A stretch of 64,000 nucleotides of DNA from Lanius collurio (Eukaryota > Chordata > Aves > Passeriformes > Laniidae), in NCBI GenBank assembly GCA_020086605.1, contig JACBWW010000008.1, forward strand, positions 18,029,730 through 18,093,729, in the 5' to 3' direction. Below are positions 1 through 64,000 of this stretch, piece after piece (the first letter of the stretch is position 1; every line of letters begins with the position of its first letter). The position numbers and the translations under genes were made by a program. The notes beneath the pieces were generated by a model. That model was given only the letters and a program-made list of their open reading frames with translations, was not told the origin of the DNA and made no database searches.

Positions 1-2958
1 GCTTCTACTTATTATAGCTATTATTATATATGTAAATTTTACATATTAATTTTTAGTTAATTATTATTTAATATTCTTTTTGGGAAAATAGATAATACTG
101 AATTCCCACTTGCTATGTATGAAGTCAATTTTTCATTTTGCTTTATTGCTTTTTTGCACTTTTTTTCTAGGCATTAACTCTTGTCAGAAGATTTAATATG
201 GGTTTTGATAACTATTGGTGTTATGCTATATTTCTTCGGTTTTATTTTGCTATGTTTGTGTGGCTGTGGGATTTTTTGTTTATTTTGCTTTAGCACAAGT
301 ATATATTCAAATTATTTTGTTCTTTTATTTCTTTGTATTTGCAGTCATGACTTTATGCAGGCTGTGGAAGTTGGCTGGGTGAAATATTTCTGGTTTTTTT
401 ATTTTGTAGGTGCTCTGGGTAATGATCTGCTATTGGACAAGAGAACTCTTTTGTTATATATTTTGTTGTGATATTCTTTCTCCCCCTCCAATGAAAAGAT
501 AACTCAGTTACTAGTTAATTTTTTTTCTATTAAAACTGCATACCTTTCATGCATCTTGAATGGGAGCCAGCTTTTTCCTCATTGGGCTTGGTGCACAAAT
601 AAGCTATGCACATTACTCATGGCTTTAAGTATCAAAACATGCTTCTCTCCTATTTAAATAGCTAAACATTGGTTTTCCAGCCTATTTTATTCATGTATTC
701 AATGTCCTGGCAGCTCCCTCTGGTGGACTTTCCTAATTCTATGTGTAAAATACCGCATTTTTTCTCCTTCTCATGCTGACAGAGGTAGTGGTACAAGTCA
801 ATTCTACTGACTATGCGTACTCTGGAACTACTGACATGCTTCATACCTTCTGTATAAATTTGTGTTAATATACTGTGGTTCACAGTTGTGTCATTCATTA
901 ACTTCACGTGTAAGTGTAGCTGTCTGCTCTTGTTTGTCCACAGAGTATGCAAAAGAAATGTTGCCTGAAGTTGATTTGCGTGAGAGTATTTGGCAAGTAT
1001 TAAATGTGAAGATGAGATCTAATGTGGCTTCTAAATATAGCAAAGACTTAACTGTGTATCCTGGCTTACTGGCTCAGTTGAGTCTACAGTAATGAATGAA
1101 AAGTTACAGTTTTGAAAGCTGTTGGGCTTTACACTTTATTTTTTTGTAATCTAAGCCATTCTGTTAAAAGCAAAATTGCAGTGATAGCAATCTTTTGGAA
1201 ATTCAGCAGTAATACTTGTACCATGGACATCAATGTTAGTTGACCTTGTTTTGTATCCTTCATTCTGGACACATACTGGTATCTCTATTTCCTGCTTTTA
1301 TAGACTCCCCAAACTAGTGTTGCTGGCTATAAACAATTCTGATCTTGAGGTGTCAGCCTTGGAGTGCTCCTCAGTTCTTTACTTTGAGTAATGTTAATTT
1401 GTCTCCATCTAGCTGTTGCTATAATAGTACCTGAGAAAGGGGAACGTACCTCCTTTTTCTGCTTGTAAGAACTGATTCTTTTACTGGTTGGTTGCAAATC
1501 AGGGCAGCAAATGACACAAAGCTAAAAATTGTGAAGACCTGGAAAAGAAACAGGAAACTTCTGAGAATAGTGTAAAGCAAAGGAAAAAGTCTGCAGATAT
1601 GTGGGTATGTTTTATTTTAATATTAAACTCTTACGAAATAATGAATATCTGAAAAATGGTTGAGAACACTCAACAGCTGAACAACTGCTGTCTAATCTGG
1701 CTTACTTTTAGAAATACAGAGTAAATCTTGCAGAGTTAGTGGGAGGTGCTTGCTGCCAGTTCTGAGAGTTTATCTGATGGAAGTGATAGTTCTGTGTTGC
1801 AGATGTGCTGTTGAAAAGCACTGTGGAATGAGCTTAGTATGTGTGGTCAAAACAATCAATGTACTTAACCCATGCAGTGTAACAGTACTGGACTAACCAA
1901 ACTGCAATATAAATTTAAATTTAAAACTTACTAAGTGTCTGAAGTTCCTGTAGAGGACAGGGTGACATTTTGGAGGAACTTGATTTCTCAAGTGTAACTT
2001 TCTGGTAGGATATGTATGCATGCTATCCAGCAGTGTACAAGCTCTTGTTGCAAAGTCACAGACATATCTGTCTTTTACATTCTGATTTAAAAAAGTGAGT
2101 TCCTTGACACATCAGGAATCTCAGCATCTAAAACCTGGCAGTGAAAGTAGACAAGATTGGATCTGGGCCAGTCTGAGGAGGTGTTGCCATCTGACTGATT
2201 TGTTTTCCTGATATGCTGTCATTAATTCCTTTGTACATGCTCTGACCTAAGCTTAGCAGTAATTTGATTCTGGTCAAGCTGGATAGTTTGTTTTCCTTCT
2301 TTTCTACAAGGGCTGGTTTAGGGCTTATTTCTGCTAATTTCTTCAAGGCACTTCTTGAAATGCCTTAAGAAGTCAAATAGTTACCTGCAAAACCAGCTGG
2401 AAAAAGACTCCTGAAAAGACCTGCAGGATATGATCTTCACACAGAAAGCATGTAAACACAGAAGAACCTGGTAATATGGACAAAACTTTGTGTGGACACT
2501 TGCATGCAGTTTTAACTAAATCTGAGTGTTAGTCATGCGACTTAGCTATGTAGCTTTGCTTTAGGAAATGCATGCTAACAATGCACTTGACATGGGGGAA
2601 AATATACTCACAGCTTTTCCAGCAGAATCAACATCTTCTAGTGAAGACCTCGGTCACTGTCTGTGCACAGACAGCAGGTGCTCTATGAGGTGCACTGGGA
2701 TGCCATACATTCACCCAAGGCTCAGCTATGGGAAGTACAAAGGACCTGGACTATTCTGGAGCAGCACCTGGAGGCCAAACAAGATACTTCATGATGTTTT
2801 ACATATCATGTAACACCAGTCTACAGGGAACTAAGTTGAGCTGTGACTGTCCAAAGCATTTGTTGTATTTTTGCATGTGAAGGCTGACTACAGTTTTGCA
2901 TTGGTAAACAGGGATTAGGTTGGCATTCAGAGACTTTAAAAATGTTCTTTAATTGTAG
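1..2958 (+). other. DEPDC1B: DEPDC1B intron 2 (partial)
   Basis: AT-rich sequence ending in a pyrimidine-containing acceptor (ttaattgtag) at 2949-2958. I searched it for DEP-domain exons and found none; the short open frames have no homology and no paired splice sites. No clear repeat was recognised. Confidence 0.8.
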
Positions 2959-3094
2959 ATTTCCTCCTTCCTCACCACTGAAGTCATATCCAAAGAAACC
3001 TTCATGTGGAAAGGAAGTAATTAAATTTCCAGACTGGAATGAACCGAAGGCTGGCACTTCTCAAGAATACATCCCAGTGAAATCCATCACAATG
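2959..3094 (+). CDS. DEPDC1B: DEPDC1B exon 3
   Basis: Acceptor AG at 2957-2958, donor gtaagg at 3095. The exon opens with the third base of an Arg codon and continues [14 protein letters not shown] to PVKSIT plus a final Met codon. This is the linker following the DEP domain, and it ends in phase 0. Confidence 0.95.
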
Positions 3095-6000
3095 GTAAGG
3101 CACTCAGTGTTTATTCCCCCAGACAAAAGCATATTTGGAAAGCAGAACTGAACTAATGACCTCTATGATATGTCACAAAATATTTGGTTATAAAATTAAA
3201 TGCTAAATACTTTTATTTTAAACTTTTGTGAAGTTAAGTTGTTCTTACAATTTGCTGGAGAAGTGGGCTTTGAGTGTTCTTTCTGCTACACACTGTAATG
3301 TCCTGAGCAATCTGGGTTCAACATGGGTACATTTTCCCATATTTCATTCCAGTTTGCTCAAATTCCAATAGGGCATTTATTATATTAGAAGACAAAATAG
3401 TCACACTGTAACTTTATTTGAACACTCCATGCATCAGAGTATATCCAGTATTACACCTTTCCTAGCTGCTCTAAGGTTGTTAGTGACTCAATTTCCTTTT
3501 CCAAAAGGAATATATTATGCCTAAGGAGAAGTGGTCCTGATTTTCAGTTGTCTTTTGTAAGCTTGGAAAATCATCCTGCCTCATACTTACTGGGTGGATT
3601 CAGTGTTCATAAAGTTGTTGAAAAAACTTGCTTTTATTAGTAAACTAAAATTGTATCAACTCTGGTCACCTAGACATAGTAAAAGACTAGGTTTCTGGAG
3701 TCAGGCATATTCTAAGCCCTTCCTTCAATATATCTTATATGTGTGTGTTCTTATAATTTGGGAAACTCGGGATTTCTGTGATAATTTTTGCCTTTTTATT
3801 ACTGCCCTCCAGAGCAGGACACTGGCCTTGGATTTCTTGATGAACTTTTCTATTTGGAAAAGTAGCTCCTACCAGTTTGCTGGACATCTAAGTGTTGTGA
3901 ATGAATGGTTATTCCATACTAACAATCCAACTGTGTGCAAATCACATGCACTCCTCATGTACAACAAGCTTCTGAAGGAAAAAACCATAGTTCTTAGAAC
4001 TTGAGTAGGAGGTAGAAGATTAAGATAGAAGAAAAGATGATTCCAAAGACGACACAAGAGAATAGAGTATTTTAGTTACTGAGCAAGTATCTCTTGAAGG
4101 TGTAATATGTAACAGCCTCCAACTGTGCTCTAAGTTTCTATCCAGGCATCCTGGCCTGATTGCAGTGAGCAAAAGTCTGCCTCTGACTAAGATGCAGCAG
4201 AATAGAACTTGGCAAAGCTCAAAATCTCTTCCACTGGCAGTTTGGATTAATATGGTGGACTGTAAGTGGAAGAAACTGAGGCCAAGTATTAGCTCCTTTC
4301 TGATGCCTCTTGTAATTAGGTCTCACTTCCACTGAAGTAGATGGTTAGCTGAAAATAGTGGTACCTTGAATTGCCTCATGATCAGTCTGAGCACTTAATG
4401 GCTGTGTGTTGATTGATGAGCATGGGTCTGTGTCATGAAATACTGATGTGGAAGACTAGACTCTTAATTTCAGAGGGTGCTATTTGCTTTCAACTAACTA
4501 GTCTAGTCTGCCATGGAATGACAGACAATTAGTGCTTGGAGGAATTAAGTGCATTCCTGGAGTGCATTTTGTGGTTTGGTTGTGATCATAAGGAATACTT
4601 TTAATGTCCTTTAGCACTGCTCTGTAGTGTAAATCAAAGAACTGGAGTGATAATGAGTTTTGCCTTGAGGATGCTGCTGATATAAGCTGGAGTGTATGTC
4701 CACCCATCGATACCTTGATGACCATCTTCAAGCATCAAGCTTGGATGTGAAGGTCTGCATAAAGGATAGTGGTCTTCTGCAGTCTCAGCTTTACTTTACA
4801 CTGTTATAATGGTGGACTAGATCTGATGGGTGCCTTCAGATGTAGCTACTTGCTTTTACTTTATTTAAGTAGAGCACCTGTTATTGACCCTAATGTTTAT
4901 AGTTATTTTCAGTATATGTTGAACAAGGATGAATTGCTTCTAATTCTTTGATATCTCATCTTGAAATTCTCCAATAACTTTTCCATAAACAGATGTTTAA
5001 TCTTAAAATGATAGATGAACTGATTTTAATAGTGGATTGAATTTGAATTTAGAAGTAAATGCCATTGTCACCTGAACTTTAATGGCCATTCTGACACTCA
5101 TAATTTTTCAGCTTTGGATGAATTATAGACCTGAGAAAAGATCTGTGTTCAAGACTGAGAAAAGTGTTTCATTTCTCTGAAACACAAACACTTGCTTGCA
5201 TCCTGAAGACTTTACTGGAACTTAGGAACACTTGAAATGCTGTACTGCAAGTGTTTTATACTGTTTAACGCTTGGAAAGTCAGCAGCTAAGGAGGAGAGT
5301 TTTTTCTGATTTCAGAACTCTGAGATGTGGTACAAGCGACACAGTATCGCTATCGGGGAAGTACCAGCATGCAAACTTGTGTTCCACAGGGAGCTAACAC
5401 AAACAAATATAGAAGAGATATGGAAATCCATGACTTTGTCACGGTGAGTCATTTGCTGTTAGAGTAAAACTGTGTAGTAGGTAATAGTCTTGTCTGTCTT
5501 CCCTGTAACACTTGTAATTTCACCCACTCACTTTTTATCCTGCCTTCAAAGCCTTGGTGTCTAGACTAGCTCTACCACTTGTTATTTGGCTAACAAATTC
5601 AGCAAGTAAAGTCTGCAAAAAAAACCCCTTTACTGTGCTTAGTACCTTTTGACTTTTGCATGTTGTGTTATACAAGTCTTTGTTGTGTGGTCTTTGTCTT
5701 GTTTAATCACTTTTTTTCACTGTCTCTTTTTCTTGTTGCTATGAAATAGAACCACTTATGTAGAAGTGCTATGAAACCTTTCAATGGCAAGTACGATACT
5801 TTGTATGAGATAAATGGAATAGCTAATTGAGTGCTGAAACGTTGAGATTCGGATATTCTTTACCATATTCAAAAGGAATATCCTATGCAAAGTTAAAGTC
5901 GTTGCTTTGGACTATTTCTGCAGAGGAAAATGATAATATGCATTAGCTGATATTACAAGCATAGCTGAGGTCTTACTAATGATCACTTTACTGTAAATCT

Positions 6001-9000
6001 AGCACATTATCTGCACGTAATGAATGCACTCAGTGCTGAGGCGAGCAGCTTTGGTGACAGCATGATGCAAGCAGAGTGCTTTAGTGCATGTGTACTCCTG
6101 GGTTTCCTGAAACAAGGAAACCTGAGGGGAATGGGGAGACCCACTGGTAGCCTGGAGCTCGCATGGTAGCCCCTGACAGGACCTGGGCAGTGGGACCAGG
6201 GGCAATGGTGGCCAAGCCTCTCCTTCACATAGAGGGCCCTATGGAGTGCTATCAACCAAAACACCAGGGTGGGCAAACAGAGCTGGCACTGCAGATTGTA
6301 TGGAAGGGTGCTGAAACCCTGCCAGCTTGATCAGGGAGCAATGGTATTCACCTGGCAGAAAGCCATGGCCTCTCTAAGATTGATAATGGACACTGAGACT
6401 CCCAGAGCTCTGTGTTGGAAGAGTATGACTGTGGGAATGGGGAAACTCACAGCTGACCCTGAATTTCTTTGAAACTTTCTGTTCCAGATGGATGTGCTTA
6501 AATCTATGAAGCCCAGTGGGATTCATCCCTGGGTACCGAAAGAGCTGGATGATATTGCAGGATCTCTCTCTGTCTTTTTCATTTATGTTGTCTGGAGAGG
6601 CCCCAGTTGTCTGGAAGCTGGCAAATATTTCTCAATTTTAAGAAAGCAAAGAATAAAGACCCTGGTAATTACAGGCCTGTCAGTCTCACTTCAGTGCTGG
6701 TAAAATTATGGGAAAGGTGTTCTGGGAGTTAATAAAAAACATTTGAGAGACACACAGTCAATCGGTCATAGCCAGCATGGTTCCAGAAGGGGAAAGTACT
6801 GCTTAACCAAGTCAGTTTTATTTATGGCAATGTCACCCATCTAGTTGACCAAGAGAAGCCAGTTGATATGGTTGTTTTAGATTTAGCAAAGCTTTTGATG
6901 CTGTCTCTTACAGTACCCTTCCAGGTGAACTGTCCAGAATGCAGCTAGATGAGTCCGTAATATTGGTGAGCAACTGGCTCATGGGTCAGGTGCAAAGGAT
7001 CACAGTAAATGTGGTGAGCAGTCATCAGTGGGGTCTGCAGAGCTCCATTCTAGGGCCAAAGCTCTTAGATATTTATAAATGATCTGGATGCAGGAATTGA
7101 ATGTACACTGAGTTAGCTGATGATACTAGATTAGAAGGAGCTTTGGACTCCTTCAAGGGTAGACACAACCTGCAGTGAGATCTGGATAGAGCAAAGAGCT
7201 GTACAGTCACCAAAATCTTTGAGGCAGCTGAGCCTCATTGCAGCCTACCATTTCCAGAGAGGAAGTGAGGGGAGATGTGGAAGATCTCTGGTGACCAGCA
7301 ACAGGACACAAGGAGGTGGAATCAAACGGTGTCTGGGGAAGTTCAGACTCCGCATTAGGAAAAGGTCCTTCACTCAGAGGGTGACTGGGCACTGGAACAG
7401 CCTCCCTGGAGAAGTGGTGACAGCACCAAGCCTGACAGAGCTCAAGAAAGCATGTTGGCAGTGCTTTTAGTTATATGGTGTAGTTTTAGGTATTAAAACT
7501 ACTAAACCTTTTCTAGGTTTTAGAAAGAAACTTTTTGAGGGCTATGAAGATTGTGAAGGGTCTAGAGGGGAAGACAGAGTGGTTGAGATTTCCTGGCTTC
7601 TTTAACCTAGAGTAGAGGAGGCTGAAGGGGACATTGCAGTGTGATCTGTGAAGTGGAGGAAAATACACTGGTCACTGTGGTGACCAGTGACAGGACTGAG
7701 GGAACAGACTGAAGTTGTGTCAGGGGAGGTTTGGGTTGGATATTAGGAAAATATTCTTCATCCAGAGGGAGATTGGGCACTGGAACAGGCTCCTCAGGGA
7801 AGTGGCCACAGCACCTAAGCCTGACAGAGTTCAAGAAGTGTTTGGACAATGCTCTCAGGCACATGATACAGTTTTTGGTGTTGTGCTGTGCAGGGCCAGG
7901 ATTTGATCTTTGCAGGTCTCTTCCAGCTTAAGATATTCTATGAATCTAGGCAGTCCTGTGAAGAGTAGGACTTGTACTTAATGATCCTTATGGCTGCCAT
8001 CCAACTGGAGATATTCTGTATGAAATGGAGGTCTCTTTTTTTTTGAATTGTGTCCTAATACTTCATATTTGCCTTTTCCAGATTAGATGATGTATGAATT
8101 ATGTGTTTATGTATTTTTGCAGATTACAAAAGGTCTTGGGTTTGGATTCTCTGGATGAAGTGTTAGACACAAAACTTGTGAATTCAAAACATATAGTTCA
8201 AAATGTTTACAATGTCAATAAGCAAGGCATTGTCACTTTAGAAGACAAATCAAGTGAGTATTTTAGAAATTTTAATTTAATTTTTTTCATCTTGTGATCT
8301 GCTGAGATTTAAGTATTAGATCTAGTCTACCTGTTGTGTCTTCATACTTGTGTGACCACATCTGTAAAAACCAGAGTTTTTACAAAGTAAAATGCTACTG
8401 TTCTCCTCTGACATCTCAAGAGTAACAGTCAAGATTTATTCCATATTTACTGTCTTAAACATATTCTGGCTTTAGTAGGGTTGAAAAATGAATATGAAAC
8501 AACAGGAACGTTTTACCATTTTATAAATACAGGGTTATTATTCACTTCAAAGTAACTTTATCAGCCCTACTCTTTTAGCTGCCTGAACTGGAGTGTTTAA
8601 ATGAAGAAAAAATGTATTAAAAATTGTAAGAGTGCCAAAATGTACATTAAGAGAGTTTTGAGTTTTCAGTCAATGTGTTTTAAAGATAGTACCATGTTTA
8701 AAACTGTTTTGCACATCAGGGAGAAATAAAGCATCTTTGCTGCTCAGATACATCACAGTATTATTTCTTCCACATTTTTCATGAAGTTTGTAGAGAAATT
8801 AAATATGATATTGAAACCTGGTTTGGTTGTGAATGAAACTGCCTTCAGAGCACATCTGTGTTCATTTTAAAGGCAGTTGGACTATCTCAAAATATTAACT
8901 TTCACCTTGCAGAAATGACAAAACTGAGTATATGAGTGCTTTTCATCATATTTGGTACAAATTAAACACTTCACTGTATAGCACTGGTGAAGGGTATATC

Positions 9001-12000
9001 TTGAATAAGGTTGGTTTGATTTTTTTTTCAGAGCAGGTTAAAGATTTGTGATATGACCTGTTTTGCTGATTGAGCTGCAAGGGCAGAATGCATAACTGCT
9101 TGATAGTACTGGAGGTACTGAAGTATAGATGTAATTCAAGCTAGATCATACATTAAAGTATAGACTGCCTCTGGAATCAGTTAATTTACTACACAGGAGG
9201 AACATGTTAAACTGAATTTAATTTTGCTTTTGTCTAACAGTTGAATATTTGTCTTTTTTTTTTTTTTCTCCTTTTAATTTCTGTTTCTACCCTGTGCAGA
9301 AGAACTACCTCATTGGATATTATCCGCAATGAAATGTCTAGCAAATTGTAAGTAAATTCAGAAGGGGAAGAAAGATCCCACAAATAACTCATCCCTGAAA
9401 AAATAATTTGAACTGATTGTGTCTTTACCACTTTATTAAATCTTGTTTATATTCACCTTCGGTATTTTAATGATGGTTTTTCTAAAACAGAGGTAGAAAA
9501 ACCTGTCAGCATGTATTCTTCTTCCAGTGCAGCTTATTTAAATGCAATATATGATGGTTTAACCATTCTATTAATGTTTTGCCTCTACTATTGTGTCTTC
9601 ATTACACCTATTGGGGATAGATCAGCCCAGTAGTAGATTGATAAAATTTCACTTATTTTTTTAAAATTTTTTTTTCCTCTAATGATCCATTTTAATGGGC
9701 TGGATTAGAAAATACTGCTTGGTGGCTGAAAATCAATGTTCTCTTTCTCCCTTTTTTGCTCCTTTTGTTTTTTTGTTCTTTGTAGGGCCCAGCTGCTCAG
9801 ATCTAAAGCAGCCTACATACTCAGGGTTTGAAAGAGATGTTTTCAAAACTATAGTGGACTACTTTGGCCAGATGAAAGAACCTCTTCTCACATTTCATTT
9901 TTTTGATATTTTTGTTAGTGTGTTAGGTAAGTAGTTTGGGATGGGATGAAAAAATATTCTTGGAGTTATTTTACCTTACTTAAATACTATCACAGCTGAA
10001 TTCTTTAGGACCTGTCCTTTCCATTTGTCAAAGAAAACAGTTTAATATTTAAACTTATTTCATATGACACAGGGGTTTTATTTTTGTATCTTTTTGATAC
10101 TTTAGTTCAAAAGTCTTCCACTGCTTGTCTTTATAATATTAAAGGCTTCTCTTCATTACTCGGTATCTAACAGATGGATTTTAACAGAGTTTTCTTTTTT
10201 TACAAATGCTTAAGTGTCTTAAAAACTCTCATAAGCTTTTAGAAAATACTTGACTGAAGTCTAGATTAAAAAGGATTAGGGAGTAAGCACTGTTTTTAAC
10301 CCTGGGAATATGACATTTGAAGGGAATTGAAATACTTTGTTGCTTAAATTTAGAAATGCCATTAACAAATGTAATGCTTTAAAGAAGCAATGGTTTAGTT
10401 ATTAACTATAAGTTTTCAGAGGTTCACACAATACTAAAATCAACAAATCTGGCCATATAGGTGGCTGACTGAAAGACAGTAAATAGGAAAATATTTGATT
10501 ACATTTTACATAGTTTCAAAAAGAATGATTGAGTTGAAAATTAAGCATACTTTTGTAGCATGCTAGTTTTTTGACCTTCTTTCTGTGTGAACAACACTGT
10601 TTTCAGTAAACTATTGAGATGAGAAAGGAATCTAGAATAACACTTCTGTTTCTAGAATTTAATATTTTTAGACTTTGTGTTTTGTCAGTCTTGCTTTATA
10701 ACCAGTATGTTTCTTTTCTGACTTTTTCTTAGACAACTCTTCTTGATATCTTTAAAACTTATTCCTCTGCTTTCATGCTCTATTTCTGTTTGCTTTTCCA
10801 GTGTTTTTCACATCTTTCAGGTTTTACTAATTTTATTTCACGGTATTTCCTAAATGTAAAATTAGAAGAAAGATTTCATGCCAACATGTATGAAATCACA
10901 TGAATATCAATGAAAATTGTGCAATATTTCAAGAAGTGAGACATTAATTTTGCAGTCTTTAAAAAAAAAAGTAAATGTTGATATGAAATCATTCCTTACT
11001 CTTCTAAACATATGCATTAAATATGCTTGCCAGATCTTCCTCTGAACTTAGAAAAGGCTTTACTATGAAAATTAACTTCAGTGCTTTATCCCTCTCCTTG
11101 AAATACTATCTCTTTTGACTGCCTTACTACCTCACACTTCTTTTTTGATAAGAAAGAGATTACACTTTTTACACCTTGGAGCTGACCAAAATGGTGGATG
11201 AGGGGATAGCAGTGGATACTGTTTGTTGAGTAGTAAAGCTTTCAACGCTGTCTTCCGTTGCATTCCTTATGGGCAACCTGAGGAAGTACAGGATAAGTGG
11301 GCAGTGAGGTAAACTCAGAAATCAGTGCAGTTGCTGGGCTCTGAGGTTTGTGCTTCGTGGCACAAGGTCTGGCTGGATGTCAGGCAGTGGGGAGCAGCCC
11401 AGGGCTGGTAGTGTGGCCAGGAATGATTTCCACTTCATTAATGACCATTTTGTCCTAAACAAGGGCATAGTGTAATAAACAAGCATGCAGATAATTCAAA
11501 ATAGGGAACAGTAGCTTATGCAGCAGAGGGCTGTAGTGCCACACAGAGTGACCTCGACTGGCTGCAGAAATGGGTTAAACAGGAATCTTATAAAGTTCAG
11601 AAAAGGGGAAATGTCAAGTCCTCTCCTGGGGAGGAATAACCTCATGCACCAGTAAATGCTGTTGGTGACTGGTTTGAAAGCAATTTTGCTGAGAAGGACT
11701 TGGAAGCCCTGGTGGGTACTAATGTGACCATGAGCCAGCAGTGTGTCCTTGAGGCAAAAAATGACTGCAGCATCCATAACAGCATAAAGTGCATTGCTAG
11801 TAGGTCAAGAGATGTTTCCTCAGCACTAGTCAGCGAGTCCAGTGAAACAAATCAAAAATTACTGGAGTCTTGGAACATGTGTCATATGGGAAGAGACTGG
11901 AGAGGAGAAGGCTCAGGGGGACTCGAATTAGTCTGTATAAATGATTGATATGGGCGGAGTAAAGAAGAAGGAGCCAGAATTCTGTCATTGATACCCAATG

Positions 12001-15000
12001 ACAGGGCAATGAGAGTGAACAGAAGTACTGGAAAGGTCGTTTTTGTAAAGGAGAATAGCATTCTAATTGGAAGGTGATCAAACAGTGGAAGTAGTTGACC
12101 AGAGAGGCTATGGAAGCTCTGTCTTTGGAGCTATTCAAAACTTGAAAGGACATAATCCTGGGCCTCTTCCTGTAGATGAACCTGCTTTGAGCTTGTGAAG
12201 AGGTCTATATAATCTCCAGATATCTCTTCCATCTTCTATAGTCCTATGGGGAAAAAAAAGTCTCTGTTTTCTTCCTTGTTCCTTTTCTAACAGAAATTAG
12301 TTCTCAGTTTCAGTCATGCAGATATTTCGTTTCTTGGCTTTTGTTTCAATACTAGTGCTGTTTAGAAAAAATCATAATAGATGCTTCTTTGGCTGAGCCT
12401 TGTAAGCCTAAAATAAGATGATATTTTGATGATGAGACCTTTCTGTAGCTGCCTAAACTATCACATTCTACTGTGCCTGTCCAGTCTTCCAATATCTCTG
12501 GAGTGTTTTCTCAAGAGTCTGTAAGCAGAGTTAGGTATAGATTTAGTGTCTGTAGGTGTGAGGTGACATGTTGGTATGTCATAGCTGGCACTGATGCAAG
12601 AGCACACTTTCTTTCCCTCTGAATGTTGCCACAGACTTGTGTTTGCTGTATCTGTGCATACCATTCAGTTGTGTTTAGTGCTGAGGTAGTAAAAGAGCAA
12701 AGGACGAAACAAAACTTTGTAATTTTTCATGTATTCTGGTATCTAGAGTTGTTGGTTATGGCTATCAATATCTTCCAGTGCATCAGAAGAAAATCTAAAA
12801 ACTTAAACAAGCTGCCCAGACCTAGTAGTCCAGTTCTAGGGATATCTTTCTAGTCTCTTTGTGGAGTACTTAGGTGATCCTTACTGAGTAAGATGGGAAT
12901 TTTGGGAGTCAGATTTAGAAATATTATGTTAAATGTTATGGAAATATATAATTGAGAAATGTTGCCCAACCTTCTGATCTCATATAAACTAGGACTGCTG
13001 CAAAAACCCAGCAAGGCTGTAGAAGCTCTTCAGATATCTTGTCTCCTGCTGCCACCAGAAAACAGAAAAAAACTACAGCTGTTGGTGAGAATGATGGCAA
13101 GAATTAGTCTAAACCAGGATTTGCCACCTCTTTCTGAATCAGTGAGGACCAGAACTTTGGTATGTGTAAATGTAAGGTAAAAAGGTCCAGACAGGCTTTT
13201 GGAGTAGCACAGGATAAAGATTCTTACTGGAGAGTATCAACAAAATGCAGTTTGCTTATTTAAGGAGCTGGTTTGTCTATCCCAGCTATGTGGAAAGTTA
13301 ATCTGAATTTGAATAAAGTGGGATTTCATGGTAATTTGTGAGCACAAAAAGAACTTGCTCAGAATTTAGAGGTTTCCTTACCTTTCAAAGTTAAATCACC
13401 ACTGATTTCACTATTGAGTAGAAAAAAACCACAAATGAACAAACAACCCTCCAAAACATCAAAATCAACAGCAACGAAAAATAGATGAACTCTGGTGTTC
13501 TTTATCACTGCAGACAATGTGAATGAAAAAGACTGCCTGTTTCAGTCATAGCTAGAAATATGGAGCTGAACGTTCTGATTTACCTGTTTTCACCCATTCG
13601 AAAAAATTAAAATCCCAATTATTTACTTAAGTAGTTATTTTTTCTCACCACACACAGAAGTCTTAAAATAAGCTCTAGTTTTTGCTAATGCTTTTTCTGT
13701 AGGAACATACTGATGTTTGCAACAACACTTTATTGCAAAGTTATTAGGCATAACTTAGCAATTCCAACTAGTTAAGAACATGAGGTTTTTTGATTAATTT
13801 TAGTCTTTGGAAATTAAGTGCAATGGCAAACTAAGCTGCAGAGCTATTCTGTAAAAGTCGTATAGTAGCATGCACAAATCTAAATTTGTTCCACAGCAAT
13901 TAAGTTTTTAGTTAATTCTGAATAGCATTTGATTAAAATAATTAAATTTTTTACTTCTGAGTTTATAATTTAATTAACTGTAAATGGTCTCTCGTTAATC
14001 TAATTGTTGTAATTGAAATGTTGTTTTTAGAAGTGAATACTTACAGTCCGAGTATTTTGCACTAAGTTTTAATTCAGCAATGTAGTCTATGGTATGTGAC
14101 AGAAAACTTTATTGCCTTCTGTGCTTTTATGTTACAAGTGACTGGTGCACAGACAGAAGCTCTTGTAACTGAGTGCTTGAGCACAAGACTACATGAAGTG
14201 AAGTGGACCTTGATTTGATGATTTTAGGATAGTGAATTAAGTTTTCCCTCTGCTTAATTTCTATTATATTTCTGTGTTATTTAAAAAAATCTCTAAATAC
14301 ATATGCCCTCTTTAAATAGCCATGTGAAGTGACTTTTGTCAAAGTCTTAAGAATAAAATGGAGTTCATCCATTCTATATCTAAAGTCAGGATTAGATGAT
14401 CTGTATGAGGCTGGAGCAATCTTCAGTGCACTTACATAATGTCACTGTACATAATATATTTTTTTAAAATATTGATATGTTTGAAGTACAATAAGTATTG
14501 TGGTGTTAAAATATTTGTTCTAAAAGATCACTTTTTAAATGCAGCCTGGTTCCCTACTCATCACTCCCAAACACAAAAATTACATGATAATGATGTGTTT
14601 TGGTTTTTTTTTCTCAGATAGTTCAGGCATTTTCGCGTTGTATTCTCTGCTCAAAGGATGAAATAGACTTGGATGAGCTTCTTGCTGCTAAACTAGTGTC
14701 TTTTCTCATGGATAATTATCAAGAGATTTTAAGCGTTCCTTCTGCTTTAAAGTCTTCTGTAGAGGATCATGTCATACATCTTCAGAGAGTCCAAGTAAGT
14801 ATCAAGTGAAAAAGCCTCTTATGTTTCTATGTTTCTAGATTGAATTTATCCTCTTTTTTCTCTGAAGATCAACAATTCAAAGTCAAGAAAGACTTTTTTC
14901 TGTCTCTGTTAGCTTTTGAAAAGCAAATTAATTTTGACAACAGATATTCAACCATAACTCTATGTTTAAATGAAACTTAAGAAATTTTGAATTTATTTAG

Positions 15001-16118
15001 AGACCAGAACTCTAAAACACGTTTTCCTGTTTGTCAGCACTATCTTCCCATGGAATGGGCAAACTGTGTTTTTGGTAATGAAGAAAACTCTGAGTGATTA
15101 TAAAGTGTTTTCATTAGTGTTCTGAGGTTTTTTTTTTTTTTCTTTAGAACCATCTTTACTTGCTCAGTTTTTTTCATATTTCTGTTCCCTGACACCAACT
15201 TTTAATTTTGTTCAAAGCTGATTTTTAGTTATTTTGTCTTTATTTTCTACTGGAAAAGTAACTTTAAGCTTATTTCAAGAGCTGAACTTTGGGTTATGTG
15301 TTTTGACTTACTGTAACTCAAATATTGCTGGAGACAGAAAGTACAGTTTAGAGTTTCTACTCAATATTTCCTCTACTTATTGGCTTTGGGTAGTCAATTG
15401 ATTAAGCCAGTTTATGCAAGTTTTTTGCAGAAAACATAGCTGCTCTTTTTTTTACTATTTCTTCAGATAAAATACGTGGGGGCTGATAGTGATGCAACAC
15501 TTCCTCCTCCATCATTTTGTCACCAAATCAGTACAGATGAATTTGAATACCAAAGGGCAACTGGCTCTCAAGAACCACTGGCAGCATTGTTGGAAGAAAT
15601 AGTAATGAATAAAGAAATATCCGTGAAAGATAAAAAGAAGAAGCTGAAGCAAGTAAATAAAAATTTCTCCACAGTTTCTGATTTCAATTTTAAAAGAATT
15701 ATCAAGTCTTTGAAATGTATTCCAGAGAAATACTGGAATTTAAAATAGTGGCTACACTTGGGGATTTCAATATTTCTAATAATTTAGGATAAGGCTGAAT
15801 AAACCCAAATCAGAAATATTGCCTAATCTTCTGTACAGAGGTGTAGAAAGTCCATCAGAGAAATAATTTCCCTGCTCCACAAGTGAAAGCTACACTTTAA
15901 TAGTTTATTGTACATTTTTAAACAAATTTTTAATTTGAATTAATGTACTTTTCTAGTTTCAGAAATCTTACCCTGAAGTTTACAGAGTACGATTTCCTAC
16001 CCCTGAAACTGAAGCAATGATATTTCCTGAAAAAACTAAACAGAAACCACCAATGCTGATGTGGGCCTTAAAAAAGCCTTTTCAACCATTTCACAGAACC
16101 AGAAGCTTTCGGATGTAA
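2959..16118 (+). CDS. DEPDC1B: DEPDC1B, exons 3-11 (DEP domain-containing protein 1B, N-terminus outside window)
   Basis: Nine exons bounded by AG acceptors and GT donors join in one frame: 136, 128, 131, 48, 141, 167, 177, 186 and 162 nt, 1276 nt in all, ending in TAA at 16116. The product matches vertebrate DEPDC1B throughout, for example [55 protein letters not shown] and the extreme C-terminus RTRSFRM. Human DEPDC1B is about 529 aa in 11 exons; the roughly 104 residues missing here are the DEP domain encoded by exons 1-2, upstream of this window. The remaining part contains the RhoGAP-like region (roughly exons 5-9). The family is a membrane-associated regulator of Rho signalling, adhesion and mitotic entry, and its GAP-like domain is generally regarded as lacking a catalytic arginine finger. 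No frameshift or early stop is seen, so the gene looks functional. DEPDC1 is the paralogue, but the residue matches and exon lengths favour DEPDC1B. Confidence 0.96.
3095..5315 (+). other. DEPDC1B: DEPDC1B intron 3
   Basis: Runs from gtaagg to tgatttcag. It is AT-rich, with no recognised mobile element or alternative exon. Open frames on both strands, such as one at 3594-4004, lack paired splice sites and known domains. Confidence 0.8.
5316..5443 (+). CDS. DEPDC1B: DEPDC1B exon 4
   Basis: Acceptor ttcag at 5311-5315, donor gtgagt at 5444. It encodes [20 protein letters not shown] through [11 protein letters not shown] and leaves two bases of an Arg codon that is completed by the first base of exon 5. 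This is the strongly conserved linker before the GAP-like region. Confidence 0.96.
6485..7470 (+). mobile_element. CR1 LINE fragment (reverse transcriptase to 3' part)
   Basis: The + strand retains recognisable but stop-interrupted CR1 reverse-transcriptase segments. From 6488 there is a [25 protein letters not shown] stretch, followed by weaker traces of the finger and palm region (a tract with [14 protein letters not shown] residues near 6870-6900), then the usual CR1 3' region ([18 protein letters not shown] at about 7364-7420). It is 5' truncated, full of stops and indels, and therefore dead. Confidence 0.85.
7555..7945 (+). mobile_element. Second CR1 LINE 3' fragment
   Basis: A second copy of the CR1 3' region follows directly: [19 protein letters not shown] at about 7760-7815, then the usual terminal sequence ending near 7945 in a degenerate attctatgaatct, the CR1 3' microsatellite-like tail. 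It repeats the segment already present at 7250-7470, so it is a separate insertion or a duplication. Confidence 0.85.
8123..8253 (+). CDS. DEPDC1B: DEPDC1B exon 5
   Basis: Acceptor tttgcag, donor gtgagt at 8254. It encodes [20 protein letters not shown] through GIVTLEDKS and leaves one base of a Lys codon. It begins the RhoGAP-like region. Confidence 0.96.
8254..9299 (+). other. DEPDC1B: DEPDC1B intron 5
   Basis: About 1.0 kb, AT-rich, ending in a long T tract (9253-9270) and ccctgtgcag. No mobile element was recognised. Confidence 0.8.
9300..9347 (+). CDS. DEPDC1B: DEPDC1B exon 6 (48-nt microexon)
   Basis: Acceptor gtgcag at 9294-9299, donor gtaagt at 9348. It encodes [15 protein letters not shown] plus split codons at both ends, the Lys begun in exon 5 and the Trp completed in exon 7. 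It is too short to appear as a separate open frame but is identified by near-identity to the family. Confidence 0.95.
9348..9785 (+). other. DEPDC1B: DEPDC1B intron 6
   Basis: 438 bp, AT-rich, from gtaagt to the pyrimidine-rich ttctttgtag. Nothing else was recognised. Confidence 0.85.
9786..9926 (+). CDS. DEPDC1B: DEPDC1B exon 7
   Basis: Acceptor tttgtag at 9785, donor gtaagt at 9927. It encodes [20 protein letters not shown] and [17 protein letters not shown] with a split Gly codon at its end. The KEPLLTF segment is the helix typical of Rho-GAP folds. Confidence 0.96.
9927..12992 (+). other. DEPDC1B: DEPDC1B intron 7
   Basis: About 3.1 kb. AT-rich at 9927-11170, with a CR1-like block at about 11180-12240, then unassigned sequence with a short pyrimidine-containing acceptor region ending at 12992 (ataaactag). 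Confidence 0.8.
11180..12240 (+). mobile_element. CR1 LINE fragment (degenerate)
   Basis: Contains CR1-like coding traces on the + strand: a tract near 11240 resembling the reverse-transcriptase AFDAV region, segments near 11700-11850 resembling the CR1 C-terminal [20 protein letters not shown] stretch, and a 3' portion with lost spacing (about 12060-12240). It is rich in stops and indels. The boundaries are approximate and the family call rests on these short matches. Confidence 0.6.
12993..13159 (+). CDS. DEPDC1B: DEPDC1B exon 8
   Basis: Acceptor aactag at 12992, donor gtatgt at 13160. It encodes [36 protein letters not shown] and [12 protein letters not shown], ending in phase 0. The acceptor has only a modest pyrimidine tract, but phase and homology fix it. 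Confidence 0.95.
13160..14617 (+). other. DEPDC1B: DEPDC1B intron 8
   Basis: About 1.46 kb, with an AT-rich core (13900-14010). It ends in a strong pyrimidine tract, ttttttttctcag. No repeat family was recognised. Confidence 0.8.
14618..14794 (+). CDS. DEPDC1B: DEPDC1B exon 9
   Basis: Exactly 59 codons in phase 0-0, donor gtaagt at 14795. It encodes [38 protein letters not shown] and HLQRVQ, the C-terminal helical half of the GAP-like region. Confidence 0.96.
14795..15466 (+). other. DEPDC1B: DEPDC1B intron 9
   Basis: 672 bp of AT-rich sequence with two long T tracts. It ends in tttcttcag. Nothing else was recognised. Confidence 0.8.
15467..15652 (+). CDS. DEPDC1B: DEPDC1B exon 10
   Basis: 62 codons in phase 0-0, donor gtaaat at 15653. 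It encodes [40 protein letters not shown] and a basic KDKKKKLKQ end. Confidence 0.96.
15957..16118 (+). CDS. DEPDC1B: DEPDC1B exon 11 (last coding exon)
   Basis: Acceptor ttctag at 15956. It encodes [20 protein letters not shown], then [20 protein letters not shown] and a final Met before TAA (16116-16118). The C-terminus is very close to the mammalian protein. Intron 10 (15653-15956) holds nothing notable. Confidence 0.97.
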
Positions 16119-16680
16119 ATGGTTTGAAGTACGTCAACAAACAAACTGAGACTGCGTATTGTTAATGATCCCATGCAAAAGGATCCTGAGCAGCACGTGG
16201 TTACTCAAACTACTGGGGATACTGCTAAGATCATAGAAAATGTTGAAAGAAGAGGAGACTATTGAGGTGGTAGAAATGTGAACCGTTATCAGTATTTTTG
16301 TGTAAAGCATTATTTTTTTAAATGTCTGTTACTTTAAGACAAGCAACAAAAAATGGTAACAAAAAAAACCTTAAGCAAACAAACCCACCATACTCTCAAG
16401 GGGATTATTCTATATATGGGTGATAAGGTACATTTGCTGTGGTTTGGTTTGACTGTCATTTTAAGGTCTAAATGTATTTGTATGTAATGTATTGTTTGCA
16501 ACTAATCAACAGCTTTTTTTTCCTCCCTGAAAATGAGTGTCTTGCATAAACTAGGCTGTATTTGTGCACATATAATGTGAGGAATTAACTTGCTGTATAT
16601 GCTTGACTAAGTATGAAACACTGGATTTTGCTTTTTGTGAGAGACTGCAATATTAAAGATTAATGGTGCAACCGATCAGC
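16119..16680 (+). promoter_or_regulatory. DEPDC1B: DEPDC1B 3' UTR with candidate ATTAAA poly(A) signal
   Basis: AT-rich sequence follows the stop codon for about 540 nt. An ATTAAA hexamer at 16652-16657 is the best poly(A) signal. No AATAAA occurs between the stop and this point. The cleavage site would fall about 10-30 nt later, inside or at the edge of the LTR-like block starting near 16664. Confidence 0.55.
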
Positions 16681-17565
16681 TGTTTGCAAAAGATGCAGGT
16701 GCGTTGCTTGAGGCCAGGTTTGCACCCCTCAACCACAGGGGAAGGGGAGAGCTTTTGGGTGTATGGTTATGAAACCTCTAATCTGCATAAGAACAGCCCA
16801 GCTGCAGAGGGGATGAACATCCATCACCAGAGGATGACCATGACAAACACACATTTGTGTAGCAAGAAGCTGGGGTTTGAGACAAGGGAAAACACCTCTA
16901 AGAAGCAGATCCTGCACTGTGGGATACTGCTTTTTATCATGGCAACTTCCTCCCTTACACAACTGCCTCAGGTGTAAATCAACTGGCTCAACTATGCTGG
17001 CGTGACAAACAGGGGTTGTGTCTTTGCCCCCAGACTCATTTCTTGGGCCTTCTGCCAGAGGACTGCACATGATCCACAGTGTTACGAGTGTAAAACTCCT
17101 CCTTGAGGAGAACTACCTGGGCATTCCCACCTGAACGTATTGAACCCGTTGAACTTTGGGTTTCAGGGACTTCCCTTACCCCTGAGGGATCAAAATTGTA
17201 ACCATCACTTCGACCACGGGACATCTAAATTGCAACAATCAGAACTCATAGGGTGGTGATATCTTTCCTCTTCACTATCTGCTCTTATCCTTTCTTTTCG
17301 TCATAGATTTTCACAAGTGTAATCATTACACTTTTATATTGCTAGATTTCTGTAGATATGTTTTTCCTTTCCATATTAATCAAATTATTCCAAAATTAAC
17401 CAGTCCTCTCTCTCCATCACCTCTCCATCTCTCCATATCATCTATCTTCTATCTTTCTATTTATAAAAATCCCACCATTCATTCAGTGTTGTGTCATGCT
17501 AGTCTGCCCTGAGGGATCTGTTAACAAGAACTTCAGTTAACCTGTCTCAGGGGCAGGTTGTAACA
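16664..17565 (-). mobile_element. Probable solo LTR or ERV fragment just downstream of DEPDC1B
   Basis: Composition changes sharply from the AT-rich UTR to a mixed, repeat-like segment. Read on the minus strand it begins TGTTACAACCTGCCCCTGAG (17565 downward), has a TATA-like TTTTTATAAATAG about 100 nt later, and ends near 16664 with a CA-containing end. The TG...CA ends, the promoter-like start and the size of about 0.9 kb suggest an LTR. I found no target-site duplication and do not recognise the family. Confidence 0.4.
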
Positions 17566-18441
17566 TTGCTGACCCTGACATGGCAGATTTATTTTTGAAA
17601 ATTAATTCTCAATTTTCTGATTCATATGGTGCATTACAGTTTGAGTGAACTTCTGTTGAAATTCCATTAACTTTATGTAATGCTGACCCATTCTGATAGG
17701 CAACCCAGCCTTTTTCCCCTATGCTTTTACTGCATATTGCTGTACAAAGCTAGGTGCTTGACAGAATATACTTTATCAGAAAAATTTAAAGCCTTGAGCT
17801 TCCTCTAAAAATGGAATTCAAATGTTGAAGTGACATTGTAGTGTACATGTGTTCATTGATTTGATTAGTTTTGAATGATGAAATCTAGTGTACTTATAAC
17901 CTGACTGTACATATGACATAGTTGATTCTGAGAGCACTCTTTTAGCTATTAAAGCATTGCCATTTTCCTGCATATACCTAGAGTTGTGATTTCATGCTAT
18001 CCATTAGAGATTTGAAGAACACCATATCATATTGAATGTCAGGGTAGTCTGTGCTGAAGAGAAGACAACTGACATCTCAACAAATTTCTGACATTTTAAT
18101 AGAAAATGCAGTACAATATTGACAGCCTTTTAACCTTGCTAGCTTCCTAATCAGTCAGTAAGTTTCACGATATATGTTACAAGGTGGTTGCTTTAATAGA
18201 TTGGATTATTTCTTGGGCAGTGTGATATTGAGCAGTACATGTTTTCATGATCTGTTCTCACAGAGATACTTGGACTTCATATCAATAATCTTTTTCTGAA
18301 GCAAATTTGATACAGAAAGGTACACTTTTCAAATATTAAGAAAATATTAAAATTACTTTAAAAAATGGTCTGAGGCCATTTCTAACCTTTTGTGCTAGGT
18401 CTTCGAGGGTGAGAAAATATTTCAGATGTGCCATAGTATTT
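17566..18441. other. Intergenic spacer
   Basis: About 0.9 kb of AT-rich unique-looking sequence between the LTR-like block and the retroelement. No gene, exon or repeat was recognised. Confidence 0.6.
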
Positions 18442-18729
18442 TGTTGTGGAGGTGCCTCTCCCCTGGGGTCCCAGAGGGAGGGACCCTGCAGGTACGGGTC
18501 TGTCCCTGTCCCTATGTCACATGTGCCCCATGCCTGCTCCTGATTGGTTGGTTTGGGGTGCCTGGGCCCGGGGAAGAGAGCAGGGTCCCGGTGACTGGTC
18601 GGCTAGGGAACTCCAGCCATGCAGTTGGAGGAATAAATCATCTCTGAACATCTAAAGAAATATCGCTTTGTCTTTCCTTCTAAGTTCATCACTGTCTTAT
18701 ATATGTTGTAAGGATTCCCCATTACAACA
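18442..18729 (+). repeat. 5' LTR of the retroelement
   Basis: Starts TGTTGTGGAGGTGCC and ends ATTACAACA. Inside are an inverted CCAAT motif (gattggttgg, about 18541) and AATAAA at 18632-18637, about 90 bp before the end, as in retroviral R/U5. It aligns along its whole length with 20708-21004. The identity with the 3' copy continues for a few bases past the CA (atggtg), so the inner border or primer-binding site is not certain. Confidence 0.85.
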
Positions 18730-18854
18730 GATGGTGGAGATATGTGGACATTCGATCCCTGAAAATGATTTCTAAAGGTCCGGAGTACAACGATGTGAAT
18801 TGTGAGTAATTGAACTTTCTTATTGTCTTGGTTTTGGCTGTACTTTCTGACCAG

Positions 18855-19305
18855 ATGGAGAAATCAGAGGAGTTGTGGCTATCTGAGCCACAGAGAAAAA
18901 AGTACTTGGAAGTGAAAGACATTCTAGCGAAACAAAATGCAAAACTGGACCCAGTTTTTAGAACACTTCTTTAACTGGCTTTTCAAACATTTCTTTTATG
19001 TCACTCAAGACTTAATTTTTGATGTTGGTTTTCCTGTGACTAGAGGGGACAATTTTTGGAAAGAAATCAATGAGTTGATAATGATCCAGTCAAGAAGTGG
19101 AATGGTAGTAGAATTGATCCTAGTATCTTTTGCAATTGAAGATGCTCTCATAAAGCACGTACTCGGTCCCAGTAACACAGAGGTGCCTGTGGCAGAGGTG
19201 CCTGCGGTGGAGGTGCCCAGCCCCTCTAAAAGCACAAGCTGTAGAGCAGATCCCATCCCTGTATCAGAGTGCACTCCCGAGCGATGGAGGGCGAGAGAGC
19301 GATGA
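18855..19305 (+). pseudogene. Degenerate betaretrovirus-type Gag matrix remnant
   Basis: An ATG at 18855 opens a 39-codon frame (MEKSEELWLSEPQRKKYLEV...) that hits a stop at 18972. The similarity continues in another frame (about 18975-19160), where an aromatic helix (LFKHFFYVTQDLIF) and a segment with NFWKEINELIMIQSRSG and FAIEDALIKHVL follow. The order of aromatic, Trp-containing and Ala-rich helices is what class II (ERVK) matrix domains show. The frameshift and stop make it non-functional. A possible donor (gtgagt, 18799) and acceptor (ctgaccag) lie in the leader. No capsid or nucleocapsid zinc knuckle is seen. Confidence 0.55.
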
Positions 19306-19905
19306 CGAAGATGCTGGATTTGAGAGTGCATTCCTAGGGGTCTCTGGGGTATTCTTACAGTGAATAAAGAAGGAGAGCTGGTAGAAATAGCTGCTGAGAA
19401 ACACAAAAAGCGAGCCACGAGTGCAGAGGCACGAGCAGTGAGGGCAGCAGCGAGGGTGGCAGCGAGGGCAGCAGCAGCAGAGGCGCGTCCCAGCAATGGC
19501 CGCCCCACGTGCCATGGGGAACGATGGTCCAAGCCCGAGCCCCGCACTGAGAAAGGCAGCGGCGATTGTGGCAGTCGCTATGGCGACCGCGGTGAGCCAC
19601 GCCGAGCTGAGCTGGAGCAGCGTGGAGGCAAGAAGGGAGCCGTGTTAGTCGACAGCCACACAGCCGACAGCAGCAGCAGCGGCGGCAGCACCGGCGGTAC
19701 AAAGCTGCCCACACGCGAACGCCTCACAGGGCGCGGCCGTGCAGCCGCGGGAACGCCCGGAAAGCGTGGAGCAGTCACACAGAGCTCCAGAGGAGAAGCG
19801 AGCACAGCGCCAAGCGGCAGTGCAGAGGTGGCCGAAGGCAGAGCAGCCGGCAGGGTCAGCGTGCAGCAGCACGGCCAGACCGGACTCATGTGGCCCTAAA
19901 CATGA
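19306..19905 (+). other. GC-rich Ala/Arg/Ser-coding stretch inside the retroelement
   Basis: This 600-bp block is far richer in G+C and CpG than anything around it and is open in more than one frame on both strands. In the + frame from 19360 it gives Ala/Arg-rich low-complexity protein (KRATSAEARAVRAAARVAAR) until TAA at 19897. Because overlapping frames are open mainly through base composition, I treat none as a proven gene. It may be the 5' low-complexity part of the captured Y-box gene, since Y-box proteins have an Ala/Pro-rich N-terminus, or unrelated filler. Confidence 0.5.
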
Positions 19906-20490
19906 TCCCGAGGAGTCCAGACCCTGCGACAGGAATGCGCTGGCGGCCCGGGTGGTCCCGGCTGCGGCAGCTCCAGTGCAAGAGCAAGAGAAACCAAAAG
20001 TGAAAGCAAGAACAAAGGAACTCAGAAAAATGAAAATGTTATCACAGCTAGGGTTTTTGGAACTGTAAAATGGTATAATGTAAAGAAAAGTTACTGTTTC
20101 TTATTGAGAATCGATACTGGGGAAAGTATTTTTGTCCATAAATCTGCTATTGTAAAAAATAACCCCAAAAGTGATGTTCCAAGCGTAGAAGAGGGAGAAA
20201 GAGTAGAATTTAAAATTGTACAAGGAAGAAAGAGCCCACAGGCAGCAAGTGATACAGGCCCTGGGGGTGCTCCTGTGAAAGGCAGTAGATATGCTAGACA
20301 ATATCCCCATAATCCCTATCCTTTCTCCTATCCCACCTTCCCTTTTTATCCCATGCCCCTTTATCCCCCATATATGCCCAGCCCAAATTTCCCTTTCTGG
20401 TTCCCCTCACAAAACCAGGCTTTTCCATTTGCCATGAATCCCTTTGCAATGCCGATGAGGGACATGAAAAGGAGGGAGGGAAGAAATTAA
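19906..20490 (+). CDS. Captured Y-box (YBX-type) cold-shock domain open frame
   Basis: The frame is open from the TGA at 19903-19905 to TAA at 20488. The cold-shock domain covers about 20038-20298: VITARVFGTVKWYNVKKSYC, then ESIFVHKSAI, then VEEGERVEFKIV and TGPGGAPVKGSRYA. This is the Y-box version of the domain and not the bacterial Csp type, because it has the insert with KNNP and the closing TGPGG...PV.GS.YA motif. The RNA-stacking Trp of KW, the Phe of YCF and the Phe and His of FVH are kept, while the usual GYGFI core has become SYCFL. After the domain, the basic arginine-rich islands of YBX1/2/3 are replaced by a Pro/Phe/Tyr/Met-rich tail (YPFSYPTFPFYPMPLYPPYM, 20311-20370). There is no ATG before the domain in this frame, so translation would need fusion, splicing or an upstream start now lost. 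It is probably a decayed gene, though the domain itself has no stop. Confidence 0.8.
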   Translation, partial: SRGVQTLRQECAGGPGGPGCGSSSARARETKSESKNKGTQKNENVITARVFGTVKWYNVKKSYCFLLRIDTGESIFVHKSAIVKNNPKSDVPSVEEGERVEFKIVQGRKSPQAASDTGPGGAPVKGSRYARQYPHNPYPFSYPTFPFYPMPLYPPYMPSPNFPFWFPSQNQAFPFAMNPFAMPMRDMKRREGRN

Positions 20491-20707
20491 CCATCATTTT
20501 CTAAGATTCCAACAGGTACAGAAGGGAAAAAATCCTCTGCTGACTCAGTTTCCATCTGAAGCATGCTCAAGTCCTATGTCCCTCCTGATGCTCCAAAGAA
20601 AATCTGTTTGGACATTTGGGGACTCAAGATAGTGGCTTCCTTTCCTTTGAAATTGTTTTGTTGTTTATCCAGTTGTTTCCAATGTTATTTTATTTAATAA
20701 GAAAGGG

Positions 20708-21004
20708 TGAATTGTGAAGGTGCCTCTCGCCTGAAATCCTGGGGGGAAGGACCCTGCAGGGTATGGGTCTGTCCCTGTCCCTGGTCCCATGTCACGTGTG
20801 CCCCATACCTGTTCCTGACTGCTTGGTTTGGGTGCCCAGGCCTGGGAAAGTAGAGAGGGTCCCATGACTGGGGTCTGCCTGGGAACTCCATCCATGTGGC
20901 TGGTGGAATAAATCATCTCTGAACATCTACAAAAATATCGCTTCATCTTTCCTTCCAAGTTCATTGCTGTCTTATACTTGTTGTAAGGATTCCCCGTTAC
21001 AACA
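20708..21004 (+). repeat. 3' LTR of the retroelement
   Basis: Starts TGAATTGTGAAGGTGCC after a purine tract and ends GTTACAACA. AATAAA is at 20907-20912. It matches the 5' LTR throughout with scattered substitutions and small indels. Confidence 0.85.
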
Positions 21005-22230
21005 AATGGTGTATGTTTACATGCTGTCAAACTTTGACTATAACTAGACTACTCACATCTGTTTTGTTACTTCACTAATCCATGAAGTATAATAATGAAT
21101 AAGGCTGGTTGCAAGCAAGTCTTGCATAGAAGTGGAAGCCTATCCTAAGTGATGTCTGCCATCACTTTCTAAATTGCAGAGAAGTTGAAGGCAATCTACC
21201 TGCCTTTCGAAATAGTCTTACTGTCTGACAATAAGTGTTCTACTGTCCTGTTCAATTTTTGTCTATTGTTACTTTTAAAAAATATGTAGCCTTCTGGAGT
21301 CTATTTTAAACAACAATTAGATTTTACTAATTAGTTTTCATGCTGAGAAGTTGAAGATATGCCACATGTTTCTATGAATCAAAAATCTATCTTCTCTTAA
21401 TTCCCAAGGCTGTGAAAAATACCCAATACCTTTAAAAACCTTGAAGAGACTGGAGGGAAGGAATTTTATTTGAGACCATAATCTCACAGACTGAATTTTA
21501 ACCATGCTCCTGTCTTGGGAGACACTGAGAAAAGCTTATCTCAATAATAGAAGGTATGTGAGTATGGCTCCTTCTTAGAGCTGAACCAAGCACAAATATG
21601 CAAGATGAATATCGTAGGAACACAAAAGTAAGGGTAGCTAGGTAAGTTTGTCTATTCTTTTTGGGGTGGAGGTTAGAAAAAGTAAGCTTGAAAGCTAGTT
21701 CAGAGAAGACTGTAAACTTGATAATGGATCTCAGAGAAAGCAGATTCTTTAATCCTAAACTGCAGGCAATAGAAACTTTGCTTTTGATATTAACTTTCTC
21801 AGGAATTTAACATTTACTTCTGTGTTAAAGCCCTGCAGTATCTTGATATTGCCAAGACTGAATATCTTGGCGTCCCCTGGGTTTATTTCCATTGAACCAT
21901 GAGGCCCACAAGCCAAACTTTGTTTTGCCTATCCTAGTGACTTTTATGAGGATCCTCACTAAATGGAGGACTAGCTGACATTCTTTTAAAGCACATTGGG
22001 TGGAAGACTCAATAAAGGCAGAAGATGTTGCTGCTTTTTTGGTCTGCTTGAACCTCTTTGTCATCTATGTGGAGCATCTGGTGTAATCTTGCATGTAAGT
22101 AGGAGCTAATTCTTCAGTAATATATAACTTCACAGTACTGAAACTTCCAGTGTAACACCATTAGTTTCATGGTAGTATTAGATTTTTGTGCAAGACGTTT
22201 GAGCAGAAACATGTGGGAGGGGTTTTTTTG
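21005..22230. other. Intergenic spacer
   Basis: AT-rich unique-looking sequence. Short open frames have no recognisable domain or splice support. Confidence 0.6.
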
Positions 22231-22294
22231 TGCGTGTGTTTTGTTTTGTTTTGTTTTGTTTTTTGTTTTGGGTTTTTTGATTTGTTTTTTGGGC

Positions 22295-22349
<55 letters not shown>

Positions 22350-22395
22350 AGGGTGGGGGGTTTTTTTGGGTTTGGGGCTTTTTTTTTTGGGTGGT
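22231..22395 (+). repeat. G/T-rich tract with (TTTTG)n and (TTAG)n microsatellite
   Basis: Begins with gtgtgttttgttttg repeats, then about 14 copies of TTAG (roughly 22295-22350), then T and G homopolymer runs to 22395. On the + strand the tract is almost devoid of C. Confidence 0.95.
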
Positions 22396-25300
22396 ATTGC
22401 TGTTGGTTTTGATTTTTCTTGATGTGTTTTTGCCCCCTGCAGAGAAATCAATTTTCCCTCACCCTCTACTCCACCTTGAGCACAACATCTCTCCTGACCT
22501 ACTGGTTATTAGTGACACATCAGTGACACTTTTGCTTCAGCACTTCCTTGAAGAGGAAATAATGGTATTTATCTTCCTTTCTTGAGAGAGGAGCTGAGTC
22601 TTTGCTTAATATTGCTCTTTTTCCTTACACAAACACAGCTTGTTCCAGCTTGTAAATTAATATTCAGTCATCTGAAATAGCCTTTGGTCTAGTCCTATGC
22701 TGTTAATTGAGAAATAGCTGCTGTTCCTATTTGCTAATATGTAAGGATTATTTAATTGCTCATATTTTGAGGTCTCTTTAACTTCTGATTGATTTGTCAG
22801 GATTGTTATATCAGCTGTTTACACTCAGGACTACAGAGAATGATTGAAGACTAATGTTATTATCTGAAATTAAATTCAGATGTTACTTCACTTCCTATCG
22901 GAGGAAGCTTAGGCAGAATCAGTGTGATCTTGCCTTCATATTCTACTAAATGGAAACAGGAATTAAAATGAAGAAGGTAATATATTAATATACCACATGT
23001 TTGAATTTATTGTGGTGATATGCCATAGCTTTTTTTACCCTCTTTTCTAAGATGTTTTTTATTGTAAGAGCATCTCTTTCTTTCACAGAGACTATGCTAA
23101 CTCAAATAACCTGCTTTATTTCTTGATCACAATTTTTAAACTTTCCTATTGCCTGAGAGCCTAGGATTCTAGCTCTAGATAAACTCATATGTCTTAGATG
23201 TAAACTCCATAGAATCACGGATACAATTTTGTAAGTATATTACTACTTTGGAATTTTGGTGTACTTTATAATAGCTGTTATGCATTAACATCACTATTTT
23301 CATAAATTCATTAGTCTTGAAGAAGAAGTGTGGGGAGAGAAGCTTTTCAGAAAAAGAAAGCCTATAAAATGGGTTTTTCAGCTCTATTTCCAAGTGTTTA
23401 CTGTATGATGTTTTGTAATCAACACCTCTTCCTGTGTTAGATGTCAATTTTGAGGTTTGATTTTTTTTCTCTCCAGAATCTCAGATGTTAGAATAGTTTT
23501 GCATCCATGACATCTTCTCTTTCTATATAAATAACATTTTAGAAGTGAATGTTGCATTCTACTGACTAAAAGGAATTGACTAATTTACTAAATATAATGA
23601 TGTAAAATTATGTGATATAAGTTACTTTTCATGAGTTCTTGTTTGTATGCTTAACTCACCTTAATATTGCTAAGATAATTAAATAACAAAGAGGAGAAGA
23701 TTAAGTGCATATTTAAAAGGAAGGAAACTGTATGAAATCCTTTTTAAAAGTAATTGAAAGAGGCAGGAAACAGTGTTGGTTCCAGATAGTAATTTTCAAT
23801 TTCATTGCTTTTTTTTTGAATGTTTGGTATTTAAAGCTGAAAAAATATCTTGATTGTCATGACAAAGGGAGAATAATAGCAGAACAGTTTCAAATACATC
23901 ATTTTTCAGAAGGATAATTGAGAATGACCCAAATAGCCAATAGTAAATAAGTCTGATGGTAAAGCTGGGCAAAACAAGAAAAACTGATTTAGAAATCTAG
24001 TGAGAAAACCTAAAGCACAGTAGTAGAGCTAAAGTCTATTGAATGTATTGTTTTAATTCTTTATAGAGAAGCATGACAAACTTGCTTTCCTTAGTGATGG
24101 AGCTTACATCATTTATTTTATAATGTTTGTCAGGTTTTACTGAAAATTTAATGAAGGTGGGTTATTTATATAAAAGATTTAGGTAAACTAACAACAGACT
24201 TAGCTCTTATTTGTTTTTTTGGATTCCTTGGAAGTACTGATGGAGCCCAGGATATGGCCAAATATTGTGGATACAATAGGCTCATTATAGCATTTCAGTG
24301 AGTAACATCTGATAAAAGTATTCCTGGGTAATGTCAGTAAATGTTTAGGTGATTAAGAACGACCTAAATATACAGACAAAGGATAAGGGATCTCATGGAG
24401 AGATGCTTTATGGGGTTTTGCATCAAATCAATAGATTTTTCCTATCTGTTGGTTCTCTTTGAGGATGTGAAAATAAAACTCTGTTAGCATCATTAGCTAA
24501 TCTTATCGGTGTTTTCAGACTGTTCAGTAATAACAGTAATAACAGAGGCATTAATATGCAGTGTAGGTTGAAAATAAATTCAAACATGCTCACTTTGAAC
24601 TCAAATGTGACAAAAAGATACGTAAGTCATGTAGGAAAGGGAAAAAAATAGAAGGAAAGACTGTGTTCTGGAAAATCACAAGTCTGTAAAAAGCTTCTTT
24701 ATAGTGAATAAGGCTTCCTGACATAATGCTGAGGCAAAGGGGCTAATGTGGTTTTTGATAGTCTAAACTGGAGATTGTTACATAAAATCAGATGACTCAT
24801 CTCATGTGACCTCTACGCTTAGTACTGACTGACATTAGAGAATTGCATTTTTTGCAGCTTTTATAAAACTGTAGATTATGTGAGGTATTTGGAATTATTT
24901 CCTTCAACTGAGAATTTTCATTACATCAGTCTTTCCCATTTGTCAGAAAAAAGAACAGAATCACAGAACATTTTTTTAACTCTGTCAAGCTTGTTCAGTT
25001 TGGTTGATTACCTTGTGGGGTACATTAAAATGAAGAAGTATTTGATAAGCAGCAGATTTGAGTTGGGGAGGGAGTGTAATACTCTTTGGATAGAAGAAGG
25101 AGCTGGATGTGTTTTGTGATTTCTTTTATGTTGAGGCTACTGAATGATGGAAAATGGTGAATTTTAATTCTTCCTGGTGTCTTCAGAAGACCTTTTTGGA
25201 AGATATTACTGAAACTCAAGCCATGAGCTCAAGGCAAGTAAATAAGTATAATGACTCATCATGTGTAGAAAACTGGACAAAATCTCACAGCTCCTCAGTC

Positions 25301-28006
25301 TGCATGCTATGGATTTTCACATGTGAGTCACACATCTGTTTAAGTTTATTAACTTCAGTCAGTGCCTTGATATTTAGGGGGGCATGGGAAACAGTTGATT
25401 TTTCATTCCTCTCTTGATTCTTTTGGCAACTAAAGGAAACAACATTAGTTATTTTTGTTCTTCGGTCAAACTCCAGTGTTTATGGCAAACAGGGGTCACA
25501 TTTTGTGTTATTATGGCACAACTGCTTTTGGGGAAAATGGAGATCATCTGTGCTCTGCCTAGTAGTCTGGACAAGGAGGGTAAGGTATGTCTCTGGTATG
25601 CTGCAGCTTCTTTGCCTGGGGTTGAGGCAGAGTGTAAGATACATAGAAGCGTGATCCGATGGCTGGTATGAATTATAGTTACACAGATGCTAATTTAAGG
25701 CTGTCTGCTGCTACTTCTATCCTTTAATTTTTTACACTTCATAATAGTGATCTGAAGCCACTTCAAGATTCTCTGAAAATTTAGTGGTGACTGGGAGAGA
25801 AGTTCCTGGCAATCATTCGTGAGCTTTCCTGCTGAATAGAGGAAGAACTGACCTTGATGCTTCTAGGTAGACTCCAAAGGTGAATAAAAGGCACGATGTA
25901 ATGTATTTATGTTTCTGCAGGCCTTTTTTTTTTTTTTCCCTTTTTTTTCCCTTATTCATGTGAGGATCTGAGCACTTATTCATGAGAGGATCTGGTCTTG
26001 TGAATGAGTAAGACTTGTTGCGTGATTTCAAAGGATATTTGCAGTGATAACTTTTAAACTTAATTTCATAAAAAGCAGTAGTTCTGAGTCCTTAAGCTAA
26101 TTTTATATTCAAATACTGGCAAGTGAATAAGTAGTGAGATCAGTAATTTCTTGTTTATTATAATGACTTGAGGCATATTCACTTTCTTCCTGTGAGAGAC
26201 TGTGAAGAATAATGTCCTTTTTATGTTGAGATCTATGAAAAATATTTTGAGATTCTAAAAAATTTCCTGCTTTTTCTCATGCTTGATACATTTTTAATAT
26301 TTGTGTGCCACTCCAGATGCTTGATAATTTATGACCCAGCAGAGGTCAGCCTTGTGGCATTTTTCAAAGGATATGTTCAAAGAAAAGAAGTAGAGCCAAA
26401 GTTCCTCTTATAATAAGTCTTTGGAATTTGGTTTTATAAAATACATTCCTTCAAATTAGAGTTAATGTGATATTCCTGTGTTGTAGCTAGATGTATGACT
26501 TAAATATCTCAGTGAAACTACTATTCATGTAATAAGAATGCTAATAGTTTTGTAAAATTCTTACAAATAGTTTCAAATGTTAGCCTTTTTGGTATCCTGA
26601 AATACTTATGAACACAGCATTTTTTATTTTGTGATGCTTAAATAAATGAAAGTTAAGGAGATGAAGGAAATCAATGTTCATACCCTACACCAGCTCAAAA
26701 GCACCAATGATTTTTTTGCATTGTAAAGTGCTATTTAGTGATCAGTGGTGGTTTCTTTGATACTAATGGGGGTCTCATTTTATATAAAGTTGATGACTCA
26801 GATCATAATCCTCCTCAAGAACAGTGTCTGTCCTGTCTTAAATTGGATTACAATCTGGTTTGTAAATTTGGTTTCAATTGACAATCTCAGGAGTGCCTGA
26901 TTTAATTGCTCTTTAATTGCTCTGCTTGAGCATAATCTCTGTACCTTGAACTAAGACCAAAGTAGTTTTATCCAGGTAGACAGTAGAACCAAATATGCAA
27001 TAATTGTCAAGGCTGCAGCTGAGTCTTCCGCAATAGGAGATGATTAAATGACTGGAGCGTGACATTGGGAACTGTGAAAACATGTTGCTACCTTTTGTTT
27101 AGCCAGTTTGCTTTCTGAGCTGCTCAAAGATGTTTTACTCCTTTATTGTTACTACAATTTTTGTGTACTCTGGAGCTAGTTTTCAGACATTAAAAACATC
27201 ATGATGTGAACAATATTCTGAGGCTTTGGAGCAGCTGATAAAAACACATCCTGTGTCTGTTGCAGCAGCTAGAATGTATGTTAAAATCAGTCTCAGGAAT
27301 AAACACTCTGCTTTTTAATGCTTGCTTTTCTTTAAAAACCTCTTCTCTGTTTCTTTTTTGTTTAATTTTTTTTTTTTTAATTTGCCATCAGGGAGTCAAG
27401 GTCAACTTGGAGCAAGAGCAGCTACTATGTTTATCTTCTGCAAAAGCTGGTTACAAACCACCCAAACCCCACCCAAAATCAGAATATTATATTGCAAAGA
27501 ACTTCTCCAGTTAGAGAGAGAAAACAAGAATTTTCAAATAAAAGACTTTATTAATCTTCTGTGACCAGAACACTGGAATTCTTTTTGAATATGCTATTTG
27601 CTGAAGATTAGAAAAACTAAAGTATTAAAATAAAGAATCCTATTTAATGTCAATCACCAACAGTTCTGTTGTTCTTGTGCCTGTCCACTCTATTGAAATG
27701 AAAATAGTGTTGAATGCTTTGAGCAGCCTGTGCACTTAACAGTATGTGCTTATGCAATTAAGCCCTACCCTAATGGGTATGCAAAAGAAAAGATAATGTG
27801 AAATAGTGTCACATGAATAGCTATCATTTTGTCTGCTTCCTAGCTCTTGGCTCTGGTAGCTTAATATGTTGTGTTTTGTCCATAGCACAGTGGTTGTTGG
27901 CCAGTACTTTGTTGTGGATTGACACAACTAAGCGTCCAGCATCTAAAATATCAATTATTTTATAAGGAAAACAAAATAAGAAAAACATTGAGGAAAACTA
28001 GATACC
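22396..28006. other. Gene-poor AT-rich region
   Basis: 5.6 kb with no recognisable exon or mobile element. Several open frames of 60-90 codons on both strands occur by chance in AT-rich sequence. A T tract lies at 25925-25950. Confidence 0.55.
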
Positions 28007-28109
28007 TGCGAGGCAAAAAACAGGTTCACACTTAAACAGTTGCAGTACCAAGAGAAAAAAAGTTTATTACTAACAGAATTAAATGTTAAAAGATATAACA
28101 AGAAATTAA

Positions 28110-28128
28110 AACACACACACACACACTC
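28110..28128. repeat. (AC)n microsatellite
   Basis: A run of about nine AC units at the start of a short C-rich stretch, inside the LTR-like block. Confidence 0.9.
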
Positions 28129-28930
28129 CCCCCTGCTCCCTTCTTCACAGTGCTTTACTCTTCCTTTTTAACTAGCACAGAAGATAACACAATATAGGAT
28201 TCTAGTCAGGGTTACAGTTCTTGAAAAAAAAGTCTCCTTTTTATGCTTAAGGAAGAAAGGGTTTCTTCTTCTTGCTCCACATGGTTTCTCAAGCTGCTCC
28301 CAACAACAGACCCACCCAGAAAGAAATAATCTACTGTGGTGTAATACATCTCTTCTATGAAAAAAAAAATCAGGTTTTTTTTTTTTCACACTGCCACACC
28401 TGAGCCATCACGTGGGGTTATCAATCTTTTTAAGGATGGATCATTTTGGCATGAACACAATGGCTTTTTCTGCTACAAATCCTTAAAAGCCTCTCACTGT
28501 TTCTCTATATCCTGGCATAGGCAATTCTTCACAATCTTCACGGGCTACACGGAAGTCTTCCATCCCCCCATGCACTCCAAATGGATTAAAGAGACAAACA
28601 GTTTGAGATATTACAGTTTCTTACCACCGCATGCAAGAAGGATTTTTAAGCTCCGCGCGAGGAACGCGGCACCGCCCCTTTTCTCCACGGCCATTTCAGC
28701 TCCGTCTCACATGGCTCAGTCTCTCTGACTCCAAAACCTCTATGGTGAAGAATGGTCTTATGCAGGCTTTATGGTGAAGAAAGCCTTGCTCTTTTTGTGC
28801 TGCTGGCTGCAGAAAGGAGGCTCCTGCCAACTCCCGCCGGCTCCATGTGGAGAGCGGGGGTAGGGGGGGAAGGGGGAGGTGAAAGAACCCGCTGGTCCCA
28901 AGAAGCTGCTCTGGAAAGATCCCAGCTGCG

Positions 28931-29036
28931 CAGCAGTCCATGGCTGGGTCCAGCTGTCTGGCAGTCCATGGCTGGGTCCAGCTGTCTGGCAGTCCATGGC
29001 TGGGTTTAGCAGTCCATGGCTGGGTTTAGCTGCCTG
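28931..29036. repeat. Tandem repeat, four copies around cagtccatggctgggt
   Basis: The unit gcagtccatggctgggtccagctgtctg (28 nt, written here only in part as cagtccatggctgggt) recurs at 28934, 28961, 28989 and 29009. The last two copies carry ttt for cc and lack the ctgtctg part. It lies inside the reverse-oriented LTR. Confidence 0.9.
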
Positions 29037-29311
29037 GGCTCTGGGATGGTTCCCTCCCCAGCGGCCCAAGGTCCGTGCTGCGGCATCAGGAAGAGGAGAA
29101 GGGGGCCGGGGCTTTGGCCCGGCCCGATCCAGCCCAGCCCGGCAGGGCCTCGGCCCTGCGGGGTCCGGAGGCTCCAAGGCCTCCCCCACCTCCCTCAGGC
29201 GGGCTGGAACAAGAGGAACTCCCGCCTTTCTGTGCAGCTTAAATGAGCAAATTTTTGAGAAGCGCCATTGGTCTAAAAATCTGTCTATCAACTCAGATTC
29301 AACCCACTACA

Positions 29312-29939
29312 ACTTTCATTGCCATATAGAACCCTCAGGTTTGTGCAAAAGTCTCCAATTTAATAAACCTTCCTTTAGCAAAAAGAAATAAACGCAGGTA
29401 CAGGAGCAGGTGCTCTTCATTGACTTATCTTGGGTCCAGATGAACTAAAATTAACACAGCTGAATTTAGACTGTCTAAGCAGAAAAACACTGAGACATTT
29501 GCACAGCGCTGCCCTCCACAACTTTGCAGAACACAATGCAGAAATGCCTGGTATGTTTTTGGGCAAGAGACCTGCTTCTCAAGGTGTCACACAGGTGTGT
29601 AAGCCTCAGCTAGCAACCTCATCAATCTGCATCCGGAAAGGATGCACAAACTTACTTCATCCATACACTAACTTCAAACAAGTAATGTGTGTGAATGGAA
29701 TCTATTCTTAGGTTCTTTTGGGATGCTGTCAACCAACCAAGTCCTAAATCTTCAAAAGACCTAAATGCTTTTACCCAGTATGTGTTTCCTGAATTTCTAC
29801 ACATAGAATTAAACAGTAAAAACATCAGCCCATTATAGTTCTTAGCAACAGAGCATGGTAGATTGTGAGGCAGATAAACAAAATGGCTATTTTTCTGGCA
29901 AAATCGTTTCTCTTTTCCCACTTTGTTGCAAGGAGAGGG
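29312..29939. other. Spacer between LTRs
   Basis: About 630 bp of mixed composition. It has no recognised gene and could be flanking genomic DNA or ERV-derived. Confidence 0.4.
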
Positions 29940-30250
29940 TGTGCTTGGTTGACCTTGCCTGGTTGCAAGGGGCCCATCAAAGCTGCTCTCACTGTCTTCT
30001 CTACTGGGTACGGCAGAACAACAAAAAGCTTGTGGATCAAGACTAGGCCAGGGGCAGATAACTCACAAATTAGTGGGCTCCTCTCTCCCTAGGGCCACAA
30101 GTCCTGCTAGGAGCCTGCTCCATTGTGGGGTTTCATGTCCTCCTTTAGGCATCCACCTGCTGTGGAGCTGCAGGGACATATTGGGTGGTGTTTTTTCTGT
30201 AGCCAGCTAATTTGTGATGATGTCCAGCTGCTTACCATGACAGTGTTCAC
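29940..30250 (+). mobile_element. ERVL-type LTR fragment with internal deletion
   Basis: The opening TGTGCTTGGTTGACCTTGCC and the following gggcccatcaaagctgctct match the start of the complete LTR at 40085 (gttgatcctggttgg...gtgcccatcaaagcctctct). The sequence then jumps to a part equivalent to about 40630-40740 of that LTR (ccacaagtcctgctaggagcc..., then the gctgtggagctgcaggg-type segment). A piece of a few hundred bases is therefore missing. The right border is unclear. Confidence 0.65.
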
Positions 30251-32789
30251 TTTCTTACAGTTAGGAAAGAAAAAGGAGGGAGTCAATCTTTGAGCTAGGT
30301 GTCCTGTTTTATTGCCTGATTTCCCAAACAATTCTGCATACTTGCTTGATATCGTGTTTGATTACACTCAGAATATTTGCAAAATACTAACTGATATAAA
30401 ATAACTAATGATTTATTCTAGGCTATCTGTATGCTTATTTTACAGGTATATAGGAGCATAAATAAAAATTTTGGCAGGTTTTAGCTCCTTTCATGTCGGG
30501 AAATTGAAGCAAAGAAAAAAAGTCTTTGAGTGTATTTCAATGTCAAATGTGTAAGGAAAGACAAAAATGGATTTGGTTTATAACATCAGAAGAAGTTTTC
30601 TTTCTATAAAGCTTTATTTAATCAAATTCAAATTTATTCCAATTTTGTTTTGAAAAACACTTTCGAAAGATTATCATTACCTGGCTTCCATTAAGAAAAT
30701 ATCTTTGTTTAGACACTTGATTCTATGCTGGCATAAAATATTCTTGGATATAACATCAGTTTTGTAATATTGGTGTAAAATACTATTTTTTTTCCCCTTG
30801 CTATGTTTAAATTCAGTTGGAAGTCAAGCTTGCACTGTCAGGGCAAATTCACTACCAAGTATTACAATCGTTTTTTGTACTTTTACCTGACTTCTTTGTT
30901 AATTTTTTTCAGATTCTTGTTAATGGGAAAACTATTATCTAAAACCATTAAAATGAAATGTATGAGTTGGAATTTTTGAGAAAGCTTGGCAGGCTAATTA
31001 TTCTTATTGAAGTTGGGAATTACAATGTGCAAGTATGGGACTGTCTCCTTGTCATGAGTATATGACATATGTGTTTAGGAGACAGGAAATTTCAGAGGAT
31101 ATCTGACCAGAAATTTTTGATGCACGCTGTAATGTAAAATATAAATTTGCAAATTATTGTCTTGGATATAATTTAGATGAGCTTACTTTTATATTTAACT
31201 TGCAAAAAGCTTATTAAAAATTACATGTAAACGCACATTTAATAAGAGGAAGTGGTAATTGTACATGACTTGTGAGATAAATAAAGATTCTTCCATCTCT
31301 GAAAGAGTGTTATGATGAGTTGCAAACTTAGAAATTTACCTAGGCAAAATGAAAGGCCTGAAAATAAATTTTGTATTCTGAAATTCTCCCTCATTCTCAG
31401 TATTTATCTATTCAAGAAATGCTGTGACATATGTGCAGAAAAAGATTTTGGTCCAGTTAGGGAAAAATCAACCTGACACAGAAATGATAAGAGGGGTACC
31501 CAGCCATTAAATAACTGAAGGAAGTTATAAAAAACCACCAAAACCTAAACAAACATTGGACAAATATTTATATAAAAATTCAAGCTCTTTAAGTAGAAGA
31601 TATGGAAGCAGGAGAGACATTGGTCTCAAAAGTTTTGATGGCTTTCTAACATGCAGCAGAAAATTATTTTTTTCCTTTGCTTATTTTTTCTGACAAACTG
31701 AAGGTCAAAGCAGAGACAAGGGTAATTAACCTGAAGGGACAGTAGCATAGTAAGAATTTAAATATTTTTGCCCTGTGTGGACATGAGTCAATTAGAAAAT
31801 GAAAATTATATAAATAATGGTTCAAAGCATACAGACAATTTAAATTTTTCCCTGAAGCCTTGTCTCTTTATTGACATGTAAGAGCAGCCAAAAGTGGTGT
31901 GATGCTTCTTGAAGGGCCTCCAGTGTTCACAGAGGAGGGACAGGTTTGTGATATCATTGGTTACTATACACTGAGAGCATATGGATTTCTCTGTTTTGCA
32001 TTATCTCTGTTGTGTTACTTGACGAATTTCACCAGTCTTTGTTTTTATTTTTGGTTTGAAATTAAAGAAGGCTATTGTCTGCTGCTGTCCAGCCTGGACA
32101 AAGGAATTACCCTAATGCTTGTGTGTGAGGTGTCTTGAAAATGGTGCTGCAGAATGCCATGGGTATCTCAGGGTGCAGTGGCCAACACCTTAAGACTGGT
32201 AGGTTGTCTCAGCAGCGAGACAAAAGTGGGTTTAACCAGCACTACTGATACCAATCTAAATGCCTGCACAGAGTAGAAGCATTCTTGAGACTAGTGTTGA
32301 ACAAAGGAGGCTGAATGCTATCCACATGTTCCAGATTGAGGACAATAACACAAACTGTGAATCATCCCTTTTTACTTTATACTTTAGGAATAGCTTTGGA
32401 TGATTTTTTTGGAGCATATATTCTCCAAGATGTATACCTTTGGTCGGAAAGATTTTTCAACATATCTAACTGTCTTCACTTGGGGAACAAAGTCACTGTA
32501 ACCACAAAACTTCTGCCAAACAACTTCTGTCACTGCAAGTTTAAGGAATTGGAAATTGCCTAACCATAGTATTGCAGAGTTTAATTGCATAACATTCACA
32601 TTTTTAATGATGCTAATATATTGAATAATTAGACATGTTCTGTTATCAGAATAAGGACCAGACTCTGTGTACGACCTCTATAATTCCAGCTCCTAACTTG
32701 TTTCTCATTAATCAAGCTCTCCAAGTATGATTCTGTGATTGCATTTGATTGCCTACAAGAGTAGAAAGACCCTGTGAGTGTTAGCTTGA
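30251..32789. other. Gene-poor AT-rich region
   Basis: About 2.5 kb. No exon with paired splice signals and known homology, and no repeat family, was recognised. Confidence 0.55.
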
Positions 32790-33235
32790 AACACTACACA
32801 AGGCTGTAGGTGAACAGAGCTGGAGAAGGTTCTAGAGAGTGAGTCCTGTGAGGAGCAGCTGAGGGAGCTGGGGTGTTAGCCTGGAGCAAAGGAAACCCAG
32901 GGGAGATGTTATCACTCTCTACAGCTGCCTGAAAGGAGGTTGTGGCCAGGTGAAAGGTCAGCCTCTTTTCCCAGGTAACAAGGGCCAGAATAAGAGGGTA
33001 CAGCCTCAAGCTGTGCCAGATGTTTAGACTGGACATAAGGAAGAACATCTTCCTTGGAAGGGTTGTCAAGGATTGGAATAGGCTGCCCATGGAGGTGATG
33101 GAATCACCATCCCTAAAGTGTTCAAGAAATGACTGGACATGACACTGAGTGCTCTGTTCTAGTTTACAATGTAGTGTTTGGTCAAAGGTTGCACTCAATG
33201 ATTTTGGAGATCTTTTCCATCATTAATAATTCAGT
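32790..33235 (+). mobile_element. CR1 LINE 3' fragment
   Basis: Typical CR1 3' region on the + strand: gtgagtcctgtgaggagcag, then a block around aggaagaacatcttccttgg and ggctgcccatggaggtgatg, ending at about 33235. 5' truncated with no intact frame. Confidence 0.85.
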
Positions 33236-36200
33236 TGTTATGCAAGTTTGGACGAATAAGTGAAATTGTTGAGGGGAATGCAAAGAGGGGATGGGGTTAA
33301 AACTGGTACACGTTGAAAGGTAGATATTGTTTGGACCAAATCAGTGGAGTCATATTACATGGAAGGAACTGAGCCTTTTCTAGATGTCCAGATGTCTGTT
33401 ATAGTTATGTGGGAATTCTGTGTCACTGTTAGTATTTAGTATGGCTTCATTCAGCTTTATACATGAACATATGAACAACAGAAATTAAAATAATACACAA
33501 GAGGGTAATCAGAAAGATTCAGTAGTGAGACTAGCTGAGTTTGATATTCTCTTAATGAATATTAAACTAAGAGAAAACCTGCAAAGCAGAGATGTATACC
33601 TGTTGGTAGCTAGGGATTTATTAGGGAAGAAGAAAGCCCATTGTCTCGTCTTTTCATAGATCCCATTGAAGGCCAGCAGTTGGCTTGGTTGATTTCTACT
33701 GGGAATATGTTTCTGTCTTTGCCAAAATGAAATATAAAACTATGGGAGGGAAGAGGTGTCCAACAGTTCTTTGTGAAGAACTGCTGAAAGCTAACATGTG
33801 TTTAGGGGCATCTTTCATGCAACTTTTTAAAGGATTGTTAATTTGCAATAAACAATAATAGAACCATGTGGTGTTCTGTTACCAGAAAAACCCTTGCAAG
33901 CTTACTGGAAAATAAAAAAACTAAAGAGCATAGCTGAAGCTATGAATGATTCTGTGTTTCCTGTTAGGATAGAGGCATATATCCACCTTACCAGTATCAC
34001 ATGCATTTGTCTATCTAAAGACCATGAGGAAGTTGAAATAATATGCCATCAAGAGTGTTTATTAGTCTTGTAAGTATTTGCCTTTCTATATGTTGCAGAA
34101 AATGTTTTCTGTAAGGAAGCTTGCTTTGCAATACTGTGCTGTAACTTAAATTGTGTTTAACTGCTGTGGGTTTCAAGGAGATTGATGGGTAGTCTGCATG
34201 TACAATGCCTGCACGAGCAGAGATACCTTTCTATTTTGGATCCCATTTCAGGACTCTTCATAGTAGTAGGACTGTTATTTCCTCAGAATGCCTTAAAAAC
34301 TTAGCAGGTACAAATTGTTATCTTGTTTTTGTGAAATCTTTTTTGGGAGATACAAACTGGTGGGTTAAATTAGGAACTTTTTCCCCACCTATTTTTCATA
34401 GTTGTCTATTGGTGTCTGTGGGGAACATTATGCTGTTACTCTATAGCTGCCTCAAAAATGTATGGAGAACAGATATGGTAACTTGTAGGTAATTGTGGCA
34501 TGTTTCATGTTCCTGGAGCCTTGATCAGGGCATTATCTTCTTTGTTCAAAAGGTTTAAGGATTTTGACACTCATAATTGTAACTGCTGGTTACAATTCAT
34601 GTAAAAAAACAAAAATCGGGGCCAGGTTCTAATTGCCATTGTTTTGCAGGGAATTTATGAAAATGATGTTTTATGAGAGGTAAGAGTTCAAACTATATGA
34701 TGATAACAGCAATTTTTGTTTCATTTTTTATGAAAGAAGTATGACTAGGATGAGTAACAACTTACACAGGATTTGTTCATATGTTTTAGTTCTTGAAAGT
34801 GTACTGTATTATTACTAAAGCTCATGCAATCTGTTTTGGATTTTGGATTTTCTTTTCCTTTTTATGCACCCCATTCCACCTTTTCTTTCTCTCTCAGACC
34901 TCGGTGATGCTTCTTTCAATGAAACTACTTCATTGCCTGCACTTTGGGAGGATCTGAGAAAACTTCTAGTATTTAGTGCAATTCTAGTCTTTTCAATGCT
35001 GCCGAAATGCTTTATGTTTGAATTTTCTTCTGTTTCATCTTCTTTTTCCAGTGGAGTTTTGAAGATACTGTGCCTCTTCTAGAAGGTCACTGTATCTTTG
35101 GTGTCCTGGCAATGGCACTATGGTGCTGGGAGAACAATAATTTTGCTGCAGGCTGTCCTGACTTTGCAGGGAGTTCTTCTAGGGAAGCATTGCCCTAAAT
35201 GGTAAAGAAGAAAAAATTTTTTTTTAATCTTACACACACACACACACACACTCTGCTAGTGGTGCTTGAAATGCCTTGCATTAATCATCCTTTGGGTTTT
35301 TACTGAGACATGGGTTTTCCCTTGCTTGGAGCAGTTGCTTGTGAACCTGACTGAACTGGCAATTGCCTTTGCAGGGCTGCCAGCCCTCCACTATGTGCCA
35401 AGCTTGTGCCACGCCTTTGAAAAGCACAAGAACATATTTGCAAGTTCTGTTTCCAAATGCATTTCTTTCAGTTAATGGGTAAGCTTTTATCCAGAGCCTC
35501 ACACCAGTGAGATTCATACTTCTTCCAGGCTGATGTCCAAACATCGAAACTTACCTTGGTTATAGCTGTTCAGCATCAACCCCAGTGTGTTACATCTCTC
35601 TCCTTGCAACAATTCTGTTGTTCCCCTGCCACCCCATGGATTCTTTGCTTCCCCCATCTTAAAAACCCAAACTGACTGCTTCTCTTACTACAGCCTCTTT
35701 AATTATTTCACTCTTCCTCTTTCTTGTGAACACTTCTGTTTTTAGTGACTGTTTCTTTATAACTGTTTCCTAATTGTTACCTTGGTTAACTTCTTTCTTG
35801 GCAAGCAAATTTAGGAATCCTAACAAACTGTCCTGGGTAAGGGCTGTCATGTTTACACAGTTACAAATTCTTTGACTTCAATCTGGATAGCTTGTCCAAA
35901 AGATTTAAGTGTATGTTCTTTGAGTTGAAGTTTCAAAAAAAAGGCTTGTCTCCTGTATTATATAAAAGTTGAGAATATTCATCTAATATGCGTAAAGGTC
36001 ACTATTTCCTTCTGGATGTGTCCTTTGAATTTATTGTATAGTTTGTAATGATGTTCCTAACAAAAGGTCTGATTCATATTCAGAGTATTTAAAGAGACAA
36101 CTGCATCATTATGGAGAGAAATTTTAGTAACAGGATCTTATTATCTAAGAGATGAAGATAGAAAATGAAATTGATTAGAAATTCAACCCAGACAAATCTG

Positions 36201-36950
36201 GATAAGAGTTTAGGAGCCAATTATTTTTCATAGTAGTAGAAAAAGATAACTGTTAAAAATGCTTACAAAGGCATTTTAGTGGACTTTTCAGTCAGAATCT
36301 TAAAATCAGTATGAAGCAGTACTTGAAAAGTTTTAAAAGTTGTAGTCTTTTTTCCCAAAGATCATCTTTTTCCTGTTCTGAGTCAGGCACTATTCTTAAT
36401 TAAAACAAGAATTATTTCACCTAGGTTAGATGTTGCCTTCTATATGGGACTACCTATGTCCCCTAGTTTAATGAAATGTAAGTCTTTCCCCTCTCCTCTT
36501 GCCTGGCTATTAGTAAGATTCAATTTAAAATGTCTCTCGCATTGGGTAAATTCTTCAGCATTTTACGACATTGACAAATACACTCACTAAAGCATTTAAA
36601 AGTTTGTCCCTAAAGTTTGTAGGTAATTTTCATAAAACAATTTCTTTATTTATAAATAAAATTAAGTATGAATAAGTATCTCTTTATTTAGGCCCCCTAT
36701 GATATTAATAACGCAGATGTTATTGATCTAACAAATTGCAAATGCATTCTTACACTGGCTTATCGGAGCAAGACTAGTTCCAGCTGTTAAAGGAAAAAGA
36801 TTCAAAAAAGTGGTACCTTCTTGAGTTCATTGTTAGCCTGGGAGAATGAAGCACTTCTTTGTGCTAATGTTTGCAGGAAACTCAGTAAATGCAAAGCTAT
36901 GGTTCAGCCATTGACAAAGGCTGCTTTGTAAGGTTGTGGTTTGGCATTGT
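33236..36950. other. Gene-poor region
   Basis: 3.7 kb of AT-rich sequence with an (AC)n run at about 35232-35251. The frames around 34205 and 34843 have no splice or homology support. Confidence 0.55.
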
Positions 36951-37115
36951 CTTTGTGTTTTGTTTTGGGGTTTTTGTTTTTTTTTTTTGGTTTGTGGGTG
37001 TGGGGTTTTTTTTTGTTTGTTTGGGTTTTTTTGGGTTTTGGGTTTTTTTGGGAGATTTTTTTTCTGAGTTTTTTTTTTGGAGGGGGTGGGGAGTTGTTTT
37101 TTTTTTTTTTTTTTG
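36950..37115 (+). repeat. Strongly G/T-skewed low-complexity tract
   Basis: About 165 bp in which the + strand is almost only G and T, with repeated runs of GGG separated by T tracts (ggggtttttg, gggtttttttggg). It gives long artefactual Phe/Gly/Val frames. Confidence 0.95.
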
Positions 37116-37625
37116 TCTTTAATAGCTCCTGAACTTAATGAGTTGTATGACAGAGGAATTATGCAAGAATGTGTCTAGTGCTGAAAAGTGCCTGATAGTC
37201 AAGTGAATACACTTTAAATGTCAGTTGGCTAGAAAACACTAACATTTTTATTGCCAAGTTACTTGAACAATATTTTTTTTAAAGTGGAAAAGATACAGGG
37301 CTCTTCCATTGTGACACCTAAAAAGGTTATAATATAAATTGCGTATAAATACCCAGATGCATTTCAACACTGAAGATTTTGCCTCATTTTTTAAAAGACC
37401 AAGTAATACTAATGAAAAAAACTCATATTCTGTACCAGAAATGAAACATATTTCTAAAGGGGCTCACAAACCAATTCATTACATTATACTTTATCTGTAA
37501 ATGAAATCTTTTCCTTCCTGGAATATTTCTTGAAGAGCAATTTTCTTGAACATGAGAAATGGAAGGTTATTTAAACTTTTACATTGGACATACAATAACT
37601 TTATGAACATTTATATATCTTTAAG
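37116..37625. other. Spacer
   Basis: AT-rich, nothing recognised. Confidence 0.5.
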
Positions 37626-38200
37626 TATGTTTGGATTGGGGAACAAGATGCTGGAAAGAAGAGCTGTGGAAAGGGACCTGGTGGTTGAACATGAGTCAGC
37701 AGTGCCCTGGCAGCCAGGAGGGCCAAGCGTGTCCTGGGGGACATGAGGCACAGCATGGCCAGCAGGGCAAGGGAGGGGACTGTCCCCTCTGCTCTGCACT
37801 GGGGCAGCCTCACCTCCAGTGCTGGGGGCAGCTTTGGCACCACAATATAAAAAAACATTAAACTATTAGACACAGTCAAAAGGAGGGACAGACACTGATC
37901 TCTGCTCTCATGGGCAGTGAACAGACTCAAGGGAATGGCCTGAAGTTGTGTCAGAGGAGGTTTAGGTTGAATATCACGAAAAATTTCTTTACCCAGAGGG
38001 TGACTGTACATTGGTACACACTCTCCAGAGAGGTGGTCACAGCACCAAGCCTGAAAGAGTTCAAGAAGTGTTTGGAAAATGCTCTCAGGCACATGGTGTG
38101 ACTCTTGGGATGTCCTATGTAGTGCCAGGATTTGGACTTATTGATCTTCTGGGTCCCTTCCAAATCAGGATGAGTCCCTTCCAACTTCTGTGATTCTAAG
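37626..38200 (+). mobile_element. CR1 LINE 3' fragment
   Basis: Begins with the CR1 C-terminal region (a frame with LVVEHESAVPWQPGGPSVSW, equivalent to the HESQQCALAA-type stretch of the family) and continues through FTQRVTVHWYTLSREVVTAP (about 37985-38045) to the end, gtgattctaagc, near 38195. Confidence 0.85.
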
Positions 38201-39582
38201 CACTTAACTTTGAGCATGTAATCACAAACCAACTTTTTGAGTTTGTTGCCTTTTAATTTTAGTACATGTCCACCAGTTGTGGGTTTTTTGGGGGGGGGAA
38301 ACATGTTTTCTGTTATCCAAAGGCAGCTAATATAATGTTTTTCTTCAATCGCTTTTTGTATATAGGATGCTCACACCTCTAAACTCTATGGTAGCCCTTT
38401 CCCATTTCCCATTTATGATGTATCTTCTTGATTACTGAGTGGCCAGAACTGAAGAGATGAGAAAATGAAGAGGCACTGATTTCTTAGTTCTTACTCCATT
38501 CTTTCCCAAAGTCAATTTAACGTTCTCTCTGACATTTGGCAGCTTGTACATTTGTGCCAATTGTTTCATTACGTTGTCACATTACTAGCTTTTTAGGATA
38601 CACAGATGTGACCACAAACTGGTTTTGACTCATGACTGGCTGAGCCTATAGAATGCAGTTGGCATAACATACTGCTCTCTGTTTAAATAAGATTTGCTTA
38701 CTTTTGTTGCTGGGTGAATATGCAAAGACGTCCTGGATGCTTTGCAAGCCTTTACTTGTGGCTTGCAATATATTTTATGGGCAATGTGATCACCAGTGAA
38801 CCACCAACCACTTTGAACTGTAATACAAAAATCATCATTGTTATCAGTTTGTATACTTTTCTCAAATTATCATAAAACAATCTGGTTCAGCAATATATAT
38901 CAGTTTACTCTGTAAATACAGCTTTCTTAGAAACGTATGACAGTTAATTAAATTTCTTTTTTTGATATCTGTATATTTCAGAAGTTGCCATATTATTTTG
39001 GTTTTTAAAAATGTGACTTTTTTCCTGTTAGCTCAGAGGATGGACAATGGCTGCCTAGGACTACCCACTTGTTACTTCTTGCCTTGTCAGACAAATCTGT
39101 GTGAATCTGTTTAAATATCAAGGTCATACAAGTTTTTTTTGTGTGTGATTTCTATAACTTCTTTGTTATAGATTTCTGGTTTTGTGTGTATTTGGTTTAG
39201 TTTTGCTATATCCTGACCCTTCTTCCTGACCCTGGATATTGTAGCTGAGGTGCTTAAGGCACAGCCTAGGGTAATTGAGTAACATTCTCCATACTGTATC
39301 AATTTATTTTGAAGGAGTCTTCTGTTTTTTTCTTGCTACTATAAAAAACAGGCCATAGAAGGATGGTTGAAATTTTCAGTGATTACAGAAATTGGTGTTT
39401 TGTAGTACAAGATAATTAACATTCATGAAATAGTATGAAAATTTCTCCTCATATTGACTAGAAATTACAGTATCTTACATTATTTTTGTGTCTGTGTGTC
39501 TGTAGTAAAATGTTTCCTGTTAGGAGTAAAGATAAGGAACCAGTCATGACTATATGGTTGCTGCTCATGTTGTGTGCATAAT
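38201..39582. other. Spacer
   Basis: AT-rich unique-looking sequence with a short G run (38290-38298). No gene was recognised. Confidence 0.5.
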
Positions 39583-39907
39583 TGTTGCGGTGGACCCCCC
39601 TGGGCCCGCCCCCCCCGGCCGGGTCCCTGCCATGTGACTGAGTCGGGTCTGTCTGATGTTCCAGCAGCCCGGGCTCTGATCTGGTTGGTTGTTAATCCCA
39701 GCTCCACCCTTGGTATCCCTTTTCCCCCCTGTCTGTGACAAACCCAGCAGGACGGAAAGCCCCGCCCTCTTACCCCGGCCAACGCTCACCCAGGTTGGTG
39801 CTCTGTCCCCCCCAGGACAGAGGGAATAAATGACTTAACATCAAAAAGGAGGTTTGAGCTATATTTCTCTTCTCAACTTCTGCTTCTGGTGGTAGCTGTC
39901 CCTGACA
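39583..39907 (+). mobile_element. Probable solo LTR (ERVK-like, about 325 bp)
   Basis: A compact GC-rich block in AT-rich DNA, starting TGTTGCGGTGGACCCC and ending CCCTGACA. The segment gggaataaatgacttaacatc (39823 onward) closely resembles the AATAAA neighbourhood of the LTRs at 18.4 and 20.7 kb. It also shares ctggttggttgt- and gggtctgtctg-like pieces with them. Target duplication was not found, so the ends are approximate. Confidence 0.55.
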
Positions 39908-40084
39908 TTGTCTTAAAGTGGAGCTGCACAGTCGAGGGATATTTAGGCTGTTTATGAATGGTTTAAGGTATTCCAAGACATAAAGAGGCAAGCTCACCAC
40001 AAAATTAAGCAGTGGACAAGCTAGCCAACCACCAGACGTAATCTTCAGAATAAGTTGTTTTCTGTTGCTTTATATAATTCTCCA

Positions 40085-41106
40085 GTGTAGTGAGTTGATC
40101 CTGGTTGGATGCCAGGTGCCCATCAAAGCCTCTCTGTCACACCCCTCCTCATCTGTAGGTGGGACAGGAAATATAACTAAAGTTTCATAGGTTAAGATAA
40201 AATCAGAGAGGGAGAACTCAGCAATTACCATCACAGAGAAAGGAAACTGGACTTGAGGAAATGAATTTAATTTATTATTAAAGTAGTATAATGAGAAACA
40301 AAACCAAGCTCTAAAATATCTTCCCCCCACTGCCCCATTTTTCCTGTGTTTGACTTCCCTCCAGAATTTGCTACCTCCTCCCTTGCAGCAATGCGCCGGG
40401 AATGGACAATAAGAACTATGGTCAGGAGCTCTGCTACTCCTTCATCCTCATACTCTTCCCTCACTGCTCCAGTGTGCACCCTCCTATGTGGCTGCAGTTC
40501 TTCATGAACTGTTCCAGTATGTGTTCCTCCAACTAGGTGCAGTCCATCATTAACAGCCTGCTCCAGTGTGGTTTCCCTGAAGAGTCATCAGTCCTGCCAG
40601 CAAACCTGCTGCAGCATGGGCTTCTCTCTCAGGGTCACAGGTCCTGCAGAGAGCCTCTTCCAGAATGTGTGTTCCATGGAGTCACAGCCTCCTCTGGCTG
40701 TCCACCAGCTCTGGTGTGGGGCCCTCCGTGGGCTGCAGGTGGATTTCAGCTCCACTATGGATCCTTATGGGTTATGGTGGAATCCTCACCCTGGTGCACC
40801 TGGAGCACCTCCTCCCGCTCCTTCTCCACTGACCTTGATGTCTGTAGGGCTGTTTCTCCCTTATATCTAAGATGCTCCTCCCCCAGCTGCTGTTGTGCAG
40901 GTTTTTTTTCCCCCTTCTTAATTACGTTATCCCAGAGGCACTACCACCAATGCTCATGCACTCAGTGTTGGCCAGCAGCTGTTCTGTCTTGGAGCTGGTG
41001 GGCACTGGTGGGATTCATGGAGCATAGGGAAAGCTTCCAGCATCTTCTTATGGAAGCCACCCCTGTAGCCCTTTACTACTAAAACCTGTCCCTGTAAACC
41101 AGTACA
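40085..41106 (+). mobile_element. Solo ERVL-type LTR (about 1.0 kb)
   Basis: Starts TGTAGTGAGTTGATCCTGG and ends CTGTAAACCAGTACA, matching the layout of a very common bird ERVL LTR (early gccaggtgcccatcaaagc, later repeated ctgctccagtgtg motifs, terminal aaacc...aca). The 5 bp before (tccag) and after (tctag) differ by one base and are a plausible 5-bp target duplication, the size made by ERVL integrases. It is a solo LTR with no internal region. The open frames inside are not genes. Confidence 0.85.
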
Positions 41107-43590
41107 TCTAGAAATTTCAGATCACCTAAAATACTACTTCAAAGCTTTTTTTGCAGCCTTACACAGGGGTTTAATCTATTGTTCTTCCCTGTTCACTGAC
41201 TAAATATTTGTATGTGAATGGCAGCTGCAGGACACTGATGAACTGCTTTTAAATACTGGACACTTGGTTTGGCCCTGAAATATGTTTTTGGCCTGGAGGT
41301 CAGCTCATTTTGCTTTGCAAACACAAAAATTATCAGTTACATTGTTCTCAAACCTTTAGATGAGTAGTGTGTTAAGAGGAATTGTCTCAGAATGGAAAAT
41401 GAAAAGAAAGTTCAGAATATGATTGGTAGTGTGATAACTTATGAAAATTGAGATTTCTTCCTGTTCTCCAGCTCCAAGTAACCATACTGCAGGGAAACAT
41501 TAAATTGGAATGTACACTTTGTCTTCTACAATGCTTGGTCTTTGTTTCAGAGATCTGATAGAACATAGTGAGTTACAATTTCATGGGAATATTTTTAAGC
41601 ACTTTTATCACATGAAGCTAAAATATTTACAATAGGAAATGGTTGCAATTCCAAATGTGTCATATTTTTTTTAAGGAAGATAAACTATTTACATATATTT
41701 ACCAAGGAGAGAGACATACAATGGAGAGATAAACAGGTCAGCTAGATATATGGTCTTAAAGGCCAAAGAACTATTTTAAGTGGCTATTTTGAGTCTTAAA
41801 AAACGGCTTAGAATTTTTGAATTAATGTGTATGAATTTATGTTCTTAAATTGAGTTGAATGCCTTGTGTTATCCATGTGAAACAGGGTTTTCATCACATC
41901 TCTTAACTTTTTTGCTCTTCAGCTTCCAATAACAGTCTGAACTAGTAATTCTTGCACTCATCCAACTCTATAAAGATCAGATTGGTGCCTGCACTTTCAG
42001 TGTCTCCTGTCAAATACCTTGTCATGCTTTTGGACATGAAACAGGGTTAAAGGTTTAATACCAGACTTAACCAATGGTCTTCCTTACTAATAAAGCTTCA
42101 GATTTCATTTAGGGGCTGACCACACAGATGCCCTGAAGACTAATTTCTCCCACTCAACCTGTGCTCAAATGTAAAGGTCAAGTTCTCATTGTATGTTACA
42201 ATAAAACAGAACTAGTCATTATTCTATAATAAAACAAAACTAGTCATTATTCCATCTCTCAAGTGGGATGAACAGATTTCAGTTCCAACTGTGACAGAGA
42301 GAATCTGCAAGAATATAATACTTTCTCAAGACTTTAGCTAGTACACTGTCTCTAAAAATGAACAACACTGAATCCAGGAACTTAATAACTTTGGTGAATT
42401 TAATAACCTTTAAAAAAAAAAATTTATCACAAGGATGGTTGAGTAACTGAAAGCACCAGGAAGACAACTATTAAGACTGCTGCTTGCCCGCCAAAGCAAC
42501 TTACATTAACAGGGAAAAATAATATAAGTGCCCAAAAGATCTACCAAAAAGTTCAGACTCAGCAAAAATGTAACAGTAATGATGTAGCTTGTAAGTTACT
42601 TATTCCAAGCTTAAAAAGAGAAATACATGGAATTTCTGAAAGTGACCTTCAGTTTCAAATAAAAGTCCTTCTATCTATGGTTCAAATTGCTGGTCCTTTA
42701 GTGTAAATCAAATATTTTGACTGATACAGTGCAGCAAGAGGTTTTCTCTTATTTTATAACTATAGAAGAAGGTATGTTTTGGTTTTGGCCATCCCACTCT
42801 GATATAAGGGAAAAGAGAATGAGGATGCATGAGAACATCTTTCTGTTCTACAAAGAGTACAAGTAGAGAATTGTTTGATGGGTAGGACATTTTTTTTCAT
42901 TCAGTATAGGGTATATATCAATTTACTATGTAAAGAATATACTTATGCCAATACAGAAGTTGGCCATGTAGCCATATTGAGAATATTGGGTGGGCTTCCA
43001 CATGAGAAATAAATAAAAAGACCAGCAAATATCAGGAGAATAGATGGTGGAGGAGTAGAATTGATATCTAGAATATAATGAGAGAGAATAAGGAACAATT
43101 ATTCATCTTCAAATCGAAAAACTGGGAATCATCAACTGACCTTTGGGTGAGGTATCACATATGGAACTAAAAAATGTGGGTTTTAATAGGCTCTGGTTAA
43201 TCTGTGGACTTCTTTCTGGCAAGTTCCTGTAGGTGCTGAAGGCTTATGTGGATTTAAAATGGGACAATAAAATAATAGAAGAAAATAATTGGGAGTTACT
43301 ATAATCCATGATATTTTGTCTTGGTGCATTGCTGATCCGCCACTTGCTGAAACACTCAAATGCATTCTGGAGAGTAGTTTTTCACATGTTCACTGTTTTA
43401 TTGGCATTTTCTACTTGCTCATGTGAGAGAGGATCCCACACTCTTTGAAACTTAGATTTGATGTGTGTGGCCATTCTTACCATATAGCTGCTATGGAAAT
43501 TAGTGAGGTTTCAGTCTAAAGCAATTTCAGAGCTTTTATCTTCTGTAGAATATTATAGACCAGACTGTTTCAGATGGAAGGAACCTACAA
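41107..43590. other. Spacer with a short tandem duplication
   Basis: AT-rich sequence. A 24-bp unit (ataaaacagaactagtcatt...) occurs at 42201-42224 and again at 42229-42252 with one change. No gene was recognised. Confidence 0.6.
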
Positions 43591-44520
43591 CTCTAGTGTA
43601 ACCAGTGGTGTCCCCTAGGGCTTAGTGTAGCGCCAAGTCCTGTTCAATACCTTTATTGATGACCTGGATGGTGAAAGGATTGAGTAAATAAGTAACTTCA
43701 TGGACAACACCAAGTAGAGTGGGAGTGTCAATCTGCTGAAGAGTAGGCTCTGCAAAAGGGGGTTGGAGAAGTGAGATAGATAGGGCAAGATGTACAGTGT
43801 GAGGTTCAACAAGACCAAGTGAAAAGACCAATACTTTGGGCACAACAATGCCAGGCAGCACTACTGGCAGGGAGAAGAGTGGCTGGAAAGCTTCCCAGCA
43901 GAAAATGACCCGGAGGTCCTTACTGACAGTGCCTGAACATGAGCCAGTGTGTGCCCAAGTGGCCAAAAAGGCCAATGGCATCCTGGCCTGGATCAGCAAT
44001 TAGTGTGGCCAGCAGGACTAGGGAAGTAATTTTCCTGCTCTACTTGACACTGGTCAAGCCACACCTTGAGTCCAGTTCTGGGCCCCTCCGTTCAGGAATG
44101 GCATTGAGATGCTGGGTTGAGTCTAGAGAAGGGCAACGGAGCTGTGGAAGGGTCTGAAGAGTGAGTCCTGTGAGGAGTGGCTGAGGGAGCTCGGATTTTT
44201 TATCCTGGAGAAAAGGGGGCTCAGGTGAGACCTTATCACCTTCTTGAAAGGAGGCTGTAGTCAGCTTGTAGTCTCTTCTCCCAGGTAACAAGTGACAGGA
44301 AGAGAGGACATAGCCCGAAGCTGTTCCAGGGCATGTTCAGGTTGGACATGAGGAGGAATTTCTTCACAGAAAGGGTGATTAAGCATTGGAATGGGCTGCC
44401 CAGGTGGTGGAGACACTGTCCCTGAAGGTGTTTAAGGAAAGACTGGATGTGGCCCTTAATGCTGTGGCCTTCTTGACAGTGTCGTGGTGTTCGGTGGTAC
44501 TTGATGATCACAGAGCTCTT
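43591..44520 (+). mobile_element. CR1 LINE fragment (reverse transcriptase end to 3' region)
   Basis: The + strand shows the CR1 region after the FADD box and the C-terminal SQCVPKWPKRPMASWPGSAI and SRTREVIFLLYLTLVKPHLE stretches (about 43940-44080), then the 3' region (aggaatttcttcacagaaag, ggctgcccaggtggtggag) ending near 44520. Frames are interrupted. Confidence 0.9.
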
Positions 44521-44539
44521 TTTCAATATAATTGAGTCA

Positions 44540-45160
44540 TTCTGTGAACAATCACCCAGTCCAGTTGGCTGACCACTTCAGGGGTGACCAAAAGCTGCAG
44601 CTTTATCCAAGTGCCTCTTAAACACTGACAGTCTGGGGCCATCAACTAACTCTCCAATAAGCCTATTCTAGGATATGACAAATCTCTTGCTAAAGAAATG
44701 CTTGCTAATGTACAGTCTAAAACTGTCCTGGTTTAACTTTGAAGCTTTCTCACACATCACAGAATCACAGAACTGGTACGGTTCAAAGGGACCACTGGAG
44801 ATCAACTAGTCCACCCTCCCTTCTCAAGCAGGGTCCCCCAGAGTGCACTGCTTAGGACTGTATTCAGATGATTTTGAATGTCTCCAAAGAGGGAGACTCC
44901 ACAGCCTTTCCAGACACCAGGGAGAAGAGATCAGCACCTGTGTCTCAGGTTCCTCTCAGGAAGGGTAGACAGCAATGAGGTCATTGCTCAGCCTCCTTGT
45001 CTAAACTAGACAAGCCCAAAGCCCTCAGCTTCTCCTTGTAGGACATTCTTACCAGCCCTCTCACCAGTCTTCTTGCTTTCCTCTGGATGCATTTGAGTAC
45101 TTTAATGTCCTTAAATTGTGGGGCCCAGAACCACACACAGTGCTCAAGGTGAGGATATTT
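44540..45160 (-). mobile_element. CR1-like LINE fragment(s), reverse orientation
   Basis: The plus strand reads cacagaatcacagaactggt...gggaccactggagatcaact, the reverse complement of a CR1 3' end, then continues through a reversed CR1 3' region to about 45160 (agaaccacacacagtgctca). The stretch 44540-44755 has a similar reversed CR1 flavour (a separate, older piece). It faces the CR1 at 43591-44520. Confidence 0.75.
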
Positions 45161-48100
45161 ACAGATTTATTGAAACTTACATATGAAGACGGAAAGTCAT
45201 TGCCTTTCTTTGGGAGAAGAGTAAGAGGACACAAAATTTTCTCTCCAAAATTTTCAACTCTATGAAACTCTGACCAGAATAGGCTGTGTATGATCTACAT
45301 CTAGGCAGGGAATGTACTGTGATGGCTTTAAAGAAGGATGAATTGGGCAGAATGTGCTTTAAACCACAACTCAGCTTGCAGGCTATTGCTTTTTATGAGC
45401 TGAGCAAGAGAGAAAAGTTGAAAGGCAGAGCCAGCATTGTTTTGCCTGTCACAGGCTTGATTGTGGTTTAAAGATGACACTGGTAGTTCTTAAAAACTAT
45501 TTCATGCTCTTAAGACACTTATTTTCAGTTGGTGTTTTGCAACCTACAGTGTGACCTGCTCTGCTTACAACTTGATTGCCTAATATTTCCCACCAGAGAG
45601 AAGACTCTTCCTCTTCAATCTATTACATCCTTGTTCACAACACTTGTTTGAGAAAAAGAATACCAAGACTGAGAGAAATGTTTTGTTTAGGGCTTTTTTT
45701 CTCTACTCACCCAAATCTTACCCAGATCTAGCCAAGCAATCTGAAGTATTTAATTGCCAGGTTTTTTTTGAGAAAAAAGAAAAAGGCACTGTGCTAAAAT
45801 AACTGCACATATGAACTCAGTCAGCTGGGTTCACACTGCTGCTGCCAGAGTGACAGCTGCTGCTACACTGAGAATATCTGAGACTGCCAGAGGGGGCGAG
45901 AAGGAAGACTGGGGCAAGAGTCCAGCCCCTTACAGATTTGTCGCCGCCATTGAACTTGTGGGACTCCCAAAAAAGGTGAAGTGCAGATGGTTTTTTTATT
46001 CCCCCTCCTCTTCTCCTTTGACTTTAAACTTTACTTTCTTCCTGACAGCCTTGCACTTCTCCCTTCTCTCTCCCAGTGACTTCATGGGGGTCTCAGAAAC
46101 TACTATTTTTTCTCTGCTGCTAATACCACACTGCATGGATATTCTGACTCATGCCACTTGTGGGAATTACACTAGGCAGAAAACATGCTGGTTTAATCTT
46201 CTCCACTCTTTTGTACCTGGTTGTATTTATAGGAGATCAACGTACTTTGAGTATTTCTACTTTACCCAACTGGAAGCAATGAAGGAAAAGCCTGATGTTC
46301 CTAGCTTAAGACAGGGAGAGAGGTAATGGCAGAAGTTCATTCTTCAGTATTCATTCTCACTCCTTGAGAGCCAGTGCTTGGCCTCGGTGGTCCATCCATG
46401 CCAACAGGCCACTAAGTTCCTGGGCTTGTCAGTAATATCTTTAAATGGTAACTGTGCTTCAGTGCTTACTCTGCTGCATAGGCCAGCAGCTGTCAGTTCT
46501 CCCTAACCATCACTGATGTTTTACTGTGGCAGATGTAATGCACAGTGTTTTTTTCTGAGTATAAACTTAGGAAGCTACATACTAATCACTTTCTTCCTAT
46601 CAAGAAAAGCCTCCTCTGAAAATACTGTACAAAATTCTTCAGTTTCAGAAATTAGTCTGAGACGTTGGAAAGGCCAGGTTTTAGAGTTTCATAGCTAGTT
46701 TCTAAAACAGTTGCAATCCCTTCTCAAAGGAGGACAAACTTCCTTACTTCTGGTACTTGAATGCATCAATTTTGTGTGTAACTGTACAGCTGCCATTTTT
46801 AAACTTTCTAGTACCTAGATTGGTTCTCAATGCAAACAAGTTATAGTACAATCAGATTTTTCTGGGAGTATAAAAATAGAAGCTTTGTAGGGCTTCTGCA
46901 GCTGTATATTCACAAGGTTTGTAAACAGGGTGGTAAACATATGGGGTCTGGTAGGTGCTGAACTTCAGTTAGCTGCTTTCTTAGCATATCTGGCATATGT
47001 CTGAGCATAAGGTTTATTATTCTTTTAAAGACATGCTCTCTTAGTCTCTTGGAGACAGTTTCTTCATTCCTAACCAGATGTTACTAGTTACTATGGAGAA
47101 AATTAGTTCTTTGGATTATGGAGTTTCTCTTCCATCTCTTTATCTTTATTTCTTACCTCTTTGGGAGAAAGAATCTGTCTAAAAGAAAACAGATATTTTT
47201 AATACACGTCTGTCTCCGGTGAGTCTGTCTCTTGAGCTTCCTGTGTATCTGTATGAGTCTGTAGTTCTCTAGCTAATGAGACTTCTAATGTTGTCCTCAT
47301 ATCTTCTGCTCTTTCTGGAATAATTTTATTACTTTTCTCCCTTCATGTACCAGTCTTTGTGGGTGAACTGATTTCCCTTGCCTCCAGCCTCTCCTTAGTC
47401 AGAACGTGACTGCTTTCCAGCAGACAAATGAGATTTAACAGTATTTCATCATTGCTGCTCTGGGATATATGTAATACAAATTTGAAAACATTAAGCTGAT
47501 CCTACACATGCAGGATGCTCAGTCCTACAGAAGCTGTTTATACAAACTCATAGCCCCATACGTAGTTTTCAAGCTGTAACTTGCTGCAGTACTTAGTGAG
47601 GGAGGTGGGTATTTGTAGCTTAAATTCTGGAGTAAGAGTCAGAATTCCATTCCAGAGTCAGTGATCATGGGAAAAGTTGCTTAAAATTGTTTCTCAACAT
47701 ATGTTAAACTGAGAGGAATTCTACACCCCTAAATTTTTTAGTAGGTGTGGTATAAATTGTGTGTGTTTCCATTCTTTGTGAAATGAGTTCTTTATCTAGG
47801 CTCTATTTAAAGGAAAAGGAAAACTTATTTTCTTTCTTTTTTATTCTTTCTTTTCTATTTCTTGGAGATAGTGGTCATGTCTTCCACATGTCTATCCCAT
47901 ATAGCTCACTTTCAAATCTGGGACACTGGGCTGAATTAGTCAGTCTGACTTAATGTAACTGTTCTATTAAAATCAGTAATAACTTGTTAGTCAGCTACTG
48001 AAATCAGAATATTTACTAAATATAAAGTTGGTTTAGAAGTTCTTTGGAGTCTTGAAGTATGTCCATTCTGAGAAAAATACAAGTATATGCTTGTAATACA

Positions 48101-49293
48101 GCATATTCTATGCAGGCTTAAGGTGTGCAAGTAATACACCCAAAATGTACAACTCTGTTCTTCCTTTATGCAGAAATCAAAATTGCTTATATTTTTTTCA
48201 TATTGAATTTGCCAGTTACTTGTGCATCTAATAGCAACTTAAGCACTGGCTGAGCTTTTTCATGAGCATCTGAAACATTAGTACAGATAAATACCTGGGT
48301 TCCTAAATGAATATATGCATATTTTCACTTTTTATTTATTTGTTTCCCCAAAAATGTGCCACGTGTGCAGTGTTTCTTCAGCTTGTTTTTTGTAGACACA
48401 TAATGTAACCTAAGGTAAAGGTCATTCTTGTTTACTGTAAGCAGGAGTTTCACATTCTTTTATATAGTGTCTTACTAAATCTTTATAGAGTTACATGCTG
48501 GATGAAGTCCTTCTGCTTCTGACGTAGGATGTGTATTCATGGATCATATGTTCCATTCCTTGCATATTTTCCATGTTTCTTTGTGTGGAGTTCAAATGAT
48601 TTCCTTCACAAAACTACCATAAAGAGTACAAAATGGTTTTATGATCTGGTGTTTGTTGGCATTGCTGCTGTATTAAATAAAATCAGCATCTGAAAACATG
48701 AACAACTTGTTTTTTTAAATACTGTATGCTTGCTTATACCTCAACTCATTCAGAACGCAGTGTTTGTTCCCCAATAGTATCAGAGCAACCTTATTCTTCA
48801 TGTAATGTTCACTAGCAGGTTATACCTGCTGATTAGTCAGATGAATAAACAGTCACAATCTCTCCTGTAGCCTTCCTGTAGATCTCTACTTCCATTGTTC
48901 ATACCTGCAATTATTAATATGCCCTAGCTTGTAGAATTTTGCTGCTGTTTTTAGAGCAGGGTGTGATAGCAATATGCTTGTCTGTCCATATATTTTATGT
49001 GTGCACTGCAAGGTGTGATTTTGTAGCTTACACAGTTAGCCCATACAGAGAAACTGGTAACAATTACTTCCGTATCAACTTCATGGATTGCAGGTAACCC
49101 TAGGAAAGCCAAGCATAAATACATTTTGTGCAAGCAAATAAATCTGTAGACATTTAAGCTGTGAATATGTTGTCATCAAAAAGAAATTTTTGGAACTGCA
49201 GGAATAAATGAGTGTGAAACCTAATGGATGAGCAGCAAAATCCAAATGGGGTTGAAAGTGCATTAAGAAAATTTATATATATAGGAGTGCAAC
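45161..49293. other. Gene-poor region
   Basis: 4.1 kb. An uninterrupted + frame at 45811-46326 (171 codons) begins in a slightly GC-richer patch, but it has no recognised domain, splice support or obvious repeat identity. The rest is AT-rich and unannotated. Confidence 0.5.
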
Positions 49294-49823
49294 TATTATG
49301 GTTTAATATCAGCTGGCAGCTAAGCTCATTCACTCACTCTCCACTAGGATGGGGGAGAGAATCAGAAGAGCAAAAGTGAAAAAACTTGTGGATTGACAAC
49401 AAGGCAGTGTAACAGGGAAAGCCACCTCCTGAGGGCAGACAGGCATTCAGCCATCCCCCAGGAGAGTGGGGCCCTATCATGTGTAACAGTGATTTGGGAA
49501 GACAAACCCAAGCACTCCAATCATCCTCCCCCTTCCTTCTTCCTCCCCCAGCTTTACATGCTGAGCACAATGCCATATGGGATGGGATATCCCTTGGGTC
49601 AGTGGAGGTCAGCCTTCCCAGCTGTGTCTCCCCTGTAACTCCCTGTGCCCCCCAGACTCCTGGCTGGTGAGGTGGGTGAGTAGCAGAAACAGCTTTGATG
49701 CCGTGTGAGCCCTGCCCAGCAATAGATATGTAAATGTATTACCAACAACACTTCCAGCAAAAATCCCAAGTATAGGCATATTCCACCTACTATGGAGGAA
49801 ATTAAACCCAGTCAAAACCAGCA
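49294..49823 (+). mobile_element. Solo LTR of a common bird ERV family
   Basis: Starts tattatggtttaatatcag (family start TGTTATGGTTTAA) and runs through ctggcagctaagctcattca, gggggagagaatcagaagag, gcattcagccatcccccagg, ttgggaagacaaacccaagc, cttacatgctgagcacaatg and gtcagtggaggtcagccttc to the end cagtcaaaaccagca. This order is characteristic of a widespread bird solo LTR. It is degraded, its first bases are mutated, and no clear target duplication was found. Confidence 0.8.
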
Positions 49824-52800
49824 TGTTAACTTAATTGTGCATTCTTCTTTTGGACAACCTAACTGCCACTGACAAAAGTAGCTCTTTTTTCACAGGTCCC
49901 AATTTAGCTAAGGAGAGATGTGGAATGAAGTGCCTCCCATTAGCACTTTTCCATAAAGACAGCTGAAACTACCAAGCTGCCTCTCTCATATCTAGGCTCT
50001 GCTTGCCTCTTCCAGCCAGATCAATCTACTATGGCCAGACACTTTAATGTACGGAAATGGGATTCCCCGTCACTGTGCCAGAAATACTAACCTCCAGGCA
50101 GATAAGTGGTGAAGTTCCTGCTTGATGTTTTCCCTTTAAACTGTATGCTACAGTATTTAAAAAAGTTTTCAGCTAACAAGATAATTTCAAACACTGACAA
50201 AGAGAAATAATTTGTGGATGAGCCATTTAAAAAACTCCTATAACTGGCAGAGGAATACATTACTTTTAAGGGTGCTGACTTTATCAGTTGATGTGAAGTT
50301 GATATCAGTGTAGCAGACACAGAAACACAATAAATCAGGGAGTTCTGAAAGGCAGCCAAGTACAGAAAGAATGAATTACATGCAGAAAATTCCTATTATG
50401 GAGATGAATAATTTAACAAGATAGAAAAAAAGGATATGTTATCTTAAGTACTGAAGGATTAACTGTATTACTTTACCTCGGACAATCTAGTTATTCAGTG
50501 AAGACTTTTCTCAATCGCAGATATTATTTCAGCTAAGATATTTGATTTTAAATTGAACTACAGTAAACTGGCAATGTGATACAGTCCAGAGCTGTACAGT
50601 AAATAAGGGAATGGTAGCAATTTCTTGTGGTACTCAGTGGATTTTGTTTTCAAAACATTGAATGTGGGTGTCAGGCTACATGTATAATCCTGCACTGGTG
50701 GAAAGGGTAGGACCTAATGCTCTTTGTGATCTTGAGAAGCAAAATGAGAGACTGTCACTCTTGGAGGGTGTATCTGAGAGTTGTGGTAGGTTTCTTTATT
50801 GAGAGACTTTGAGCTAACACCTTTCTTTGAATTTTTTTGGGAAAGTAATAAAGAAAGGTGTAAAAAGGATGTTTTAGACATGAATATGGGAGAGGCATTC
50901 CCCCTTCTAACCAAAGCCTTTCATAAAGTCAATGTATGCTGGGATAGAAGGGACAATTTGGAAGCCTGTTTTGGGGAGAAAGGCAGACCACTATTTGAAT
51001 CAATCTGAGAAAAAGCACTTTAGCATGTGTGCATATGTATTCACTTACCTTAGCAAATGCTCTTCTTTGGAGGAGACTATTCCTCAGCCATCATGGAAAG
51101 AAACCAGCTAGTAATTGCTTTATTTTCCTCATGTTTGGAAAGCAGGGACCTGAAATTGAAAATTATAGGGCTTTCTTTTTCAGTTCAGAGACATGACTTG
51201 CAAGGGCAACCAAGTCAAGTTCCAAATCTGTGAAGCCGTTGTGTTTGTCAAATAGAATATGGGCCAGTGGCAAGGTTGCCAATGAGTACAGATAACTGAA
51301 GATTTTGTATGCAGCTCATAGGTGTGACTAGAATATTTTCAAATCGATATGCTAAATTGTATAATACTACCCCTTTAAATTTGTTTTTTATTTGTTATTA
51401 TTTGTATGCTATCACTTCAACGTTGCCCCTTGGTTTACAAATGCTGTTCTTTGGAGATGGTGGAATTACAGAGTCTTGGAACAAAGTTATTCCTTTATGT
51501 CTTTCTCAAGAATCTGTGGAACATTGATAATCTTTTCTACTTAAAAGAACACAACAGAATATCACTTTCAGCATCTGTTACAAATTGTTCATTTCCAGCA
51601 TACTGTTGTTTTTTTTTTTTTCTTTTTGCACTGTAAGTTTTATCAAGACATATTTAAAAGGATGCTGAAAAATCTCATGATTACTATCTAGACTAGTATT
51701 ACTAGACCAAACCTGGGGAAGAGCTGCCTAGGTGTGCAAAAATACGTGATTCATGAGATTAAAGGCTTCTATCTCTCTAATTCAAGTTATGGTGCCCAGC
51801 AGGACAAAGTGGTTCAGATGGTCATCTGCAGCTACCAGCTGTCTTTGGGGAAAGAATCTAAAACTGCAAAATATCTGTAGACTCTGTTGAATATGGTACA
51901 ATGACTGCACATACAAGAGTGGGTTTTATGAAATGCATTTTGCCCCAGAGATTTTAGAAATTGTTATGGCGTGGTTTACAAGAGGAAGAAGAACAAGAAA
52001 GGAATGTGAAGAATAACTGTACCTAAAAAGGATTTAAGGATGGACATACCAAATCTACATGATTTCTATTCTTGTCAAATTCATGCTAACTCACCCCAGG
52101 TCACCTGTGTTTTCATTCAGTATCACTAGGATTTCTGTATAAACAGGTCAACAGCTCTTTTCAAAAACTGTATCTTTTTATGCATTAAAGATAAATTCTT
52201 ACATTTTTTAGTAATAGAAATTTTATCAACACAGAGAGTTCAGTGGGCATATTTAGGAAGATAATTCAGTAAGGTCCAAGTTTTTATCTTGACAGATTTC
52301 TCTGTATTTTTTCATGAGATTAAAGTATAAATTTTATTTTACACTATATTATAAAATAAACTATAGTAATAAATATGTCAATATTTATTTAATAGTAATT
52401 AAAAAAAATAAATTACTTCCTCTTAATCTAAAGCAATTCATTAAAATTATTTATTAGAAAAAAATTAAAGTAATGTTAGCTTCAGATTGGTAAAACTCAG
52501 ATTTTGAAACCATGGAATTTCCTAGGCAGGACAAATTTTGCTCCATATGCTCTAATATGTAATTTCTGGTCTGTTCATACTGTTTAAAGTGTTTCTTTCT
52601 TGCTTATTAATTCTTTTGCCTCTTATCTTTCTTGTAAATGATGGTCTTCTAAATCTTAAATCCTAGGACCATGCAGATGGCTTTCCAGGAAGGATGGCTC
52701 GTTAATGCACTGAAGCCACCTGCCATCTGTAAAACGAATAATCTTACTCTAATCAGATTTTAGGGAGGGATGTTTCACATTTAGATGTAACATTAAATTA

Positions 52801-55800
52801 ACAGCACCAGAAAAGTGAAACAATTGCATAAAGAATATAAATTCAGTTTTTATAGATTTCTGTCAGTATTGTGAAAAATAATCACTGCTAAGGAAGATGG
52901 TGATCTTCTGAAATGTTTTAGCAGATGCTACAAGTATTTGACTACAGCACTAGCCATCTGACTGCAATGGAGGATTTTCATGTTGACTGGAATTTATTCT
53001 GTTCTTTTAACAGTGAAACAGTGATTTTTCTTTTTTTTTTCCCTCTCCTTCTTACATGCTTCCCTCTTTCTACACAGAAGGCAATCCTAGATAAGCAGAT
53101 TAATATGTGGGATAGCTCCTCTTCATTGTTCTGTGCAGCACTTCCAGCTTTTCATAGCCAGTTGGACTTGTTAGGAGAAGCTGAGCGATTGGTTGTTTCC
53201 TGGGCTCCGTTTCATAAATTATAGCCCAGCATGCATGAGCATGATTCCTACAGTTGCAGTAATCCAGAGGCCTGTCAGTTCCTGACTTTATGCATGTTTA
53301 TTCCTACTTGTTTTATAATATTGCACTGGAATTTCCTGTCTTAGATAGTTTGGTATTGCATCGTCAGGACTCTGTGAGTAATTTTGACTTTTTCTACTCT
53401 GTTAATTACATACCGTAAACAAGAATGCTTGTGTTTAGGAAGTAGTTCACTGGAAGCTAACGTTCAAGATTCTGTGCTGTTTAAGATCAGGTAAGTTAAC
53501 TTTGTAGCTCTTCTCTTGCTAGGTTTAAAATAGCTCTGTGATGTTACATGTGTTCAGTGCATTTGGGGTTCATTCACGTCTGAAATAGACTGTGTTTGGT
53601 CCCATAGTTTTTGTTCTTCTGTAATAAAATATAGTGGTGTTGCATTACATCTCATTTATGCCTAATTAAGACATGTGGCGTGTCTCACATTTTCACAGTA
53701 TACTGTATACTAGCAATTGTGGTAGAACTAATGAAGAAATGTACACAATTCTGTGCTTGTAATATGATAAAGAATCCCCACTCCTCTCATACTCACCCCT
53801 TTCATCTCCTCAAAATAAGAACATACATATCAGTAAAAGGCAGGATAGTGTTAACAACTGGTATGTTAAACAACTGCAAGGCTTTATGTTTATGTTAAAC
53901 AACTGCCCCCCCTCCTTCCCCCTCCCTCTTCCCCCCATTTATAAGTGCTATGATGTTTTCCTTAATTTGTAGAGAGATATTTTTCATGGCAAGAAAAATA
54001 ACAGCATGTTGGAGTTCAGACTTTTAAAAAGCAAATTCAACCCACAGTGAACTAGAAACCTGTGGGAAATGCTGTACAGGATCTGTGGTTTAATCAGATG
54101 GAGTTATCACAGTGATTCCCTTGTTGGTTTCCTGAGATTGCCAGGTGTTACCTCTGCACAACTCAGGTTTAAACCAACAGAGCAACAGATTGAAATCTGA
54201 AATAAGAAACCTACAAAGGTAATGCTCTACACTTCTCTCATAAATGCTATAAGATCATATTCACTACTATAAACACATGTCCATGCAAAGAACTTTCCAT
54301 GTTGCTTTATTTTTCCTCTGGAAATGTCACTTTGCTGTGTGGTGTAATAAAGCTAGTGTTTGCTGGTAAATAGCTTGGGTTATACCAAGATGCATTGATG
54401 TTCTGCTAGCAAGATATAAGCTTCTGCTCTTTCTTATTAGCTTTCCTTTTTGAAGCCTTAGCTTTTCAGATGGAATTGTGTGACTAAATAATTTTAAACA
54501 GTAAACATTCTTCAGACAGCTGCCTTGCTCTTTCTAATATATATTATTGCTCCTGGGTATATAAACTGCCCTTGTAAGACTTGTCTAGATATCTCTTTTT
54601 GCTAGCAAAGAAATTATTTTTCAACCCTGAAATAGAAAACAGTAAAGTAATTTTAACAATATTACTGCTTGCATGTCTTACATTGTAAAGTGACCATCAC
54701 AAACTGAAAGTGAATACTATGGTAATTCTGTCTCAAATATTTTTGTTAGATATGGATCAGCAAACTGAACAGCTAAGCTCTTCTAAATGGCTTTACAAAG
54801 TTTAACAAGAGGTTTGCTCACACAGATAATATTTGAGGTAACTTTTGCCAACTTTACCATACTGGTCAGATAAAGCAAGTAGATATGCTATTACCTTTGG
54901 TAATACTAAGCCTAAACCACAGTGAAATCAGTTTGACTGAGAAGATATGAATTGAGACAGTGAATTATAAGTTATTAATTCCTACAATATTTATGTAATA
55001 AGAAATAAGAATCCAAAGTTCTCTTAGATGTGTAATCTAGTTTCAGCAAGAGTTTCTCTGATGTATATGAAGCACAAGGAATTAAGCTGGTGAGACATTA
55101 AACTTGGAGAATGTGGTATGCTAGTGTGAACAGCTGTGTGATTTGTCATGTCTCATCTGAATGGAAGTTATTCCTGACAGGAAAATTTTTTTCATATAGT
55201 CAGGTTATTTAGCTCTGAACATTGCTACTTTACTTCTGTGCTCAGTGAAAATGAGAGACTATGGAAAATAACTTGCAAGTTTAAGTGAGTTTCTTATGAT
55301 GATGTGTTTGCTGTGATCTTAAGGTGAGCAATGTGTGGTAGCTGAGCAATGGCCTGCTAACAATACTGTTAATACCATGTTTCCAGCTGAAACTGTACTG
55401 AGGCAGACTTCTATATGTATTATTTGGAATCTAACATATCACAAGCAGTGCCTTCAGGCTGGATCAAAGTCCTTTTGTGCTGGATGCTGTTCAAACAAGT
55501 AGTGAAAGGAAGTCCCTGCCCTTATGAGATTATAAGCTAAACAGGGTGGTAGGTACAGGATGGGTATGTGCACAACTTATATATAACCTTGGGCAAGTCA
55601 GAGCAGGTCAACAGCTAAAGAAGGAGTGAAATTCTGGAATATATTTGCAATATGATGTTGTGTTAGATATATCTGTAGCAAAGACTTGAGGCAATGAAGG
55701 CCCACATTAGGACACCTGTTTGATCCAAGTAGCAGTATAGGTGCATTGCTAATTAGCTAATTAGGCCAAAATTAGCTTGCACTGAACATTTTACTGCTTC

Positions 55801-56079
55801 TTGTCTAGAAGCTCCCACAATTTATAGCTCAGGGCCTCCAATGCTACTTGAAAGAAACTTCTTAAGTTAAACAATTCATGCAATATTTTACATCCACTTA
55901 AGGAAGGCTAGATAGCTAGATTTTTAGAACTCTTTGGAAAGGTTTTCCCAAGGGTTTAGAAGAGAGTCTCAGAGTTGCAGCCTTGTTTAAAACGTGCCAG
56001 AGGCATTTCTTTATAAATGAAAGGGAGCTTAACTTCACAAGGAAGACAGCACAAGTTGTAGCTTCTAGATAGTACATAC
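49824..56079. other. Gene-poor region
   Basis: 6.3 kb. It contains a very AT-rich segment (52315-52470), a pyrimidine-rich run (53901-53940, almost all C and T) and a short duplicated tatgttaaacaactgc (53862 and 53891). A + frame at 52925-53224 follows an acceptor-like ctacacag but has no donor, so no gene is called. Confidence 0.5.
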
Positions 56080-56119
56080 CTTGATTCCTCCTGTCTGTCT
56101 TGTTTGTATTGGTGTTTGG
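56080..56119 (-). other. Possible 40-nt exon of a minus-strand transcript
   Basis: On the minus strand a strong acceptor (ttttatttgcttcag) and a strong donor (CAAG then gtatgt) enclose 40 nt. The pair of good sites at this short distance is suggestive only. Reading frame and connection to the exons at 57.8-60.7 kb are unknown. Confidence 0.2.
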
Positions 56120-57783
56120 CTGAAGCAAATAAAATCCATGTGTGTTAGTCTCCTTAAATTTTAAGTTGATATGAAGAAATGCTTTACATAATTTGAAAGA
56201 ATTTATAAAAAGGAAGAAACTCCTCCTTAACCTTGAAGATCAGGTGCTTTCAGTGTGACTGCAGGTACCCATGTCGGGAACTAAAGTTAGCCCATATTAT
56301 CCTAATTCATGGCAACCTTGGGAATTAAGTACTGGTCAAAGTTAGTAGAGGATCAGACAGGGCCTTCCACTGCTGTTGCTATAGCTATGTAATTTTGTTT
56401 GAAAATATTAAGTGACTTTGTGCATGGCACTACTTGCCTTTGGAACAAATATTTCTACATACCTCAATTTTACAGATCTAAAATACTTTATATTCAAAGA
56501 AGAATGTATTTATGTGACTGTATTGCCATGGTTCTAAGTTGTAATCCGTCATACAAAACACTAAAGAACTTATAAGTAGAAATCTTGCATTTGCACTAAA
56601 AATGAAGAGCCAAATGTATACTGAACTTTTTCTTCTCTCATTTACAGTGGTCATTTAAATTTCTAAATAACCATGCACTATATAAAGATTGTTCCAGAGC
56701 TTGAAATACAAATAAAGGGGTTAAGATTAAAAAAAAAAAAGATTGTTTTTTTCTTTATTTTTGAATGGAAGATGTTTTGCCCTCTTCCCGGATGATCATT
56801 AAGCATTTAAATGGTCTTGGAAACAAGCAAAAAAGTGTAATCATGTCAGTATGATAATGTATTGTATCCTCCTAATACAGCATAAGCACACGTGTTTGAT
56901 GTCTGTGTGTTTTGGTAGATCATCCAGCAGATTGAAAAGTGTGGAATGAGGAGAACAGAGAGAGAGAGAGAGAGGAAAGAAGGAGAACTAGAAGGAAAAA
57001 AGTGAGTTCCCATCACATTTGGAAGATACCAAAGGAAATAACTGAGAATATTGAAATGAAAATTAGCTGTTCCATACACTATCTTCAAAGTATTTTAAAA
57101 CCGTTGATTTATAGTATTAAATAAAGTATGTGGTGCAATTTGGCCCAGAGGGGAAAAGAAAAAGTCTCAAGTCAAATTAATGAACCAGCTCTTGGCTTGC
57201 TTCTGTAATTTTGCATTGTAGTCACTTTCTGTATGATAGTTATTCTCTGAACTTACAGTTCATAAAATACACCTCAAAGATTAATGTGTGGATGTTCATG
57301 GTAGGTGAGAATTTACATTTGTATTTAAATGGAAAAGCCTGATTATTTGCAGGTATTTGCATTCTCAGGATCAAGGACAGAATTGCTTTGGTTTTGTTGT
57401 GTCAGGATTTGAGTTTTGTGCATCTGAAAAAGTAATTCTCTGTTCCTGTGTCCCAGCTTGCTCTGCTTGAATGAAAGTATTGTTACCCAAAGTAGAATGC
57501 AGATGTATTTACATTTTCAGGCAGTAACATAAACATTCTGCCCAAGCAGCAGAACTCCTGGCTTGTGTGCGGAGAACATGCTGTTCACTCGGCTCGCTGG
57601 AACTTGCTGTTCCCTGCATGAGAAATGACGGTGTCTTTTGCATTAAATAATTGCTAGCAAGTTTTACCTGTCATGATGATTCGAAGAGCTAGCAAAGCTC
57701 AACCTTGCTGTAGCCTGAATTCTGAATTACAGCCTGTAGATAGTCTGTTAACTTTCTTGATGCATCATATTCTAAGTACGATC
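56120..57783. other. Spacer or intron of the minus-strand unit
   Basis: AT-rich, with an (AG)n run at about 56958-56976. No supported exon. Confidence 0.45.
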
Positions 57784-57860
57784 TCATTTATATCTCCAGT
57801 TTTGACAAAGCAGACCAAAACCTTTTTGAATTTTCATGGTTAGAGGCTCTTGAGTAAGGA
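57784..57860 (-). CDS. Candidate last exon of unrecognised minus-strand gene
   Basis: Acceptor tatgtatttacag on the minus strand ending at 57861. In the phase left by the exon at 58813-58929 it reads VLTQEPLTMKIQKGFGLLCQ and a few more residues before TGA. It is short and has no homology, so it is the weakest of the four exon candidates. Confidence 0.25.
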
Positions 57861-58812
57861 CTGTAAATACATATTTTGTAGGTTGTAAAACTAAAAAATG
57901 AAATTATTCTAGTACAGTAATGGATTTGAAAAGCTGAAGGGAGAAAACCAGCTTTTTGTGTATTATACATAAGAAATTAGTTGTGTATAAATTTTTTATT
58001 AAAGTGTGGATGACAAAAATTGTATTTGATGTGTGTTTGGATGTGGTCTGAGGGTAAGATAGGAATTGAAGTGGAAGAAGGTGGAAGGTGGTTTTATGGC
58101 CTGTGACAGAAAAAGATATAGATGGAATAATGGGACTCTGCTATATAAATTGAGCTGACAAAGCTTGAAAGCTGCTTTGTACTCCATTTCACAGGTAAAC
58201 TGGAATTTTGCGAGCATAAGGGATGTGCATACTGTGAAGTGTGATTAATTGAATCCATGTTTCTCTGTTGTAGTTGTTCTGAACAGTTCTCCCAAATCTT
58301 TTCTGCTTAGTTAACAAAAATTGCATTTGACTGCATTACATAGATGTCTGACACAACAGGAGAAAGCAATACAGCTGATCTTGCTACCGTGAATTTCAAT
58401 ATGTGGCTCAATCAATACTTGATGATAGTTGTACTTCTCCTAAAGTACACCTTTTTGCAAATGCAATTAAAAATAACAATGTTTTGTTCATTTCATCTTA
58501 GAAATTTGAACACATAGGCTCCTTTTTAACATTAAGTGCCTTAATATATTTCTTTTTACACCATTTAAAGTAGTACATGTGATAATTAATGATGATTTAT
58601 CCCCAAAACAGAGTTAGTATGTGGTTGTACATATATAACAATTTATATGCACAATTAAAAGTTGAATTTTTTGATGCTGATTTTGCGTGTTGTTTTTAAA
58701 CCTTGAATATAAAATTTTATTCTATCTGCATAACAACATTTTTAATTTTTCTTCAAAATCAGTATCTGAGAGTTAAGATGTTCAAAAGTAGTCTATCTAT
58801 TCCTTATCTTAC
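57861..58812 (-). other. Candidate intron of minus-strand unit
   Basis: AT-rich sequence between two exon candidates. Nothing else was recognised. Confidence 0.3.
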
Positions 58813-58929
58813 CATCTAGGGATCTCCCTAAACTCTTTGAGCTCTGGGCATTGATGTCAAGGTTTGTAGTTTCATTTATAGACAAAGAGTCTGCAATGAT
58901 TCCTATCGTTCTGTCTCTTCTTTCTGGCA
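58813..58929 (-). CDS. Candidate exon of unrecognised minus-strand gene
   Basis: 117 nt (39 codons) with a consensus donor (GATG then gtaaga) and an acceptor (tttgcccatag). The open phase is 1 at both ends. It would read PERRDRTIGIIADSLSINET and then a Ser/Asn-rich stretch to SLGRSLDG. I know no family for it. The splice signals are the main support. Confidence 0.42.
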
Positions 58930-59120
58930 CTATGGGCAAATGTAGAAAAGAAGATAAGAGTTCTATGAGAATGTATTTTCTACTTTCTTTACACTCAGTA
59001 CATACATACACTGCTATAAAATTAGTGTGGTGATTAGACATTTATGTGCACAAACCACCACTTAGACAAAGATAATCTTTAAAATGCAAATTATACTTGA
59101 AAAACCTCTTAAAAATTAAA

Positions 59121-59440
59121 TCAAGGCCTGAATTTTTTAATATTTGCATTTTCCAGAATCTGAATACTGTATGCAGCTTCTGGACTCAGCTCATGTGGAG
59201 GTTTGAACATCTGTGGTTCATCCATGTAAACAGATGGTGAGACCTGTGATGTCCAAGGCACTTGTGGTGAAACGTGGTGTCTGGCAGAAATATATTTGTA
59301 CATCCACCTATCTGTGACCACTAAAACGACTGGCCTTGCTCCAGCCTTTTTGTATATGAAATTTCTAGAAGTGTGTTGCCATTGATCTTCAGGGACATAC
59401 AGTCTGTTATTTGCCTCTGTTATCTCCATATGGATGCTCC
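59121..59440 (-). CDS. Candidate exon of unrecognised minus-strand gene
   Basis: Acceptor atcttgatag just before 59440. In phase 1 it encodes SIHMEITEANNRLYVPEDQW, then RNFIYKKAGARPVVLVVTDR and a Pro-rich SPQVPWTSQVSPSVYMDEPQ, ending in TGA at 59121. If it instead splices on to 58929, the only phase-1 donors near the end are weak (for example A then gtattc at 59167). The peptide is compositionally like real globular protein, with Trp, Tyr and His and little low complexity, unlike nearby chance frames. No family was recognised. Confidence 0.5.
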
Positions 59441-60424
59441 CTATCAAGATATTTAATTATGAAAAGAGGGGAAGTTCTTAATCACTAACCTTTTTTATAA
59501 TAGATTCCTACTTTGTAGATATAGCGCAGCATGTGTGTATACAGTAAATGAAACAACTAGCTGAGACCTGAAAACACCAGTTTTCAATATGCTTTGAATT
59601 TGATTAAAATTAAAAGTTATAGGAACATGTACCTAAGGACCTGTTAATTGTTATTGTGGGATATTTTTATTTGAACATAAATATCTCCTTTGAAAAAGCA
59701 TCTGTTGCTCTGAATAATCTCAAGTTTATTTTGGATAAAGCCAGCTACTCCCCATAACAAAACAAAGTCTGAAAACATAAATTGTGGTCATTATAGTAAT
59801 TTCCTGAAGCCTTCTCACAGAAATGCCACTAAAGCCCTTTAGTCAAATACTCATATTGAATTGCTTTTTTCATGTGCATAGCTGTGGAAATACTAATATA
59901 TAGGATAAACCATGGGATGAGATAGTCATAATACCAATGTTTCCAAGAAGTGCAGTACAGAATCATCAATAGTCTAATAATTTTTCTGTGCAAGAGGAAT
60001 AATGAAAGATGACTTTTAAAATCCAGGGAAAGCATAGCACTATAAAAGAGTCACATCACTGTAATGGAACAAATATAGCCTCTTATTTCCAGTGGAGTCT
60101 ATTGTTTGTAGTTCAGTAGGAAAATCCAGCAACAGTAGAAAGGAAAAAAGGGTTTCCTGTAGGTTTTTTAGCAACATTTGTCAGCATACTTGGTAAGGTG
60201 GGAAATGAATAGGGAAAAAGTTAAAAAATAACCCTTTCAGAAACCATTTAAAATCCAGGAAATGTCTGCTTTTGCAATGTGTTAGACTGAGAAATTTGAA
60301 GGTGATGTTTATGGATAAAAGACTTGATTCTTCTTACTTTATTTTCTTTCTGAATGTGCTGTTTCAACAGAGAAAGAATTGCTTACTTTTGGATATTGTG
60401 TCCTCTAACTTCAGCTATTGATTT

Positions 60425-60735
60425 TTAATTCTCTCTCTCAGTGAGTCTTATCGCATCTAAGAGCAAAATATCACCTTCAAACTCTTCCATTAACATGTGA
60501 TAATATCTTTGTAAGTACTTTCCTGTCCTGGCTAAGATTCTAAGCTTTTTACTATAATCCCCGAGTTTAGATATTCTTGATCCATCTAAACTATGTTGAG
60601 CATTACTTGAAAAATTCCTCTCTTCATTGAGGATGCTTTTCAACCTTAGAAGGTTTTCATGGCTCATTGAAGTTTCTGCTTTCAGAGATACTAAGCAATA
60701 TAGCACATCAGTTGTATTAGTGTTAGTGGCCTGTT
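60425..60735 (-). CDS. Candidate exon of unrecognised minus-strand gene
   Basis: A strong acceptor (ttttcttcccag) precedes 60735. In phase 1 it encodes TTDVLYCLVSLKAETSMSHE, then LLRLKSILNEERNFSS, then KLRILARTGKYLQRYYHMLM and EEFEG. A donor (GAAG then gtgata) at 60475/60474 would leave phase 1, which fits the next exon exactly. Read through, the frame ends in TAA at 60425. The peptide is Leu/Lys/Glu-rich with helical character. Upstream exons, promoter and start codon were not found in the remaining 3.3 kb. Confidence 0.5.
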
Positions 60736-63700
60736 CTGGGAAGAAAAATGTATTTATTCTCACTGAAATTTTCTCTTTCATGGTCATGGCTTGCTGCAAG
60801 TGGACCATTAAGACTTATATCTGTACTTTGCTGATAGAAAGCAAAGTCTGTTTTCCTCTTGCTACTTTTTTTTTTTTCCTTTTAAAAACTGGTATCTGTT
60901 TGCAGGACTGCAAGGTTAGAATGCTTAATAATTCACGTATGAATTTCTCTATGAATTTAGGACCATGCACTCAGTCACGTCATGCAGCTCTGTGGTCCTA
61001 AACCAATTTAGGCTTCATTTGTTTATTTGTATCTTTCTCCACTCCCCATAACCACCTCCCTCGTGAAAAGTATCTAAAATGATGTTGAAATTATGCTTCC
61101 TTGAAGAAAATTTCCTGCATGTGAATTTGAGTAGTATGAAATCTCGTATGTCCAATATGCTCTGGAGTCTGGTGATGACTGTACTTAAAGGTCAAACACC
61201 AGCCTAGGACAGTAAGAACTGAGGGAGACAGACACAGAGAAAACTTGTCAACTGTCCGACCGAGAACAGGTCCCACCATGTCCTACCTTCCAGACCATGC
61301 TAGCTGGCAGAGCTATACAGTGCCAGGAAACATGTTTGTAGTTCCTGTAGTGGATCAGTGGTCTAGGGCTCAAACTTGCACCCCAGCCACACTGTTTGAC
61401 TTTTGGGAGTTCAGGTCTCTCTGCTGTATTTACTCATCAAGCTACCGTGTTGCCTTTTGTCTGGGTAACTTCTCAGCCTGCTTCCTGGTCTCCCCAGCCA
61501 ACATCCCTCTAACTGTCCAATGAAGGGCAGGTCCCTGAAGAAAACCCCACAGTGCCAGGGGAACCCACTACATGCTTTGTACAACTTTTGTGTTATGAGG
61601 GCTTTGAGCACAGTCTGCAGCAGACCTGAATGTCCCCAGGGGTGTGGCTCCAGAAAAATCCCCTCTCTGCTTCAGTTGCCTTGCTGCAAGTGCTCTGGCA
61701 GTTTTGTGTAAAAAGACCTAAGAAAACTGTGAGTTAAACACTGGATTGAGACTTTGCATGGGAAACTGTGTATGAGCTCACAAGTTGTTTATGTTTACAA
61801 GTATAGTGATAAAAAAGAAAACATCACAAAATGTTTAAACAAGAACTTAAGCTAATGGCTTTCAGTAGAATTGCCTGCTTGGAATTAGGTACTAATGCAG
61901 TTTCTGCTGGTTTGGGTTAGTAATGCATTTCAGATAATCATGGAGAAAAGTTTGTAGAATGCATCTTTTGTCTGCTTTTGTACCTTTCACTATATTCATA
62001 CTAAATCCTGCTGGGTTTTTTCTGTTCATCATAGGGATGACTCATGACAACTTAATGTCCAGGAAATTTTTTCAGCACTTTATATTTTCTTGGTCTGTTA
62101 TTGATTGATTTACACCATTATATATCTAACTATTCAATATTACAAATGTGCTTTAATTTGGATAAAGTTGTTCTGTCATGTGGGGAAAAAATTATTATCA
62201 TCCTGCTTCAGGGAATTGTTTGGTATGTGCATAAAATCAAAATGAAAAAAATTTGGATTGATGATTCCTTAGGAGATCTGAATTTATGTTGTTTGAAAGA
62301 GTTAATCCATAAATAGAGAGGCTGTAAAAATATAAATACATATACACACATACAACACACAGATATATCACTGGATGAAGAAAATCTGAACCCAAATCTA
62401 AACCCTGCTATCAAAGAACAAAATCTTACATGCATGGATTTATGTGCAAAATCTTGCTGACATACACTGAAAATGTTTCAAATTGTGCCGTACTCTATGA
62501 TGATCAGATATTCATTACTGACTGAATTTACAGACAACTAACTGGAAGGCAAACCATGTAATCATGACAGAATGAAAATGTATAGTAATTTATAGGTTTT
62601 CTTCTTCTTCTTTTTCCCCTAGTTGCTACTTGAACTCATCATTCAGATTTCTAACTCATCCTCAGCCAAACAGTAGTTTTGGAATTCAATTATACTTTTA
62701 CTAATAAAATTCGGTGAAATAGCTTATATAAAACCATATAAACCGTCAAATTGCAAATAGTCTATTTTAAAAGCAGTACAAGGCTAAAATAATTTGCAAT
62801 ATTAATCCATTCATGAAATTACAATTTAACTTGACAATTCTAAAAGTTTAAACAAAGCCAGTTCCATGACCAGATTTTACATGGAAGTAGATTTGATGAA
62901 ATATAAGCCAGTGTAGGATCATGACATGTTGTGCAGCCGATCCCAGCTAATTTCAATTTAGAACTTTGAAAGCAAAATGCAGGTAAAACATGAGACTGCA
63001 GCAAAATTTTAGGACTCCTACTGTCTGTTACTCCTGTGCAGATGATTTCACGAAGGGAAAAGAAAACAGATGTGGTCAGCAGTTTCATCTGTGTTGGCTG
63101 CCTTGGGACAGTACCATCTACAGGCCTGTCAGGTTTTCAGGTGTTTTGTTGTTCAGCCTGGAGAAGTCTCTAGAGCTTTTTATTATTTAGGAATAGTTGC
63201 CAAGGTAGTTAAAAGCACATTCCTATATGCTTCACTTATGCAAATTTTCTTATTGTTTTCTCCATATCAACTGTACTCTAACCTGTACCCCAAAAATTCA
63301 GTTTGAAGTACACATCTGTGAAGGGAAATTTCACTCCAAATGAATGAAGCCTCACAAAATTTACCAGCAACTGAAAATACATTTGTATGAGAAGAAGAGT
63401 AAAGCGATTTTTATCTAAGAAGTGTAGCTGGAGGGTGCTTGTCAGTCATTATCTCATGATCCTTGTGTGGTTGTACGCGTAAGGATGACAAAGCAGGCGC
63501 CAGACCCTTCAGAGAGCAGTGGGGAAGGAGACCCCCTAGTGCAGCCCAAAGTCACAGTGAAGCTAGGGAAGGTGGCAGCATCTTCACAGTGAGGAACCAC
63601 AGCAGCTGTATCTGTGGCAGTATTTGCTGTCTTGCTGCCTTCTACAGTGGGAGGTGCTTTACACACTCACCCCTGAACCAGGACAGGCATGTGTTTATTG

Positions 63701-64000
63701 TTGTCTGACAAAGAATATCTACATACCAGCATTAGGCCGGCTTGAGATGCAGCTGACCATCTCGACCCTGAATTTCTAAAGGATTCTTTCCAAATCAGAC
63801 TTAGCATTCCCCTCTGTTTCATTCATCTTGTTTTAATTCTGTTTCTTGGGAAATTTGTTGCTGATATGTACTGGGTACATTCTGTACAGCAGGAAGTTTT
63901 CACCTTCCTGTTTTAAAGAGCAAATTATAATTTTTAATCTAAATGTTTGCAGGGTTTTTTTAAGATTTTCTAGACAAATTCCAATAAAAACATGGTTGTG
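60736..64000. other. Right-hand region, unassigned
   Basis: Less AT-rich patches at 61200-61720 and 63440-63720 carry short open frames on both strands without splice or domain support. They could be old repeats. No PDE4D exon and no upstream exon of the minus-strand gene was identified. Confidence 0.45.

What the first reader, a model, noticed from the sequence alone, without database searches (positions are those of the whole stretch)
18442..21004. LTR retroelement that has captured a Y-box cold-shock domain
Two matching LTRs, a polypurine tract and a class II Gag matrix remnant flank an open frame with an unmistakable YBX-type cold-shock domain. Retroviral capture of a cellular RNA-binding protein, with pol and env absent, is unusual. 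Y-box proteins bind and package mRNA, so such a gene could have helped RNA packaging or spread of a non-autonomous element. Capture and gene identity are read from sequence; the functional idea is inference.
Basis: partly seen in the sequence, partly recalled or inferred. Interest (0 to 1): 0.88.

Follow-up and report, generated by a model that had tools for sequence, protein, structure and literature searches.

The report
Bird retroelement carrying captured Y-box gene
A short virus-like mobile element in bird genomes has fused a copy of a cell's own RNA-binding protein to a piece of its coat protein and spread it to many places, and the insertion tied to grey plumage in hooded crows appears to belong to the same family.

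Summary
In detail: a 2,560-bp LTR element (18445-21004) with an open Y-box cold-shock (CSD) frame. Of those 39, 34 have both LTRs; 16 of 33 have exact 6-bp target-site duplications, against 0 of 1,056 mismatched flank pairs. Variants shared by four or more copies concentrate at third codon positions, singletons do not (p = 0.0012), so the frame was probably selected while the element spread. Intact relatives in Corvus and Aphelocoma encode one protein: matrix-like N-terminus, linker, CSD, aromatic tail. Two matrix types share one CSD pool. A published primer inside the crow NDP plumage insertion equals the only 20-mer compatible with three Corvus/ENA family peptides, so that insertion is very probably a member. 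Best reading: a non-autonomous ERVK-like family whose matrix-CSD protein handles its own RNA; the RNA role is inferred. An autonomous partner could not be searched for: further genome searches did not complete.

The parts
18445..18729 (+). 5' LTR (285 bp, TG...CA, AATAAA signal)
   Evidence: 86.5% identical to the 3' LTR; homologous LTRs on both sides in 34 of 39 other copies
18732..18749 (+). primer-binding site; in one other copy it reads TGGTGGAGAATGCGGGCA, which looks like the complement of a tRNA-Ala 3' end (tRNA identity recalled, not tested)
   Evidence: 28 nt after the 5' LTR read in 35 copies plus window
18855..18947 (+). Gag matrix-like N-terminus, first piece (type B), frame +3
   Evidence: tblastn with P0015, 65% over 31 residues
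18958..19302 (+). Gag matrix-like piece, second part (frame +1, out of frame with the first)
   Evidence: tblastn with P0015 39% (18958-19269) and P0021 40% (18958-19266)
19303..19905 (+). GC-rich low-complexity linker, interrupted by stops in this copy
   Evidence: translation and ORF list
19906..20490 (+). open frame with cold-shock domain (Pfam match 20059-20247) and aromatic/proline-rich tail (about 20296-20487)
   Evidence: Pfam E 1.3e-15; tail shared with Corvus and Aphelocoma proteins; alignments of relatives with cellular YBX mostly stop just after the CSD
20491..20712 (+). 3' untranslated part
   Evidence: between stop codon and 3' LTR; matched over more than 80% in 38 of 39 other copies
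20699..20712 (+). polypurine tract AAGAAAGGGTGAAT next to the 3' LTR
   Evidence: recurs in most copies printed
20713..21004 (+). 3' LTR (292 bp)

Best explanation
A non-autonomous LTR retroelement family of class II (ERVK-like) integration type. An ancestor captured the cDNA of a cellular Y-box mRNA behind a Gag matrix-like module, giving one protein: matrix-like helices, linker, cold-shock domain, aromatic tail. Having no pol, it must use the reverse transcriptase and integrase of a helper retrovirus. Most likely mechanism (inferred, about 0.45): the cold-shock domain binds the element's own RNA and the matrix-like part takes that complex to membranes or to helper Gag, so the host-derived domain plays the part that nucleocapsid plays in ordinary Gag, or at least keeps the RNA stable until packaged. 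Shown: mobility, fusion architecture, two matrix modules on one CSD pool. Supported statistically: selection on the frame. Inferred: helper use, RNA binding, packaging. The window copy is a decayed fossil of this family, roughly 5 to 40 million years old by LTR divergence, depending on the rate chosen.
Against: No search for an autonomous partner was answered. The matrix-like part has no significant Pfam or PDB sequence match; the P0015 model is of low confidence overall (mean pLDDT 49; about 51-83 by ten-residue block in residues 1-100). With 4 or more sharers the matrix A test is not significant (p = 0.19), nor are the type B tests (p = 0.23 and 0.16). Copies were chosen by CSD similarity. 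Shared variants per non-CpG column are no rarer in the CSD (0.085) and tail (0.096) than in the 3' untranslated part (0.086); only the LTR has more (0.139); so selection shows in codon position, not in overall shared variation. The 39 shared variants are not strictly independent. No expression, RNA-binding or packaging data. The window copy has YCFL where the relatives covering that place have YGFI.
Confidence: 0.8

Rival explanations
1. A processed YBX pseudogene landed by chance inside one ordinary ERV.
For: The CSD is continuous and cDNA-like.
Against: 39 other places with the same CSD, 34 with both LTRs, 16 of 33 with exact 6-bp duplications; same fusion in Corvus and Aphelocoma.
Confidence: 0.01
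2. The CSD is a passenger: the RNA spreads because of LTRs, primer site and packaging signal, and the protein does nothing for it.
For: Non-autonomous LTR elements often need no protein of their own (recalled); 22 of 40 copies have a stop or frameshift in the CSD frame; shared variation per column in the CSD is not lower than in the 3' untranslated part.
Against: Third-position excess of shared but not singleton variants; intact fusion frames in several Corvus entries.
Confidence: 0.12
3. The protein acts on expression, not packaging: like cellular Y-box proteins it stabilises or masks the element's mRNA, or counters a host silencing factor, in germ cells.
For: Cellular YB-1 is reported to support MLV, MMTV and HIV production, with RNA stability as one route (PMC6040738, passages). 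[quoted passage not shown]
Against: Does not by itself explain fusion to a matrix-like module kept in two distinct types.
Confidence: 0.3
4. The window copy is a domesticated host gene using an LTR promoter.
For: Its CSD frame is open for 194 codons although the LTRs differ by 13.5%; in a simple decay simulation the 155-codon CSD-tail part stays free of stops and frameshifts in 0.2-5.6% of runs, by indel rate.
Against: 18 of 40 copies are equally open over those 155 codons, so the window copy is not special; its matrix part is broken.
Confidence: 0.04

Closest known systems
corCorLTRK1b, ERVK subfamily of the 2.25-kb insertion 20 kb upstream of NDP in crows (PMC7341801; section 24 read whole, other places as passages)
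   Same: Primer P_L_R_2 of that insertion encodes HPWFPS, the tail motif of six Corvus family proteins, THGFPH (P0004) one frame over and CEGNHG (P0013) antisense; only one 20-mer satisfies all three and it is the primer. LTR 296 bp against 285/292; expected crow length 2,262 bp against 2.25 kb reported.
   Different: The paper places the primer in the 'LTR region', whereas here it falls in the coding tail; its own product sizes (659 bp, with at most about 189 bp of flank) also put it beyond a 296-bp LTR. Main text has no occurrence of 'cold', 'Y-box' or 'gag'. Copies of the window genome match the primer at 14-15 of 20 bases, no better than shuffles.
CrocERV29 / CrocERV31 with captured KIT-ligand / nectin3 (PMC4299795, passages)
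   Same: ERV groups that captured a host mRNA, with purifying selection reported on it.
   Different: There the captured gene lies between pol and env or replaces env; here it is an RNA-binding domain fused behind a matrix-like Gag part with no pol.
Bdelloid LTR retrotransposons with captured ORF3 (PMC5408684, abstract)
   Same: LTR elements that gained extra ORFs.
   Different: Those keep gag and pol; here the gained domain sits in a Gag-like protein of a pol-less element.
Cellular Y-box proteins YBX1/2/3
   Same: Cold-shock domain, 50-77% identity in the pairs compared, same fold.
   Different: No sign of the basic/acidic Y-box C-terminal domain; matrix-like N-terminus and a new aromatic tail.

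Membership tests
LTR retrotransposon / ERV | pair of LTRs bounded by TG...CA | tested here: met
   (34 of 39 other copies with both LTRs; most but not all with intact TG/CA ends)
LTR retrotransposon / ERV | primer-binding site and polypurine tract at the right places | tested here: met
   TGG-starting site two bases after the 5' LTR and purine tract at the 3' LTR in most copies printed; the tRNA was not identified by a tool
Class II (ERVK-like) ERV | 6-bp target-site duplication (rule recalled) | tested here: met
   16 of 33 at 6 bp, 0 at 7, 2 at 5, 1 at 4
Class II (ERVK-like) ERV | class II matrix/Gag sequence | tested here: inconclusive
   no significant Pfam or PDB sequence match; five N-terminal helices in the P0015 model; matrix part not searched alone by fold
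Class II (ERVK-like) ERV | class II pol | tested here: not met
   no pol match in five window frames or nine relatives and no room for it in about 2 kb; hence filed as a non-autonomous ERVK-like element, not as an ERVK provirus
Y-box (YBX) cold-shock domain | cold-shock domain nearest to YBX | tested here: met
Y-box (YBX) protein | basic/acidic repeat C-terminal domain | tested here: not met
   tail is aromatic/proline-rich instead
crow corCorLTRK1b insertion family | contains the published insertion primer | tested here: met
   through Corvus/ENA proteins: unique 20-mer equals P_L_R_2; 0 of 300,000 shuffles match two frames, three observed. Tested on peptides, not on crow DNA
crow corCorLTRK1b insertion family | LTR sequence identity to corCorLTRK1b | not testable with these tools
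   no crow DNA or consensus at hand

The most novel reading that the evidence does not exclude
A retroelement replaced the RNA-binding half of Gag with a host cold-shock domain: a matrix-CSD 'mini-Gag' that serves the nucleocapsid role for a pol-less parasite, has kept that role in at least two corvid genera and the unnamed window genome, and supplied the insertion linked to plumage divergence in crows.
Probability: 0.4. Interest if true: 0.92.

Novelty: new variant of a known kind. Interest (0 to 1): 0.82.

Why it matters
Host-gene capture by endogenous retroviruses is known, but here the captured piece is an mRNA-binding domain welded to a Gag matrix-like module, apparently under selection while a pol-less element multiplied. 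That makes a testable case of a host RNA chaperone doing the work of nucleocapsid. It also gives the insertion linked to crow plumage divergence a coding content that the paper's main text does not mention, and a ready question: is the element still expressed and moving in crows?

Tried and rejected
No relatives in IMG/VR viral contigs by LTR pattern, CSD profile or matrix profile; no LTR 25-mer in the GTDB genome contigs. A protein search with the second matrix piece scored nothing. The AlphaFold model of the window's matrix piece has pLDDT 55 and was not searched. The Foldseek/PDB and VIA-align rows shown for the P0015 model cover its CSD (286-368 by VIA-align), so the matrix part was not tested by fold; the viral library gave two matches under 0.001, cold-shock proteins. 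DNA-level match of the crow primers to the window genome's copies was no better than shuffles. Of the other five primers none gave a 6-residue match; A_R_3 gave one of 5 residues. ARAGORN found no tRNA in the window, so the primer tRNA is recalled. L029 was left out of the LTR divergence figure (short alignment) and L017 out of the duplication test (flank cut off). L001 is the window and L002-L008 are the same places as L041-L047; they were not counted again. Papers: in searches no listed title or abstract start speaks of a cold-shock or Y-box domain in an LTR element; only open PMC papers are held, and no repeat library such as Repbase was available. Searches asked other things; passages of PMC6523648 concern another songbird element.

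Full report
WHAT IS IN THE WINDOW. Two direct repeats of 285 and 292 bp (18445-18729, 20713-21004) bound a 2,560-bp unit; 244 of 282 aligned bases agree, K2P 0.153, or 0.134 without CpG sites. Between them lie a primer-site-like leader, pieces of a Gag-like frame, a GC-rich linker, and a 194-codon open frame whose cold-shock domain scores Pfam E = 1.3e-15. The nearest solved structures by sequence are YBX1 and YBX2 cold-shock domains. A polypurine tract precedes the 3' LTR. Pfam found no pol or env in the five frames scanned. That the host is a bird is inferred from its relatives and assembly size (1.097 Gb); it is unnamed.

THE FAMILY IN PUBLIC PROTEINS. A protein search with the CSD frame found 5 proteins, two of them from Corvus moneduloides, that share the CSD and, wholly or in part, the aromatic tail that follows it. 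A profile search gave 1,187 hits; of the 120 listed, 12 are named Corvus moneduloides entries of this kind (P0002, P0003, P0006-P0010, P0013, P0016-P0018, P0021; P0006 stands for 24 sequences), one is from Aphelocoma coerulescens (P0015), and most other named ones are cellular Y-box proteins. P0006, P0015, P0016, P0017 and P0021 hold the N-terminal module: about 100 residues, a GC-rich linker and the CSD in a single protein, with the tail whole in P0006, P0015 and P0016. tblastn of P0015 and P0021 on the window finds the same N-terminus at 18855-18947 and 18958-19269, in two different frames, so the window copy is broken there. Calling it class II matrix rests on position, on five predicted helices in a model of low overall confidence and on the duplications below; sequence libraries do not recognise it.

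MOBILITY IN THE WINDOW'S OWN GENOME. After four unanswered tries, one genome search was answered: 1,067 candidates, 40 scored, the limit. One is the window; the other 39 match at 92-94% from query base 1, 3 or 6 to base 451. I fetched all 39. 34 have LTRs on both sides; lengths run from 1,998 to 3,249 bp, median 2,495. Of 33 with both flanks in hand, 16 have exactly identical 6-bp flanks, against 0 of 1,056 pairings of flanks from different copies; 7 bp gave 0, 5 bp gave 2, 4 bp gave 1. These are independent insertions by an integrase that makes 6-bp duplications, the class II habit (rule recalled). LTR-LTR divergence in 33 copies is 5.7-18.1%, median 11.0%. The window copy (13.5%) is of ordinary age for the family: about 5 million years with the rate used in PMC7341801 (0.0158 per site per million years), 20-40 million with slower avian rates (recalled).

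SELECTION ON THE CAPTURED FRAME. In 40 copies aligned on the 155-codon CSD-tail frame, 18 have neither stop nor frameshift. Outside CpG columns, variants seen in one copy fall about evenly on codon positions (65, 59, 48), as expected for decay after insertion. Variants shared by four or more copies fall 10, 7, 22 (Fisher p = 0.0012; with CpG columns 71/64/60 against 13/9/31, p = 0.0003). The two-to-three class is even (16, 16, 17). The matrix part of type A shows the same tendency (p = 0.035 at three or more sharers, 0.19 at four or more); type B is not significant. The simplest reading is that active copies needed the protein. Limits: copies were picked by CSD similarity; singletons per column are lower in CSD and tail (0.41, 0.39) than in the 3' untranslated part (0.51) and LTR (0.60), while shared variants per column are about equal in CSD, tail and untranslated part (0.085, 0.096, 0.086). 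So the case rests on codon position, not on a lower total, and the shared variants are few and not fully independent.

TWO MATRIX MODULES, ONE CSD POOL. Of the 39 copies 24 carry the matrix type of Corvus P0006 (A), 13 that of Aphelocoma P0015 (B), 2 neither within the stretch read. CSD distance is 0.070 within A, within B and between (permutation 660 of 2000 as large). So the 3' half with the CSD is shared freely between two unlike 5' halves, as template switching during reverse transcription would do (inference). Corvus P0016 likewise joins an A-type N-terminus to a B-type CSD.

ORIGIN OF THE CSD. In a tree of 34 domains the element CSDs form one clade (97/96), and YBX2 forms another that excludes them (99/99); YBX1 and YBX3 are unresolved, and the window's row is a long branch. 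Blast scores are close and mixed: for P0020 YBX1 is best (168 bits against 160-161 for the best YBX2 and YBX3), for P0015 and P0016 a turtle YBX2 is ahead by 2-3 bits. One capture from a YBX1/YBX3-like mRNA is the reading the tree favours. P0020, from an unnamed contig, keeps more Y-box-like sequence before the same tail. The tail's origin is unknown.

THE CROW INSERTION. PMC7341801 describes a 2.25-kb LTR retrotransposon (ERVK subfamily corCorLTRK1b, LTR 296 bp) 20 kb upstream of NDP that is fixed in hooded crows and tied to lower NDP expression (passages; section 24 whole). Its primer P_L_R_2 encodes HPWFPS, present in six Corvus family proteins; one frame over it encodes THGFPH (P0004, unnamed ENA contig) and on the other strand CEGNHG (P0013, Corvus). 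Of the 6,144 20-mers that encode the first peptide exactly one also satisfies the other two, and it is the primer; of 300,000 shuffles 314 match in at least one frame and none in two. The five other primers gave no match of six residues. The paper calls the primer's place the LTR region; but the primer pair that shows absence gives 197 bp and P_L_F_1 starts 8 bases into it, so at most about 189 of the 659 bp can be flank, and the primer lies some 470 bp or more inside, past a 296-bp LTR. In the window genome the best-matching place of this primer lies 602-613 bases from the 3' end in the five copies listed, which would leave 46-57 bases of flank. The size expected from P0006 plus window leader and 3' part is 2,262 bp. 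At DNA level the window genome's own copies do not match the primer beyond chance, so the link runs through the Corvus proteins. The paper's main text does not contain 'cold', 'Y-box' or 'gag'.

HOW IT PROBABLY WORKS. Without pol the element needs a helper (established logic of non-autonomous LTR elements). A matrix-like part plus an RNA-binding CSD is the outline of Gag with capsid removed and nucleocapsid exchanged. Cellular YB-1 is reported to support MLV, MMTV and HIV production (PMC6040738, passages). I think it most likely that the protein holds the element's RNA and brings it to helper assembly sites; stabilising the message in germ cells is the main rival. Neither is shown. Requests that would have counted LTRs, located cellular YBX genes or shown elements with the same leader did not complete (and repeats).

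Noticed in passing
window 52953-53236 (-): Rfam PART1_2 (PART1 lncRNA conserved region 2), E 9e-30.
   Followed up: no
window 2.9-9.9 kb (+): Exon-like stretches that look like DEPDC1/DEPDC1B by eye; with PART1 this recalls the human 5q12 / bird Z neighbourhood. Not tested.
   Followed up: no
window 6.0-8.0 kb: GC-richer stretch that reads like a decayed CR1 LINE reverse transcriptase by eye.
   Followed up: no
window 21005-21012: The base run after the 3' LTR (AATGGTG) resembles the leader after the 5' LTR (GATGGTG); this copy lacks a target-site duplication, so it may have been altered by recombination.
   Followed up: partly
P0011, P0012, P0014, P0019: Unnamed ENA contig proteins with two cold-shock domains in tandem, found in the same search.
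   Followed up: no
L017: A copy of 3,249 bp, longer than the rest, presumably with an insert.
   Followed up: no
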